64,000 bases of DNA from Methanobrevibacter ruminantium M1 (lineage in GTDB: Archaea > Methanobacteriota > Methanobacteria > Methanobacteriales > Methanobacteriaceae). This document shows positions 1-64,000 of this stretch, in pieces. How positions within the stretch are numbered: position 1 is the stretch's first letter; each line of letters begins with the position of its first letter. A program made the translations under genes and the position numbers. The notes under the pieces are model-generated. The model was not told where the DNA came from. It did no database searches and worked only from the letters and a program-made list of their open reading frames with translations. The DNA lies in NCBI RefSeq assembly GCF_000024185.1, contig NC_013790.1:2231001-2295000 (forward strand), read 5' to 3'.

Positions 1-3000
1 TTAAATCATGACAATACAAGTTCATATTGTCAAATGAGCCTTGAAGATGTCATTTTTGAAAACAATTCAGCCACTTGCGGAAAGGACATTTTCATCGAAG
101 GGAGTTCTGGAAACAATATATTTACCTATTTAAATAATCTGACAATAGTTGCCAATGATTTGAATGTAACTAGTTTGTCTGATAATTTAACCGTCAGCGT
201 ATTTCACCCTTCCGGCGCCATAATCGGAGGAGGGGAAATAAGTTTCTATCTTGATGGTGAATACATTGGAAAATCCACTCTGGTCAATCAAAATGCAAGT
301 TTAGAATATGTAGGATTTAAAAACAATACCATATACGAATTCACAAGCATTTATGAATACGCCTCTTTAAATGACACTTACATTGACGGCATAGTTTCCA
401 CCAAAATCCCTTACGCCTTGGAAAACATTGAACTTTATGTATCCGATGGCAGTGGCGATGATGAAAATGGAAACGGCAGCATAAGCAATCCATTTAAATC
501 AATTTCCAAGGCATTGAGCGAAGGATATCAAAAATCAACAAATATTACAGTGCATATTTTGGAAGGCACTTATACAGGAAGTTTAAACAGCAATTTAAGA
601 ATTCCAACAACTGTTAACATATTGCTTATCGGCGAAGGGGCAGCCAAGACCATAATAAGTGACAGCTCCTCAGACTATTTCATTACAGCATTAAAAGGCA
701 AATGCGAATTAAGAATATCCCAGATGACATTGAATAGGGCGGCCCGTGACACACAATCAGCCATCTATATTGAAGAGGAATCCAATGTGGCCATTGACAA
801 TGTCACATTCATTGGCGGCCAAGGAAATTACGGCGGAGCCATCAATACTGCAGGAAACCTTTCCATAAGAAATTCATATTTCCATGACAATGGATATGCA
901 GATAGAACTTTACGTGCAAATGCCTATTACGGAGGAGCCATTTGCAATGACGGCACCCTAATCATTGACAATACAATATTTGAAAGCGACCATGCAGGCA
1001 GACTAAGTGAAATTGCGAATCAAGGCACATTATACATGAACAATTCAAAAGTGATTGACAGCATAAACGCATATAGCATAAACATGGATTTGGTTGCTAT
1101 CGGCGCTTATGGTGGCCAAAAGGGCGAAATTACAATAGAAAATAGCCAATTCATAGTTAGCTCCAAGACCATCAATGAATTGAATGACAGAATCTATGAT
1201 CCTACAAGGGCATTGACCTGCTTGGGCATTGGTTCATGCCAACATGCAATCCTCATCAACTCCACATTCATTGGCGAAGGGGCAGTATTCTCCCCTTATG
1301 TATTTGGCGGAATTAACTCAAATAATCTTGCAAGTGGAGGATGTACCATGATTCCAGGAGATTTGGAAGTCTACAATTCAACATTTAGAAATGTCCAAGC
1401 TGTAAATATAATATATTCAAGAACAGATAATGTGAGATATCACTCCCAAAGGGTCTTTGAAGGATGCCTATTCGATAATGTCGAATATATAATAGCTGTT
1501 TTGAATACAGGCAATTTTTCAGTTGAGATGCATGACTGCGTTATTTTATCAGATGATCTTGCTAAAATAGGATTTGGAAGTGAAAAAACCATGAAAATGG
1601 ACATTTCCAATAACTGGTGGTCCTCCAACGATGGAAGCTATGACAATGCCACCCTAGGAACTACCAATTACATTTCAAATTGTGTTGTAAAACTCAAGGA
1701 AATAAGTTCAGAGACTGTTCATCCTGAAAGCTATCTGATCCTAACTCTAAATTCAAGCAATAGAACCGGTCTGCTACAGGATGCAATCCTGGCATTCAAG
1801 GCATACGACGGCGAAAACATAAGCGATTACGATGGAGCTTTATATCCTCGAAATTTCGAAATGTCTGCCATAAATGCCACTTTAGATGACCTGGAGGGCA
1901 CAATAATTAACAAGGCCATCAATCCATTTGAGGGTGTAGAAAACAGCGGATATTACATTGAAGCCATTGTAGACAATCAAAAGGTCAATCTGACAGTCCA
2001 TGACAGCCTATCTATCGGCAACGCATACATTTTAGCTGAGAACATTTCAATCAACTACAATGAAACACAAATAAATGTCACTGTTTTGGAAGAGAACGGC
2101 AAAAGAGCGGATGGAGGAAACGTTTCATTGAAATTGCATGATAAAACCTATATATCCGAAATCATTAACGGCACTGCCATATTCGATATAGATGTCCTTC
2201 CTAAAGGGGATTACCTATTAAATTATTCATTAAATCGTCCTAAGGTTTATCACAGCATTTCCAACTCATCAAATTTAACTGTCATTCCATTTAAAATAAA
2301 TGCTTACGCCAATGCCAGCAATATCAAAGTGGGAGAGGATGCAATTGTCATAGCCTATCTAGATAAGGATGCCGGAGGCAACGTCACTTTAGGTGAGGAA
2401 ATCCAAAAAGTCAATGATGGAACTGCCACTTTCATCATTTCCAATTTGGCCAAAGGGGATTACACTTACCAACTAAGTTATTCCGGAGATGAAAAATACG
2501 ATAATGAAACATTCCATGTTTCATTCTCTGTTAACTTGAAGGATGCTAGCATCAGCGTTGAGAATGACACTTTGGACTTGTTTGTTGGCTCCAATGAAAC
2601 CATTGTTGCCACTATCTCTCCAATAGGACTTGCCGTAAATTACAGTTGCAGCAATGAATCTGTAGCAATGGTTGATGAAAATGGTGTCGTCAGTGCAGTT
2701 GGTGCGGGAATGGCTGTAATTACCTTGACTGTCGGTGATGATGTAACTTATAGCAAAAACTCTAGCTCTGTCACTGTCATTGTCAGTAAAATCCCAACCA
2801 TCATTGAGATAGTTAATGATACCATTAGCTTAGAAGTCACAGACAGCCTTGATTCCATTGCAAGTTTAAATCCAGAGGAGGGAGGCAATTTAAACTATGC
2901 AATAAGCGATGACTTGATTGCTAAGATTGACAATGGCCAAATTACTGCATTAAGTGAAGGCAGTGCCATTATAACCGTTTCATTTGATGGCAATGACAAG

Positions 3001-4398
3001 TATACAAAAGCTCAAAACAAAAGCATCAAGATTATTGTTAATCTTAAAGAGGCCAGCGTTAGCGCATTCAGCAATATTGACTTGCTGGTGGGTGAAAATG
3101 ATACCCTTTCTCCAAAAACCTCCCCTGAAGGATTAGATGTGAGATATGAATCTAACGATACATCTGTTGTGCTTGTTGATAATGGCCAAGCCATTGCTGT
3201 TGGCGAGGGCAATGCCACCATTACATTGACTGTCGGCGGCGATGGAGTATATGCAGAAAATACAACAACAGTGAAAGTCAGCGTAAGCAGAATAGCTACC
3301 ATGATTGAAATTGAAAAAGATACCATTGAATTAAAAGTCAATGAGGAATCCCCAATCGGAGCTATATTGGAGCCGGATGTTGGCAATTTAACTTACAGCA
3401 TAAGTGATGAAAGCATTGCTAAAGTTGAAAACGGCAAGATAATTGCTTTAGCTGAAGGAAATGCAAGCCTAAGCATTTCATTTGCAGGAGATGAAAGATA
3501 CATTGGAACAAATGCAAGTGTGGAGATTAGAGTAAATAAGATAAACACAATATTGACTGAAACAGACATAACAACAACCTACAAAGAGGAGGGCTACCTT
3601 ATAGCAACACTGAAAGACAGCCAAAATAATCCAATAAGCGGAGCTGTACTGACTGTTGACTTGGATGGAATCAAAAACTATACAACTGATTCCAATGGGC
3701 AAATCAAGATAGCGACAAATAATCTGATTCCAGACACTTATACTGCAAGAATCAGCTTTGCAGGCAATGAAAACTACAGCTCATCTAATGGAAATGCAAG
3801 TGTTACCGTTAAAAGGATAGGTACAAAGCTTAATTTCAATGACATGAACACTACCGCCTTTGATTCCAATATAGAAGGAAGAATAGGAGAATATTTCTAT
3901 TTCCAATTAGTTGACTGCGATGGAAATCCACTAGCCAACAAAAAAGTTATCATAGGATTCAATGGAGTCAAATACAATAGGCAAACCAATGAAACAGGAT
4001 GGGCAAAGATACAGATCAACTTGAAATATGCCAATTCTTACACCTTTGCAATAGCATTCCTAGGAGATGACAACTATAGCGGATCATTCAACTTTGCAGT
4101 AATACGCGTTAGCCAACAGACCCCTAAATTAACTGCAAGTAGCAAGACCTATAAGTCAAGCGCAAAGACCAAGACACTGACTGCCACACTCAAATCCTCT
4201 AGCGGAAAAGCCATTGCAGGTAAAAAAATAAGCTTTAGACTAAATGGTAAAGTCTATACAGCAAATACCAATTCATTGGGAGTGGCTACTGTAAAGGTCT
4301 CTTTAAACAAGAAGGGAACCTATAGCTTTACAGCGCAATTCAGTGGTGACAGCACCTATAAGAAGGTTACTAAAACTGCAAAGCTAACAATAAAATAG
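1..4398 (+). CDS. Adhesin-like surface protein, 3' part (5' end outside window)
   Basis: The frame is open from base 1, so the gene starts upstream; the first ATG at 34 is internal. At least 1465 residues are visible. About residues 140-560 form a parallel beta-helix region: it opens with a DGSGDDENGNGSISNPF motif and has many short N-rich turns, as in pectate-lyase-like adhesins. Next come several Ig-like domains; those from about 840 to 1165 are Big_2-like, with repeated 'NESVAMVDENGVVSAVGAG' and 'AVGEGNATITLTVGG' type cores. Three further Ig-like repeats of the Big_1/Big_3 type follow, ending in a Lys/Thr-rich domain typical of Methanobrevibacter adhesin-like proteins. No C-terminal membrane anchor is visible, so attachment would be by wall binding (inference). 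Probably exported and involved in contact with gut partners or host; the ligand is unknown. Confidence 0.88.
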   Translation, partial: LNHDNTSSYCQMSLEDVIFENNSATCGKDIFIEGSSGNNIFTYLNNLTIVANDLNVTSLSDNLTVSVFHPSGAIIGGGEISFYLDGEYIGKSTLVNQNASLEYVGFKNNTIYEFTSIYEYASLNDTYIDGIVSTKIPYALENIELYVSDGSGDDENGNGSISNPFKSISKALSEGYQKSTNITVHILEGTYTGSLNSNLRIPTTVNILLIGEGAAKTIISDSSSDYFITALKGKCELRISQMTLNRAARDTQSAIYIEEESNVAIDNVTFIGGQGNYGGAINTAGNLSIRNSYFHDNGYADRTLRANAYYGGAICNDGTLIIDNTIFESDHAGRLSEIANQGTLYMNNSKVIDSINAYSINMDLVAIGAYGGQKGEITIENSQFIVSSKTINELNDRIYDPTRALTCLGIGSCQHAILINSTFIGEGAVFSPYVFGGINSNNLASGGCTMIPGDLEVYNSTFRNVQAVNIIYSRTDNVRYHSQRVFEGCLFDNVEYIIAVLNTGNFSVEMHDCVILSDDLAKIGFGSEKTMKMDISNNWWSSNDGSYDNATLGTTNYISNCVVKLKEISSETVHPESYLILTLNSSNRTGLLQDAILAFKAYDGENISDYDGALYPRNFEMSAINATLDDLEGTIINKAINPFEGVENSGYYIEAIVDNQKVNLTVHDSLSIGNAYILAENISINYNETQINVTVLEENGKRADGGNVSLKLHDKTYISEIINGTAIFDIDVLPKGDYLLNYSLNRPKVYHSISNSSNLTVIPFKINAYANASNIKVGEDAIVIAYLDKDAGGNVTLGEEIQKVNDGTATFIISNLAKGDYTYQLSYSGDEKYDNETFHVSFSVNLKDASISVENDTLDLFVGSNETIVATISPIGLAVNYSCSNESVAMVDENGVVSAVGAGMAVITLTVGDDVTYSKNSSSVTVIVSKIPTIIEIVNDTISLEVTDSLDSIASLNPEEGGNLNYAISDDLIAKIDNGQITALSEGSAIITVSFDGNDKYTKAQNKSIKIIVNLKEASVSAFSNIDLLVGENDTLSPKTSPEGLDVRYESNDTSVVLVDNGQAIAVGEGNATITLTVGGDGVYAENTTTVKVSVSRIATMIEIEKDTIELKVNEESPIGAILEPDVGNLTYSISDESIAKVENGKIIALAEGNASLSISFAGDERYIGTNASVEIRVNKINTILTETDITTTYKEEGYLIATLKDSQNNPISGAVLTVDLDGIKNYTTDSNGQIKIATNNLIPDTYTARISFAGNENYSSSNGNASVTVKRIGTKLNFNDMNTTAFDSNIEGRIGEYFYFQLVDCDGNPLANKKVIIGFNGVKYNRQTNETGWAKIQINLKYANSYTFAIAFLGDDNYSGSFNFAVIRVSQQTPKLTASSKTYKSSAKTKTLTATLKSSSGKAIAGKKISFRLNGKVYTANTNSLGVATVKVSLNKKGTYSFTAQFSGDSTYKKVTKTAKLTIK

Positions 4399-4405
4399 AT
4401 TTTTA

Positions 4406-4476
4406 GGGGGTTTAATTCCCCCATATTAACTATTTTTAATAAATTTGGACTTTATTGCTCCAATATTAACTATTTT
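4406..4476 (+). terminator. Duplicated terminator after the adhesin gene
   Basis: Two consecutive stem-loops follow the stop codon. The first is GGGGG-TTTAATT-CCCCC (4406-4422), the second TTGGA...TCCAA (4445-4463). Each is followed by the same tail, ATATTAACTATTTTT then A/G and ATAAAT. This looks like a tandem duplication of a terminator module. Confidence 0.6.
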
Positions 4477-4860
4477 TGATAAATCTTTTTTTAAAATTTA
4501 ATTATTCTCATAAATGGCTTTTGTTTATAAAAATAAAAGCCAAAACTTTTTTTAACTCTATTTAACTCTTTTTTTTAACTTTCTTAACAAACCTATAATA
4601 AATAAAATATCTACATGCTATAATACAAAAAATATCAAATTTAAAAAACTAAAATCACAAACCTTTAACTCAATTAATAAATAGTTATATCTATTAAAAA
4701 CAATAAAACAATAAATGAATAAACTTTATAAAAACTATATTTATAAAGCCATAGATAAAAAAAAACTTTATAAAAAATATATTTTTTAAAGACATAGATG
4801 AATAAAATTTATAAAAACATTATTTACAAAACCCATAAAAATTAAAAAACTAAAGAAATA
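4477..4860. other. AT-rich spacer before tldD
   Basis: No gene seen. It holds imperfect direct repeats of the type ACTTTATAAAAA(N)TATAT plus 'ACATAGAT' between 4720 and 4830. Any of these could be TATA boxes for tldD, whose Shine-Dalgarno AAGGAG lies at 4860-4865. Confidence 0.4.
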
Positions 4861-4872
4861 AGGAGTCTTAAA

Positions 4873-6243
4873 ATGGAAGAACACATAGACTTATTTAAAA
4901 GCATACTAAACAAGATAGAAGATAAAGTGGATTATGCAGACATAAGGGCTGGAACTGGAAACAACACAAGCATAACCATGAAAGACAATCAGATTCAAGA
5001 CATTAACACAGGACTGTCAACTGTTGCAAGAATAAGAGTATTAAACAATGGAGCTTGGGGCTTTGCAACAACCAATGACTTTTCCAAACTTGAAGAGATA
5101 AGCGAAAAAGCCATAAAGATATCAAACTCACTGAAAGGAGACATCACTCTTGCAGAATGCGACATCATAGAGGATGCTGTTGCAATTGAACAGAAGATAA
5201 AGCTAAGCGATGTAAGCATAGAAGAGAAAAAGGAAATAATACAAGATGCAAACAAGGCAAGCAATGTTGGCAATGTAATAAGCACAACTGTAAGATATGG
5301 GGATGCAGAGTCAAAGACTGCATTTCTAAGCAGCGAAGGAAGCTGCATACTAACAGACAATGCAAGGGTCAGCCTATCACTTAATGCAGTTGCATCAAAT
5401 GGGGAGCTTATCCAATTCCATCATGACAGCTTAGGCGGAGTCAAGGGATTTGAAGTATTGAAGAATGCAGATATCGAATCCTTTGGAAGAAAAGTTGGAG
5501 AAAAGGCCACTGAACTTCTAGATGCCAAGCCAGCACCATCAGGAAGATTTACAATCATTGCAGACAATAGCTTAACAGGAGTATTTATCCACGAGGCAGT
5601 AGGCCATGCCGTAGAGGCAGACCTTGTGCTTCAGGATGATTCCATACTTCATGACCAGATGAATAAAAAGATAGGTTCAGATATTGTTAATATCTATGAC
5701 GACTCAAGCAATAAGGATGGATTCGGCTATTATCCATATGATGTTGAAGGGGTTAAAACAAGAAAGAACCAGATAGTCAAGGATGGAGATCTAATTTCAT
5801 ACCTATCATCAAGGGAAAGTGCAGGTAAGCTTGACATTCCGCTTACAGGTAATGCACGTTCATCAATCAGCGATCAGCCTATTGTAAGAATGAGCAATAC
5901 CTATCTCCAGCCAGGAGACTTAAGCTTTGATGAGCTTATTGAAGACATTAAGGACGGAATATATCTTAAAGGCTCAAGGGGAGGTCAAGTGGATACAGGA
6001 AAAGGAATCTTCCAATTCAATGCTTCCGAAGCATATAAGATAGAAAACGGAGAGTTAAAGGACCACTTCAGAGACGTTTCCTTATCTGGAAACATACTTG
6101 AAACCTTAAAATGTGTTGATGCAATAGGATCTGACTTTAAGCTAAGCGTTGGATTCTGTGGCAAAGGTGGACAGACTGCACCAGTTGGAGATGGAGGTCC
6201 TCATACTAGGATATTGAATGCAATGGTAGGTGGAAGTAGTTAA
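4873..6243 (+). CDS. tldD: TldD-type metalloprotease
   Basis: 456 residues, the usual length of the TldD/PmbA family. The N-terminal half carries the conserved '[16 protein letters not shown]' element. The metal site HEAVGH (HExxxH) is at about residues 240-245, which marks TldD rather than its inactive partner PmbA. The C-terminal half ends in the family signature [17 protein letters not shown]. TldD acts with PmbA as a cytoplasmic peptidase that trims small peptides; in bacteria this includes microcin B17 and CcdA. The archaeal substrate is unknown. The partner gene is not adjacent in this window. Start chosen from AAGGAG 8 nt before the ATG. Confidence 0.93.
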
Positions 6244-6570
6244 CTTTCACAAAAATAACTTTTTATATTTAAAAAGCAAAACTCTATAAAAAATATCTTA
6301 TTATTTTCAATAGGAATTAATGATTAATTAAATTAAATAGAAGATAAATTATTTTATATAGTTTATGTAAAACTATTAATTTAATTATAACTTTAATTAA
6401 AATAAACAATTTATAATATATATTTAATAAATTGTAGAAAAGATATGTAGATGTGACAATTAAGAAATTATATTTTATTCAAAAATAGACTATAAAAACT
6501 AAGACATAGTGCTTGAATAATTATTTTAAAATTTTTAAAACTATAGAAAAAACAATTTGAAGGTGAAAAT
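6244..6570. other. AT-rich spacer, nothing specific
   Basis: About 330 bases with only A/T runs. No RNA gene, repeat array or convincing short ORF seen. The GAAGGTGAAAAT just before 6571 is the Shine-Dalgarno of the next gene. Confidence 0.4.
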
Positions 6571-7128
6571 ATGTTAAGTGAAGACGACGGCAAATATTTA
6601 CTTGAATTAGCAAAAGATGCAATTGAAACCTATGTAAAAGAGCATGATAAGATTGATGTGCCTTCAGATTGTCCAGAACATCTTAGGGAAAAGCTTGGAG
6701 TATTTGTAACCCTAAACAAGAACAACAACCTAAGGGGATGCATAGGCTATCCAGAACCTATCTTTCCATTGGTTGAAGCGACTATAGAGTCTGCAATATC
6801 TGCTGCAGTAAGAGATCCTCGTTTTCCAGAAGTTGGTGAAAGCGAACTTGACAGTCTTGAATATGAAATAACAGTACTCACTAAGCCAGAGCTTATTGAA
6901 GTGGATAAGCCTATAGATTATTTGGATAATATAATAATTGGAGAGGATGGGCTTATTGTAGAGAAAGGATTCTATAGAGGATTATTATTGCCGCAGGTAG
7001 CACCTGAACACAATATGGATAAGGAAGAATTTTTATCACATACTTGTCTTAAGGCAGGTTTAAGGCCAGATACATGGTTAAATAAGGATACAAAGGTGTT
7101 TAAGTTCCAAGGGCAAATATTTAAATAA
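6571..7128 (+). CDS. AMMECR1 domain protein (AmmeMemoRadiSam A type)
   Basis: 185 residues forming a single AMMECR1 domain. The hallmark LRGCIGYPEP is near residues 52-61, followed by 'AAVRDPRFPEV' and, later, 'LPQVAPEHNMDKEEFL' and 'CLKAGL'. The family is universal in archaea and in human AMMECR1. In many genomes it accompanies a Memo-like protein and a radical SAM enzyme; neither is adjacent here. The biochemical role is not settled. Strong Shine-Dalgarno GAAGGTGA 6 nt before the ATG supports this start. Confidence 0.9.
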   Translation: MLSEDDGKYLLELAKDAIETYVKEHDKIDVPSDCPEHLREKLGVFVTLNKNNNLRGCIGYPEPIFPLVEATIESAISAAVRDPRFPEVGESELDSLEYEITVLTKPELIEVDKPIDYLDNIIIGEDGLIVEKGFYRGLLLPQVAPEHNMDKEEFLSHTCLKAGLRPDTWLNKDTKVFKFQGQIFK

Positions 7129-7244
7129 TTATATTTATAAAATTAATAACTTAGTAGAAAAAACCATAGAAAAATTAATTACTTAATCTATTTACCCAGC
7201 AGAATAGATTTGATTTATAAAAAAACAATTAAAACGTGATTATT

Positions 7245-8300
7245 ATGATGTTACCAACTATACCAACTCCAGATGAGTTATTGGATAAAGGATTTAGAAG
7301 AGGAAAGAAGGCAGCTGATTTAAGAAGAGGAGAAAAGATGCCTAAGCGCCTGAAAGGGAAGCGAATTGAAGAGACCAGAGTTATCACTGCCTGTCAGGTA
7401 ATCAAGGACCGTCTTAAGATGATTCTTGATCGGACTCCTGAAATTGAAGAGCTTCCGGAATTCTATCAGGATTATATAGACATTACAGTTGGGGTTGACG
7501 ACTTTAAGCAAGCTCTCGGTGCAGTCAACTGGGCTTACGGAATCATCACACAGCTTGAAAAGGAATATGGGGCAAAGATTAGGAAAGCTCCTTCTGAACG
7601 TGCCACCGGTCTTCGAAAGCAAGCCTATGGCCGTATATCATCTGTTGTACATAAGATTGAAAAGGACCTTGACTTTTTGGACTTTGCAAAGCAAAGCCTT
7701 AGAAACATGCCTACTGTAGACTTTGATGCAATAAGCATTGTAATTGCAGGATTTCCAAATGTTGGAAAGTCAACATTACTAACCCACATTACAGATGCTG
7801 AGCCTCAAGTTGCAAACTATCCATTTACAACCAAAGGTATTCAGATTGGGCATTTTGAAAAAAGATGGCAGCACTATCAAATCATTGACACTCCCGGTCT
7901 TCTAGACAGGCCTATTGGAGACATGAATGATATTGAGCTTAATGCTATGGTGGCTCTTGAGCATCTGGCTGATGCAATACTCTTTATCTTTGATGCATCT
8001 GAAACATGTGGATATGCCCTTGAGAATCAGTACAATCTTCTGGAGGAAATCAAGAATGTCTTTGATGCCCCTATCATATATTTATTTAATAAGATGGACA
8101 TTTCAGACTATGATGGAGCAAGGCATGACTATGTTCAGGAGTATATTGATAAGACTGAGAATCCATTGCTTATCTCTGCAGCTGAAGGTGAAGGATTGGA
8201 AGAGATCATTCAGTTAATTCAGCAGGTTGAAAAAAGAGAGATAGCTGAAGAAGATGAAGATGAATATGAAGATGATGAAAACTATTTTGATTTGACTTAA
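7245..8300 (+). CDS. NOG1-family GTPase
   Basis: About 351 residues. A helical N-terminal NOG1 region (about 1-160) is followed by an Obg/TrmE-type G domain. G1 is GFPNVGKST near residue 170, G3 is DTPGL, G4 is NKMD, and G5 is about SAAEGEG. An acidic tail ([11 protein letters not shown]) closes the protein. Eukaryotic Nog1 works in large ribosomal subunit assembly; the archaeal protein is assumed to do the same. The frame can be extended to a GTG at 7236, but that GTG is part of the Shine-Dalgarno GTGAT, so ATG 7245 (or the next ATG, 7248) is the likely start. Confidence 0.88.
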
Positions 8301-8337
8301 AACTAAAATCAAGAATGAAACTTGATAAAACTATTCT

Positions 8338-8368
8338 GATTTGACTTAAGTCGAATCAAAACTTTTTA
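8338..8368 (+). terminator. Terminator hairpin after NOG1 gene
   Basis: A near-perfect palindrome GATTTGACTTAAGTCGAATC (8338-8357) is followed by a T-rich run. The left half of this sequence also occurs at the very end of the NOG1 coding region (8288-8301). Confidence 0.55.
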
Positions 8369-8536
8369 TTTTTTTACACCTAAACACACCAAGCTACTTT
8401 CCTACAAGAATGTGAAATTTTAGCGATTTTTAAAAATTTCAAAATTAATTATTTTTTAACATTCAACAACTAAATCAAAAGAAATAAATATGAAAATAAA
8501 CTATTTTTTATATGAAAAATTAAAGATCTTAAAAAA

Positions 8537-8628
8537 TGTATACAAATTTAAAAAATGTGTACACGAATAGAAAACTTTATATACTAAAAGATCCATAGTT
8601 CAAGTATACATTAGTAACAAAAGTATAC
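8537..8628 (+). promoter_or_regulatory. hsp20 promoter with four GTATAC-type palindromes
   Basis: The TATA box TTTATATA is at 8577-8583 in the context AAAACTTTATATACTAAAAG. Two palindromes lie upstream (TGTATACA 8537-8544, GTGTACAC 8557-8564) and two downstream (GTATAC 8604-8609 and 8623-8628). The downstream sites overlap a copy of ATACTAAAAGAT, which also occurs at the TATA box. Spacing on both sides of the box suggests operators for a repressor that blocks TBP/TFB or RNA polymerase. The regulator is not known. Confidence 0.6.
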
Positions 8629-8649
8629 TAAAAGATTTTTGGATATGAA

Positions 8650-8666
8650 ATTCCCTTTTTGGGAAT
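8650..8666 (+). promoter_or_regulatory. Hairpin in hsp20 5' UTR
   Basis: ATTCCC-TTTTT-GGGAAT forms a perfect 6-bp stem with a 5-nt loop, in the predicted 5' UTR of about 120 nt. It lies 59 nt before the ATG, so it does not directly cover the Shine-Dalgarno (AAGGAG at 8711-8716). Confidence 0.45.
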
Positions 8667-8725
8667 GGAAATGTCTTAAAAAAAATGTTGAATTTTAATA
8701 AAATTATGTAAAGGAGATCGATAAT

Positions 8726-9319
8726 ATGGCTGAAGATATGAGCGAAAATATTGAAACCAAATCTGACTTTAAAGACAAAGCTGAAGAATTCAAAGCAAAA
8801 GCTGAAGCAAGAACTGAAGCTAACAAAGAAAAATGGGATGAAACCTACAACAAAGGTAAAGACGTAGCAGGAAAAGTTGGTGAAAACCTATCAAAAACCA
8901 TTGATGACACCATCATTGCAATGAAAGCTATGCAAAAGAACTTTGATGACAAATACCAATCCTATAAGGAAACCTCTGCAACCAACAAAATCAGCGTTGA
9001 CCTTGCAGAAACTAAAGACTTCTACTACTTACAAGCTTACCTAGCAGGTGTAGCTAAAGAAGACATCTCAATTGAAGCAACTGACAGTTCCATCTCCATC
9101 AACGCAGAACTTAAAAACATTCTCTGCAGCATTGAAGAAGATGAAGAAAACCCAGCAAACCTAATTATCACTGGAGTAAAAACTGGAGTTGCTGAAAGGA
9201 CCATTAAATTAGGAGCTGAAATAGTTAAAGAGGAAATTTCTGCAAAACAAGACAATGGTATATTATTTATAACCATTCCTAAAAAAGAAATTCCTACAAC
9301 TAAAATTGATATAGAATAA
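8726..9319 (+). CDS. Hsp20/alpha-crystallin small heat-shock protein with long charged N-terminus
   Basis: 197 residues, longer than the usual 140-150 for archaeal Hsp20. Residues 1-90 are Lys/Glu/Ala-rich and strongly helical, probably coiled coil. The alpha-crystallin domain follows at about 91-190, with the core 'YYLQAYLAGVAKEDISIEA' and a final beta strand 'NGILFITIPK'. It ends in IPTTKIDI, whose I-x-I-like tail could mediate oligomer contacts. Role: ATP-independent holdase for unfolding proteins in the cytoplasm. Promoter palindromes and a UTR hairpin suggest stress control. The Shine-Dalgarno AAAGGAGATCG supports the start. Confidence 0.87.
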   Translation: MAEDMSENIETKSDFKDKAEEFKAKAEARTEANKEKWDETYNKGKDVAGKVGENLSKTIDDTIIAMKAMQKNFDDKYQSYKETSATNKISVDLAETKDFYYLQAYLAGVAKEDISIEATDSSISINAELKNILCSIEEDEENPANLIITGVKTGVAERTIKLGAEIVKEEISAKQDNGILFITIPKKEIPTTKIDIE

Positions 9320-9320
9320 A

Positions 9321-9354
9321 TATAGCAATTATTTGCTATAATTTATTTTTTTTA
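9321..9354 (+). terminator. Terminator after hsp20
   Basis: TATAGCAA-TTAT-TTGCTATA (8-bp perfect stem, 9321-9340) immediately follows the stop codon and is followed by a T-rich run. Confidence 0.65.
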
Positions 9355-10055
9355 AAATCTCTTTATTGATTATCCCTACTATTGTTTTTTATAGATAAGA
9401 AACCTACTGTCTATAAAAAATAATATTTTTTTCTTTTTTAAAACTCTCCAAAATTCATTCTTAATTCATTTAAAAAAGGACAAAAAATATAACTTCCTAT
9501 TTAGATAAATTGATTTTAAAAAAACTATATCACAACTCCCTAATTTAATTATTTAAAATGATAAAATATATCTCAAAACTCTCTTAATTTACTTAATTTT
9601 TAGAAAGGATAAACTATATTTCAAAACTCTCTTATTTTAATTATCCTTTTTTATTTTTTTTAATTTTCTTATTTTAATTGTTTTTATTCTAATATACTTA
9701 TTTTACTTTCTATTAGAGTTATCCATATTTTGATTTAAATTGTTTTAATTGATTTAAATTGATTACATTTAATTATTCTAAGTTTACTCATTCTATTTTT
9801 ATTTCAAAGATCAAAAGTTATTTTTAAAAAATCAACTAATAATTTTTCAAAAATTTTTCAATCCAAACCCAATATCTAAATTAAGATAACTATTGAAAAA
9901 ATTTAATAATAACAACTATTTTTAACTATAGATTAATATTCATAATAATTTTAAAAAAACTACTTTAATATAAAAGTTATATAAATTTTTAAGAAAATAT
10001 AAGGAAAAAAGGGAAATATTTAATACTAAGTTCGAATATAATATTACTTAACTAT
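9355..10055. other. AT-rich spacer before histone gene
   Basis: About 700 bases without a gene. The motif CAAAACTCTCTTA(T/A)TTT occurs near 9575 and 9623, with a similar AAAACTCTCC near 9441. No RNA gene recognised. The region from 10005 to 10060 should contain the histone promoter; no clear single TATA box could be chosen. Confidence 0.4.
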
Positions 10056-10072
10056 AAAACGGAGGTGAAAAT

Positions 10073-10276
10073 ATGGCAATTCCTAAAGCTCCTGTTAATA
10101 GGATTATTAAAGATGCTGGTGCTGAAAGAGTAAGTGCTGAAGCAGTAGATGCATTAGTAGCATACTTAGAAGAAGACGCAGCTGCTATCTCTAAAAAAGC
10201 AATTGAATATGCAAAAATCGCTAAAAGACAAACTGTAAAAGCTGACGATATTGCATTAGCTATTAAAAACGAATAA
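10073..10276 (+). CDS. Archaeal histone, HMf type
   Basis: 67 residues, a single minimal histone fold with no tail. It starts AIPKAPVNRIIKDAGAERVS and ends KRQTVKADDIALAIK, both classic HMfA/HMfB sequences. It forms dimers that stack into DNA-wrapping hypernucleosomes. A textbook GGAGGTGA lies 6 nt before the ATG, consistent with very high expression. It is a close paralogue of the tailed histone at 44200. Confidence 0.97.
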   Translation: MAIPKAPVNRIIKDAGAERVSAEAVDALVAYLEEDAAAISKKAIEYAKIAKRQTVKADDIALAIKNE

Positions 10277-10310
10277 GATAATTAATTTATCTTATTTTCA
10301 AATTTTTTAA
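10272..10310 (+). terminator. Terminator overlapping the histone stop
   Basis: AATAAGATAA...TTATCTTATT (10-bp stem, 10272-10296) begins inside the last codons and is followed by T-runs at 10302-10307 and beyond. Confidence 0.6.
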
Positions 10311-10586
10311 ATTTTTAATTTTTTTGTATTACTTTTTTTAAAACTGATTTTTATTTATTATCTTGACTTATTTTGAAGTTATAACTGCTATAAACTGATT
10401 TATTCCTTATTTTAACTTATTTTGAATTTATAACTGCTTTTAAAGTGTTATTTCTTAAAAAAAAGAATTTAAGATAATTATCTGCCAATTTAAAAATTAT
10501 GTTAAAATAAAAAAAAGAGTTTCAAGACAATTATTCAGCGAATGAAAAACTATCTTGACTTATTTAAAAAAAAAGAATCTCAATGA
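10311..10586. other. Spacer with short direct repeats
   Basis: A 25-nt imperfect direct repeat (ACTTATTTTGAA then TTATAACTGCT) occurs at about 10364 and 10410. Another motif, AACTATCTTGA, occurs at 10549 and again inside the end of the next gene, near 10603. This suggests local duplication of a gene's 3' end. Confidence 0.4.
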
Positions 10587-11258
10587 CTATTCATTGAGTT
10601 TTAAACTATCTTGAGCTATTTTTTTGCCTAAATTATAAGCATTATCAAGATCTATTGGAAAATGCTCTTCTTTTCGTTTGGCCTTAAGTTCTGGATCAAA
10701 GGCATAGTTCTCATATTTGGAATAGTCTGAAAACTGAAAAGTGTCATAGACCTTTAAGGAATATGGCTTTGAGATTAAATTAGCCATGGCATTTTCCAAG
10801 ATATCAAACTTATCTCCATAGAAAAGATTAAATCCCTCTTCTGTAACATTCATGGTATAGATCATTGCCATAGGCATTCTTTTAGGAGCATTGGACTCTC
10901 CTCCATAAACAAGTATTGAAAAAAGGAATCTTTCTAAAAAGGACCTTAACTCTCCTGTGATTTCACCAAAGTAGATAGGGCTGCCAAAGATTATTCCATC
11001 TGAATTCTGAACCTTAGGAAGCAATTCCAAAAGGTCATCCTTAATTGGACATTGTGCATAGTATTTGCCTCCTATTCTTTTGCAATGGAAGCAGGATTTG
11101 CATCCCTTAAAGTTCAAGTCATATAAATGGATTTGATGAATGTTTACATCCTCATCAATGTCCTTTAACTCATCCTTAATTCCTTCAGATGCTTTTTTAA
11201 GAAGCTCTGCAGTGTTGTATTTCTTTCTTGGCCCGCCGTTTATGATATAAAATTCCAT
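10587..11258 (-). CDS. NAD(P)H-dependent FMN reductase / iron-sulfur flavoprotein family
   Basis: 223 residues with a flavodoxin-like fold. The N-terminal strand 'MEFYIINGGPRKKYNT' carries the FMN phosphate-binding loop. 'IIFGSPIYFGEITGELRSFLERF' is the conserved flavin-contact region. Between them is a cysteine set C-x2-C-x2-C-x10-C (CKSCFHCK...QC). The iron-sulfur flavoproteins of methanogens have a comparable but more compact motif, so a 4Fe-4S cluster is possible, not certain. Probable role: electron transfer or oxygen/peroxide detoxification. Monocistronic. Confidence 0.8.
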   Translation of the reverse strand: MEFYIINGGPRKKYNTAELLKKASEGIKDELKDIDEDVNIHQIHLYDLNFKGCKSCFHCKRIGGKYYAQCPIKDDLLELLPKVQNSDGIIFGSPIYFGEITGELRSFLERFLFSILVYGGESNAPKRMPMAMIYTMNVTEEGFNLFYGDKFDILENAMANLISKPYSLKVYDTFQFSDYSKYENYAFDPELKAKRKEEHFPIDLDNAYNLGKKIAQDSLKLNE

Positions 11259-11464
11259 CTTAAAATCTCCATTATAATAAAAATATACTTGAAATTGTCT
11301 AAAATAATAAAATAAAAATCATAATTAAATTGCATAAAATAATAAAATAAAAATAATCTACCTTTAATAAAATAAAATAAAGAAAAAAAGAAATCTAAAA
11401 TAAAAATAAACATTAATTAACTAAATAAGTCCAATAAAAAAAAGAATAGTTAAATATTAAATAA

Positions 11465-12475
11465 TTAATATCTAACCTTACCAATATGTCTGGTACTACC
11501 TGGATCTTCTCCATTGAAGTGTGCCAAATAATAGACAAACCATTCTAAAGGCACTACAAAGACAAATGGTGCAAGCAATGGGTTTATATCAGCATAATCC
11601 CTTAAATTATAGATTATGCAATTTGCCTTCAATTCATCCCTTGCATTTGCTATTGCTCTTTTGGTTAGCTCATCTGATTCAAGATCTGCATCCAAGAAGA
11701 TTAAAGGAACTCCTTCCTCTGCCCTTTCAATTAGTCCGTGTCTGTATTCTGCGGAATATAATGGGCAAGCATGCTTTATAGCTCCTTCCATAAGCATGGT
11801 CATAGCCAATTTATATGCAAGGCCGTAATTGACTCCACTTCCTAAGCAATAGAATCCTTCTTCATCCTTTAGTTCTTCTGCTAAGTTTTTATTGTCCTCT
11901 TCAGTTGATTCCAATAGCTCTTGAACCAAGTCTGGCATGTTGGCTAATTGTTCCATAATCTCATCTGTCTTTTCATATCCTGATGCAGGGAACAATATCT
12001 GATAAAGGCAAGCCAATTGGGTTATATAGGTTTTAGTTCCTAAAATTGCAGTTTCAGTATTTCCTAAAGTTACAATAGGATATTTGGCTTCCTTAATCAT
12101 GGAGCTCTCTGGCTCATTGGAAATTGAAACTGTATCAATATTAAATTCATTTGCTCTTTTTAAAGCAGTCAATGTATCTGCAGTTTCCCCAGATTGGGAA
12201 GTTGCAATGAATAATGAGTTTTCGCCATCATTTAGTTTTTTATTGTAAACGAATTCATAACCTGTAAACACTTCTATTCTTAAGTCACTGACAGATGCCA
12301 ATGCATCCCTAACGGAGTAACATGTTGAAATGGAACTTCCGCAACCGATTAGATAAATGGTCTCAACGCTTCCAGCGATTTTAGATATATTTGCCATGTT
12401 TTCACTTTCAGAGGCAAATGTTCTTCTTAAAGCCTCCGGCTGCTCCATCATTTCATCATACATCTTATATCTCAT
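11465..12475 (-). CDS. SIS-domain sugar-phosphate isomerase/deglycase-like protein
   Basis: 336 residues. Two SIS domains are visible: '[11 protein letters not shown]' near residues 40-50 with 'SQSGETADT' near 113, and a second around 195-290. The N-terminus ([14 protein letters not shown]) resembles the linker of GlmS, but the glutaminase half is absent. This points to the GlmS-isomerase/AgaS/FrlB group, which isomerises or deglycates amino-sugar phosphates. The exact substrate cannot be read from sequence. GAGGG 6 nt upstream supports the ATG. Confidence 0.75.
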
Positions 12476-12876
12476 AAAAACCCTCTTTTTATTTTTTATA
12501 AAAAAATCAATATGATAAATTTAGTCAAGCTTGCATTTTTTTAATTTTAAATATGATAATTATAGCTTGCATTTTTAAATTATTTGAATAAATTTAAATT
12601 AAATGTAATAAATAAATAATCTTATATGCTTATATTTGTTTTTAAAAAAGCATCTAAAGAATTTAAATGAAAAAAAATATTAAGATTGATAATATTTTTA
12701 TTATTCAAATATATTATAATTATTTATATAAGTTTTAATATAAAAAGATTTTTTAAAAATTAAGGAAATTTAATAAATATTTATTAAATTCAAAATTGAA
12801 AAAAACAGAAATTTAAATTAAAAAAGTAAAATTAAATAATCAAAAATAATTTAGATGGAAATAAACGGGGCTAAAC
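12476..12876. other. Divergent promoter spacer
   Basis: Separates the SIS gene (minus) from the DUF447 gene (plus). ATATGATAA plus a following AGCTTGCATTTTT occurs twice (about 12510-12540 and 12550-12576), just upstream of the SIS gene, and could be operators. The rest is A/T runs. Confidence 0.4.
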
Positions 12877-13522
12877 ATGAATGTTGATTTAAGCAAGGCA
12901 TCAATGAATGTAGGACAGCAATACGAAGCGATTCTCACTACAATAAACAATGAAGGCAAGACAAATGCAGCTCCTTTCGGAGTGAGGATAATAGAAGAAG
13001 ATAAAGTCATGCTAAAGATATTTGAAGGTGGAAACACAATTAAAAACATAAAGGATAACGGAGAATTTATTGTAAACATAACAAATGACCCTATCATGTT
13101 TTCATATGCCACAACCACAAGCATCCCCGATGAATATTTAAGTAGAATAAACTATGATGACCATGAATTTGCACATATAAGCAATGCAGATGCTTATTTT
13201 ATCTGTAAAGTCTATAGCATTAAGGAAGGAATGAGAAAGGATAATATTAAAGATAGTGAAGCGAATGTGATTAAGGCAGATGTTCTTGAACTTAAAATAA
13301 ATAGCCCTTGCGTTAGGCCAATGAATAGAGGAATCCATGCACTTATGGAGTCTCTTGTTAACTATTCAAGAATAAATATTGTTGATAAAGATACACAGGA
13401 CTTTTTTTATAGAAAGATTTAAGGAATCTGAAAGGATAGTTAAAAAAGTAGCTGGAAAAGAAGAGAAAGAGGCTATGAATATTTTAAAAGAGAATTTGAA
13501 AGAGCAGGGCTTTGACGTTTAA
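12877..13522 (+). CDS. DUF447-family protein, frameshifted near the C-terminus
   Basis: The first frame ends at 13422 after 181 residues. The N-terminal part is a flavin-reductase-like split barrel, including 'NAAPFGVRIIEEDKVMLKIF' and 'KDNGEFIVNITNDPIMFSYA'. Just before that stop is a run of seven T (13402-13408). Dropping one T continues the protein through 'FIERFKESERIVKKVAGKEE' to a stop at 13520-13522 with a charged helical tail. So the gene is either really frameshifted or carries a homopolymer sequencing error. DUF447 proteins are widespread in methanogens and bind flavin or a related cofactor by family inference; the reaction is unknown. Confidence 0.72.
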
Positions 13523-13549
13523 AATAAACTAAAAAAAAGAGTTAAAAGA

Positions 13550-14920
13550 CTATTTAACTATAAAATAGTCTTCATGCTTTTTAAGATAATAATTTATATA
13601 AAGATAAGAAACAATAGAACCACACATCATACCACAAACCAGACCTGTATAAATCCCTATATCTGCCCAATCGAATACAAATGCAAATATGCCTGCAAAT
13701 ATAACCTCTAGAATGAATGATCTAAGAATGGTAAGAACTAATGAAATAGTTCCTTTTCCCATTGCCTGGAAGAGATTACCTGATATGACCCCTAAAGGCA
13801 TAAGGAGAATAAAGAAACAAAGGATTCTTAATGCATCCACAACCCTTGGAGCAAGTATTGCACTATCTGCTGAATAAGAGAATATGAATGATAGCTGCTC
13901 TGCAAATACAAAGAAAATTGAACATATGATTATTGATGAAATAATTCCTAGAATCGCACTGTAATTTAGAGCTGTCTTAAAATTCTTTAGATTCTTTGCC
14001 CCATAGGCAGCACCGCCAACGGTAAGTGCTGCAACTCCAATACCAATGATTGGAGAGACTCCAATTGACACCAATCTCCATGTTGCAGTATATGCTGCAA
14101 CAGCCAGGGTTCCAGCCAAGAGGGTTAGCCAATAATTCATAAGGATAGACACAAAAGAGATTATAAACTGCTCAATGCTTGCTGGAATTCCCACTACAAG
14201 AATGTCCTTATAAATCTTTAGATTGGTCTTATATTCGCTTAGCTTGATTTTTAGGAAACTGTCCTGCTTGATAAACATCCAATAGACCATTGGAAGTGTT
14301 GCAAAGGTTCCAGCAAGAACAGTTGCAAATGCAGCACCCTTGACTCCCCATCCAAGGACATATATAAAGATAGGATCTAAGATCATATTGATTATTGCAT
14401 TAAGCATCAAAGGATAGGAAGCCCTATTGATTTCCCCTTCAGAACGGAATATTGCAGCCATCATTGCAGGTAAAAAGATAGAATATGCTCCAACAAGGAT
14501 TATATAACCATAATTTGAAGTTTCCTCTATGATTTCACCGGCACCCATCAGCATAAGGAGAGGATTTAAAAACACCAAAAGGACGATTGTTGCAAAGATT
14601 GTGACAATTATGCTTAACATCATCGAATGGATGGCGCTGTTTCCAGCCCCCTGATAGTTTTCAGCACCGATACACCTTGATATTAGGCTGTTGGCACCTG
14701 CTCCCAATCCGTTTGCAAAACCGACCATGGCAAAGAACAATGGAGTTACAAAGCCAACTGCTGCCAAGGAATTGGATCCTAATCCAGCAACCCATATTCC
14801 ATCTATGATATTGTTTAAAACCATGAAGAAGTTGCTGAAAATGATTGGAAGTGCAAGCTTGTTAATTGCCTGCTTTGGATGGTTTACGATTAAATCTATG
14901 TCTTCGTTTGCCTCTTGCAA
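13550..14920 (-). CDS. MATE-family multidrug efflux protein (first of three)
   Basis: 456 residues with about 12 hydrophobic segments in two similar halves. It shows the MATE pattern 'IIDGIWVAGLGSNSLAAVGF' near residue 40 and a matching element in the second half. It is an Na+- or H+-coupled exporter in the cell membrane; substrates are not predictable. The start is TTG at 14918-14920, supported by GGTGAT 4 nt upstream; no ATG nearby fits. Similar pumps lie at 33693 and 50724, but the three are not neighbours and differ clearly. Confidence 0.87.
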   Translation of the reverse strand: MQEANEDIDLIVNHPKQAINKLALPIIFSNFFMVLNNIIDGIWVAGLGSNSLAAVGFVTPLFFAMVGFANGLGAGANSLISRCIGAENYQGAGNSAIHSMMLSIIVTIFATIVLLVFLNPLLMLMGAGEIIEETSNYGYIILVGAYSIFLPAMMAAIFRSEGEINRASYPLMLNAIINMILDPIFIYVLGWGVKGAAFATVLAGTFATLPMVYWMFIKQDSFLKIKLSEYKTNLKIYKDILVVGIPASIEQFIISFVSILMNYWLTLLAGTLAVAAYTATWRLVSIGVSPIIGIGVAALTVGGAAYGAKNLKNFKTALNYSAILGIISSIIICSIFFVFAEQLSFIFSYSADSAILAPRVVDALRILCFFILLMPLGVISGNLFQAMGKGTISLVLTILRSFILEVIFAGIFAFVFDWADIGIYTGLVCGMMCGSIVSYLYINYYLKKHEDYFIVK

Positions 14921-15170
14921 ATAATCACCTGTAATAATACTGAATACTCTAAAAAAGTTTTAAGATAGTTTAAAACACTGAAAACTTATTTAAAACATAA
15001 AGTAGTTTTAAAATACTTACAATCTTTGTAGGTTAATTGCTAAAAATGTAATTTGAAACAATTAAAATTATGAAAATAATTAAAATAATAATTAAAAATA
15101 GAATAGAGGAGTTTAAAACCCCTTTCAATGAAATAAAATTAAATATTATTGACTTAAATAGTGAATTGAC

Positions 15171-17045
15171 TTAAATATTGTGTATTAAATCAATGAAATC
15201 GAATTTTTCAAAGTCAAACAATCCTAAGTCACTTATCTTGAATGCTGGAATAACAAGCAATGCCATAAATGACAATGTCATGAATGGGGAAGTCAAAGTG
15301 CATCCCAATCCACGGACCAGATTAAAGAGCTCGACTAACTTAGATGCCACATACTCTGCATCCTTATCAGACATAAGACCTGCAATCGGAAGGTCAAGTA
15401 TGTCTTGAATGCCATCTTCCTTGCATACCACTGCAAGGCCTCCTTGATGCTGCCTAATCAGATTTACAGCATCTGCCATTTCCTCTGAATTTGTGCCTAT
15501 TGCAACAATATTATGGGAGTCATGTGAAACTGTTGTGGCTATTGCTCCTTTTTTAATGTTAAATCCTTTTATGAATCCATTGGTGATATTGTTACCGCCA
15601 TATCTGTTGATTACAGCGATTTTTATAATGTCCTTATCAATGTCTGGCTGAATTACCTTATTTTTTATAAGAAGGCTTTCTTCCAGTTTTCCAGTTATTA
15701 GCTCGCCATCATATGCTTCAATAACAAATACATTGGTTGTCTCATCCATTAAAGAGCTTACATAACCCATTTCCATTGTAGCGTCAAAGTCTGAAGGCTT
15801 GACTTCATCTAAATCAAAATTATTGATTATTTCAGGAGCTTCCACATCAAAGAGAACCTCTCCATCGTCAACTACAAGCTCTCCATGAACCCAGACCTTG
15901 GAAATGTTAAGGTTTTTCAAGTCATCGACCAATACAAAATTAGCTATCTTTCCCGGGTCTATTGATCCACAGTTTAATCCATAATGCTCTGCAGGGTTAA
16001 ATGTGGCCATTGCAATTGCTTCCTTAGGATTGATTCCCATGGAAATTGCCTTTTTAACCAATTTATTCAAATGGCCTTTGGATAGGTCCCTTGCATCGAC
16101 ATCATCACATACCAAAAAGTCAAATGGAGGAACTGCCATTGCCTCATCAGTACTATCTGCAATAATGTTTCCTCTCATCTCTTCCTCTATGATATAGTTA
16201 AACCTTTCATCTGCATCAAAAAGATTATCCATATCCTTTGCAGATGAGCCTTCACGAACCATAATCTTCATGCCTGCTCTTTTCTTTTCAGCGGCTTCAG
16301 CAAAATTGCTGCATTCGTGATCTGTTGATATTCCATATGAGATATACTTTTTTAAGTCATCTCCTGAAAGAAGTGGGGCATGGCCGTCAATTGGCTTTCC
16401 AAAGTCATGAGCTGCCTTGATTTTAGCTATAACCTCTTCATCCTCAGCCAATACACCTGGGAAATTCATCATTTCCCCAAGGGCAACTATCTCATCATGG
16501 CTTAAAAGCTCTGCAACGTCCTTGCTGTCAATAATGGCTCCTGAACTTTCAAATGGAGTTGCTGGAACACAGGATGGAGCCCCATAATAAAAGTCAAATG
16601 GAACTTTATTTCCATCTTCAATCATGAACCTTACACCATCTATTCCAAGAACATTTGCTATCTCATGAGGGTCAGCTACAACTGAAGTGGTTCCATGGGT
16701 CAATGCAACCTTTGCAAAATTAGATGGGGATAGCTTGGAACTTTCAATATGGCAATGGGAATCTATGAATCCTGGAATTAGAACTCCATCATAATCTAAA
16801 TCAAGTAGTGAGTCATCATCAGTGATTATTGGAATGGCATCCTTAAAAAGACCGTTTTCTATGACAATTTCAGCAGGATAGACTTCCTTTATTTCAACTT
16901 CAAGGATCCTTGCAGTTATGACTAGGTCTCCCTCTGGAGGTTCTGCATCTGTAATGGTGATATCTCCTATTTCGATATCCTCATCAAGTCCTTCTGCGCT
17001 TACTGTGATTATGTTTCCCTCATAGTCAATAGTTTTTTCATCCAT
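15171..17045 (-). CDS. ade: Adenine deaminase
   Basis: About 624 residues. The amidohydrolase metal motif is 'GFIDSHCHIESSKLSP', followed by 'HGTTSVVADPHEIANVLG', and 'DGHAPLLSG' and 'STDHECS' further on. The order and C-terminal 'VSHDSHNIVAIG' are those of adenine deaminase (adenine to hypoxanthine plus ammonia), a purine salvage enzyme needing a two-metal centre. The frame opens at a TTG (17060), but GGGAG is placed for the ATG at 17045. A 23-24 bp tandem repeat sits directly upstream. Confidence 0.92.
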   Translation of the reverse strand: MDEKTIDYEGNIITVSAEGLDEDIEIGDITITDAEPPEGDLVITARILEVEIKEVYPAEIVIENGLFKDAIPIITDDDSLLDLDYDGVLIPGFIDSHCHIESSKLSPSNFAKVALTHGTTSVVADPHEIANVLGIDGVRFMIEDGNKVPFDFYYGAPSCVPATPFESSGAIIDSKDVAELLSHDEIVALGEMMNFPGVLAEDEEVIAKIKAAHDFGKPIDGHAPLLSGDDLKKYISYGISTDHECSNFAEAAEKKRAGMKIMVREGSSAKDMDNLFDADERFNYIIEEEMRGNIIADSTDEAMAVPPFDFLVCDDVDARDLSKGHLNKLVKKAISMGINPKEAIAMATFNPAEHYGLNCGSIDPGKIANFVLVDDLKNLNISKVWVHGELVVDDGEVLFDVEAPEIINNFDLDEVKPSDFDATMEMGYVSSLMDETTNVFVIEAYDGELITGKLEESLLIKNKVIQPDIDKDIIKIAVINRYGGNNITNGFIKGFNIKKGAIATTVSHDSHNIVAIGTNSEEMADAVNLIRQHQGGLAVVCKEDGIQDILDLPIAGLMSDKDAEYVASKLVELFNLVRGLGCTLTSPFMTLSFMALLVIPAFKISDLGLFDFEKFDFIDLIHNI

Positions 17046-17071
17046 ATTGAAAACTCCCAATATCTAATTTT

Positions 17072-17167
17072 TTAAAAAAAAATATGATTTAACTTAATTA
17101 AAAAATATGATTTAACTTAATTAAAAAATAATGATTTAACTTAATTAAAAAATAATGATTTAACTTA
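17072..17167. repeat. Four 23-24 bp tandem repeats upstream of ade
   Basis: The core ATGATTTAACTTA recurs at 17084, 17107, 17131 and 17155, each separated by an A-rich spacer. The array lies between the ade start codon and the next gene's end, so in the ade promoter or leader. It may be replication slippage or a set of binding sites. Confidence 0.75.
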
Positions 17168-17214
17168 CAATGCTAAAAATATAATTAAATCGGATTTATA
17201 AAAAAATAAAAAAT

Positions 17215-18432
17215 TTAATCATGTAATGCATTATATAAAACAGGCAAGAAAGCCCCTACGTCTGTCACAATTCCCACAACTTGAGCGCTTCCCCTATCTG
17301 CAAGCTTTGTTACTGTAGATGGATTAATATCTACACAAATACTCTTAACTCTTGAAGGGAGCAAGTTACCAGTTGCAATTGAATGGAGCATTGTTGAAAT
17401 CATAATGACCATATCAACCTCTTGAGCATAATGACGCATAAGCTTCTGACTCTCTGCAGTGTCTGTAATAACATCTGGAAGTGGTCCGTCATCACGAATT
17501 GACCCTGCAAGAACAAATGGAACATCATTTTTAATGCATTCATACATTATTCCACTCTTTAAGGTTCCATCCTCTACAGCTGCCTTGATTGAGCCTGACT
17601 TATTGATCCTGTTGATTGCCCTCATATGGTGAGTGTGACCGTGAGCTACTACCTCTCCGGTTTCTATCTTTACACCAAGGGAAGTTCCAAACTGATCGCA
17701 TTCAATATCGTGGGTAGCCAATGCATTTCCAGCAAAGATAACATCAATAATGCCTTCCTTAATTAGCTTTGCAACGATTGGTGCAGATCCAGTATGGACA
17801 ATAGCTGGACCTCCTACAAGAGCTATCTTTCCGCCATTAGCCTTGACATTCTTTATTTCAGTTGCAACATCGTTTATGATGCTCATCATTGGCTTTTCAG
17901 AGGATACATCACTGTTCATAAACTCAAATACCCCTTGCTTTCCTCTTGACCTTTGAGGAGGTGTAATCTTTACCCCTTCTCTTCCAACTACAATTAGGTC
18001 TCCTTTCTTAAGGTCTGCAATTGGCTTGCAGGATGCTGTCTCATTCTCTTCATCAATGACAATCAGACAATCCATTTCGATTTTATCCACTAAAATCCAT
18101 TTGCCTTTGTAATAAATATGAGTAACATGATGGCTTGTTGAATAAAAGCCTTCAGGAGCTACTTTATCCTTTGGAGAAGGGACTAAATTAACCTCTTCGA
18201 TTTCAGATATAGAAACTCCAATAAAATTAAGTTCATCAAGTATAGAATTTAAAATATCGGGAGATTCAGCTGAAACCATAATCTTAGCTTTACTAGTGTC
18301 AGATTTACGCTTTCCTATATCAAATTCCAGTATATCAAAGTCTCCACCATTATCCATGATAATGTCCATGGTTTTAGGAAGAGTTAAAGAATCAATGATA
18401 TGACCGGACAGTTCTATTTCTCTTTTATACAT
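17215..18432 (-). CDS. TIGR00300-type protein; probable archaeal ornithine cyclodeaminase
   Basis: About 405 residues. The N-terminus '[20 protein letters not shown]' and '[20 protein letters not shown]' belong to the family formerly called LOR/SDH bifunctional enzyme. A Rossmann-like C-terminal region includes '[20 protein letters not shown]' and '[14 protein letters not shown]'. Members in methanogens and the C-terminal part of cyanobacterial ArgZ/AgrE have been linked to ornithine cyclodeamination to proline; applying this here is inference. The frame can be extended 41 codons upstream, but that stretch is A/T junk. AAGGAG 7 nt before ATG 18432 fixes the start. Confidence 0.8.
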
Positions 18433-18784
18433 TGAAAATCTCCTTATTTTTAATACAAAAATTAAATTGCTTAAATAATTGATAAATACTAAAATTAATT
18501 TATATTCAATTAGAAATAAGCCCAATAAAAAGAATTGAGTTCTATATTTAAGCAATTTTTTAATATATTCTTTTATTCACTATAATATATTATAATATAA
18601 CTATTAGTTAAAGTGATATTTATAGTATTTGAAAATTTTACTAGATTAATTATAAAAAAGAAGAAAAAAATAAAAATAATTAAAAAATTCTATAAAAATA
18701 AACTAAAAAAAAGAAGAATAAAATAAAAATATTAAAAAATTCTATAAAAAATAAAAAAAGAAGAAAAATAAAGGGTTTATCTGA
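18433..18784. other. Spacer between the TIGR00300 gene and the CPBP gene
   Basis: Contains ATAATATATTATAATATAAC-type sequence near 18583 that could be the minus-strand promoter. From 18655 a duplicated A-rich unit (AATTAAAAAATTCTATAAAAA, about 60-bp spacing) follows the CPBP stop codon. No gene seen. Confidence 0.4.
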
Positions 18785-19630
18785 TTATTGCTGCTGGCTG
18801 CTATTGTATTCAAGCAGTCTTCCAACATGACGGGTTTCAAAGAACATATCCTTTTTAGCCATGACTATAAGAATTGCAACCACTGTTATCACTATTGTCT
18901 CCAGGCACTTTGTCTCTGGAGTCAACGCTATTTTCTCCTGCATGAAATTAACGAAGAAATGGAATATCATGCAAGCCAATATTGAACGGTCACTTTCAAG
19001 ATAGACCCAAGTAATGACAAATCCCATAGGGATTCCGCTGACAAAAAAGTTAATCACATAAAGAGGATTTACCATAAGTCCTGCCTGATAGGTTCCTGAA
19101 ATAAAGATTAAAGGAAAATGCCAGAAAGACCATAGCACTCCAAAAATCATGGATTCCCAAAACCAGTTCATATAGTTACCGATTGAATCCTCACAGTATC
19201 CTTTCCATCCCACTTCCTCAATTATAGAAGCAAGTGTAATTGTGATAAATGCTCCAGCAATTCCAACACCTGTAAAGGAAAAGCTTTCAGTAAAGGAAAA
19301 CTGGTCAATTGGCTGTCCAAAAAGAAGTGAAAGCAAAATGGAACAGACTATTACAATCGCAAATACAATCACAGCCCAAATCACATTCAGCCATTTTACC
19401 TTATAAAAGCCGATCATTTTATTCTTAAAGTCCTTCTTAAGCAAGTCTGAGCCTGACAGCATAATGAAAACTGTAGACACAATAGCCGGAGCCAAAAGAC
19501 CTATAAACATGAGTAATGGACTGATGCTTTCTGGTAAAAATATTGCCGGAATCCAGAATATCCAGGTAAAAACATAGGCCAGAGCAAAAAAGAGAACCGG
19601 TTTATAATGGTATTTTTCAGTGCTGTTCAC
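18785..19630 (-). CDS. CPBP-family intramembrane metalloprotease
   Basis: 281 residues and about 8 membrane segments. The CPBP (Abi/CAAX protease) signature is EEVGWKGY near residue 137, then FWHFP and 'CMIFHFFVNF' supplying the further metal ligands. It would cut or bind proteins within the membrane. It starts with GTG, overlapping the stop of the TetR gene by 4 nt (GTGA), so the two are one operon. Members often act in peptide resistance or lipoprotein processing; the substrate here is unknown. Confidence 0.86.
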   Translation of the reverse strand: MNSTEKYHYKPVLFFALAYVFTWIFWIPAIFLPESISPLLMFIGLLAPAIVSTVFIMLSGSDLLKKDFKNKMIGFYKVKWLNVIWAVIVFAIVIVCSILLSLLFGQPIDQFSFTESFSFTGVGIAGAFITITLASIIEEVGWKGYCEDSIGNYMNWFWESMIFGVLWSFWHFPLIFISGTYQAGLMVNPLYVINFFVSGIPMGFVITWVYLESDRSILACMIFHFFVNFMQEKIALTPETKCLETIVITVVAILIVMAKKDMFFETRHVGRLLEYNSSQQQ

Positions 19631-20241
19631 TGGGCCCCCTCCATCTCACTCTTGTCAATTAGATCATAAATGAAGCTCATAGTTCCGTTCTCTGCTCCAA
19701 GAAGCTTTTCAGTCATGTCTATAAATACTGAAATATCTCGCTCGCTAAATGTGCCCTCATTAAAGGTACCATCGCTGATGATAAGGAGCATCTTAACACG
19801 TTCAGGGATATTGTCGCATTCAAAGATCCCTTCATCCACTCCCTCTTGTATAACTTCGGATAAAAGTGGAGTAAGAACATCAATCAATTGCTTTCGGACC
19901 TTATGGTGCATCAACACATTCTCCGGCTGGAAAAGAGTGTCCTTTATAGGCTGTTCTACTTCGGTAGGTTTCATTGATGCAATTATCCCCACTATTTTTT
20001 GAGGTACAGAAATATCCATTCCGATAATCTGCTTTGCAGTTTCGATCTCACTATCAATCATCATATCTATGACTTCTTCGAGCATCTGCTCTTTGCTTTG
20101 GAAATGGTAGTAGTATGTGCCTTTGGCTATCTGTGCCTTTTCTATGATTTCGTCAACGCTGGTATTCTCGTATCCCCTTGTAAGAAACATATCATAAGCT
20201 ATCTTTAATAGCTCTTGTTTCCTTTTTTCACCTTTTTTCAT
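19627..20241 (-). CDS. TetR-family transcriptional regulator
   Basis: About 204 residues. The N-terminal helix-turn-helix is 'TSVDEIIEKAQIAKGTYYYH' (about residues 27-46), typical of TetR; the remaining helices form the ligand-binding domain. A TTG at 20253 lies in the same frame but overlaps the Shine-Dalgarno GGAGG, so ATG 20241 is preferred. It is the first gene of an operon with the CPBP protease and probably represses its own promoter. TetR regulators are mainly bacterial, so transfer into this lineage is plausible. Confidence 0.9.
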   Translation of the reverse strand: MKKGEKRKQELLKIAYDMFLTRGYENTSVDEIIEKAQIAKGTYYYHFQSKEQMLEEVIDMMIDSEIETAKQIIGMDISVPQKIVGIIASMKPTEVEQPIKDTLFQPENVLMHHKVRKQLIDVLTPLLSEVIQEGVDEGIFECDNIPERVKMLLIISDGTFNEGTFSERDISVFIDMTEKLLGAENGTMSFIYDLIDKSEMEGAQ

Positions 20242-20264
20242 AGTTGCCTCCAAAAAAGGCCATC

Positions 20265-20376
20265 AATCGGTTTTTATATTATGATTAGCCCAATATTCTT
20301 CTAAATAATTTTTCGACTATTGGTCGGTTTTTGTTTTTTAATAATAATTTAAACATCATCATATATAAATATATCC
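20265..20376 (-). promoter_or_regulatory. TetR-CPBP promoter and likely operator
   Basis: On the minus strand a TATA-like ATATTTATATATG (about 20360-20374) is followed by AAAAACCGACCAATAGTCG (20314-20332). Within it CGAC-CAATA-GTCG is an inverted repeat. A second half-copy, AAAAACCGA, lies at 20267-20275 just before the Shine-Dalgarno. The position downstream of the predicted transcription start suits repression by the encoded TetR protein. Confidence 0.55.
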
Positions 20377-20636
20377 CTTGAGATTTACTATGGCATATAG
20401 GACTAGCAATAATAATGATATCATAAAAGGAGTGATGGATTTGTGAAAATAAAAATAGTAAAAAATATGATAAAAAAAATAAAATAAGACCCATTTTATG
20501 GGCAATTATAAATAAATAATAAAAGTAGTTTTAGAATAAAAATAAAATTACAAAAATAAAAAAAATAAAAGCAGTAGAATAAAAATGAAATTATATAAAT
20601 AAAAAAAGTAGTTTTAGAATAAAAAAAGAATTTGAC
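20377..20636. other. Spacer with A-rich repeats
   Basis: The unit TAAAAGTAGTTTTAGAATAAAAA occurs near 20520 and again near 20605. This is downstream of the agmatinase gene. No gene recognised. Confidence 0.35.
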
Positions 20637-21611
20637 TCAAGCAAAGAGAGTCAAAAAGTCATAAATAACTTTAGCTGCAAGGACTCCACTAATATCTCCC
20701 AATCTGTCGCTTGCAAGCTCTACCAAGTCAAATCCAATAATATCTATCTCTTCATTAAAGCTTAGTGCTTCAAAGATAGCTTGAACATCAGCTAAAAACA
20801 GACCATTAGGAGTTGGATTTCCAACAGATGGAGCAACTGAAGGGTCAAATACATCCATATCAATTGAAATGTAGACTTTACCTTCGATTGAATCCAATTT
20901 AGACAATAAGTCTTCAAATGTGGAAACGTCTTCGTTTAGATGAATATTCTGATTCTTAATGTCCTTTGCATAAAAACTGATTATATTTTCCTTATCCTCT
21001 ACAAAATCCCTTTCTTCCTCAGAGAATGATCTTATTCCTATTTGAATCAGTTCCTTAGGCTCCAAATCATAGATTCTTTTCATAATGGTGGCATGTGAAT
21101 ACTTTTCACCGATATATTCATCAATGATGTCTCTATGAGCATCCAAATGAATGACAGTGATGTCATTTAAATTGTTTTTATCTTCTAAAGCAGATAATGC
21201 ATTAACTGAACCTAAAGTGACACTATGCTCTCCCCCTATAATGATAGGCTTGATGTTTGCTTCAATCAAGTCATTTACAGAATCTTCCAGGATTTCACAA
21301 GTCCTTTTGCAGTTTCCATGAACAACATTCAAGTCACCGCAGTCATAAAATTCGCCATCTAAAAGCTTATCGAATTCGCTGTTGTATTGTTCAAGGCCAA
21401 AAGAGGCTTCTCTTATGATTGTAGGAGCATAACGGGACCCATGGTGATAAGAACAGGTGCTGTCAAAAGGAACTCCGATTATTCCCCATTTTTTTGACTT
21501 TGAAAAATCAGAAGAACCATTTAAATTATCTTCTGAGTTAATTAAATCATAATAATCAACAGATTCATGTGAAAAAGCAAATTTGCCCGGTTCATAAGTA
21601 TTGAAAAGCAT
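20637..21611 (-). CDS. speB: Agmatinase
   Basis: About 324 residues of the ureohydrolase family. The Mn-binding motifs are GGEHSVTLG, HLDAHRD and SIDMDVFDPS; the Asp and His ligands are all present. It hydrolyses agmatine to putrescine and urea. Together with the pyruvoyl arginine decarboxylase at 22793 this gives the archaeal arginine-to-putrescine route. The frame can be extended 9 nt upstream to a GTG, but that is within GTGAT (the Shine-Dalgarno), so ATG 21611 is chosen. Confidence 0.92.
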   Translation of the reverse strand: MLFNTYEPGKFAFSHESVDYYDLINSEDNLNGSSDFSKSKKWGIIGVPFDSTCSYHHGSRYAPTIIREASFGLEQYNSEFDKLLDGEFYDCGDLNVVHGNCKRTCEILEDSVNDLIEANIKPIIIGGEHSVTLGSVNALSALEDKNNLNDITVIHLDAHRDIIDEYIGEKYSHATIMKRIYDLEPKELIQIGIRSFSEEERDFVEDKENIISFYAKDIKNQNIHLNEDVSTFEDLLSKLDSIEGKVYISIDMDVFDPSVAPSVGNPTPNGLFLADVQAIFEALSFNEEIDIIGFDLVELASDRLGDISGVLAAKVIYDFLTLFA

Positions 21612-21947
21612 ATAAATCACTAATTTTAATTTTAAATGAATAACTAATAACGAATAATAACTAAATATTAAATCAATAACTAAATAATTAAATAACTTAT
21701 AACTAAATAAGCAAAATAACTAAACAAATAAAGAAATTAATCCTAAAAAAAGATTATAAATAATTAATTATTTGATTAATTATCAAAATAACCTTTAAAT
21801 CTTTAAAAAACAATTAATCAAGTAATTAATTAAAAAATAAAAAAATAAAAAAAGTTTATGATTTGATTTTAGATTTGATTTGATTTGAAAAAAGATTGAA
21901 ATAGGATTTTTACTAAAATCCATAAAAAAGGTAAAAGAACTAAAGGA
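21612..21947. other. AT-rich spacer between speB and aIF5A gene
   Basis: Composed of repeated AACTAAATAA-like words (21650-21725) and A-runs. No RNA gene, hairpin terminator or short ORF that I can support. Confidence 0.35.
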
Positions 21948-22355
21948 TTATACTTTTTTAGTTCTCATGATTTTCATATTGCCTAAAGCAATGATATATT
22001 CTACACCTAAGTCAGTACCTACAGCGCCTCTGATTTCATCTTCGAATTCAGCAGGTATAGGTAATTCAAAGGTTTCATAGCTTTCTAAGTCCATGATTTG
22101 AACTTGATCGCCCATAACAGCTAAAATTTGACCGACTCTCTTATCAAGAATAGGTACTTCAACTTTAGTGTCTACAGGTTTTACTAAACTTCTTTTTTGA
22201 CCATCAAAAATACCGACAGCTTCTAATCTTGCTTTTGCAGCTCCGTGTTTACCCGGAGATGAAGTAGTTAAGCTAGTTACTTTAGAAGCTTCACCATCTA
22301 AAACAATATATTTTCCGACTTTTACGGTTTTAAGTTCTACAACTTTTGTTGACAT
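21948..22355 (-). CDS. Translation factor aIF5A
   Basis: 135 residues, normal length. The hypusine loop [10 protein letters not shown] places the modified lysine at about Lys36. An N-terminal SH3-like barrel is followed by an OB fold. aIF5A promotes peptide bond formation at stalled ribosomes after its lysine is converted to deoxyhypusine/hypusine from a polyamine. It sits between agmatinase and arginine decarboxylase, so precursor supply and the protein needing it are neighbours. A GAGG-type Shine-Dalgarno supports the start. Confidence 0.96.
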
Positions 22356-22792
22356 TTAAATAACCTCACAATAAAATTAATAATAAAAAATATCGATAAT
22401 TAGATAAGTTATTAAGAAATAATTAAATTATCTAAAAATTTATTAAAATTAATAAAATTTTTTAATTATCTTAAATTCATAAAATATGAGATAATATAAT
22501 CTAATATAGATTAATATTATATTAATTTAATTTTATATATAAACTTATCTTAAAAAAGAAGATTTTTGAAAAGAATTTGGAAAAAAATCATCAAATAAAT
22601 TACGAATAAATAAAAATATTTAATAAATTAATATATTAAAAAAAATAAATAATAAATTAATATAACTTATAAATTAAAAACTAATAAATAAGAAATAAAT
22701 TCCATTAGTAGAATAAAAGAAATAATAAATTTAAACATTTAAAAAGAACTAATGAGAATTAATAAAAAGTTAAAAAATAAAAATGTGGTAAA
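22356..22792. promoter_or_regulatory. Divergent promoter region aIF5A / pdaD
   Basis: 437 bases between two divergent genes. Near 22497-22525 are AATCTA-ATA-TAGATT and ATTAATATTATATTAAT, both palindromic, next to TTTTATATATAAAC. These could form back-to-back TATA elements. The rest is A/T runs. Confidence 0.4.
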
Positions 22793-23254
22793 ATGAGAAT
22801 TGCTATTGTTTCCGGAAATGCAGAAGGCCCTACAGAATTAAATGCTTTTGATAATGCTTTATATGAAGCAAAAATAGGTGATGTAAACCTAATTAAAGTA
22901 TCAAGCATGTTAGAAGCTAATACAAAAATAGAAAAATTGCCTAAATTAAAAGCAGGGTCTATGGTGAATTGTGTCTTATCAAGCATAGTTTCATCTAATC
23001 CTGGCGAAAACTTAACTGCATGTGTGGCAGTAGCAATCGGAGATGAATTAGGGTGCGCTGTTGAAGTTGATGGAATTGACAAAGATCCAGAAGACTTAAA
23101 GGATGAGGCAACCAAGATGGTCAAATATATGATGGATAAAAGAAATGTAAAAATCAATGAGCTGATTGTTGAAGAGGCTCATCACACAGTTAAAAACATT
23201 GGATCTGCAATTGCAGCAGTCATTTACATTACAGACGACATCTTAGAAGAATAA
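22793..23254 (+). CDS. pdaD: Pyruvoyl-dependent arginine decarboxylase
   Basis: 153 residues. The proenzyme is cut between the two serines in KVSSML (about Ser37/Ser38), giving a beta chain and an alpha chain whose new N-terminal serine becomes the pyruvoyl group. Conserved features include GNAEGPTELNAFD at the N-terminus and 'AVAIGDELGCAVEVDGIDKD' in the middle. It makes agmatine from arginine, the substrate of the SpeB at 20637. Short 5' leader with GTGGT before the ATG. Confidence 0.93.
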   Translation: MRIAIVSGNAEGPTELNAFDNALYEAKIGDVNLIKVSSMLEANTKIEKLPKLKAGSMVNCVLSSIVSSNPGENLTACVAVAIGDELGCAVEVDGIDKDPEDLKDEATKMVKYMMDKRNVKINELIVEEAHHTVKNIGSAIAAVIYITDDILEE

Positions 23255-23315
23255 AAGTTCAAAAAAGAGAAGAAAATAATTTTTATTATAAAAAATATAA
23301 AAAATTTCAATAACA

Positions 23316-23483
23316 AACTCAAAAAACCAATATTTGAGAATAAACTCTAAAAAAACAAATATTTAAAAAAAAACTCAAAAAACCAATATTTGAGAATAAA
23401 CTCTAAAAAAACAAATATTTAAAAAAAAAACTCAAAAAACCAATATTTGTGAATAAACTCTAAAAAAACAAATATTTAAAAAA
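23316..23483. repeat. Three tandem 56-57 bp repeats
   Basis: CTCAAAAAACCAATATTTG followed by AATAAACTCTAAAAAAACAA and ATATTTAAA recurs at 23318, 23374 and 23431. The copies differ at single bases and A-run lengths. They lie in the leader of the NAD kinase fusion gene; ATATTTAAA is weakly TATA-like. Confidence 0.8.
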
Positions 23484-23534
23484 AACTATAAAAAAGTCCC
23501 ATTTATTAAACTAACGAAAATAAGGAGGTAAAAG

Positions 23535-25400
23535 ATGAATCAAGACGATATACAAATTTGTAAAGAGATAGCAACTACAGTTTTCAAAAATGTAGAGAAT
23601 CTCCTTGATGGCCAAGTAGGAAACCCAAAAGCAGGAGAATTTGTTAAGATAGGCGCAGACGGAACCCCTACTTCACATATCGACATCATAGCAGAAGATG
23701 AAGTAATCAAACTTCTAAAAGACGCTGATTTTGAATCTTACCTTATCAGCGAAGAAATCGGAGAACTACGACTTGGGAAAGGGAAACAACAATCTGTAAG
23801 CCTCTCTGAAGAATTGCTTAACAACACTCCGGAAAATAAAAAAGAAGAAGAAGAAATACCTCGCTATATTTTCTTAATCGATCCCCTTGACGGAACAAGC
23901 AATGCTGTTAAAAACATCCCAGCATACGGAATGTCCATTGCAGTTGCAAATGTTCCAATCGGAAGGGAAGCAACCCTTGAGGACGTCCAACTTGGATTCG
24001 TAAAAAACTACTCAAACGGTAACTTCTATGAAGCAGTCAAAGGAAATGGAGCAAAGGAAAACGGTCAACCATTGACTCCAAGCAAAGAAACCGATATAAC
24101 CAAAATCACCTTAGGAGGATTCACAAAAAGCAAAACCCTCTCTGTTTCCAAACTAGTGGACACTGCAAGAAGGATGAGAGTACTCGGTTCTGTAGTATTG
24201 GAATTGGCATATATTGCAAACGGAAAATATGATGCATTCCTTGACTTAAGGGGAAGTAGAATCATCGATATTGCAGCATCCAAACTTATTGTAGAGGAAG
24301 CAGGAGCAATCGTCACAAATAAATACGGAGAAAAGCTAAACAACAGACTAAGCATCTATGAAAAGGCAGTTGTAGTAAGCGCTGGAAATGAAGATCTCCA
24401 CAAACAAATCATTAAAATCATAAACAACGATGAATTGGATAAGGTAACAAGCGTTGCTATAGTCAGCAGAGTGGATGAGTATAAATCAGTCTTATTCTCA
24501 CTTAAAATCTTTGAAACATTGATTGAAAAGAATATTGAAACCGTCCTTGAGACCTCCCTTGCTGAAAAGCTTGAGGAAATAAAGGAAGACCCAGAGCTTC
24601 ACAAGATCATTGCAAAAACAATGAACGAGACCCCTGAAATCGCAATGCATATTGAAAGCCTGAATTTCAACTATGAGTTTATGGATTATGCCAAGCAATT
24701 GAATGAACTTAGAACAGACATTGCAATCATTCTAGGAGGAGACGGAACACTCCTTAGAACCCAAAACCAATTGACAAAGGAAATCCCTATCTTTGGAATC
24801 AATATGGGCACTGTAGGTTTCCTTACCGAAATTGAAGTGGAAAACACCTTCAAGGCCCTTGATGCAATCCTAGATGGAGAATGGTCTAAGGAGAAAAGGA
24901 CACAGCTTATCATATCCCACGAAAACGAGTCTTTCCGTGCATTAAACGAAGTCGTTATAATGACTGCAAGACCTGCAAAGATGCTCCATTATGAAGTTTC
25001 AGTGGACGGGGAAGTTGTAGAGGAGCTAAGAGCAGACGGACTTATCATTTCAACCCCAAGTGGTTCAACTGCATATTCAATGTCTGCCGGAGGCCCAATT
25101 GTTGACCCTAAAGTGGGAGCATTCATCATTATTCCAATCTGCCCATACAAGCTTGGAGTAAGACCATTTGTAGTGTCCGATACAAGTGAGATTAGAATCA
25201 AGCTTTTAAGACAGGGCAAAAAGGCAATCTTTGTAATGGATGGACAGATTCAAAAAGAAGTAAACTATTTAGAGGAGCTTGTAATCAAAAAGTCTGAAAA
25301 AGACGTTTACTTTATGAGAATCAATAAGAAGTACTTCTATAAGAAGGTTAAGGATAAATTAAATGAAGGCGGACTTGAATCCATTAATAGAGTTCTATAA
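23535..25400 (+). CDS. nadK: NADP phosphatase / NAD kinase fusion (IMPase + NadK)
   Basis: 621 residues with two catalytic domains. Residues 1-290 are an inositol-monophosphatase/FBPase class IV domain: IDPLDGTSN near 115-123, and 'SRIIDIAASKLIVEEAGAIV' near 240. Residues about 310-610 are an NAD kinase: GGDGTLLR near 401 and 'TPSGSTAYSMSAGGPIVDP' near 510. A similar fusion in Methanocaldococcus (MJ0917) is a bifunctional NAD kinase/NADP phosphatase. The two activities oppose each other and would set the NAD/NADP ratio. The first domain could also have FBPase or IMPase activity. AAGGAGGT supports the start. Confidence 0.93.
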   Translation: MNQDDIQICKEIATTVFKNVENLLDGQVGNPKAGEFVKIGADGTPTSHIDIIAEDEVIKLLKDADFESYLISEEIGELRLGKGKQQSVSLSEELLNNTPENKKEEEEIPRYIFLIDPLDGTSNAVKNIPAYGMSIAVANVPIGREATLEDVQLGFVKNYSNGNFYEAVKGNGAKENGQPLTPSKETDITKITLGGFTKSKTLSVSKLVDTARRMRVLGSVVLELAYIANGKYDAFLDLRGSRIIDIAASKLIVEEAGAIVTNKYGEKLNNRLSIYEKAVVVSAGNEDLHKQIIKIINNDELDKVTSVAIVSRVDEYKSVLFSLKIFETLIEKNIETVLETSLAEKLEEIKEDPELHKIIAKTMNETPEIAMHIESLNFNYEFMDYAKQLNELRTDIAIILGGDGTLLRTQNQLTKEIPIFGINMGTVGFLTEIEVENTFKALDAILDGEWSKEKRTQLIISHENESFRALNEVVIMTARPAKMLHYEVSVDGEVVEELRADGLIISTPSGSTAYSMSAGGPIVDPKVGAFIIIPICPYKLGVRPFVVSDTSEIRIKLLRQGKKAIFVMDGQIQKEVNYLEELVIKKSEKDVYFMRINKKYFYKKVKDKLNEGGLESINRVL

Positions 25401-25500
25401 TTAACTTTTATAAAAAATAAAAGTTAATAAAAACTCTGTTTTAAAAATAAAATTTTATAATTAGTTTATTTTGTAAATAAACTAATTAACTTTATTTTTT
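25401..25500 (+). terminator. Two terminator hairpins after nadK
   Basis: TTAACTTTTAT-AAAAA-ATAAAAGTTAA (25401-25427) directly follows the stop. AATTAGTTTATTT-TGT-AAATAAACTAATT (25459-25487) is a 13-bp perfect stem followed by a T-run near 25495. Confidence 0.7.
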
Positions 25501-25642
25501 TAAATTTTTAAAAAATAATAAAAACTTAACTTTTTTTATTAAAGAAAATTATCCGATTTAAGTAAAAACAATCTTTTAAACAAAATCCCGATTAAAAGAA
25601 AATATTTTTATTAAAACGATTATTAAGAGCAAGAGTGAAAAA

Positions 25643-27277
25643 ATGAATGTATTTTTAGTTGATTTAACCCATGGAGGAGTAAAAATATCCTCTGAACTTT
25701 CAAAATCCAAAAGATTTGAAAAGGTATTTGCATACGACTTATACAGCACATTAAAAGAGGAAGACGAGCATCTTTTAAAAACCTATGATGTGACCATATT
25801 AAAGGATTTCGACTCATTTAAAGAGGAATTAAAAGAAAACAGCAAAGAACTTTTAAAATCAGAAAAGGAAAAAGAAAATAATTCTAAAGACTTAATAATC
25901 AACCCAATTCACTCTTCATTAAACATTAAAGACTTATTAAATCAAATCACTGAAGAAATTAATCCAAACAATGATTTAACCCATCTCTACGAAATAATTA
26001 ACCACCACCAAGCTACAAAACTTGTTCTAGAAAACTGGAAAGAAGAAACTAAAAAACATGACATAAAAACTATCGAAATAACAGGAGTAAAAGGAAAGAC
26101 AAGTACAGCTTTCCTTCTAAAAGAGATATTTTTAGAAAATAATCAAAACACACTTCTACTATCCAGTTTAGGAGCATATCTATTTAGAAAAAACCAAGAT
26201 AAAGAAATGGAACTTATTTTACAAAAGAATATCAGCATAACCCCTGCAAACATAATAAACACAATACAGCTTGCAAAAAAGATAGCAAACCCAAAATGCA
26301 GTTATTTCCCAAAATGCGCTGCAAACAAAAACAAGCAAGAGGAAAATGAACTGTTTGAAGAATATAACAATAACCCATACCACAATCTAAACTATGATAT
26401 TGCTATTTTTGAAAACTCATTAGGAGTATGTGGCCTTGGAGATATTGGAATACTTACAAATCTTGTTGAGAATTATCCAATAGCTAAAGGATCATCCAAT
26501 GCAATGGAAGCTAAAAGACAGGTATTCGATTGCTCATTAGTAATCATAGAATATGAAACTCTAAATGAATTCTACAAAGGGGAATCAGAGGAATATAAGG
26601 ATAAAATCAATAGCTTTTCATTAAATAACAATAAGGCAAATGTATTTTGTAAAAATATAGATTTTGATATAGACAATACTCAAATAAAAATCACATATCA
26701 AGATTTCAAAACAAGAAATAAGAATACAATAAATGGAGAATTCACTCTTAATTGCTTCGCACCAGGACCGCATCATGTTTTAAATATCCTAACAGCTGTT
26801 TCAACTGCATTGGCATTGGAAATAGATGAAAAAACCATTATAGCTGGAATATCTAAATTCAACGGCATCGATGGAAGAACACAGGTTAAAACAGTTGAAA
26901 ATTCAATAATAATAGAGGAAATAAACCCGGGAATTAATACAAAAGCCATAGAAAGCTCAATAAATATGATAAAAGATATAGATAATTATTATATCATTAT
27001 CGGAGGAAAATATGGAGTTACCTGCGAAGAAATAGATGAGGAAAAACTATCCAATTATTTGAACAATTACCTTACAGATAACCCAAATACAAAGCTAATA
27101 CTAACTGATGAAGTTGGTAAAAGTCTAAAAGAGAAATTAGATTTATTGAATGATAAAGATGAATACGAAATAATGTTTATTGAGAATTATGAAGAAGCTA
27201 GAGATCTTGCCATAAATGAAAATAAAAATATATTATTTATTTATAGATCCAATTATTCACAAGTTTCTAAACGTTGA
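25643..27277 (+). CDS. cfbE: Coenzyme F430 synthetase (Mur-ligase family)
   Basis: 544 residues. The Mur-ligase ATP loop is GVKGKTST near residue 148. Mid-domain elements include 'FENSLGVCGLGDIGILTNL', and 'CFAPGPHHVLNILTAVSTAL' marks the Mur central-to-C-terminal junction. An inserted cysteine pair (SYFPKCAANKNK region) is noted. CfbE uses ATP in the last step of F430 synthesis, converting 15,17(3)-seco-F430-17(3)-acid to F430, the nickel cofactor of methyl-coenzyme M reductase. It is followed by hemC, which supplies the tetrapyrrole, so both ends of the pathway are adjacent. Confidence 0.88.
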   Translation: MNVFLVDLTHGGVKISSELSKSKRFEKVFAYDLYSTLKEEDEHLLKTYDVTILKDFDSFKEELKENSKELLKSEKEKENNSKDLIINPIHSSLNIKDLLNQITEEINPNNDLTHLYEIINHHQATKLVLENWKEETKKHDIKTIEITGVKGKTSTAFLLKEIFLENNQNTLLLSSLGAYLFRKNQDKEMELILQKNISITPANIINTIQLAKKIANPKCSYFPKCAANKNKQEENELFEEYNNNPYHNLNYDIAIFENSLGVCGLGDIGILTNLVENYPIAKGSSNAMEAKRQVFDCSLVIIEYETLNEFYKGESEEYKDKINSFSLNNNKANVFCKNIDFDIDNTQIKITYQDFKTRNKNTINGEFTLNCFAPGPHHVLNILTAVSTALALEIDEKTIIAGISKFNGIDGRTQVKTVENSIIIEEINPGINTKAIESSINMIKDIDNYYIIIGGKYGVTCEEIDEEKLSNYLNNYLTDNPNTKLILTDEVGKSLKEKLDLLNDKDEYEIMFIENYEEARDLAINENKNILFIYRSNYSQVSKR

Positions 27278-27545
27278 ATGAATAAATAAATTTCTATTCT
27301 GCAAGAAAAAACTAAATAAATATTAATCAATCAAATAATTATATTAAGAATAATTTACAAAATTATTATGATAAAGATTTGATAAAAAATAACTTTTATT
27401 AATTAAAATTTAGTTAATAATTGAAAAAAGAATTATTACACAAAATTAAGTTTAAAGCCAAATCTTAATGAAAAAACAATTCTTATTCAAAATTAAGTTC
27501 ATAAATTCACAAATTTTTATATAAAAAGCTAATAGGCCTGATTAG

Positions 27546-28415
27546 ATGATTGTTGGAACTAGAGGAAGTAAATTAGCACTTGTACAAACAGATTACATAA
27601 GACAATGTTTATACAATATCACCGGAGAAGAAGTGGAAAAGAATATTATAAAGACAAAAGGGGATAAGATTACAAACTCCCAATTATATAATATGGATTC
27701 CAAAGGACTTTTTACAAGAGAACTGGACAATGCTCTTCTAGATGAAGAAGTAGACTTTGCAGTTCACAGTCTAAAGGATGTTCCTACCGAATTGAATGAA
27801 GATTTGGAGATTGTAGCAGTCCCTATAAGAGAAAGCCCTAACGAAGTGCTTATTTCTAACTACAGCTGGAGCGAGCTTGAAGAAGGCTCCACCCTTGGTA
27901 CAAGCAGCCTTAGAAGAGAAGCATTCTGCAAACACCATAATAAGGACTTTGAACTTAAGCCGATCAGAGGAAATGTTGAAACCAGAATAGAAAAGGTCAT
28001 GGATGGGCAAGTGGATGCAACAATCATGGCAGAAGCCGGTTTAAATAGATTAGGACTTCAAAAATACATAAAGGCCAAGTTTCCAACCGATTATATCATG
28101 CCTGCAGCAGGTCAAGGCGCCTTAGCGGTAATGACCCGAAAAGACTCAGAGCACAAGGAAACAATCAGAAAGCTAAATCACTATTTTTCCCATCAGGAAG
28201 TCTTAGCTGAAAAGACCATCCTAGAAGAGATTGGAGTAGGATGTCAATGGCCTATTGGAGCAATATCTGGAATTAAAAACAACCAATTGGAACTAAAATC
28301 CATCCTTCTTGATAAGAATGGAGAGATCCTTTACCAAAAAACCCTTAGCGGAAGCATTAGAGAGGCTAAGGAGATGGGTGTTCAAATAGGTAAGGAAATG
28401 ATTGAGTTTATCTAA
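27546..28415 (+). CDS. hemC: Hydroxymethylbilane synthase (porphobilinogen deaminase)
   Basis: 289 residues, typical length. Motifs: 'GTRGSKLALVQTDYI' at the N-terminus, 'HSLKDVPTE', 'RREAFCKHH', 'PIRGNVETRIEKV' and 'PAAGQGALAV'. The dipyrromethane cofactor cysteine is in GVGCQWP (about Cys233). It joins four porphobilinogens into the linear tetrapyrrole used for F430, cobamides and sirohaem. The spacer from cfbE is 268 bases, so it may have its own promoter. The ribosome site before ATG is weak. Confidence 0.96.
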   Translation: MIVGTRGSKLALVQTDYIRQCLYNITGEEVEKNIIKTKGDKITNSQLYNMDSKGLFTRELDNALLDEEVDFAVHSLKDVPTELNEDLEIVAVPIRESPNEVLISNYSWSELEEGSTLGTSSLRREAFCKHHNKDFELKPIRGNVETRIEKVMDGQVDATIMAEAGLNRLGLQKYIKAKFPTDYIMPAAGQGALAVMTRKDSEHKETIRKLNHYFSHQEVLAEKTILEEIGVGCQWPIGAISGIKNNQLELKSILLDKNGEILYQKTLSGSIREAKEMGVQIGKEMIEFI

Positions 28416-28829
28416 AACTTAATCACTTTTTAATTTTAAATAATGTATTTGTTTAAAATGTATTACTAAAATGATAAAAAGATGCAAAATGATAATATCA
28501 AAATAACAAATAATGCATAAATAAAAAAATTATTCTAATTCTGCAGTCTAAATGATAATATCATTTCATGAAAAAATTAAAATTTTCATGTAAATTTTTT
28601 TAAATCAAAAAATCTATTTTTAATAAAAAGACTTTAAAAGAGACTTATCTTAATTTAATTAACTAAAATAAAAAAATAATAATTAAAATAACTTTATTTA
28701 TTTAAAAAACCACACAAATTGGGATTAAATTTATAAACTTAAAAAAAGTTTTAAAAAAAAATTCTATTTTTAATAATCTTTATAAATTATAAGTCACAAA
28801 AATATACTTGAATAATTGGAGGAATATCT
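28416..28829. promoter_or_regulatory. Spacer with two inverted repeats and a repeated palindrome
   Basis: AATGATA-A-TATCATT is at 28551-28565, and most of it (AATGATAATATCA) also occurs at 28488-28500. CATGAAAA...TTTTCATG (28567-28590) is followed by a T-run, so it could end the hemC transcript. The repeated palindrome could be an operator for the next gene. Remaining sequence is A/T runs. Confidence 0.45.
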
Positions 28830-29777
28830 TTGAGAACTATAAATGTTGGAGTTATAGGTGTAGGAGCAATGGGATATAACCATGCTCGAGTATATTCAAA
28901 ATTGGAAAATGCCAATCTGGTAGCGGTGGCTGATGTAGTAAAGCCGACCCTTGATAAGGTATGCAAAAAGTACAATACAAAAGGATACTCTGAAATTGAA
29001 GACTTATTGAAAAACCCTGAAATTGAAGCTGTAAGCGTATGTGTGCCTACAACTTTCCACCACGAAGTTGTTATGCAAGCAATAAAATACGGAAAGCACG
29101 TTTTAGTTGAAAAGCCAATTGCTTTTACAGCTGAAGAAGCTCAGGAAATGATTGATGCAGCAAAGGAAGCTGGAGTAAAGCTTGCAACAGGACACGTAGA
29201 AAGATTCAATCCTGCTGTGCAGAAAGCTAAGGAACTGATTAAAAATGAAGTAATTGGTGACTTGGTAGCAATCTCAGCTAAAAGGGTAGGTCCTTTCCCA
29301 CCAAGAATAAAGGATGTAGGAGTTGCAATTGACCTTGCAATTCACGACTTGGATGTTATGAACTTCCTAATTGAAGAGCCTGTAAAACAGGTCTATGCTA
29401 CAATGAGCAGCAGATTGGATCAATCTGACTTTGAAGACCATGCAGAAATCATGGTAAGCTTTGAAGAGGACATTACAGGAATCCTTGAAGTAAACTGGTT
29501 AACTCCATATAAACGAAGACAAATCGAGATTACCGGAACTGATGGAATAATCACAGTAGATTATATCGACCAAAGCATTGAAGTCTATGGTAAATTTGCT
29601 CAAGACATTCAAATAAAGCCGGTAGAACCTTTAAGCGAAGAGCTAAATTCATTCCTAACTAAGATTGGAAATGATGAAACTCCAGAGATTACTGGTGAAG
29701 ATGGTCTTAAAGCACTTAAGATGGTGCTTGCAGCTAATAAATCATCTAAAGAACACAGCCCAATCAATTTTAGATAA
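28830..29777 (+). CDS. Gfo/Idh/MocA-family oxidoreductase
   Basis: 315 residues. The Rossmann motif GVIGVGAMGYNHARV is at residues 7-21 and the family motif EKPIAF near 97; 'GHVERFNPAVQKAKELI' and 'DLAIHDLDVMNFL' are the catalytic Lys/His region of this family. It is an NAD(P)-dependent dehydrogenase, usually on sugars or sugar acids; cell-wall or inositol-type substrates are possible. It starts with TTG, supported by GGAGG 7 nt upstream; no ATG lies near. Confidence 0.88.
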   Translation: MRTINVGVIGVGAMGYNHARVYSKLENANLVAVADVVKPTLDKVCKKYNTKGYSEIEDLLKNPEIEAVSVCVPTTFHHEVVMQAIKYGKHVLVEKPIAFTAEEAQEMIDAAKEAGVKLATGHVERFNPAVQKAKELIKNEVIGDLVAISAKRVGPFPPRIKDVGVAIDLAIHDLDVMNFLIEEPVKQVYATMSSRLDQSDFEDHAEIMVSFEEDITGILEVNWLTPYKRRQIEITGTDGIITVDYIDQSIEVYGKFAQDIQIKPVEPLSEELNSFLTKIGNDETPEITGEDGLKALKMVLAANKSSKEHSPINFR

Positions 29778-29945
29778 AACAGCTTAAAATAAAAAAAATA
29801 ATAAAATAAAGCAAAAAAACAATATTATTTAATTTAAAACTTTACAACTTACTACACTCAAAATTCAACTAAAGATAAACCTTAAATTTAAAAAAGAAAG
29901 ATAAATCTAAATTCAAGATAAATTATTCATAAGTGAGGAATAAAA

Positions 29946-30560
29946 ATGAATCAAGAACTCATTAACAGAGCTCAAGAACTTAGAAACCACGGATTTACCA
30001 CTGGTGAAATAGCTGATGAGCTTAATGTATCAATGGATACTGCAAGATGGTTGACTTTACAGAAAACAGAAGAGCCTGTGGAAACAGAAGCTCCTGTAGA
30101 CATTGCAATTAACTGGAACAGCTTAGGAGGAAGCGCAACCAGACTCAGATATGTTTCAGCTGCCTTAAGTGACATTGCATTAAAGCATGGTGACATTGAC
30201 CTTGTTGTAGGAATCGCAACCAGCGGAATTCCATTTGCAACAATCATGGCAGATGTAATTGAAGAATTAACCGGAACAACTACCTGCGTATCTATTTTCC
30301 ACCCTAAAAAACACAGAACCAATCCAACCAACAGCGACGAAGGAGCAATAAGCAGCAATTTCGGAACTGTGGAAGGAAAAAGAATAGTTGTTGTGGATGA
30401 TGTAACCACCAGCGGTGACACAATAAAAGATGTAATCAAAGTGGTTAAGGATCATGGCGGAAATCCTATCGTAGTTACTGTTTTGATTGACAAATCCGGA
30501 CTTGAAGAAGTGGACGGAGTCCCAATCGAATCATTAATCAAAGTAAGTCAATTAAGGTAA
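29946..30560 (+). CDS. gfcR: GfcR-type regulator: HTH plus phosphoribosyltransferase domain
   Basis: 204 residues. An N-terminal helix-turn-helix (about 8-40, with '[20 protein letters not shown]') is joined to a PRTase domain whose PRPP loop is '[14 protein letters not shown]' near 141-154. It resembles orotate phosphoribosyltransferase but the HTH and loops place it with archaeal GfcR regulators. GfcR controls central sugar metabolism in haloarchaea; the role in methanogens is less clear. It may sense PRPP or a nucleotide. Confidence 0.82.
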
Positions 30561-30587
30561 ACTTAATTGTTTACTTTCTTTTTTTTA
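30557..30587 (+). terminator. Terminator after gfcR
   Basis: GTAAAC-TTAATT-GTTTAC (30557-30574) starts in the stop codon and runs into TTTCTTTTTTT. Confidence 0.7.
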
Positions 30588-30628
30588 TTAAAAACTAATT
30601 TAGTTTTATACTTTACGAATAAATAATA

Positions 30629-30713
30629 TTTTCCTAAAAAACTGATTTTCCTAAAAAGAAATTTTCCCTAAAGCTAATTTTTCCTAAAGCTAATTTTTCC
30701 TAAAAAGCTAATT
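30629..30713. repeat. Tandem 16-18 bp repeats in a spacer
   Basis: The unit TTTTTCCTAAAGCTAA and variants (TTTTCCTAAAAAACTGA, TTTTTCCTAAAAAGCTAA) occurs about five times in a row. It lies between the convergent gfcR and DUF169 genes. Confidence 0.7.
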
Positions 30714-30783
30714 GAATTTATATCCAATGAAAACAAACCATCTTTTTTTAAAAAAAAAAAAATAATTAAACTGATTTTAGGAA

Positions 30784-31590
30784 TTATTTATTCCCAAAAT
30801 CATCCCAGAAATGGGTTTGAAAAACGCTATTTTTACTTAGTTCTTCCAACTTTAAAAACAATTTCCAAGGCATTGACAGATTCATATAATCATCTGGAAT
30901 CAACCTTCTCATATGAGCCCTTGCTGCAAAGTCTAGAGGGCTTAATACAGGGATAGGATTATCAGAGTCTTCTTGTTCAAAAGTAAATGCGCCAATAGCC
31001 TGACATGCAGAAGCTTGAGGGGTCATTATGTGAGCACTTTCAGCCCTAAATGAACCATTCAACTGTAGGATAGCAGACAGTTCCATAGTATTTGCTGTAA
31101 AGATAACTGAATCTGGAGTTTCCCCCTCTTCAAGAAGCTCAATTGGCTTAAAAACAACATATTCTCCCTCATCATACAAAGGCCTATTCTGTATGTTTTC
31201 ATATGCAGTGTCAAAGTCTGAAAATATCCTCTCTCCTTTTTTAAACATCTCTTGAGTAGGCTTTGGCAAATAGCTCAATCTTTCAAGAAAAGCATCCTTA
31301 TCCTTTGCAGAATCAAGGCCAAGAGATAGAAAAGTAGCTTGAAATTCCTTGTCCTTATCTGTCTTAAATCCAGTTCCCCATCCAAATCCTGCTGATACCC
31401 CTCCGCAGGTGATGTTTTCACGGCCGAAGGCAGTGACCTTTCGCTTTGCAATGGACTGTGCAACAAAAGACATAACACAGCCTCCTCTTCCAGGCTTAGG
31501 GGCCAAAGCATCTTCTGGCTTTTCATCAGTTTTAATTAGTACAATAGGGTCAAATTGACCATTTAACTCTTTTACAATATTAAATTCCAT
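30784..31590 (-). CDS. DUF169-family protein
   Basis: About 268 residues of a family common in methanogens and clostridia. It has conserved 'GRGGCVMSFVAQSIAKRK' near 35 and 'ITCGGVSAGFGWGTGF' near 60, both Gly/Cys-rich. The function is not established; a role with C1 carriers or metal cofactors has been guessed for the family. Single gene with no operon partner. ATG 31590 is preferred over TTG 31599 because AAGGG lies 9 nt upstream of it. Confidence 0.8.
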   Translation of the reverse strand: MEFNIVKELNGQFDPIVLIKTDEKPEDALAPKPGRGGCVMSFVAQSIAKRKVTAFGRENITCGGVSAGFGWGTGFKTDKDKEFQATFLSLGLDSAKDKDAFLERLSYLPKPTQEMFKKGERIFSDFDTAYENIQNRPLYDEGEYVVFKPIELLEEGETPDSVIFTANTMELSAILQLNGSFRAESAHIMTPQASACQAIGAFTFEQEDSDNPIPVLSPLDFAARAHMRRLIPDDYMNLSMPWKLFLKLEELSKNSVFQTHFWDDFGNK

Positions 31591-32050
31591 TTTAAACAAC
31601 CCTTAATTTTAAAATACCCATAAAAAACATGTTAAAAATACTTTTTATAACAAGCAATTTTTAAAGCTATAATATACAATATAAAAGTAGAAATATAAAG
31701 ATTTTACTAAAAAAGACCGTTTAATTAAATGTTAATCTAATTAAGTACTATAATCAAATTCTGATTAAAACCTTTTGATAGATAAAATAATTATTTCAAA
31801 ATACCAAAATCACATTTAAAAAATTTAAAAATATATAATTTATCATTTCAAAAAAAAAAATGAACCTCCTTTAAAAAATTTAAAAAGATATAATTTATCA
31901 TTTTAAAACTAAACTATAAACCAGCATTTAATAATTTTTTTAAACAAAATAATAAATCTTTAAAAAATTATTAAAAATTTTTGAAAAAAATTGAGAAAAA
32001 TAAACAAAAAAATGACCAAAAAACTTATAAATAAAGAAAACTAACATTTA
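31591..32050. other. AT-rich spacer with a direct repeat
   Basis: TTTAAAAAATTTAAAA(N)ATATAATTTATCATTT occurs at about 31814 and 31871. Between the copies the minus strand reads AAAGGAGGTTCA, a Shine-Dalgarno-like word, but no start codon follows at a useful distance. GGGTGAT at 32054-32060 is the ribosome site of the next gene. Confidence 0.4.
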
Positions 32051-32066
32051 TAAAAGGGTGATATAT

Positions 32067-33488
32067 ATGATTGAAAATAACATTTGTTTATTAACAGACA
32101 GCTATAAGCTCACCCACCACTATCTACACCCAAAGGGTACAGAGAAAATCTACTCCTATCTTGAGAGCAGAACAGGTGCTGAGTTTAACAAGACTATTTT
32201 TTACGGACTGCAATACATCCTTAAAAAATACCTAGAAGGCAATGTAGTTAGCGAAGAGAAAGTATTGGAAGCAGAAAGAATCGTAGACGCTCACATTGCT
32301 CCAGGCATTTTCAATACAGATGATTGGATGTATATAGCTCAGGAATTAGATGGAAAGCTCCCAGTTAAAATCAAGGCAGTTGCTGAAGGTTCCCCAGTAA
32401 ACGTAGGCAATGTATTGATGACAGTTGAAAATACAGACAAGCGTGCTTATTGGCTGCCAAACTATCTTGAATCACTGCTTCTTCAGGTATGGTATCCATC
32501 AACCATTGCAACACTCTCTGCTGAGGTTAAAAAGCTATGCAATTTCTATCTGGATGTTACAGGCTCCTCAAAGGACAATCTTAACTTTATGTTGCATGAC
32601 TTTGGCTACCGTGGTGCAAGCTCAACAGAATCATCAAGATTAGCAGGATCTGCACACCTATTAAGCTTTTCAGGCACAGACACCGTTCCATCCCTTGCAA
32701 TCCCAGTTAACTATTACAATACAAATGAGATCCAAGGATTTTCAGTTCAGGCAACAGAACATAGCGTAATGACAGCAATGGGTCCAGAGGGCGAAATGGA
32801 ACAGGCCATCAATGTTGTAAGAAACGCCCATGATGGCATTCTATCAATTGTAATAGACAGCTACAACTATAAGAACTTCCTTGAAAACGCCTGTATCAAA
32901 GGACACAAGCTAAACGAAGAAATCAACGAATTCCTAAAGAGAACTGAAGGAAACAAGATTGTATTCAGACCAGACAGTGGAGAGCCAATCTCAACAACAA
33001 TAGACTGTCTTGAGATAATTGAAAGAGGATTCGGTACCCACAATACAGACAAAGGATACAAGATCTTCAATGAAAACATAGGCCTTCTCTGGGGTGACGG
33101 TTTAGACTATCAAAAGATAAGAGACATCCTATTTGGAATAAAAGCTCAAGGATGGGCAGCTGAAAACCTCATATTCGGTATGGGTGGCGGATTGCACACA
33201 GCAGTAAACAGAGACACTCAAAGAAATGCATTCAAGTGTTCTGCCCAGCTTAGAGATGGTGAATGGATAGACATATTCAAAAAGCCATTGGACACAAGCA
33301 AAAAGTCCAAAAAAGGAAGATTCAAGTTAATAAGAAACGATAAGTTTGAATACAGCACTGTTCCAATAGAAACTGAAGGCAAAGATCAATTAAGAACCGT
33401 ATTCAAAGATGGTGAACTATTGATTGATGATAGCTTTGAAGAAATTAAAAAGAGAACAGAAACTTATAATATGTTTCCTATTAAATAA
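32067..33488 (+). CDS. Nicotinamide phosphoribosyltransferase
   Basis: About 473 residues, the size of NAMPT/NadV. Early motif 'LLTDSYKLTHHYLHPKGTEK'; 'FMLHDFGYRGASSTESSR' is the substrate pocket; 'FRPDSGEP' and 'GDGLDY' bind PRPP, and 'FGMGGGLHTAVNRDTQRNAF' is near the end. It makes NMN from nicotinamide and PRPP, a one-step NAD salvage. The enzyme is common in bacteria and animals but patchy in archaea, so gene transfer is likely. ATG 32067 with GGGTGAT 6 nt upstream is preferred to the in-frame GTG 32058. Confidence 0.92.
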   Translation: MIENNICLLTDSYKLTHHYLHPKGTEKIYSYLESRTGAEFNKTIFYGLQYILKKYLEGNVVSEEKVLEAERIVDAHIAPGIFNTDDWMYIAQELDGKLPVKIKAVAEGSPVNVGNVLMTVENTDKRAYWLPNYLESLLLQVWYPSTIATLSAEVKKLCNFYLDVTGSSKDNLNFMLHDFGYRGASSTESSRLAGSAHLLSFSGTDTVPSLAIPVNYYNTNEIQGFSVQATEHSVMTAMGPEGEMEQAINVVRNAHDGILSIVIDSYNYKNFLENACIKGHKLNEEINEFLKRTEGNKIVFRPDSGEPISTTIDCLEIIERGFGTHNTDKGYKIFNENIGLLWGDGLDYQKIRDILFGIKAQGWAAENLIFGMGGGLHTAVNRDTQRNAFKCSAQLRDGEWIDIFKKPLDTSKKSKKGRFKLIRNDKFEYSTVPIETEGKDQLRTVFKDGELLIDDSFEEIKKRTETYNMFPIK

Positions 33489-33526
33489 ATATCAATCTTA
33501 GAATCTTTAAAATAAATTTTTAAAAT

Positions 33527-33562
33527 AATAAATTCTTTAAGAATTTATTAACTTTTTATATT
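33527..33562 (+). terminator. Terminator after the NAMPT gene
   Basis: AATAAATTCTT-T-AAGAATTTATT (33527-33549) followed by AACTTTTTATATTTTT. Confidence 0.55.
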
Positions 33563-33692
33563 TTTCTATTTTTAAATTCAACCCATTTTATTGAAATTAT
33601 AATTTTTTCATAATTATAACTATTTTTTAAGAAAAAATAATATCATAATTACTATTTAAAAAAAAAAAATAAGTAAAATTAAAAACTATTTT

Positions 33693-35066
33693 TTAATTAT
33701 TAGACCTAATCAAGCGTTTTACATGCCAATCAGCCCAAAACATAGTTATAGTATTTACAACCAACTCTCCAAGAATAATTCCCCACCAGGCTCCATACTC
33801 CCCATAGCCTAAAACCACAGCTAGAATTATAGCAAAACCAAGTGTAAATACAGTTTCCCTCAATATAGTCTGAAACATTGCAGTAATTCCATTGCCAGTT
33901 CCCTGGAAGAGAAATGTTGATGTGACACCATATCCCATTGTAGGAAAATAGATAACAATCACAGATAAAAATGCAATAAGCTGTGAGCTTAATCTCATGC
34001 TAGTGCCAGTATAGGCAAATATTGAAACAATCTGAGGAGCAAATACATAGACAACTATCGCTGCAATAAAGCCAAATAGAACCGCAATCTTCATTGAATA
34101 CCTATGGGCAAGTAAAATGTCCTCATATCTTCTAGCCCCATAATTGGCAGCTACCACTGAAATCAAAGCAGTTCCTACAGCAAGCATAGGAGTTGTTGCA
34201 ATTGTAACAACCCTCCATCCTGTAGAATAAACTGCAACAGCATCTGTTGATGCGACAACAGTTAAAAGAAGGGAAAAAAGTGCTGCAAAGAGGGCATTGT
34301 TAACAAGCTCCAAGCTTGCTGGAAAACCTACCTTTAAGATGTCTACTGTTATATCCTTATCAAACCTATAATTGCTTAAAAAAGGCCTTAAATAAGTGTC
34401 CTTTTTAATGTAAAACCAATAAAACAAGAGAAGGTTTACAAACAAAAGGGAAATGAGAGTTGCAATAGCTGCTCCCTTAACTCCTAAGCCCAAATAATAA
34501 ATAAATATAGGATCTAGAATCATATTTAAGATAGAGGCAAATAGCATTGCATACATAGTTCTATTTCCATCTCCCTCACCTCTAAGGACCCCGTATAATG
34601 AATTGGATAGAATAACCAATATAGAGCCTGAAACTAGAATGACTCCATAATCCATTGCATAATCTATAGTATTTGATGCCCCCATTGAAAGAAGAATATC
34701 CCTTAGGAATATAAGGAAAAGAAGAGTAGTAAATATTGATACAATAACGGTTATTACTATTGCATGAACTGCACCATTGTCTGACTTTTTCTTATCCCCC
34801 TCTCCAATGTATTTGGATATTGCAGAGGTTGCTCCTGCTCCCAAACCATTCCCAATTCCCATTAGGGCAATGAATATTGGACTTACAAAGCCAACACCAG
34901 CCAATGCATCGGCACCAAGAGAGGACACCCAAACGGCATCTATGACACTATAGAGGCTTGTGATAAATAGTGAAATTATTAATGGAATTGATAATTTCCA
35001 TATGGCTTTCTTAGGGTCTCCTAAGATTGATTCAACTCCTTCAAATCTAGTTTTGGACTCTTCCAT
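33693..35066 (-). CDS. MATE-family efflux protein (second)
   Basis: 457 residues and about 12 membrane segments. 'YSVIDAVWVSSLGADALAGVGF' near residue 40 is the MATE entrance motif, and 'GIGNGLGAGATSAISKYIGE' follows. The two halves are homologous. It is closest in layout to the pump at 13550 (both begin with 'DPKKAIWKLSIP/NHPKQAINKLALP'-like helices) and less like that at 50724. Cation-coupled export of cationic drugs or metabolites is the family role. GGTGG upstream supports the ATG. Confidence 0.88.
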   Translation of the reverse strand: MEESKTRFEGVESILGDPKKAIWKLSIPLIISLFITSLYSVIDAVWVSSLGADALAGVGFVSPIFIALMGIGNGLGAGATSAISKYIGEGDKKKSDNGAVHAIVITVIVSIFTTLLFLIFLRDILLSMGASNTIDYAMDYGVILVSGSILVILSNSLYGVLRGEGDGNRTMYAMLFASILNMILDPIFIYYLGLGVKGAAIATLISLLFVNLLLFYWFYIKKDTYLRPFLSNYRFDKDITVDILKVGFPASLELVNNALFAALFSLLLTVVASTDAVAVYSTGWRVVTIATTPMLAVGTALISVVAANYGARRYEDILLAHRYSMKIAVLFGFIAAIVVYVFAPQIVSIFAYTGTSMRLSSQLIAFLSVIVIYFPTMGYGVTSTFLFQGTGNGITAMFQTILRETVFTLGFAIILAVVLGYGEYGAWWGIILGELVVNTITMFWADWHVKRLIRSNN

Positions 35067-35312
35067 TATAATTCCACCATAAAAATAAGTTTTTCAAATA
35101 AATCATTTATTTTAAAATCGTTTATAATCTTCTTTTCAAACAATAAATTACTATTAATTAATCTTATACTTATTTTATAATTAGATAAATATATACATTA
35201 TTGTTAAAAAATATACATTTGTTTCAATAATGCAAAACATAAAACTTAAAAAGCAAAAAGAAAAGACTATTAAATAAGTTTAAATAGCAAATAATAAGAA
35301 ATAAGTGATAGC

Positions 35313-35732
35313 ATGGAAGAAAACAATTACATCGTCTTCAAAAAACAATACGGCAACATTAAACGCCCTAGGACCAAGGAAGTCTCAATAAATCAAAACG
35401 GAGTCAAAATTTACGAAAAGGACCAATCAATGATTATAAACATAGTTCTTCCAATAGAAGACTCAATGAAAGTATACCAATTCTTTGAAGAATTCAACTT
35501 AGGTGAAGACATACAATTTAATATCAGCAATACTGGAGACTTTGAATGCGTATTCCGAGGAATTTCTTCAGTCATTGATAAAGACAGTTACTCTTCATTC
35601 TCAATTACAGTCCAAGAGAAATATCAAAGGCCAGATCAGCTCCAAGTGGAAGCAGACTGCAATCAAGTTGATGAATATGGCAATCCAATTCAGCAATGCA
35701 TAGGCTGTGGGCTTCACAGAGACGAAATATGA
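35313..35732 (+). CDS. Unknown 139-residue protein with C-terminal cysteines
   Basis: I do not recognise this family. It is mostly predicted beta strand with charged loops, no signal or membrane segment. The tail has three cysteines plus histidine (C-x14-CIGCGLH), which could bind zinc. AGTGAT before the ATG is a good ribosome site, so it is likely a real gene. It lies before the palindrome-rich spacer and the two paralogous unknown proteins, but 580 bases separate them. Confidence 0.65.
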   Translation: MEENNYIVFKKQYGNIKRPRTKEVSINQNGVKIYEKDQSMIINIVLPIEDSMKVYQFFEEFNLGEDIQFNISNTGDFECVFRGISSVIDKDSYSSFSITVQEKYQRPDQLQVEADCNQVDEYGNPIQQCIGCGLHRDEI

Positions 35733-35932
35733 AAAAATTAAAAAAATTGACTTCACTTAAACAAATTTTTTTAAAAATCAAAATTTAAAAAAACCACCAA
35801 ATAACCATACTTACCAAACAAATAATAAATCAAATCTCTCTATAAAAAATACTTATTTTAAACTAATTTAAACTTTTTTAATCAACTTTAAACCATTTTT
35901 ACAATTTAACTATTTTTCCACCAAAAAAACCA

Positions 35933-36300
35933 TTTACAGCATCAAGTCAATTTTGACATGATCCAAAAGTAAAAAAATGGCAAATTTTAACACATTCAAG
36001 TAAAAATTGACCTAAATCTGTAAAATTCCATTCAAAATCCACATCACTTTTTACACTTTCAAGTCAAAATTGATGTGAAGCTGTTAAAAACACCCCCAAA
36101 ATTATCAAAAATTTTACAAGGTCACATCAATATTGTTACAAGAATAGTAAATTGTTTTGATATGAAAACAATTTTGATTTAAATGCGTAAAATTGTTACA
36201 ATATCGTAACAATTTTCTAAAAAGAATGTAAAATTGATTTAAGAGTGTTAAATTGATGTAAAACAAAAAAGAAAGATTTATAAGTCATTAAATCGAAAAT
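35933..36300. promoter_or_regulatory. Spacer with a perfect palindrome and repeated TCAA(A)TTGA-type motifs
   Basis: AAAATTGTTAC-AATATC-GTAACAATTTT, an 11-bp perfect inverted repeat, is at about 36188-36215. ATTGTTACAA also occurs near 36132. TCAAGTCAATTTTGACATGA (35943), TTCAAGTAAAAATTGACC (about 35996) and TTCAAGTCAAAATTGATGTG (36058) repeat an inverted GTCAA/TTGAC core. Several further ATTGAT(T/G)TAA words precede the next gene. The density suggests multi-site operator control of the genes at 36317 and beyond. Confidence 0.6.
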
Positions 36301-36316
36301 AAAACATGGTGATTCC

Positions 36317-37255
36317 ATGATTGACGAAATTTATGACTACTACGAAAAACGTCTAAGCACTTCCAATTCTATCCTCAAGATGAGAGGAATTGACGAAGAA
36401 ATAAATAAACTTCCCTTAGGGATTAATTTAGATATTGCAAACATCTTAAGCACAATCGACATATATGACTACGATGAAAAGAAAGCAGCCAAAAAGATCA
36501 AGGAAGCTTATGTTGAAGTCTTCAAGGAAGGAATATATTTGGGAATTGGCTTTGGCAAGATCTTAAAGTTCAACTATGCAAAGTCACATCCTGAAAACTA
36601 TGTGGAATGTCTCGAAGAGGATTATCAACATTTTACCTTCTATGACTTTAAGATAGAGGTTCTAAAGAAGATCATTCCTCCGATAAAGGTTAAGAAATTT
36701 ACCCAAGAGAGGCATCCTAAAGAGATAAACTACAGAAACGAAAGCTTTGAAGACATCCGCTCATACACCTGCATAAATGTCGAGACCCAATGGGAAGACA
36801 AATTTGACTTTGAAGTGAATCCTGATGCAAAGGAAATGGAAGATTATATCCGCCAAAGGGAGGTGAAATCATATGAGGATAATGAGGAATTAAAGAAATG
36901 TGTTGATGACTTGAAGATGGGAATTCAAAATATCCTATTCCAGAAGTTCTTTGAAGCATTGGAGGTGGATTTGGAAAAGGCAGAGAATGGCTGTGAAAAC
37001 AATCTGCGCTTTGATGAGGAGACTGCAAAGGACGTCTTCATTTCCCCTGTATTCTCCAATCTGGAAGGAGAGTTTAAAATCAGAGAGCTTGTCAATAAAT
37101 ATCTTATTCATGTATTCAATGAAGGAAAGATCATCGGCCTTTTAAATGGCATAAAGATAGTTCTAGAGGACATTCAAAATGACAGGCTAGACTATGAAGA
37201 GATGAATTCAATGAGCTCTAGAGAAAGCTTTCTATACATTAAGGAGGGTTTATAG
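36317..37255 (+). CDS. Unknown protein A of a tandem paralogous pair
   Basis: 312 residues, soluble, acidic and helical; no family recognised. It shares a C-terminal region with the next protein: 'VFNEGKIIGLLNGIKIVLED' here, 'IFEEGMRLGIRNGIKIVMDD' there. A shorter version, 'VFKEGIYLGIGFGKIL', also occurs in its own N-terminal half (about residue 70-85), so each protein looks like two copies of one helical module. GGTGAT 3 nt before the ATG supports the start. The upstream spacer is unusually rich in palindromes. Function unknown; a regulated accessory role is inferred only from context. Confidence 0.7.
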   Translation: MIDEIYDYYEKRLSTSNSILKMRGIDEEINKLPLGINLDIANILSTIDIYDYDEKKAAKKIKEAYVEVFKEGIYLGIGFGKILKFNYAKSHPENYVECLEEDYQHFTFYDFKIEVLKKIIPPIKVKKFTQERHPKEINYRNESFEDIRSYTCINVETQWEDKFDFEVNPDAKEMEDYIRQREVKSYEDNEELKKCVDDLKMGIQNILFQKFFEALEVDLEKAENGCENNLRFDEETAKDVFISPVFSNLEGEFKIRELVNKYLIHVFNEGKIIGLLNGIKIVLEDIQNDRLDYEEMNSMSSRESFLYIKEGL

Positions 37256-37292
37256 AAAAAGAAACTGATAAAAGAATTTTTAAATAAATTGA

Positions 37293-37442
37293 CAAAATCC
37301 TAAAGCAAAACAAAGGATTAAAATGGAAAAATAAATAGCAAAATCCTAAAGCAACAAAAGATTAAAATGGAAAATTCAAAGTATAACGAACATTTGAAAA
37401 GCGCTACAAAGATTTAAAAACTGCAACGAACATTTGAAAAGC
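37293..37442. repeat. Two pairs of direct repeats between the paralogous genes
   Basis: AAAATCCTAAAGCAA followed by an A-rich tail and GATTAAAATGGAAAA occurs at 37293 and 37338. AACGAACATTTGAAAAGC occurs at 37385 and 37425, the second just before the ribosome site of the next gene. This fits the tandem duplication seen in the proteins. Confidence 0.65.
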
Positions 37443-37457
37443 CAAAAGGAGACTAAA

Positions 37458-38303
37458 ATGATAAATGAAATTGTAAACGGCTATAAAAACCAGCAAAAGG
37501 TCTATTTAAGTTCCATAATAAAAACACTGAACTTAGATATTCCAGACGTTTTAAGTGTCTATCCAAAATCAAACCACGATTTAGATAAGATATTTAAAGA
37601 AATCAAGCTAATAGACAAGGACGAAAACATCCTGGAACCTCTAGAGGAATTCTACATAGACACCTTAAAAAGAGGAATATTAAGTTCCATACCTCTTGGA
37701 AAGAGCTTCATGGTAAAGCTCCATAGGGATGATGAGGAACATTTTAACGAAGTTTTAAGGATGAACAGCGGATTGTTCTTAAATTACGTTCCTAAAATCA
37801 GTTCCCTTGAAGATTTGGAAAAATGCACTCCAAAATATGGGGAAAGAGATTACTATAAAATGAAGGAAGAAGAACAAGTCATTGTCATAGTTGAAGGAAT
37901 ACTACGATCCTTTTGTGAATTCACAACTGATAACAACCTAATGGTTGACTACCATTTTGAGGAATTGTTTGATGTTTTGGATATTGATCTAAAGTTGGCT
38001 AAAAAAAGATGCAATAAGAGAATCAAATTAGGTAATAAATCCAAAATAGGAATCATCTCTGCAATCTACAAGAACAAGAACGGCAAATTCAGAGTGACTG
38101 ACTTGGTCAAGGAGCACTGCCAAACAATCTTTGAAGAGGGTATGAGACTTGGAATAAGAAATGGGATAAAAATAGTCATGGATGATGTTCATTCAAAAAG
38201 AATTGATCCTGATGACTTTAGCACCATGGAATTAAATGAACTTTCAGCCTATTTCTATAAGGAAATAAATGAAGAATTAGAACAGCTCGCTAGGAACTGT
38301 TAA
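37458..38303 (+). CDS. Unknown protein B of a tandem paralogous pair
   Basis: About 281 residues. It is homologous to protein A across the C-terminal 110 residues: 'D(I/V)DLK(L)AKKRC' then 'GKFRVTDLVKEH', the EG-x3-G-x3-GIKIV helix, 'R(L/I)D' and a final Glu-rich helix. The N-terminal half carries a weaker copy of the same module (FYIDTLKRGILSSIPLGKSF). The frame can be extended to 37434 (TTG), but AAGGAG fixes the ATG at 37458. The two genes probably form an operon. Function unknown. Confidence 0.7.
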   Translation: MINEIVNGYKNQQKVYLSSIIKTLNLDIPDVLSVYPKSNHDLDKIFKEIKLIDKDENILEPLEEFYIDTLKRGILSSIPLGKSFMVKLHRDDEEHFNEVLRMNSGLFLNYVPKISSLEDLEKCTPKYGERDYYKMKEEEQVIVIVEGILRSFCEFTTDNNLMVDYHFEELFDVLDIDLKLAKKRCNKRIKLGNKSKIGIISAIYKNKNGKFRVTDLVKEHCQTIFEEGMRLGIRNGIKIVMDDVHSKRIDPDDFSTMELNELSAYFYKEINEELEQLARNC

Positions 38304-38342
38304 AGTTTAAATAAGCTCAACATTAGAATTTTTTAGCTTTAA

Positions 38343-39566
38343 CTACCTAATAAGCTTTATTCCACAGTTTACACAGAATACATCACCAGGTTTTATTTTA
38401 TGACCACAGTTAAAACATTTATAATCATCTACCAATACATTGCCACAATTTGTACAAAAGACATCCCCTGGATCGATTAGAGCCCCACATCTATCACATC
38501 TAGACTTATCATCCATTCTAGAACCGCAATTAGAACAGAAGACTGCATCGGAATCCTCATAGTATCCGCAATTAGTGCAAAATACCTTTGGCCTATCCTC
38601 AATCTCATTATCTTTATCATTATACTGAGAACCAGCATATCTCTTTGTATAAATAAGGGCATTAGACCTATCATTCTTTATAATAGGTGCAAAGCAATCG
38701 TCCTTTAGATTATTTATCTCAGCAATCAGACTTTCCATATTCATAAGCCTATCATCACTTAAGGGATGTGTGGAAAAATAGTTAAACTTATTATAGTTTC
38801 CCCTAAGGAACTGGCAGAATGAAGGAATATTGCCAATATCATAATCTGCCCATTTAAGTATCATCATAGCTAATCTATCAGCCTCAAACTCCTGATTAAG
38901 ACTAAATGGCTTAAATAAAAGAACATTATTATATTCTTTATCCTTAACAATAATATAATCCCTTGGATGATTAAGCAATGCATGAGCCATCTCATGAGCC
39001 AATATATATGCAATCCTTTCCTCATTATCGGCAATTGACAATATGCCAGAGTAAACCAATACCTTGCCACCAGGCATGCAGAATGCATTTTCAAATGAGC
39101 TGTTTAATAAATGAAAATCCCAATCAAAATAACTGTTAATATAATCAATTCTAGCTATCTTTAAAAGATAGTTTTCAAGAGACTCTATCAAATTAAGAAG
39201 GATGTTTGAAACTAAACGACCTTGTGAGCTATTATCCAATGAAGTGCACTGGCTAATGCTGTAGTAGTACTGAGTATTATACTCTTCTAGGTAGTTTTTA
39301 TCTAAGGCCTTATCAAAATCATCATCCTTTTGCTTAAAAGGATTTATGTTTTTATTGGAATCTAAATCGTTTTTCGAATCATTTTCTTGTTTAGAATTAT
39401 TGGATTTATTTTTAAAACCCATTTCTTGATTATAATTGCTAATTCTATTATTAAAATCCTTATTTTGATTAGAATTATTGGTCTTATGGTTTAAATCCTT
39501 CTCTTGATTAGAATCACTAATCCCCTGCTTTAAATCATTATTCTGATTAGAATTGTCTTTTTGCAT
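38343..39566 (-). CDS. M48 peptidase with 13-residue repeats and zinc ribbons
   Basis: 407 residues in three parts. Residues 5-69 are five 13-residue repeats of an N-S-N-Q-x-x-D/K pattern, low-complexity and probably disordered. The M48 metallopeptidase domain spans about 95-290: HEMAH at 191-195, with the third ligand in 'NQEFEADRLAM' near 226. The C-terminus (about 330-407) has at least three CxxC...CxxC zinc ribbons, double-zinc-ribbon style. No membrane helices, unlike HtpX. It may degrade damaged or partner proteins bound via the ribbons. AAGGGGG precedes the ATG. Confidence 0.82.
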   Translation of the reverse strand: MQKDNSNQNNDLKQGISDSNQEKDLNHKTNNSNQNKDFNNRISNYNQEMGFKNKSNNSKQENDSKNDLDSNKNINPFKQKDDDFDKALDKNYLEEYNTQYYYSISQCTSLDNSSQGRLVSNILLNLIESLENYLLKIARIDYINSYFDWDFHLLNSSFENAFCMPGGKVLVYSGILSIADNEERIAYILAHEMAHALLNHPRDYIIVKDKEYNNVLLFKPFSLNQEFEADRLAMMILKWADYDIGNIPSFCQFLRGNYNKFNYFSTHPLSDDRLMNMESLIAEINNLKDDCFAPIIKNDRSNALIYTKRYAGSQYNDKDNEIEDRPKVFCTNCGYYEDSDAVFCSNCGSRMDDKSRCDRCGALIDPGDVFCTNCGNVLVDDYKCFNCGHKIKPGDVFCVNCGIKLIR

Positions 39567-39660
39567 TTTTACCCCCTTAAAAATAAAAATCTATAAAAAT
39601 TAAAAACAACTATCAATCATTAACATAACTAAAAATAATTTTCAATCAATTGATCTAAAA

Positions 39661-40059
39661 TCACATCTTATATCCAGTTCCAACAAACTGTGCTATCTCT
39701 CTTCCAGTATCATCAATTATATCCACATTGATTACAGAAGTAGTTCTTCCATTCTTTTTATAATGTGCCTTAGCAATGAGCTTTTCTCCTTTTGCTCCAC
39801 TTAAATAATTAATGCTTACCTGCAATCCTACAGTAGGTCTGTGCAATTGATTAGATAAAACTGCAAATGCAAAATCTCCAAGAGTGAATATTGCTCCACC
39901 CATTACAGCACCATAGGCATTTCTAAAATCATCACATAGCTCTAAGCTGCATACACAGGAGTCATCTTCAAGCTCATCCAATTGAACTCCAATGTTAGTT
40001 GCAAACTTATCTCCCTTAAAAAACTCTCTTGCCTCTTCTATTGAACTAAAAGTTGCCAT
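39661..40059 (-). CDS. PaaI-type hotdog thioesterase
   Basis: 132 residues, one hotdog domain. 'NAYGAVMGGAIFTLGDFAFAV' is the PaaI-family active-site helix region, with 'RPTVGLQVSINYLSGAKG' following. It would hydrolyse acyl- or aryl-CoA thioesters; substrate unknown. It is between the M48 peptidase and the OYE-type gene, all on the minus strand with short gaps. GGTGAG supports the ATG. Confidence 0.87.
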   Translation of the reverse strand: MATFSSIEEAREFFKGDKFATNIGVQLDELEDDSCVCSLELCDDFRNAYGAVMGGAIFTLGDFAFAVLSNQLHRPTVGLQVSINYLSGAKGEKLIAKAHYKKNGRTTSVINVDIIDDTGREIAQFVGTGYKM

Positions 40060-40150
40060 ATACTCACCAAAAACAATTAAAACTATTAAAAATTAAAATA
40101 AAATATAAAAGCATCTAACTTAAAAAATTAAAATTTTTACAATAAACTAT

Positions 40151-41158
40151 TCATTCATCACCAAACTGGAAACAATTACTCTCCTTTTTACCATAACAAT
40201 TATTGCAAGCCCTGCATCTGGAAACTCCATCACCATTTTCCTTCCATTCGCTCAAGAAGTCTTGTTGAGCTACAAAAGGCTTTGCAAGTGATAAGAATTC
40301 AATATCTGTCTCATTCAAGATCTCATTCATTGTTTTCATATCTCGCAAGGTGCCCCCTAATATTACTGGAATATCCAATTCCTTTGCCATTCTATCGGCA
40401 TAGGAAAGGAATGCGTGGTCTCCAGTCTCTCCAAACTTAAAGGAGATTGTTCTAGCTGTAATCTGAACGCTATCTGCACCGGCTTCAGCAAGAATCTTTG
40501 CTATCTTAAAGCTTTCATCAAGAGTCATTCCACCTTTTCTTCCATCAACAGCATTGATTCTAAAGCTTACATGACATCCTACCATCTTTTTTATAAGCTT
40601 TATAATCTCTACAACTATTCTCATTCTTTTTTCAGTGCTTCCACCATAATCATCGGTTCTCTGGTTAAAATAAGGATTGATGAATCTTGCAAGATAAAAG
40701 TTATGAGCCATGTTTATTTGAATTCCATCAAAGCCTGCAAATGAAAACTTCTTGGCAGCCATAACCACCTCTGCCTGAAGCTTTCTTATTCCTTCAAGGC
40801 TTATGTCATTTGGCTCTGCCTTCTGGTTTGTTCCATCATCAAAAAAGAAGAAAGCAAGCTGGCCTAAAATAGGAACCTCAAAGTGATGTGATAGGTTTGT
40901 AACCTGTTTATAATCCTTAATGAATCCCTTATAGTTCATGTTTGCACAGTATGGATAAAAACGGTCCTTAGGGTCAAGTGCAAACATTTCAGAGACTATT
41001 AAGCCGACCTCATTTCCAGCCATCTTTTCATATCTGTCAAAGACTTTTGGCTTTAAAAAGCCTCCGTCTTCTGTGTCTCTTTCCCATCCGCCAGTTCTGA
41101 TAATTCTGCTTTTTAATTTAAACTCGCCAAACTGGCATTCATCAAATATGTCCTTCAT
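40151..41158 (-). CDS. OYE-family NADH:flavin oxidoreductase, single-domain
   Basis: About 335 residues, an FMN-binding TIM barrel. It has 'DGIQINMAHNFYLARFINPYFNQRTDDYGG', the family motif covering the substrate-binding His/Asn and the region after it, written here in part: key residues are H-N-F and N-Q-R-T-D-x-Y-G-G. 'RINAVDG' follows. A C-terminal cysteine set (CRACNNC...C) resembles the 4Fe-4S motif of the longer dienoyl-CoA reductases, but the FAD/NAD domain of those is missing. The frame opens 45 codons earlier inside the next gene, but 'MKDIFDECQFGEFKLKSRI' at 41158 is the natural start. It probably reduces activated double bonds. Confidence 0.85.
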   Translation of the reverse strand: MKDIFDECQFGEFKLKSRIIRTGGWERDTEDGGFLKPKVFDRYEKMAGNEVGLIVSEMFALDPKDRFYPYCANMNYKGFIKDYKQVTNLSHHFEVPILGQLAFFFFDDGTNQKAEPNDISLEGIRKLQAEVVMAAKKFSFAGFDGIQINMAHNFYLARFINPYFNQRTDDYGGSTEKRMRIVVEIIKLIKKMVGCHVSFRINAVDGRKGGMTLDESFKIAKILAEAGADSVQITARTISFKFGETGDHAFLSYADRMAKELDIPVILGGTLRDMKTMNEILNETDIEFLSLAKPFVAQQDFLSEWKENGDGVSRCRACNNCYGKKESNCFQFGDE

Positions 41159-41246
41159 AAAAATCCCTTTAAATAAAATATAAGTATGACTAATTAAAAT
41201 ACTACCATAAGCATAATTCTTTAATAAAACCATCAGTGAAAACAGA

Positions 41247-41822
41247 TTAATCCGTTTTAACCTTCCTAATAAACTTAGCTGGAACTCCAGCAACTATGGA
41301 GTTTTCCTCTACATCCTTTGTAACCACTGCAGCTGCTGCAATGATTGCTCCATCACCAATGCTAACTCCTGGAAGAATGGTTGCATTTGAACCTATCCAA
41401 ACCTTATTTCCAATCCTTATTGGAGCTGCAATCAAATTAGCACGATTATTAGGATTTTCATCATGATTTAAGGTAGCCATAACCACATTATGGCCTATAA
41501 GCACATCATCTCCAATATATATTCCTCCCTGATCCTGGAACTTGCATCCTGCATTGATGAAGACATTCTTTCCCAGATGTATGTTTTTACCAAAATCTGT
41601 AAAGAAGGGTGTAAAAACCCTGAATTCATCATCCAGCTCCTGATTGATGAGTTTGGAGAACAATTCTCTTCTTTTATCAAAGTCATTATATTGATAATTT
41701 AATTCGCAAGTAATCTTCTGTGCTTCGGCACTATAGTAATTGCAAGCATCTGTAGCTTCCTCATCCATAACCAATGTATCTCCAGCATTAAAGATATCCA
41801 AAAGTTTATCTAGTTCTAACAT
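41247..41822 (-). CDS. Maltose/galactoside O-acetyltransferase-like protein
   Basis: 191 residues. An N-terminal Mac domain is followed by left-handed beta-helix hexapeptide repeats. '[21 protein letters not shown]' and '[19 protein letters not shown]' contain the catalytic His region, and '[20 protein letters not shown]' ends the coil. It moves acetyl from acetyl-CoA to a sugar or similar acceptor. It is first in a minus-strand run with the OYE-type, thioesterase and M48 genes. Confidence 0.9.
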
Positions 41823-42060
41823 AATTATAAGTTGACTTTAATTAGATATAAAATTTTATAAAAAATTATCAGATGATTAAAAAAAAAATCTAAAAAACTA
41901 ATCAATAAAAATATAATTAAAAATAAGATTAAAAAATTATCAATAAATTTATAAATTATTAAAAATAAGATTAAAAAACTAAACAAAAAAAAATTAAAAA
42001 ATTAAAAAAAATCAGACCACTAAAAAATATAAGTAAAAACTAAAAGATCATAAAAGCTAA
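41823..42060. other. A-rich spacer
   Basis: Repeats of AAAAATAAGATTAAAAAA(T/C)TA at about 41920 and 41958. It lies downstream of the symporter. No gene seen. Confidence 0.35.
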
Positions 42061-43464
42061 TTACTTCCACCAATCTAGCTCTTCTTCATTTAGTCCGATC
42101 GAACTTGCCTTAAATACTGGCTTAAGTCCCATCTTCTTCTGCCTTTCATAATCCTTAAGACAATCTATAGCTGCCTTGCTTAAAAGCAAACAAACAGGAA
42201 GGTTTATCAAAGTCATTCCACCCATTGTAATGTCGGCCATAGCCCATGCGGCATCCATTGGAATGATTGCTCCAATGAAAATAATCAATGAGCATGCAAT
42301 ATGAAATATGTGCACGAATCTCTTTGAAGGCATCTTCTCATTGTTCATGAACATTAAGACATTATTTGTATAATAAAGGTTTCCAATCAGGCTTGTAAAT
42401 GCAAAAAGAATCATAGCAACTGTAATGAATATAGGGCCTATCCATCCAAAGACAGATGAAATGGCGTTTTGGACATATGGAGCACCGGAAACCGCCGCAT
42501 CCCTTACCACTCCAGTGGACAGGCACATCAATGCAGAGGCTGTACAAAGAAGAAGGGTGTCAATATATACAGATAGTGTCTGAGCCAATCCCTGTTTTGC
42601 AGGGTGGGATACATCTGCAGAAGCTGAAGCGTTAGGGGCTGAACCTACACCTGCCTCATTTGAGTACAATCCTCTTTTTATCCCATAAACCATACATGAT
42701 CCTGCAACCCCTCCAAGGATGGACTGGAAATCAAATGCATCCCTAAAGATTAAAAGAAACATAACTGGCACGTTTTGAATGTTGAAAAGAATCACAATCA
42801 AACATATGATGACATAGGAAACTCCCATAACCGGAACAAGTGTGCTTGTGACACTGACAATCCTTTTTCCCCCTCCAAGTAAGCAGTAGCAGGTGATAAT
42901 GGCAAGCACGGCACCTATGATAATCGGAGTTATGCTTGGATGATAGAACGGATATTCCATGAATGTTGACTGAAGGTTAAAGGAGCAAAGCATATTGAAT
43001 CCTACGGCATATGTAGCAAGGAGAAATACGCAAAAGAGCAGAGCCAATTTATGCTTATGAAGACCATGCTCTATATAATATGCAGGACCTCCATAGAAGA
43101 CCCCCTCCTTGTCCTTTCTTTTATAAATCTGAGCAAGTGTACTTTCCATGAATGCAGATGATGCTCCGATGATACACATCACCCACATCCAGAAGCATGC
43201 GCCGGGACCTCCCAGACATAATGCAGTGGAGACCCCTATGATATTGCCTGTTCCTACCCTTGAAGCTGTGGAGACAAGCATTGCCTGAAGGGAAGATATG
43301 CTGCCTTCCTCATCCGGAGGCTCCGTAAGGATTCTTATGGACTCTAAAAATAATCTTATCTGGACTCCTCTTGTTTTAAAAGTAAAGTAGAGTCCTGCAA
43401 TTGCCATAACGATAATTAGAATAGGGTAATACATTACACTATCAATCAGATTTAAACCAGCCAC
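42061..43464 (-). CDS. Alanine/glycine:cation symporter (AGCS family)
   Basis: 467 residues and about 11 membrane segments. The family motif 'VSTASRVGTGNIIGVSTAL' is near residue 65, 'GGPGACFWMW' follows, and 'SNEAGVGSAPNASASA' is in the middle. It couples uptake of alanine or glycine to Na+. The start is GTG (43462-43464); no Shine-Dalgarno is visible, and the codon sits in TATGGTATAGTG, a string repeated in the relic at 43994. The leader contains six copies of a 37-bp repeat. Confidence 0.92.
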   Translation of the reverse strand: MAGLNLIDSVMYYPILIIVMAIAGLYFTFKTRGVQIRLFLESIRILTEPPDEEGSISSLQAMLVSTASRVGTGNIIGVSTALCLGGPGACFWMWVMCIIGASSAFMESTLAQIYKRKDKEGVFYGGPAYYIEHGLHKHKLALLFCVFLLATYAVGFNMLCSFNLQSTFMEYPFYHPSITPIIIGAVLAIITCYCLLGGGKRIVSVTSTLVPVMGVSYVIICLIVILFNIQNVPVMFLLIFRDAFDFQSILGGVAGSCMVYGIKRGLYSNEAGVGSAPNASASADVSHPAKQGLAQTLSVYIDTLLLCTASALMCLSTGVVRDAAVSGAPYVQNAISSVFGWIGPIFITVAMILFAFTSLIGNLYYTNNVLMFMNNEKMPSKRFVHIFHIACSLIIFIGAIIPMDAAWAMADITMGGMTLINLPVCLLLSKAAIDCLKDYERQKKMGLKPVFKASSIGLNEEELDWWK

Positions 43465-43486
43465 TATACCATAATATCACATTTAA

Positions 43487-43705
43487 AAAGTTTTGTTCTC
43501 TAATAAATATCTGTGTTTTAAAAAGCTTTCTCCTATAATAGAATACCTGTGCTTAAAAAAAGCTTTCTCCTATAATAGAATACCTGTGCTTAAAAAAAGC
43601 TTTCTCCTATAATAGAATACCTGTGCTTAAAAAAAGCTTTCTCCTATAATAGAATACCTATGCTTTAAAAAAGCGTTCTTCTATAATAAAATATCTATGT
43701 ATTAA
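43487..43705. repeat. 37-bp tandem repeat array in the symporter leader
   Basis: The core AGCTTTCTCCTATAATAGAA begins at 43524, 43561, 43598 and 43635, exactly 37 bp apart, with degenerate copies at 43489 and 43672. Each unit ends TACCTGTGCTT. GCTT-AAAAA-AAGC can form a small hairpin at each junction and CTATAATAG is nearly palindromic. The inner copies are almost identical, so they are recent or kept by selection. Confidence 0.88.
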
Positions 43706-43976
43706 AAAATTATCTTCAAGTATTATTTTTATAGTTATAAACTTAAATAGATTATTATATGGATTCGATATTTAATGCTTTATTTTTAAAAATAGGGCAT
43801 AATGCTTAAATGAAACAATAATAAAAAAAAAAGAATAAATTAAAAAGAAAAAATAAGAAAAAAGTAAGAAATGACCTTAAAAATAAAAAAAGTAATTAAT
43901 AGCCTAAAAAATAAAAAAAAGATGAAATACTAATTCTATCAAATTATTTCAAATCGATTAAATATCAATAGTTCTA

Positions 43977-44019
43977 ACGATTCCTTGAGCGTTCACTATA
44001 CCATACTGCCAAATTTATA
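43977..44019 (-). pseudogene. Relic joining the symporter start to the gdhA end
   Basis: 19 bases (43977-43995) are identical to the last codons of gdhA (44955-44973). On the minus strand they follow TATGGTATAGTG, identical to the symporter start region (43462-43473), with weaker similarity to 44019. The GTG is in frame with the gdhA codons, giving a 12-codon remnant (V)NAQGIV then RTIDI and stop. It looks like a scar from duplication and deletion. Confidence 0.6.
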
Positions 44020-44199
44020 TATTAAGAAATATCTAATAAAAACGCCTTTATCTTATTTATCTTAGTTAAATTTATTATTTTTAGAAAATTAAGTAATCTT
44101 AACGCTTTAATACTTAATTGACTTATCTATTAAAGAGAAAAGTTTTAGTAATAATTATAATATAATAAAAATTATACCAATATAACCGAGGTGAAAAAT

Positions 44200-44535
44200 A
44201 TGGCGATTCCAAAAGCACCTGTAAAAAGGATTATGAAAGAAGAGGGCGCTGAAAGAGTAAGTGCTGAGGCAGTAGATGCATTAGTAGATTACTTAGAAAC
44301 TGATGCAGATGCCATTGCTAGAAAAGCAATTGACTATGCAAAACTTGCAAAAAGACAAACAGTAAAAGCAGAAGATATTGCATTAGCTATTGGCCGCCCA
44401 GAAACTTCTGAATCCACTGCTGAGAATCCACACAACCTTTTAGAAGTGGTTCAAAAAGTATTAGATGCTGCAGCAGACGGAAAAGGCTTTGAAGAAATCA
44501 TTAAATCATTTATGAAACTAGAAAAAAAAGAATAA
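44200..44535 (+). CDS. Archaeal histone with C-terminal extension
   Basis: About 111 residues. Residues 1-66 are a normal HMf-type histone fold nearly identical to the one at 10073 (AIPKAPVKRIMKEEGAERVS ... KRQTVKAEDIALAI). A 45-residue extension follows: an acidic Ser/Thr/Glu linker and then helices 'NLLEVVQKVLDAAADGKGFE' and 'EIIKSFMKLEKK'. Such tails could cap hypernucleosomes or bridge dimers, as proposed for other tailed histones such as MJ1647. GAGGTGA serves as ribosome site, so ATG 44200 is preferred to GTG 44191. Confidence 0.93.
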   Translation: MAIPKAPVKRIMKEEGAERVSAEAVDALVDYLETDADAIARKAIDYAKLAKRQTVKAEDIALAIGRPETSESTAENPHNLLEVVQKVLDAAADGKGFEEIIKSFMKLEKKE

Positions 44536-44578
44536 ATAAATAAATGAAGATTAAACTAAGCTAATAAAAATTTTTATT

Positions 44579-44612
44579 GATTTGACTTAAATCCTATAGT
44601 TTTTATTATTTG
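44579..44612 (+). terminator. Terminator after the tailed histone
   Basis: GATTT-GACTT-AAATC (44579-44593), then CTATAGTTTTTATTATTTG. The same GATTTGACTTAA word is used after the NOG1 gene. Confidence 0.45.
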
Positions 44613-44945
44613 AAAATTTTATTATTTTTTTATTAAGATAAATTAGTTCTTTTTTATCTTAAATTATTTTTTTATAACTTTTTTTCATTTTTTAAAATTC
44701 AAAAAACCGCTATCTTTTAAAAATTATTTAATTTTTTACTATTTTTTAAAACACTAAAAAAATGCTTTGATAGAAAAGAAGATGGGCCATGAAAACAATG
44801 CAAAGAACTTCTTGTTCTTAACTGGAATTTAATGATACAGTAACCATTAGTTTCTTAAAAAAAATGTTTTTAAAAAAAATAAGCATTTCAAAAAAGTAAG
44901 AAGATTATAAATAATAAGAAAAAAAGTAAAAAAAAGAAAAAATAA
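44613..44945. other. Convergent spacer with a GC-richer stretch
   Basis: 44760-44860 is less AT-rich than its surroundings and has AAGAAC-TTCTT-GTTCTT and ACTG...CAGT pairs. On the minus strand it ends in a T-run near 44757. It could be the gdhA 3' UTR or a small RNA; neither can be shown. Confidence 0.35.
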
Positions 44946-44950
44946 GGAAT

Positions 44951-47330
<2,380 letters not shown>

Positions 47331-47339
47331 GTGATAAAA

Positions 47340-47888
47340 ATGAAAATACTAATCTCAAATTTAAAGGGAAAGGAACTTGTGGAAATAGCTATGAAAAACC
47401 AGATAGACAAGCTAATTTCAGTCTACTCAAACTATAACGAAACAAGCCTCCTTGATCAGTACATGACTAAAGAAAACATAAAGATAAGTACAACAAATGC
47501 AATTGATGCCTGCAAGCAGCTTACAGACATAATTCGCCATCAAGACACAGATGATGAGATCTATGTTGCAAGCGATGGAAACTTTTTAGGATCAATGCTG
47601 AACTTTGTTGCAAATAAGGAAGCTGCAGACTATATATTCTATTCCTTCAACAATCAGATTATCCAAATGCCTAGATTAAGCATAAATCTATCTGAAACAA
47701 AAATGAAAATTCTAAAGAGTCTGAATGAAACAGAGCAGACTGCAATTCTTATTGGAAAGAATATAGGAATCTCTAGAGCCATGGTCTATAAGCATATAAA
47801 CAGCCTTATGGAAGATGGCCTGGTGGGGCAGACTAAGCAGTATGAAAAGTACTATCTAACAAATGCAGGAAAGATGCTGATTATCTAA
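47340..47888 (+). CDS. Winged-helix regulator with possible CARF-like N-terminus
   Basis: About 182 residues. The C-terminal 75 are a winged helix ('AILIGKNIGISRAMVYKHIN' then 'SLMEDGLV'). The N-terminal 110 form an alpha/beta fold (strand MKILIS, then 'EIYVASDGNFLGSMLNFVAN', ending MPRLSINLSETKMKIL). That layout recalls Csa3-type CARF-HTH regulators, which bind cyclic oligoadenylates, but identification is weak and no cas gene or CRISPR array is in the window. AGTGAT marks ATG 47340; GTG 47331 is part of that site. Confidence 0.6.
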   Translation: MKILISNLKGKELVEIAMKNQIDKLISVYSNYNETSLLDQYMTKENIKISTTNAIDACKQLTDIIRHQDTDDEIYVASDGNFLGSMLNFVANKEAADYIFYSFNNQIIQMPRLSINLSETKMKILKSLNETEQTAILIGKNIGISRAMVYKHINSLMEDGLVGQTKQYEKYYLTNAGKMLII

Positions 47889-47977
47889 ACGAAAACATTA
47901 ATTAATAGATAAACCATAATTTTAATTAGAAATAAATTGAATAAACTATTTAATTAAAATTCAAAAAGGGATTGAAA

Positions 47978-48217
47978 ATGGCTGAAGATAAACAAGAACC
48001 TTTAAGTCCGATTGAAGAGATTAAAAAAGAATATCTTGAAAAGATAGACTACTTTGGAAATAGAAGAAGCAAATATGCTCTTTATAAAAAGTTCAGCAAA
48101 AAATACAACTTAAACCGCAGAGTCTTTATTCATATCCTGAACGAGGCTCATGAAGATGTTGGAAGCCCAAAAAGATATGAATTGAGAAGACAAACCCCTA
48201 AAGACTATAAAAGATAA
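47978..48217 (+). CDS. Small unknown basic protein
   Basis: About 79 residues, Lys/Arg-rich with a predicted helix-turn-helix-like segment 'KYALYKKFSKKYNLNRRVFI'. No family recognised. It follows the regulator by 89 bases on the same strand, so co-transcription is possible. AAGGGATTG upstream is a moderate ribosome site; ATG 47978 is preferred to TTG 47972. DNA or RNA binding is a guess from charge and helix pattern. Confidence 0.6.
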   Translation: MAEDKQEPLSPIEEIKKEYLEKIDYFGNRRSKYALYKKFSKKYNLNRRVFIHILNEAHEDVGSPKRYELRRQTPKDYKR

Positions 48218-49285
48218 CTTATTTTTTAAAAATAATATGTTTTAGCCACTTCATCCTTTAATCATTTTTTGAATTCATTAGCGAAAATATATTTTTTTAT
48301 ATTGAAAAAACTTATTTTTTTAATCAAAAAACGAAACATTTATATGCTTTCATAACATAATATAATACGATATGTATTTAATTGCATATCATTAATAAAA
48401 AATTTTATAATCTCCAATACAAAATGATTTATTAATTTATCAATTTTAATTTAAGAGGATATTTGTTAATTTTCTTTAATTTTAAAAGTCCTATATAAAT
48501 TACCTTAAAACTTGTTTATTTATACCTCCCGTATAAATATTCTTATTATAAATTACCTAAATACTATAAATACTTATTAATTTAATTTTAAAGACTTAAT
48601 AAATATCCTCTAATTAATACTTTTTTTACTTCCAATTATTTTCTACCCCCCACTAATTTTCATAATTAGGATCAAATTAACTCTTTTAATTAACTTTCTC
48701 CAAAATAAGTTTTTATTCAAATTTGTTCTTAATGATAAAAAAATCAACCAAATAAATAGTTTTAATGAATAAAAACAAACTAGACAATGACTTAATAAAA
48801 AAGAAAAATAATTAAATAGTTTTGATGAATAAAAACAAATTAAATAATTATAAAAGCTATTTAATCCCCCTAAAAAACGATTTTTATAAGTCAAAAATCA
48901 AAAATGGACTAAAGTAATAACATTTGTTAAAAAATCATTACTTAAATGAAATTGATTAGAAAAATAGGAAATTTTATTAATGAAAAAAATAAAAAATATA
49001 ACTAGGATTATACATCCATTGGATAAAGGGAATAATCAAATTTATTTGATTAAATTATCGGAACATAGTTAACAAAGAACCTTTATAATAATTTATAAAG
49101 AAGACGGATAAAATTTATCAAATAAAAGTTTAGAAACTAACACAAGAACACTATGTTCCCTTTTCCAATCTTTTTTTGACTTTTTTTATCAATCTTATCT
49201 CTCTTTAAGACCATGCCAACTTTTAAAAAAGAGATATAAAACTATTTTTTTAAATAAGAGATAAACCTTAAACTATTTTTAAAAA
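48218..49285. other. 1-kb AT-rich spacer with a degenerate palindromic element
   Basis: An imperfect palindrome spans about 48450-48615: arms GAGGATATTTGTTAA (48455) and TTAATAAATATCCTC (48596) around a central ATTTATAC-CTCCC-GTATAAAT. It may be a MITE-like remnant. A 27-bp direct repeat (ATAGTTTTAATGAATAAAAA) is at about 48757 and 48816. GGAACATAGT (49061) and ACTATGTTCC (about 49151) are inverted. A minus ORF at 48643-48894 has low-complexity content and no ribosome site, so it is not called. Confidence 0.4.
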
Positions 49286-49291
49286 ACAAGC

Positions 49292-50089
49292 CTATAAATC
49301 ATCTAAAATCTCTTTAGGACCATCTGCAACATGAACCAAATATTCAGCTTCCACAATATGCAATTTAGATGGAATCACAATGCAATGAAGAGGGCCTCCG
49401 AAATCATAATCCAAAAGATCCTTAATGTATCCTGCCTTTACTACATTGTCCTTGGATCCTACCCTAGCAATTCCAATTGCCAAGCTGTTCTCATCAATCA
49501 TCCCTTCCCTTTCAAGATTGTCCTTGATTGTCATTAGGTTTTCTAATCCTTCATTGATTGTCATATACTTATCCTTATGAGCTTGAATATCTAAAAGAAC
49601 CAAAGTATGCATATCATTTTTCAAGTTCTCTTCAATAGCCATATAAGGGGACTTAGGGAAATAGTTGTACTCAAGGTCTGGGAATGGAATGGTTGTCACC
49701 TTTCCAAACTTATAGGCCTGAAGCCCTGAAATTGCAGGTGCGGAAGATAGTATGCTTGAACCGTGAATCACTTCAAAGTCGGTTCCATCCCTTGCGCATT
49801 CAACTAAAAAGTCTGAGTGGGTGGTTGCAATCAAAGGGTCTCCCCCTGTAATGAGAGCAACATCAATTTCCTTAGCTTCCTTTAAAAAAACAGATTCCTC
49901 TTCAACTTGAGTCCTATCAAGAACAATAATCTCTTTTCCAATAGTCTCTTCAATGGATTCGAAGTTAGATCCAAACAAGCGTGAAGTGAAAAATTCAGCA
50001 TAAACCTTATCAACTTTTTTTAAAGTTTCAATTCCCTTTAAGGAAATGTCTTTTTCATCAAATAAACCTAATCCCACTAAATAAAACAT
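49292..50089 (-). CDS. dphB: Diphthine synthase
   Basis: About 265 residues. The start 'MFYLVGLGLFDEKDISLKG' is the standard DphB/Dph5 N-terminus, so the in-frame extension to 50131 is rejected. 'ALITGGDPLIATTHSDFLVE' is the SAM-binding methylase motif. It methylates the modified histidine of translation elongation factor aEF2 on the way to diphthamide. GGTG lies 8 nt before the ATG. A probable structured RNA lies about 100 nt upstream on the same strand. Confidence 0.95.
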   Translation of the reverse strand: MFYLVGLGLFDEKDISLKGIETLKKVDKVYAEFFTSRLFGSNFESIEETIGKEIIVLDRTQVEEESVFLKEAKEIDVALITGGDPLIATTHSDFLVECARDGTDFEVIHGSSILSSAPAISGLQAYKFGKVTTIPFPDLEYNYFPKSPYMAIEENLKNDMHTLVLLDIQAHKDKYMTINEGLENLMTIKDNLEREGMIDENSLAIGIARVGSKDNVVKAGYIKDLLDYDFGGPLHCIVIPSKLHIVEAEYLVHVADGPKEILDDL

Positions 50090-50190
50090 AAAAAACACCA
50101 TATAAAAGTTTAAACAATAAACAATAAGCATTAATGATTAATAATTAATTTAAAATATTAAAATCATGAAAAAAAGTAAAATTAATTAAT

Positions 50191-50319
50191 AAAAAAAAAG
50201 GGTGCTTATTAACACAGGCCCACCATAAACCTGCTCTAGAACGTTAAAAAGCAACCCTTTTTACACCATACATCACCACTTTATTTTAAAAAAAAAGCGT
50301 AGCTGTTTTATAAACAGCT
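50191..50319 (-). ncRNA. Candidate ~129-nt structured RNA upstream of dphB
   Basis: On the minus strand it starts with the hairpin AGCTGTTT-ATA-AAACAGCT, about 25 nt after a TATA box (50340-50352), and ends with a long stem and nine T. The 3' stem pairs GGGTTGCTT with AAGCACCC, TTAAC with GTTAA, and CAGG with CCTG around a GTTTATGGTGGG loop. It could be a free small RNA or the dphB leader. It has the same layout and length as the two RNAs at 57.2 and 58.1 kb but unrelated sequence. Confidence 0.55.
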
Positions 50320-50339
50320 AATAATATTTAATGCATTAC

Positions 50340-50352
50340 TAATATATAAAGT
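50340..50352 (-). promoter_or_regulatory. TATA box for the RNA upstream of dphB
   Basis: CTTTATATATTAG on the minus strand. The expected start site about 25 nt downstream falls at the first base of the 5' hairpin. Confidence 0.5.
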
Positions 50353-50720
50353 TAATCTATTAATTCAAAAGTTTTCCATATAAAACTATATAAAAACTAT
50401 TTAAACCCAATGAACAATATACAAATTTTATCATAAAAAACTATACAAAATAATATGAAATAATATGAAAGCAATTTATTAGGATAAAAACTTTAAAAAT
50501 AATCGAATAAAATTAATATTTAGCCAAAAATATTGAAAAATTAGAATAATATCGAAAAAAGAGAAAAAATTAAAAAATAGAATAAAATCAAAACCAAATT
50601 TTAAAAAAATAAGAAAAATCAAAGAATTACAATAAATTTAATTCAATAAAAATAAAAACAAAAAAATAAGAAAATTGTAAAGAATTGCAACAAATTCAAT
50701 TTAAATAATAAATAAATTCT
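50353..50720. other. AT-rich spacer after the third MATE gene
   Basis: Contains A-rich imperfect repeats (AATAAGAAAATTGTAAAGAATTGCAA-like near 50610 and 50667, given here in part). No gene or RNA recognised. Confidence 0.35.
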
Positions 50721-50723
50721 TTA

Positions 50724-52127
50724 TCAACTTAAATTAGTCCCAACAGCTCTATACTCCATCCACTTGCCGCTAAAGTATCTGTAAACATAGAATGCAGCCC
50801 TAACATACCAATCTATAAACATTGCAATCCATGTTCCAAATACACCAACTCCCATAAAGTCTGCAATCACATATGACAAGGCTATCCTGCAGATAAACAT
50901 TACAGACAAACTTACCGCCATCGGCCATTTCGCATCTCCAGCACCTCTGAATGTGGTAGGAAGAGTAAATGCTATCGGCCAAATTAGAACTGCAAAGATT
51001 CCATGCCAAACTACCATCTGATAGGTCAAGGCACTTGCAGCAGGAGATAGATTATATATCTGCAGTATATATGGAAGAAGAGCAAATATAAGCAGATTGA
51101 TTGCCAAATGAGATAAAAAGGTTATTATAAGTATCTTCTTATTATAGAACTTGGCCTGCTCATAGTCATTATGACCAACACAGCGTGAAATGACGGCAGT
51201 CAGCCCAAGGTTTATTGCAAATCCTGGAAGAACTGAAAATATCCCAATTGCATATCCTACAGAGTTTGCAGCAATGGCTATTGTTCCGAATGTAGATACA
51301 AGGCTTAAGATAAGAATCCTTCCAAGCTGGAACACGCCGTTTTCAACCCCATAAGGAATTCCCACATTCAAGACCTTTCGAAGCAAGACCCAGTCAAACT
51401 TATGCCTAAGTGTCTTTCTGATATGTATTTCATACCTTTCCTGAAGGACAAAGTAGATCATTATGACTGCAGCCAATGCTCTTGCAAGAACAGTTGGAAT
51501 GGCAACCCCTTCAACCCCAAATCCAAAGACAAATAGGAGTATGGCATTTCCAATGACATTTAAAATGTCACAGACAAACATTATCTGCATAGGAAGGTTT
51601 GCCTTGTTCATTGTACGAAATATTGCTGCTCCAGAGTTGTAGATGGCAATGAATGGAATTGAAATAGCCATATAGCTTAGATAAATGCTTGAAGTGTTAA
51701 AGACATCCGGCTCTATCTGACCAAAGAAGAGATTGATTAAAAATGGCCTGAAGATCAAGACAAGAACAGCCATTATTACTGCAAGAATGGTTGTAAACCA
51801 AACCAGCTGGTTTGAAGCGTCACATGCCTTCTCTGGCTCATCGTTTCCAAGGTACTGGCCAGCAATAACAGCTCCCCCTGTAGCAAGAGCCGAAAAGCTA
51901 AATATAAGCAGCTGAACTAAAAAGTCAACTAAGGACACCCCTGAAATCGCTACCTCCCCAAGGGAGGCAACCATCATTGAGTCGGCAAGACCTACGCAAA
52001 ATTCTAAGGCTTGTTCAACAAGCAGAGGAAGAAATAAGGCAAAGAGTGCCTTATTTGAGAAGAAATATCCTCTTTCATTAACTGTCCTATCGCTTAGAAT
52101 ATCTATAAAACTTCTAAAAACATTCAT
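50724..52127 (-). CDS. MATE-family efflux protein (third)
   Basis: 467 residues and about 12 membrane segments. 'EFCVGLADSMMVASLGEVAI' is the MATE entry motif. A distinct N-terminus, MNVFRSFIDILSDRTVNERG, precedes it, so it belongs to a subgroup different from the pumps at 13550 and 33693. No Shine-Dalgarno precedes ATG 52127. The start region is repeated twice more upstream in a 50-bp tandem repeat. A TATA-like TTTATAAG 20-25 nt before the outermost copy suggests that the ancestral gene was leaderless. Confidence 0.87.
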   Translation of the reverse strand: MNVFRSFIDILSDRTVNERGYFFSNKALFALFLPLLVEQALEFCVGLADSMMVASLGEVAISGVSLVDFLVQLLIFSFSALATGGAVIAGQYLGNDEPEKACDASNQLVWFTTILAVIMAVLVLIFRPFLINLFFGQIEPDVFNTSSIYLSYMAISIPFIAIYNSGAAIFRTMNKANLPMQIMFVCDILNVIGNAILLFVFGFGVEGVAIPTVLARALAAVIMIYFVLQERYEIHIRKTLRHKFDWVLLRKVLNVGIPYGVENGVFQLGRILILSLVSTFGTIAIAANSVGYAIGIFSVLPGFAINLGLTAVISRCVGHNDYEQAKFYNKKILIITFLSHLAINLLIFALLPYILQIYNLSPAASALTYQMVVWHGIFAVLIWPIAFTLPTTFRGAGDAKWPMAVSLSVMFICRIALSYVIADFMGVGVFGTWIAMFIDWYVRAAFYVYRYFSGKWMEYRAVGTNLS

Positions 52128-52228
52128 AACAATTCAATTCTCAATTAAAATATCTTAAAACTTCTAAAAACATTCATAACAATTCAATTCTCAATTAAAA
52201 TATCTTAAAACTTCTAAAAACATTCATA
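52100..52228 (-). repeat. 50-bp tandem triplication of the MATE start region
   Basis: ATG-AATGTTTTTAGAAGTTTTA occurs with start codons at 52127 (gene), 52177 and 52227, exactly 50 bp apart. Each upstream copy encodes MNVFRSFKIF and then a stop, i.e. two 10-codon upstream ORFs that mimic the true N-terminus. Confidence 0.85.
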
Positions 52229-52523
52229 AAAATATAACATACGGCTTATAAATTGAACTATCAAATTTTAGTAAATATATTTTTTATTTTTCCATTTATT
52301 TATTTATTCATTTGACTTTAAAGAACTAAATCAAACTTAAATTAGACATTCCTTTAGAAATCCATTTATATTGGTGGGGAGAACTATAATTTCACTTTAA
52401 ATAACATGATTAAGTATCCAAGCGAAATTAAATAGAAACTCTTATATAAGTATTCATATAATATAAAAAATATATTTATAAAATAATATATCATAAATAA
52501 TATATCAAATTTGGGATTGGTAT

Positions 52524-54361
52524 GAGTGTTGGCAGAAATTATTTTTTCTTGAATATTTTTCATTTTTCCTAAACTATTTTTTTTAACTCGATGATATGTA
52601 TCTTATTGAATTAATAACAGATTGTAAACTCATATTATTTTCTTTAATAAGATTTAAGAATCTTATTAAGTTATATGAAGCTACAATGGCAAACATCAAT
52701 CCCTGTACTCTTTTTAAACCGGTTATTGGAATAAAATCATAAAGATAAACCCTTTTGAAAGTCCCATTATGTGACTCTACAGTACTAGAACGCAATTTAT
52801 ATTCTTCAATGCCTTTTTCTGAAGATATTATCCGCTCAGTTTTATAAGCAAGCTCATGAACATATCTTGTTATTGATCTATGCCCTGTTTTGAAACATAC
52901 TCCCTTATTTATGCAATTATTGCAAGCATTGAAGTTAGAATAGACTGCTTTTAGCTTGTTTCCTCCTCCTTTTTCCGGGTGTGCCTGATAAATTCCATCA
53001 AGTGTCAATTCCTGTCCTTCAGGACAAATGAAAACATTTTTATATTCATCAAAAACAAAATAACCTATAGCAAAACGATTGTTTGGCTTTTCGCCAGAAT
53101 TCTCTCGATTTTGCTGAGATGTTGGAATTAAGGCAGTTATTCCTAAGTTATCCAAGTAATTTAAGTTTGCAAGCGTTAAATAAATAGTATCTGCGCTAAT
53201 TTTTGTTGGTTTAAGATTTAAATTGCTTATGATTTGATTCATTAAAGCGGGTATTTGATAATGGTCTGTTGGGTTTTGGACTACGTTAACTCCGCAAATC
53301 AACTTAGACTCAGTATCTGTCCCTAATTGAAGATTATATGAAAATTTTGGATAAATCTGTCCTTTATCCTTAATTTTCATCCATCTCGCATCATGATCAT
53401 TCAAACCCAGAGAACTTTGTCCAGAAAAATCCAGCAAACGCCACCATTCAAAAAGAATATCCACTTTTTCTTCGTCTGTTTTCGTTTTATCCTTCAAAAA
53501 TTTCTTCGCTGTTTTTCTAAGCTTTTTAATCTCATTTTTTGTTAATTCCTCAACCATATAATGCTTAATTAATAACCGGATGTCTTTTTCCTTAATTATG
53601 TTAAAGGGAGAGTTATAAGCTTGTTTTATCGTACCGTCAATTGCAATGTACTTAAAATCACTCAAACCCAATTTATATGTTGCAATTAGTGTAAAGCTCA
53701 TTATTAATTGGAATATGCTCATGAAATTCTTGCGATAATCCCTTATTGTCCGGTCGCTTGGTTCGCAGCCATGCGAAATAAAACTGTAGAGAAAATTATA
53801 CTTGGCATTATGAGCCAAGACTACAGAACTCGTTATTTTATTAATGTAGCCATAAAATATCAGTTTTATCATATTCTTAATCTCAAAATGAGGCCTGCCG
53901 ACTTTTGAAGTTTTTCGTTCAATTTCAAAGAAATTAAAACAACAATCGACAATTTCCGAAGCAAGTAGCATCAACTGAAATTCCTCCTCCATTTCACCAA
54001 TCTTTTCATTTATTCCACTTAAAATGTAATGATTCAAAATCATATCAATCAAAAATTCATATAATTATCTGAATAGTTATAAAATTACTTATAAATAATT
54101 ATATATATGTTATTTCTAATATAAATAGATTTTAATAACTTATAGTAAGAATAAAGTAATATTATAAAGTATTTTTAAAAATATAAAAAAATTTCAAAGA
54201 ATTAGTAAAAATCAAAGGAAAATATAAAGAATATAAGAAAACTAAGGAATATCCTTAGAAAAAAATAGATGATTTTTAAATAAAAAAAATTTGAAAAAAA
54301 AATTAAAAAAGTGTAAAAAAAATAGAAATTGTTCAAATGTTAATAATTTTTGCCAACACTC
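52524..54361 (-). mobile_element. IS1182-like insertion sequence, 1838 bp
   Basis: Bounded by 20-bp terminal inverted repeats, GAGTGTTGGCAGAAATTATT (52524-52543) and its inverse (54342-54361), with one mismatch. A single intact transposase gene fills it. No obvious target-site duplication is visible at the outer edges. It lies between the third MATE gene and trm5 and breaks no recognisable gene. Confidence 0.88.
52583..54052 (-). CDS. IS1182-family DDE transposase
   Basis: 489 residues, full length. The N-terminal DNA-binding region has 'MIKLIFYGYINKITSS' and 'CEPSDRTIRDYRKNF', typical of the family. Likely catalytic acidic residues: Asp in IAIDGTIKQA, Asp in ISADTIY, Glu in STVESHNGTFKR. 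A C-x2-C-x4-C set (CNNCINKGVC) lies in the insertion domain. No frameshift, so the element may be active. Confidence 0.9.
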   Translation of the reverse strand: MIDMILNHYILSGINEKIGEMEEEFQLMLLASEIVDCCFNFFEIERKTSKVGRPHFEIKNMIKLIFYGYINKITSSVVLAHNAKYNFLYSFISHGCEPSDRTIRDYRKNFMSIFQLIMSFTLIATYKLGLSDFKYIAIDGTIKQAYNSPFNIIKEKDIRLLIKHYMVEELTKNEIKKLRKTAKKFLKDKTKTDEEKVDILFEWWRLLDFSGQSSLGLNDHDARWMKIKDKGQIYPKFSYNLQLGTDTESKLICGVNVVQNPTDHYQIPALMNQIISNLNLKPTKISADTIYLTLANLNYLDNLGITALIPTSQQNRENSGEKPNNRFAIGYFVFDEYKNVFICPEGQELTLDGIYQAHPEKGGGNKLKAVYSNFNACNNCINKGVCFKTGHRSITRYVHELAYKTERIISSEKGIEEYKLRSSTVESHNGTFKRVYLYDFIPITGLKRVQGLMFAIVASYNLIRFLNLIKENNMSLQSVINSIRYISSS

Positions 54362-54740
54362 TTTAATTTGTTACACGTTCTCTTTTTTAATCTCTTTTTG
54401 TTTATTAAGGAATTTTTAAATTTCTTTCTTTTTTATCTTTCATAATTATTTCATTTATAATCTCTGATGATTATTGGGATGATGGTTTTAATAGTTTTGA
54501 ATGGTAAGGAGGAATTGAGATGAGATAGTATTAAAAAGAATAAAAATTAAATATTTATTCAAAAGAGAAATGAAATGACAAAAACAATTAAGAATACTTG
54601 CCAAAAAAAGAAAAATAAAAAAATCAAAAAATGAAAGAAAAAATCTATCCATTTAAACAAAATAATCCCTAATTAAATTAAACAAACCAACAACAAATAT
54701 AATAATAATTAATCATAAAATCAATTTAATCAAAGATACC
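54362..54740. other. Spacer between the IS and trm5
   Basis: AT-rich. Includes GGTAAGGAGGAATTGAGATGAGATAG near 54505 (Shine-Dalgarno-like, given in part), but the ATG there meets a stop after two codons. No gene seen. Confidence 0.4.
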
Positions 54741-55838
54741 ATGTTAACCATAAAAATTCCAGTGCAAAATATAGAAGCAACAAGACAAATAGTGCTAAAA
54801 CATAAGATTCTTGACTATGACTATAAGATCAAGGTGGAAAACGGCTTTGGCCATATACCGATTAGAGAGGAAACAGAAGACGAAATACTCTCTAAAGTCA
54901 TAGAAGAATGTAAAGAAGAAATAATAAAACAAAATAGCGATTATACTATCGAAGTAGTCGATTTAAACCAAAATGAAGAACTTGAAACTGTCAAAAGATA
55001 TCCAAGAAGCATAACTGAGCTCCTTAAGGACAAGCTAAGCGATGAGGAGATAGAGGAATTAAAGAAATCCTTTGATATAATTGGTGATGTGGTTATTGTA
55101 GAAATTCCAGAGGAGCTTGAAGCACATAAGAAGGAAATTGGAGAGGCCACACTTCAGTTCACAAAACGAAAGACAGTATATATGAAAAGAAGCGCTGTTG
55201 AAGGAATAACAAGAACAAGACAGCTTGAACTGATTGCAGGTGAGGACAATCCTATAACCATCCATAAGGAACATGGAACAAGACTTAAACTAGATGTGAA
55301 GAATGTCTATTTCTCACCAAGACTTGCTACAGAGAGAAAAAGAGTTCAAGAGGAAACAAAAGATGGCGAAGAGATTCTTGATATGTTTGCAGGAATCGGA
55401 CCATTTCCTATTGTTATAGCAAGAGAAAAGAATGTGGATATCACTGCTGTTGACATTAATGAATATGCAATCAAGTATCTCAATGAGAATATTAAGTTAA
55501 ATAAATTGCAGCCTAATGCCCATATCACTGCAATATGTGGAGATACAAGGATAGTTGCAGATAATGAATTGAAGGGACGAAAATTTGATAGGATTATCAT
55601 GAATCTTCCAGGATTAGCGCCGGATTTCTTAGATTTGGCTGTCTCCATGTGTAAGGACGGAGGAGTCATTCATTACTATGAATTCTCAGAGGGTTTTTCA
55701 CAGGGAATTGAAAGGGCCCAGATAGCTTGTGAAAAACAAAATAAGGAAGTTGAGATACTTAATACAAGAAAAGTAAAGTCAACCAGCCCTGGAATGTGGC
55801 ATGTAGTTATTGATTGTAAAGTTAGTGATAAAAAATAG
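54741..55838 (+). CDS. trm5: tRNA (guanine37-N1)-methyltransferase Trm5
   Basis: 365 residues. The N-terminal D1/D2 domains include 'ITRTRQLELIAGEDNPITIH'. The SAM-binding motif is 'EEILDMFAGIGPFPIVIA', then 'DINEYAIKYLNENI' and the catalytic NLP in 'DRIIMNLPGLAPDF'. It methylates N1 of G37 in tRNA to prevent frameshifting. The ATG has only a weak ribosome site (AAAGATACC), so it may be nearly leaderless. Confidence 0.95.
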   Translation: MLTIKIPVQNIEATRQIVLKHKILDYDYKIKVENGFGHIPIREETEDEILSKVIEECKEEIIKQNSDYTIEVVDLNQNEELETVKRYPRSITELLKDKLSDEEIEELKKSFDIIGDVVIVEIPEELEAHKKEIGEATLQFTKRKTVYMKRSAVEGITRTRQLELIAGEDNPITIHKEHGTRLKLDVKNVYFSPRLATERKRVQEETKDGEEILDMFAGIGPFPIVIAREKNVDITAVDINEYAIKYLNENIKLNKLQPNAHITAICGDTRIVADNELKGRKFDRIIMNLPGLAPDFLDLAVSMCKDGGVIHYYEFSEGFSQGIERAQIACEKQNKEVEILNTRKVKSTSPGMWHVVIDCKVSDKK

Positions 55839-55875
55839 CATAAACTCTTTGTAAAAAAAGATTAAAAAATAGAAT

Positions 55876-56022
55876 TTGAATCAATAGCCGCAACTATTGA
55901 CTCTAAACAATAAAAAAGCAATTTAAAAAAGCAATTTTACTAAAACAATTGTAAAAAAAGAATTAATTTAGAAAAGCAATTTTAATAGAAACAATTGTGA
56001 AAAAGAATAAATTTAGAAAAGC
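55876..56022. repeat. Hairpin and duplicated unit between trm5 and mtnA
   Basis: TCAATAG-CCGCAA-CTATTGA (about 55881-55900) can end the trm5 transcript. It is followed by two copies of a 46-bp unit (AAAAGCAATTTTA...ACAATTGT...AATTTAG), the second running into the mtnA stop. Confidence 0.6.
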
Positions 56023-56972
56023 TCTTTAAAGTCTTTTTCTAAATTATTCAAATCGAAAACTCCTTTTTCTGTAATGACCCCTGTTATAAGGTCCTTTGGA
56101 ACTATATCAAATGCAGGGTTAATTACTTCAGTTCCTTCCGGGCAGATTCTTGCTCCTCCATAATAAATGACTTCGTTAGGATCTCTTTCTTCTATTTCTG
56201 TATCAAAGATGCTGATTTCCTTATCAAATGTGCTGATTGGTGCGGCTACATAAAACGGAATGTCAAACCTCTTAGCAGCAAGAGCCACCATAAATGAGCC
56301 TATCTTATTTGCTATTCCATCATGGGCCACCCTGTCTGCCCCTATTACAACCTTATCTATTTTTCCTATTGACATGAGATATCCGCTTGCAACATCTGGA
56401 ATGAGTTTTACAGGAATTCCTTCCTGTTGCATTTCCCAAACGCTTAGGCTTGCTCCCTGTCCTCTTGGACGGGTCTCATCACATATCACTTGAATGTTCT
56501 TTCCCTGATTGAATGCAGAGCGGAAGACTCCAAGGGCAGTTCCATAATCAACGCAGGCAAGTGCTCCTGCATTGCAATGAGTAAGGACAGTGTCTCCGTC
56601 ATCAATAAGCTCTGCGCCATACTCTCCAATTGCAAGGTTTGTGTTAATGTCCTCACGAGCCATCTCTAATGCCTCATCAAGCATGTTTTCGGCTTTCATA
56701 ACCCTATCAACTGCCCACATCAGGTTAACTGCAGTAGGACGTGCATTCTTCATCTCAACTGCAACCTTTTCCATGTCTTCTCCGGCAAGCTGAGCAAGTG
56801 CCATACCAAAGGCAGCAGAGACACCGATTGCAGGGGCTCCACGAACAATCATATCTTTAATTGCTGTAATCACTTGCTTGTAATTGCTGCAGTAGACATA
56901 AGTCAATTCATCTGGCAGTTTGGTTTGATCTATAAGCTTTAATTTATTGTCTTCCCATTCCAATGTTCTCAT
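56013..56972 (-). CDS. mtnA: MtnA-family aldose-phosphate isomerase
   Basis: 319 residues. The catalytic Cys is in VICDETRPRGQGA and the catalytic Asp in IGADRVAHDG; 'RGAPAIGVSAAFGMALAQLA' is near residue 45. The family isomerises S-methyl-5-thioribose-1-phosphate to the ribulose form in methionine salvage. In archaea related proteins act on other ribose-1-phosphates, so the substrate is not certain. No further salvage gene is adjacent. Confidence 0.92.
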   Translation of the reverse strand: MRTLEWEDNKLKLIDQTKLPDELTYVYCSNYKQVITAIKDMIVRGAPAIGVSAAFGMALAQLAGEDMEKVAVEMKNARPTAVNLMWAVDRVMKAENMLDEALEMAREDINTNLAIGEYGAELIDDGDTVLTHCNAGALACVDYGTALGVFRSAFNQGKNIQVICDETRPRGQGASLSVWEMQQEGIPVKLIPDVASGYLMSIGKIDKVVIGADRVAHDGIANKIGSFMVALAAKRFDIPFYVAAPISTFDKEISIFDTEIEERDPNEVIYYGGARICPEGTEVINPAFDIVPKDLITGVITEKGVFDLNNLEKDFKELF

Positions 56973-57169
56973 AATATCACAATAATAGTTTAATAAAAGA
57001 AAATATAATTATAAAATAAATTTTTAAGTTTAATACAATAAGATATTGGTCTTTTTTAAATAAATAACTTATTATAAAAACAATAAGAAGATGAATAGAA
57101 ATAGATAAATGGAATTTTTAAATGATAACATTCTCCAATTAATTAGATTAAAAAAATAGCTAAAAATTT

Positions 57170-57294
57170 AAAAAATGAGCTGTAATATGTGGACAAATTC
57201 CCCAATGACCACATACTTTCCAGCACTTATATAAACGATTTTTAAAAACTTGTTTTGAACTATAAGGTGGCCCCTTACAAGTAAACTTGTAATC
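57170..57294 (-). ncRNA. Candidate small RNA, copy 1 (~125 nt)
   Basis: Minus strand. TATA box CTTTATATAA is at 57313-57322. The expected start is at the 5' hairpin TTACAAG-TTTA-CTTGTAA (57275-57292). A variable segment GGGGCCACCT and a conserved TATAGTTCAAAACAA follow. It ends in a hairpin, ATGTGG...CCACAT (57187-57214), then ACAGCTCA and a T-run (57170-57175). It is homologous to copy 2 at 58044 but with a different segment before the conserved core. Confidence 0.7.
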
Positions 57295-57382
57295 CATATT
57301 ATATAAAAAGCATTATATAAAGATTTTGGATAAAAGAATGAAAATTAAACTAGAAAATGAAAAAATAAGGAAAATTATGATG

Positions 57383-57415
57383 TATTTTTATAAATAGTAA
57401 ACTATACATAAAAAT
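57383..57415 (-). promoter_or_regulatory. 33-bp element upstream of small RNA copy 1
   Basis: This 33-bp sequence is identical to 58261-58293 upstream of copy 2. It contains ATAGT-TT-ACTAT, a short inverted repeat, next to TTTATAAAAA. Perfect identity within otherwise diverged flanks suggests a regulator site or an upstream promoter element. Confidence 0.55.
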
Positions 57416-57512
57416 GGAGAACATCCTCCAATCAATTAGATTAAGAAAAATTAATGAAGAGCATACTCAAGAGAACTAATAAAAACTTCAGCTCATCACA
57501 ATAAGATTTTTT

Positions 57513-57599
57513 CTAAATATAAGGTTGTACTAATGACCCAATAATTATAAAGAGAATACCAATAATGATATAAATGACTCCTTCTATTATCAAAGTCAT
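57513..57599 (-). CDS. 29-residue hydrophobic micropeptide (toxin-like)
   Basis: Begins MTLIIIEGVIYIIIGILFII and ends GSLVQPYI plus stop; 29 residues, one predicted membrane span rich in Ile. Too short for usual gene calling. GGAGGGG (57608-57614) lies 8 nt before the ATG, a perfect Shine-Dalgarno. A TATA box at 57705-57714 predicts an 80-90 nt 5' UTR. That UTR contains 57642-57665, which is complementary to small RNA copy 2. Size and composition resemble type I toxins such as TisB or Ibs, but there is no homology evidence. No in-frame ATG upstream. Confidence 0.6.
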   Translation of the reverse strand: MTLIIEGVIYIIIGILFIIIGSLVQPYI

Positions 57600-57641
57600 A
57601 CTAATTACCCCTCCATTAGAAGAACTTTGAAATGAACAACT

Positions 57642-57665
57642 GGTCGTCTAAGTCAAAACAAAATT
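57642..57665 (-). promoter_or_regulatory. Antisense target in the micropeptide 5' UTR
   Basis: Minus strand reads AATTTTGTTTTGA-CT-TAGACGACC. The reverse complement of small RNA copy 2 (58124-58149) reads the same with one extra A on each side of CT. All 24 target bases can pair, with two 1-nt bulges in the RNA. The site lies 28 bases upstream of the Shine-Dalgarno. Confidence 0.65.
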
Positions 57666-57704
57666 CAGCTATATAAAATTCAACTATTATGCTTCTTTAG
57701 TATT

Positions 57705-57714
57705 TTTTATATAG
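57705..57714 (-). promoter_or_regulatory. TATA box for the micropeptide gene
   Basis: CTATATAAAA on the minus strand. A start about 25 nt downstream (near 57681) would place the antisense target at about nucleotides 17-40 of the transcript. A second candidate, TTTTATATAG near 57670-57679, would start inside the target. Confidence 0.45.
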
Positions 57715-57802
57715 ATAATGAGGAATACTATATTCTAATTAAATAAAGAATATTCTCAATTATAATATGAATAAAATAAGATATATAAATAGTCCTAATG
57801 CG

Positions 57803-57970
57803 AAAAAACACAAAAATGAAAAAATGAAAAAAACAACAGAACACAAAAATGAAAAAACACAAAAATGAAAAAATGAAAAAAACAACAGAACACAAAAATG
57901 AAAAAACACAAAAATGAAAAAATGAAAAAAACAACAGAACACAAAAATGAAAAAACACAAAAATGAAAAA
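57803..57970. repeat. 49-bp minisatellite, 3.4 copies
   Basis: Units at 57803, 57852 and 57901 are identical; a partial fourth begins at 57950. Each contains AACACAAAAATG twice and AACAACAG once. Since 49 is not a multiple of 3, the two Phe/Cys-rich open frames on the minus strand (57728-57960) are by-products of the repeat. Confidence 0.92.
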
Positions 57971-58043
57971 TTAGATAAGTATACTCTAAAAAGAAATGAT
58001 AATAATTGAAAAAGACTAGAAAAGTAAAAAAAGAAAATTATTA

Positions 58044-58170
58044 AAAAAAGAGCTGTTATATGTGGTCACATTCCTCTAATGACCACATATTAATTTCAGC
58101 AATCAAATAGTCAAAAATTTATAATTTTGTTTTGAACTATAGACGACCAAAAACAAGCATAACTTGTAAT
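58044..58170 (-). ncRNA. Candidate small RNA, copy 2 (~127 nt), antisense to the micropeptide UTR
   Basis: Minus strand. TATA box ATTTATATAA is at 58191-58200. The 5' hairpin ACAAG-TTATG-CTTGT (58154-58168) is followed by GGTCGTCTATAGTTCAAAAC and AAAATT (58124-58149), the segment complementary to 57642-57665. The 3' hairpin is an 11-bp perfect stem ATATGTGGTCA/TGACCACATAT (58059-58091), then ACAGCTC and seven T. Shared with copy 1: 5' stem, core, 3' stem and U-run. Confidence 0.72.
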
Positions 58171-58260
58171 TTATAGTATATAAAAAGTATTATATAAATC
58201 TTTGGATAAAAAAAATGAAAATTAAAATAGGAAAATGAAAAATAAGATTAATAATAAGTT

Positions 58261-58293
58261 ATTTTTATAAATAGTAAACTATACATAAAAATA
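58261..58293 (-). promoter_or_regulatory. 33-bp element upstream of small RNA copy 2
   Basis: Identical in all 33 bases to 57383-57415; contains ATAGT-TT-ACTAT. See copy 1. Confidence 0.55.
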
Positions 58294-58409
58294 ATGTTTC
58301 AAAAATAGAGATTGTTAACATAATTAGAAAATAAAAAAAATAAAAAAAGTCCCAATTTTTAAATTATTAAAAACTGAGAACAAAACTGTTTTTAAAAAAT
58401 AAGTAAATC

Positions 58410-59300
58410 CTAGAAGTGAGACTGTGGAGCATTTCCAATATGATGATCCTCATGTTTCTTTCCAGGAATTCCATAAGCGTCTGCTCTGCATTGGGTGCAT
58501 GCCCTAAATACTGGAAGGTACTCTTCAACTTCCCCTCTAGCCTTTTCAATCTCCATGCATCCAGGTCTTGGATAGTCAGCCATCTTATTCAATGGAATAA
58601 GAGGAAGGACATTCACAAGGTCTGCACCGCATTCCTTGACTGTTCTTGCTATCTCTGGAATGTGCTCGTCATTAAGCCCTGGGATGAGAACGATATTTAC
58701 CTTTACAACAACTCCAAGGTCAGTTATCTTTTTAATTCCTTCAAGCTGGTTTTTGGAAAGGATTTCAGCTGCTTCAAGTCCCTTATAGACCTTGCCTTCA
58801 TAGAAAATGAATCCGTTGATTTCCTTTAATATCTCTGGGTCCACTGCATTTACAGTTACTGTAACAGTGTTTACACCTAACTCTGCTATTCTTTCAGCAT
58901 ATTTAGGAAGCAAAAGACCGTTTGTACTCATACATTTGATTAGGTCTGGCTTTACCTTGTTGATCTTTTCAAAGAACTCAAATGTGGCTTCATTAGCCAA
59001 TGAGTCTCCAGGACCTGCAACCCCTACAACAGTGATTGCGCTGTCCTTTGTCACATTCAATACATGTTCCACTGCAGCATCTGCATCCATGATGGATCCT
59101 GCTACACCTGGCCTGTCCTCATCAGTATTGATTGACCTTATGCAGAAATTGCATCCGATATTACATTTAGGTGCGATTGGAACGTGGACCCTTCCAACCT
59201 TATCGTGGAGCTTTTCATTATAGCATGGATGCACTTTTGTAATGTGTGCAAATCTTGCACCTTTATGGTCTCCTCCACAAGTTATGTCTTTTTTAGTCAT
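58410..59300 (-). CDS. nifB: NifB, radical SAM FeS-carbide cluster synthase
   Basis: 296 residues, the short archaeal form without a NifX-like domain. The radical SAM motif is CNIGCNFC near residues 43-50, preceded by 'HPCYNEKLHDKVGRVHVPIA' and followed by 'ITVVGVAGPGDSLANEATFE'. A C-terminal CTQC and 'HEDHH' follow. NifB builds the 8Fe-9S-C NifB-co (L-cluster). No nifH, D or K is in the window; the upstream genes on the same strand are mmp17, mmp15, mmp5, mmp6 and mmp3. GAGGT before the ATG. Confidence 0.94.
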   Translation of the reverse strand: MTKKDITCGGDHKGARFAHITKVHPCYNEKLHDKVGRVHVPIAPKCNIGCNFCIRSINTDEDRPGVAGSIMDADAAVEHVLNVTKDSAITVVGVAGPGDSLANEATFEFFEKINKVKPDLIKCMSTNGLLLPKYAERIAELGVNTVTVTVNAVDPEILKEINGFIFYEGKVYKGLEAAEILSKNQLEGIKKITDLGVVVKVNIVLIPGLNDEHIPEIARTVKECGADLVNVLPLIPLNKMADYPRPGCMEIEKARGEVEEYLPVFRACTQCRADAYGIPGKKHEDHHIGNAPQSHF

Positions 59301-59758
59301 ACTACTACCTCAATAATATTAAATTTTAATTAAATAAGCATTAGATTCTTCAATTAGAAGAAATGGAAAAAATCTTTAAATAGATTATTAATATCCTCCA
59401 ATTTGAAAAATACAAATTTTAATAAGCATTAATTAATTTATTTCAAGTTCTCCAATACAAGTTACAAATTTTTCCGTTTAGATTTAAACTTATAACTATT
59501 GTTATTAACTAACTAGTATTTAAGTATTTCTATTTATTTTTATAATATACGAACAAAATATCAATAAATTACGAACTGTTTTAAGAAAAATAATCAAAAA
59601 GCAAAGAATTCTGAAACATTCAAATTAAAAATAAAAAATATAAAGATATATTTATAAAAAAATAAGATAAAATTATAAAAATAAATGTAAAAAAACTAAA
59701 AAATAATAGTTAAATTAAAATTAAGAAGAAAAGAATCTTTGAAATTCAATTCACACAC
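59301..59758. other. Spacer between nifB and mmp17
   Basis: 458 bases, AT-rich, on the transcribed (minus) side of both genes. CTCCAATTTGAAAAATACAA and CTCCAATACAAGTTACAA words occur near 59395 and 59451. No gene. It may hold a separate nifB promoter. Confidence 0.35.
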
Positions 59759-60325
59759 TTAATCCCAAGTCTTTGGAGTGTTCAATTCCACCATATATCC
59801 TTTAGCCTTTTCAACCCATTCATCCTTAATCAATTCATCTGTGGCAACAATGCAGACAATGTCTCCTTCAGACATGTCTTTCATTATCTTAAATCCTTCA
59901 GGGACTATCCTAAAGACTGCATCATAAATTCTTCTCTTTAGATTTTCATGAGGGTCGTCTACAACCAAATCAGAGACATTCTTCTCTCCAGGCAAGTGAA
60001 TGACATATCTGCTTGGCTGGTGAACATTTTCACGGCCATTGATTTCCCAAAGCCTTTTTAGAATGTTTGGAAGATAGTTTTCATTGTCAATGATTACCAC
60101 TGTAGTGTCATCTTCAGCGTTATAGTCGACATTAGCCACTTCCTTCAAGGTAATGTGCTGTGAAGTCTTTCTCATCTTGATTGCAATTATGAAACAGACC
60201 TCATTTGGATTTACATAAGCCTTCATGTCATCAATGGAAGGTGGCAGGACCAAATCCTGAAAGATCTGTCTTATAATCATGTCGTAGACCTTTGCTCCTT
60301 CCGGATCATTTGATTCAATATACAT
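59759..60325 (-). CDS. mmp17: Methanogenesis marker protein 17
   Basis: About 188 residues. The start 'MYIESNDPEGAKVYDMIIRQ' is the family's normal N-terminus; an in-frame GTG 9 nt upstream is part of GAGTGAT. Soluble alpha/beta protein, found in all methanogens. It is one of the proteins reported in the ATP-driven activation complex of methyl-coenzyme M reductase (with McrC, Mmp3, Mmp7 and A2), to my knowledge. Last mmp gene of the run before nifB. Confidence 0.9.
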   Translation of the reverse strand: MYIESNDPEGAKVYDMIIRQIFQDLVLPPSIDDMKAYVNPNEVCFIIAIKMRKTSQHITLKEVANVDYNAEDDTTVVIIDNENYLPNILKRLWEINGRENVHQPSRYVIHLPGEKNVSDLVVDDPHENLKRRIYDAVFRIVPEGFKIMKDMSEGDIVCIVATDELIKDEWVEKAKGYMVELNTPKTWD

Positions 60326-60339
60326 TATAATCACTCTAA

Positions 60340-60470
60340 TAAAAATAATAATAAAAAGAATTAGAAAAAAAAAACCAATTCAATAATAAATAAAAAGAAT
60401 TAGAAAAAACCAATTCAATAATAAATAAAAAGAATTAGAAATAATCCAATTCAATGATAAATAAGATTAA
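60340..60470. repeat. A-rich tandem repeats between mmp15 and mmp17
   Basis: AAAAAGAATTAGAAA followed by CCAATTCAATAATAAAT recurs at 60353, 60392 and 60427 (spacing 39 and 35). This lengthens the gap inside the mmp gene run to 173 bases. Confidence 0.7.
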
Positions 60471-60498
60471 ATTAGAATTTTCTAAATCGATGAATTAT

Positions 60499-61734
60499 TT
60501 ATTCATGCCTTTTGCCCATACCAGATACAAGCAATGCCGCACCTACAGCTCCAATATGCTGGGAATACTCAGGGACAATTACCTCTATACCACCTAAAGT
60601 TTCACTGACAGCTTCTACAAGTCCTGAAATAAGACTGGTTCCCCCTACTTGAATCAAAGGTTCACGAATGTCGATTTCCTGTAATTGCTGTTCATATACT
60701 TGCTCGGATACAGAGTGACATGCAGCAGCTGCTACATCTGCCTTTGAGCCTCCTGCAGCTAAGGTTGTAACAAGGTCCTGAATACCGAATACAATACAGT
60801 AGGAGTTAAGCATAGCCTTTCTCCAGTCTCCTTGCACTGCAAGAGGACCAAGCTCTGTAATGTCCACATCCAATCTTCTTGAGGTCATGTCAAGGAATCT
60901 TCCGGAAGCACCTGCACAGATACCGCCCATGGTGAAATTGTCTGGAATACCATTGTTTACTGTAATAACCTTGTTATCCATACCGCCTATGTCCAGCACT
61001 GTAGCTTCCCCTTTCTGGCAGTCTGCAAGATATACTGCACCTTTTGCGTTTACAGACAATTCTTCCTGTATAAGCTCTGCGCCAAATTCCCGACCCATGG
61101 TGAACCTACCATATCCTGTGGTTCCTATTCCGTCAACATCATCCCAGTTGTAATCTGTATTGTCAAAGGCCTCTGCAGCTGCAGTCTTAGCAGATTCTAT
61201 TATATCCTTGGTTGAAGTCCAACCGGTTCCAATGACCTTGTTGTTTTCCATAAGAACTGCCTTTGTGGTTGTTGAACCTGAGTCGAGACCAAGAGTAAGT
61301 CCTTCTTGCTTTTCACGAGCAAGAATGCTTCTTCTTGTAACTGTAGTTGCCAATGCTTCCATACGGATGAACAATTCATCAGCCTTTGTCCTTTCAGTGA
61401 ATGAGTATGTAACCACTGGAATACGGGTGTTGTTCTGTATGAAACGTCTCACTTCGTTTCTCACCAATGCTCCTTCAGCACATCTGAAGCAGGTTGCAAT
61501 GAATACTGCATCAGGCTTGCATCTGCCTTCTACAATGGACATTGCCCTTGCAATCATAAGCTTTAAGCTTGAGCTTTGAGCAGAGAATCCGAATTTTTCA
61601 TAAGCTTCATTAATATAATCCAAATCAATTTCAGGAAGGATAATTTCAGCTCCAAACTTAAGAGCTGCCTTTTCGATTTCCTTTTGGATACCACTGTATT
61701 CGGTACCGCAGGAAACAAGTGCAATCTGTACCAT
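60499..61734 (-). CDS. mmp15: Methanogenesis marker protein 15
   Basis: 411 residues. The ASKHA ATPase fold of the BcrA/BadF activator family is clear: '[20 protein letters not shown]' (phosphate 1), '[12 protein letters not shown]' (phosphate 2) and '[17 protein letters not shown]' with the cluster cysteine. An extra N-terminal domain ('[20 protein letters not shown]') is specific to the marker protein. Related activators use ATP for low-potential electron transfer, which would suit MCR activation. The start codon directly abuts the mmp5 stop; AAAGGAGG lies within mmp5. Confidence 0.93.
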
Positions 61735-62241
61735 TTATTTTCCTCCTTTAGTTCCAATCTGTTCGCCTAAAACGTCATTGTCTCCTTCCATGTCTCCTCC
61801 GCCGCCAGGCAAGGAATCCAAGAATTCCATGATTTGATTTACCATAAGCACGGTCCCATCCTCATCGTCAGGATAGACCACTTCAAGTACAGGTATGTCC
61901 TTTTTACGCAAGCAGAAAATGGACAGTTCGTTTGTTCTTGCACATCCTACACAGCCAAAGCCAAATGGAGCGCCGTCAACAATGATTGCAGCCTCTGCAG
62001 CATCTATAAGAGGTCCGATGATGGACATTCTTCCCCTAACCCCTGAAGGGACTTCAATAGCTGCATACTTCAATCCGTTTATTGGGTCTTCCTCTGTAAT
62101 GTTCATTGGAGGTGAATCAATCTCCGGGTCTTTTATCTTTTGTCTTATTTGTTTTTGAAGAGCTAAAGGAGCATGACCTTTTCTCTCAATCAAGTCAGCT
62201 AAAATCAATGAATTTGGTGGATAAATAGCTACTTTTACCAT
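61735..62241 (-). CDS. mmp5: Methanogenesis marker protein 5
   Basis: About 168 residues. It starts '[20 protein letters not shown]'; the 27 in-frame codons upstream are A/T-rich and rejected, since GAGG lies 8 nt before ATG 62241. A short Cys motif FGCVGCART is near residue 97. Function not established; conserved only in methanogens and always near mmp6 and mmp15. Translationally coupled to mmp15 (stop TAA followed at once by ATG). Confidence 0.92.
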
Positions 62242-62363
62242 AATATCATCCTCATAATCATAATATAGAAAGTTTTTAATCGTTTTTAAATTTAAAATAA
62301 TAAAGTGTTTTATCAAAATCAAACTTTAAATAATTTAAAACCATTAATAATCCCATAAACTTC

Positions 62364-62870
62364 CTATTTGTTATCGTCCTCACTTTTTTCTTTTGAAGAA
62401 CCTTCAGATTCTTCTAAAGCCTTATCTAAAACTTCTTTAAAGTAATCAACAGAAACAGGTTCTTTCTTCTCGATTTCCACATCTCTTGGATTTTTCAAGG
62501 CCTCTCCAACATAGTCAAGAATTCTGAATTCCTTCTCCATTTGGTGGAATCCTTCCCTTGGCCCATACCTGTGGCCTCTGCATCTTCTTGGGTCACCTGG
62601 AGCAAAACCTCTTTCCTTTGTAAAGATTCCGTAAGGATCCAATTTGCGAAGCTCTCTAATCGCTTGTCTGACATATTTGTCCTTGCCGCTGATCATTGCC
62701 CCATAGCAAGTCCATTTTATTGTAAGTGGCAAGTTAAGCATATGCAGGAAGTTGACGACTTCGCTTTCGCTTACATTTGCCTTGGAACTTAAAATGATCA
62801 TCCTTGTAGAAACTTCCGGATCCATGTCCTCCTTACCTAAATCTGGAGTTATACATAAATTTGCAGGCAT
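62364..62870 (-). CDS. mmp6: Methanogenesis marker protein 6
   Basis: 168 residues. 'RMIILSSKANVSESEVVNFL' and 'DPYGIFTKERGFAPGDPRRC' then RGHRYGPREGF are family signatures. The C-terminal 40 residues are acidic and Ser/Lys-rich. Function unknown. GGAGG lies 8 nt before the ATG. Confidence 0.92.
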   Translation of the reverse strand: MPANLCITPDLGKEDMDPEVSTRMIILSSKANVSESEVVNFLHMLNLPLTIKWTCYGAMISGKDKYVRQAIRELRKLDPYGIFTKERGFAPGDPRRCRGHRYGPREGFHQMEKEFRILDYVGEALKNPRDVEIEKKEPVSVDYFKEVLDKALEESEGSSKEKSEDDNK

Positions 62871-62960
62871 AAATCTTTCCTCCTAATTCTCACCATAAAT
62901 AATAAAGGTTTATTTCTAATTAAAACCTTAAATTAAGCATTATCTAAACCTTAAATAAGG

Positions 62961-64000
62961 TTATTCCTCATCGTAAACCTCATAAATATAAAGAGTGCTT
63001 CCATCCTTAAGCTTGTTCAAGCCTTCAATGTTTCCAACAACCTCACCTACAATGTTTGTAGCTGAGAATGCCTCACCAGTAGGTCCGAACTCATCAGTAT
63101 CGATTGTCCTTATACCAATAAGACCTAAGTTCTTCCTTGACATATTGGTTACAGCTATCTCACCGGCCTTTACAATATCTGTAGGGATATTCTCTGGAAT
63201 GAGTCCCTTGGATTCGTCAGTATCCCCATTGAACATGAACATGTTCATGTCGGGAACTGCAAAGTAGACCTTCAATGTGCCTACAGGCTTTTCTGCCAAT
63301 CCACTGATTTTCTCAAGATACCATCTGGTTCTTGGAGCCTTGTCAGTCAATTTGATCTTAACCAATTCATCGCTTGCAAGTCCGAAGGTGGTGACTTCCT
63401 TATTTTCCAGAATGTCAATGGTATTTTCAGGTGTCTGAATCACAACAATCGCATCGTCATCAAGGTTTCCGTCACGAACATGCTTTATTCCTAAAGATTG
63501 CATTTTTTCCTCTGCTTCCTTTTGAGTTAGCATCATAAGCATGATTCTTTCAGGATCGCTTAATACAGTAATGAAGTCTCCCTTTTTAGCGGTATCAAAG
63601 AGTTCCATACCTTGCTTGACTGTAGCAAGATTGGTATGGGTTTCAGCTCTGACCCTGTCCTCCCTATAGACATAGACTCTTCCTTTTCCGTTTCCTTCGC
63701 TTCTTAAGGTTACTGTTCCTCTCTTACGTTCACTTATCTCTTCAGCATCCTTAGTAAGACCATTTAATTCATAGAAACCTAAAAATGAGTTAGATTCAAA
63801 GTCAACCTGTATTTTGTTGTTTCTAATCAATGAGAACAGATGCTCAACTGATGCTGGAGACTTTGCATTTGGCTCTAAAAGAGCGTAGGTGAATAGCTGA
63901 TTTCCCTCTTCAAGAACTTCCTCAAGATTTGAGCCTCCTGTACTGTCGGTGACTGTGCTTCTCTCAATCACAGGCTCGATTGACAATATCTCATCATCAT
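62961..64000 (-). CDS. mmp3: Methanogenesis marker protein 3, 3' part (5' end outside window)
   Basis: The frame stays open to base 64000 (DDEIL precedes the TTG at 63986), so the gene begins beyond the window; 346 residues are visible, against about 500 in the family. The sequence includes 'TYALLEPNAKSPASVEHLFS' and 'RTRWYLEKISGLAEKPVGTL', ending GSTLYIYEVYDEE. Mmp3 has cyclophilin-like regions and is reported as a subunit of the MCR activation complex. It is the first mmp gene of the run seen here. Confidence 0.9.
   Translation of the reverse strand, partial: DDEILSIEPVIERSTVTDSTGGSNLEEVLEEGNQLFTYALLEPNAKSPASVEHLFSLIRNNKIQVDFESNSFLGFYELNGLTKDAEEISERKRGTVTLRSEGNGKGRVYVYREDRVRAETHTNLATVKQGMELFDTAKKGDFITVLSDPERIMLMMLTQKEAEEKMQSLGIKHVRDGNLDDDAIVVIQTPENTIDILENKEVTTFGLASDELVKIKLTDKAPRTRWYLEKISGLAEKPVGTLKVYFAVPDMNMFMFNGDTDESKGLIPENIPTDIVKAGEIAVTNMSRKNLGLIGIRTIDTDEFGPTGEAFSATNIVGEVVGNIEGLNKLKDGSTLYIYEVYDEE

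Follow-up and report, generated by a model that had tools for sequence, protein, structure and literature searches.

Paired GTATAC sites shared by the hsp20 promoter of Methanobrevibacter ruminantium M1 and an orphan gene that may encode their repressor

The hsp20 promoter of Methanobrevibacter ruminantium M1 carries two pairs of GTATAC-type sites, and we have little doubt that these pairs are a real operator. The same paired sites stand at the promoter of an orphan open reading frame (ORF) in three genera of the family, while at hsp20 promoters they were found only in genus g1, to which this genome belongs and in which the ORF ends in a tail resembling that of a small heat-shock protein (sHSP). 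Because the operator accompanies the ORF in all three genera and hsp20 only in the tailed g1, we infer that the ORF encodes an autoregulated repressor. We put it at somewhat better than an even chance that the GTATAC pairs are the operators of this dedicated repressor, which would have been recruited to hsp20 and might be gated through its tail.

The paired sites at the hsp20 promoter

The hsp20 gene lies on the plus strand at positions 8726 to 9319 of the window, the 64-kb stretch of DNA analyzed here. Its 197-residue product belongs to the Hsp20/alpha-crystallin family, with an alpha-crystallin domain at residues 94 to 191 (Pfam HSP20, E 1.1e-12), a C-terminal IXI-type tail and matches to sHSPs in the PDB that include Hsp16.5. 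The gene is preceded by a Shine-Dalgarno sequence, AAAGGAG, at 8710 to 8716 on the plus strand, and by a plus-strand TATA box, TTTATATA, at 8576 to 8583, which is at -150 from the start codon. From the usual archaeal spacing downstream of a TATA box, we take transcription to start at about 8606, and we assume that hsp20 is heat-induced in this organism. The gene is flanked by a NOG1-type GTPase gene (7236 to 8300) and an archaeal histone gene (10073 to 10276), and the end of the GTPase gene also lies ahead of hsp20 in the related loci L024 to L026.

The two pairs share the form GTATAC-N13-GTRTAC, with 19 bp between site starts, and one lies on each side of the TATA box. The upstream pair, at 8538 to 8562, consists of GTATAC at 8538-8543 and GTGTAC at 8557-8562; the downstream pair, at 8604 to 8628, consists of GTATAC at 8604-8609 and again at 8623-8628, and covers the presumed start site. 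A preliminary description of this DNA had reported four GTATAC palindromes, two upstream and two downstream of the TATA box. The placement was confirmed, and the hexamer is exact at 8538, 8604 and 8623, but the site at 8557 reads GTGTAC. The same description had placed both downstream sites inside a copy of the TATA context. Sequence comparison identifies a 13-bp direct repeat, TATACTAAAAGAT, with plus-strand copies at 8580-8592 and 8624-8636; the statement holds for the site at 8623 and not for that at 8604.

It had further been proposed that the reading would fall if GTATAC were as frequent in arbitrary spacers of the genome. Counted singly, the hexamer is not enriched, with six occurrences in the window against 5.92 expected (100 shuffles) and 312 in the 2.94 Mb of the genome; it is the paired spacing that is enriched. 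With single sites at the level of chance, the signal lies in the paired arrangement, and the earlier wording needed to be corrected in this respect. An exact GTATAC-N13-14-GTATAC occurs once in this genome, as the downstream pair at hsp20, against about 0.07 expected from 312 sites by hand calculation; widening the gap to 4-34 added two further exact pairs, one of them within an ORF. Across the genus there are 25 exact N13-14 pairs, in 13 of 19 genomes, and by coordinates 22 of them lie upstream of hsp20. A backward control, pairs of CATATG, gave 10 in the same 19 genomes and none in this one. The remaining three genus pairs are all in genome G014, near surface-protein-like genes (L058 1958, 6028 and 6061, on G014:C26), where exact GTATAC-N13-GTATAC stands ahead of related genes with signal-peptide-like starts; it is possible that the operator was captured by surface-protein genes in this single genome.

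Relaxing the search of this genome to at most two mismatches, for the N13 spacing, returned 45 forward places against 201 for the backward control, the latter number being larger because CATATG is commoner. Among the 45, the intergenic places that scored at least 16 were two at hsp20, one at the orphan ORF (16.5), one before nrdD (16.2) and, at 73.4 kb, an array of palindromes (16.7). No other chaperone gene was recognizable beside the places inspected among these 45, with neighbors taken as ORFs and one of them tested against Pfam. We rejected the array of TATACTAAA palindromes as a regulon member, as it is made of tandem copies and within 350 bp has no ORF start (minimum ORF length 70 aa). 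It lies outside the window, at about 73400-73630 of G000:C1 (L059 1000-1230), and is an intergenic run of tandem, near-identical TATACTAAACCCTATTTAGTATA-type palindromes with T-rich spacers. The site before nrdD, 291 bp from the start codon, was likewise rejected.

We then compared 13 hsp20 promoters. Eight carry two promoters in tandem, surrounded by three strict pairs, three have two strict pairs and one degenerate pair, and the window and its closest relative (locus L012, whose Hsp20 is 81% identical to the window's) have two pairs. The spacing within these promoters is always 19 or 20 bp, with 17 counts of each. In 11 aligned promoters, with the sites defined on one of the aligned sequences (L018), identity is 98.5% in site columns and 83.7% outside, and 94% against 36% of columns are invariant. 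Between the window and its closest relative, the promoter core is 96% identical within the sites and 74% outside. A lack of conservation in related hsp20 promoters had also been named as grounds for abandoning the operator, and the reading survived this comparison. In L002, L003, L005, L007 and similar loci the hsp20 promoter is duplicated, so that an operator pair follows each of two TATA boxes in tandem. Beyond g1, no pair surrounds the TATA box in any of the 14 hsp20 promoters of genus g5 or in the single one seen from genus g6. In one g5 genome an exact pair stands 277 bp ahead of hsp20, at a distance from the TATA box (G110:C51:6795-6819, L081).

An orphan ORF with the same operator and an sHSP-like tail

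A family-wide search for exact pairs found a match in 28 of 119 genomes and led, in g5, to an uncharacterized ORF with one pair before and one after its TATA box. Its counterpart in this genome is a 172-aa ORF on the minus strand at G000:C1:2070373-2070891, outside the window and about 170 kb from hsp20 on the same contig. The ORF is present in 42 of the 119 family genomes and in 3 of 17 genera (31 genomes of g5, 10 of g1 and one of g6), and is disrupted in a further genome, G015. Of the 16 exact pairs outside g1, 12 lie elsewhere; five of these 12 were inspected, and two are intergenic. One exact pair (L089 1501-1525, genome G026) stands about 60 bp ahead of a short ORF that by eye looks like an HxlR-type regulator.

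The operator is a regular feature of the ORF's own promoter, as it is for an autoregulated transcription factor: a pair matching at no fewer than 10 of 12 positions is found in 39 of 40 cases, and in addition in g6. In g5, each of the 30 promoters examined has GTATAC-N13-G[AC]ATAC ahead of the TATA box and, behind it, a pair that scores 10/12 or more. The g1 promoters have no complete upstream pair; nine of ten have the downstream pair at 10/12 or better, the exception being L099. Their layout is a single pair, the second half of which is weak (GTATAC-N13-GTATTA), and a lone GAATAC before the TATA box. In the one g6 genome, the double layout of g5 precedes a unit of two ORFs, the second of which holds the conserved core. 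A matrix trained solely on orphan-ORF promoters and applied to the 64-kb window ranked the upstream hsp20 pair first (22.3) and the downstream pair second (19.3); the third-ranked place scored 11.2, and 15.1 was the highest score among 20 random windows.

The hsp20 pair and the ORF also tend to occur together within g1. We found hsp20 in 17 of the 19 genomes, 13 with the pair and four without it (G008, G009, G010 and G012). The orphan ORF occurs in 11 of the 13 and in none of the four (Fisher p 0.006, a value that overstates independence because the co-occurrence follows phylogeny). In G003 and G017, which are 72-73% complete, the hsp20 pair is present and the ORF was not found. In G015 (L208, G015:C20), one of the 11, the ORF is disrupted and the hsp20 pair is kept, through either gene loss or an assembly error.

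The family has no significant match in the searches made, which covered eight members against Pfam and NCBIfam, 40 against PHROGs, and profiles of eight and of 40 members against the PDB, and these four collections yielded no known DNA-binding domain. We took a Med9 match (E 0.00015, three of eight members) and one PHROG match (E 0.001, one of 40) as coiled-coil noise; a POU protein in the PDB reached E 0.065 against the profile, which is not significant. A ribbon-helix-helix reading of the core was made by eye only. No relatives of the ORF were found in viral contigs, and mru_1052, a predicted HrcA listed in an earlier publication (PMC7772410), could not be matched to it.

The two proteins end alike, Hsp20 in KIDIE (codons and stop at 9302 to 9319, plus strand) and the orphan ORF in KINIE. 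A genome-wide search for KI[DN]IE followed by TAA or TAG, the two stops covered, found three places, the one beyond these two genes being an 11-codon frame, and hsp20 alone ends in [IV]x[IV]E among the 43 long frames of the window. The longer form I[KT]I[DN]IE closes the ORF in 10 of 10 g1 members, 0 of 30 in g5 and 0 of 1 in g6. MjHSP16.5 has an IXI motif that binds the beta4/beta8 groove of the adjacent subunit, and the truncation G143X is the construct that deletes it (PMC3638399). The matched PDB chain has 147 residues, and there, as here, the tail falls in the last residues of the protein; unlike in MjHSP16.5, the motif here also ends a protein that is not an sHSP. We suggest tentatively, and with more doubt than confidence, that the tail couples the ORF product to Hsp20.

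A proposed circuit and its alternatives

The promoter data lead us to regard the orphan ORF as the probable source of the regulator, with DNA binding predicted from its association with the sites. Its product would engage, as dimers or as a tetramer, a pair of GTATAC boxes that are two helical turns from each other, and by sitting in front of the BRE/TATA elements and over the start site would keep RNA polymerase or TBP/TFB off, thereby repressing both hsp20 and its own gene. Hsp20 might hold the repressor by gripping the KI[DN]IE tail in its alpha-crystallin groove. For the feedback to be negative, free Hsp20 must favor repression. Unoccupied Hsp20 would maintain the repressor in an active or stable state, and repression would be lifted once unfolded client proteins fill Hsp20, which is the predicted response to heat.

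The chief rival, which we consider clearly less likely, is that a third regulator binds the GTATAC pairs and that the orphan ORF encodes a co-regulated adaptor or co-chaperone, a partner of Hsp20 that docks by its IXI-like tail. The ORF shows no recognized DNA-binding fold, an sHSP-like tail fits a structural partner, and promoters are often shared by genes of related function. In g5 and g6, however, the operator sits at the ORF even though the tail is absent and no pair stands at the TATA box of the hsp20 promoters seen, which argues that the operator tracks the ORF and not a partnership with Hsp20. Nor did the 45 relaxed-match places, with neighbors taken as ORFs, include another recognizable regulator gene with a pair placed at its promoter.

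We regard it as improbable that a known archaeal regulator acts at these sites, whether TrpY or a heat-shock repressor of the Phr or HSR1 type. The TrpY box is TGTACA, which occurs within the variant site (8558-8563) and, in L003-type promoters, within the second downstream site, but the other three sites of the window lack it. As given in a review, the HSR1 motif is CTAAC-N5-GTTAG and the Phr motif TTTA/TGGTAA/AAAA (PMC9133787). Both are absent from the window promoter: CTAAC-N5-GTTAG is missing from 8430-8726, and a Phr-type arrangement (TTTA at -10, TGGTAA at the start, AAAA at +10) is not seen, as no TGGTAA lies near 8606. The operon linkage of HSR1 is missing too, with the candidate ORF about 170 kb away and a NOG1-type GTPase gene before hsp20. 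HSR1-like sequence does occur among relatives, as CTAACCAAAAGTTAT in two of four hsp20 loci of genus g16 and, among the 14 g5 loci, as CTAAC-AAAAA-GTAA variants in some, and the window retains AGTAACAAAAGTATACTAA; yet in the survey that included the g16 loci the HSR1-like pattern was found in just 2 of 20, and several of these 20 loci had a badly placed start. The preliminary description had set the cluster apart from Phr and HSR1 sites, a distinction that its genus-wide conservation, fixed spacing and sharing with one other gene uphold.

Less probable still is control by an RNA thermometer or another switch in the hsp20 leader. A hairpin, ATTCCC-TTTTT-GGGAAT, is indeed present on the plus strand at 8650 to 8666, as first described, and it is locally stable (-11.2 kcal/mol, with 1 of 200 shuffles as good). 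Other leader hairpins with 7-bp arms occur in L019 and L022, and the L003 leader (2857-2995), which differs from the window hairpin, folds better than 200 of 200 shuffles (z -4.51). But taken whole the window's leader is unremarkable (z -1.29, with 24 of 200 shuffles doing as well), and a conserved hairpin that sequesters the ribosome-binding site, as in a thermometer, is not what we found. In none of the seven relatives checked, the closest (L012) included, do the 100 nt ahead of the start codon contain the arm ATTCCC, and the hairpin ends 43 nt before the Shine-Dalgarno sequence, leaving it uncovered. These results give no support to the suggestion that this hairpin might respond to temperature, although the leaders of L003, L019 and L022 leave a small probability for some leader function.

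A chance origin of the sites, through AT-rich drift and a duplicated TATA context, is scarcely credible. The 13-bp repeat around the TATA box and the unenriched single hexamers would fit it, but the fixed 19-20 bp spacing and the conservation (which in practice refutes it), the near-exclusive placement at hsp20 within the genus and the independent recurrence at the orphan ORF do not.

Relation to known heat-shock regulators

Literature searches returned nothing on GTATAC operators in archaea or on repressors with an sHSP IXI motif, and, judged by title, nothing on this control region among papers on the Methanobrevibacter Hsp20 promoter. According to a review (PMC9133787), the archaeal heat-shock regulators identified so far were two, Phr and HSR1, and no others. 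If the autoregulated-repressor reading is correct, the orphan-ORF product would be a third, from gut methanogens and from a protein family without recognized relatives, and its change of target could be traced between three genera. The shared tail makes the proposed chaperone feedback specifically and cheaply testable, through contact of Hsp20 with KI[DN]IE, and the hsp20 promoter would offer a small, well-defined, controllable promoter for organisms relevant to enteric methane.

With HSR1, the repressor of the hsp20 operon in Archaeoglobus fulgidus, the proposed system shares negative, autoregulatory control of an archaeal hsp20 and a motif with short inverted halves, and the HSR1 motif itself resembles motifs in some g16 and g5 hsp20 promoters. 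In view of these motifs, HSR1-like control may be the older arrangement, replaced or overlaid in this lineage, a suggestion drawn from few loci. The proposed system differs from HSR1 in that the operator is GTATAC-N13-GTATAC and the candidate regulator is unlinked to hsp20 and of an orphan family. Phr of Pyrococcus furiosus is comparable in having an operator over the start site and in autoregulation (PMC9133787). Unlike for Phr, there is no TGGTAA core here, a second operator pair precedes the TATA box, and the candidate has no detectable relation to known DNA-binding families.

In bacteria, HrcA with GroE and HspR with DnaK are chaperone-feedback repressors. The logic that we propose is theirs, in that chaperone availability would set the activity of the repressor; it differs in the proposed contact, in which the chaperone is a small heat-shock protein and would hold the regulator by an IXI-type tail.
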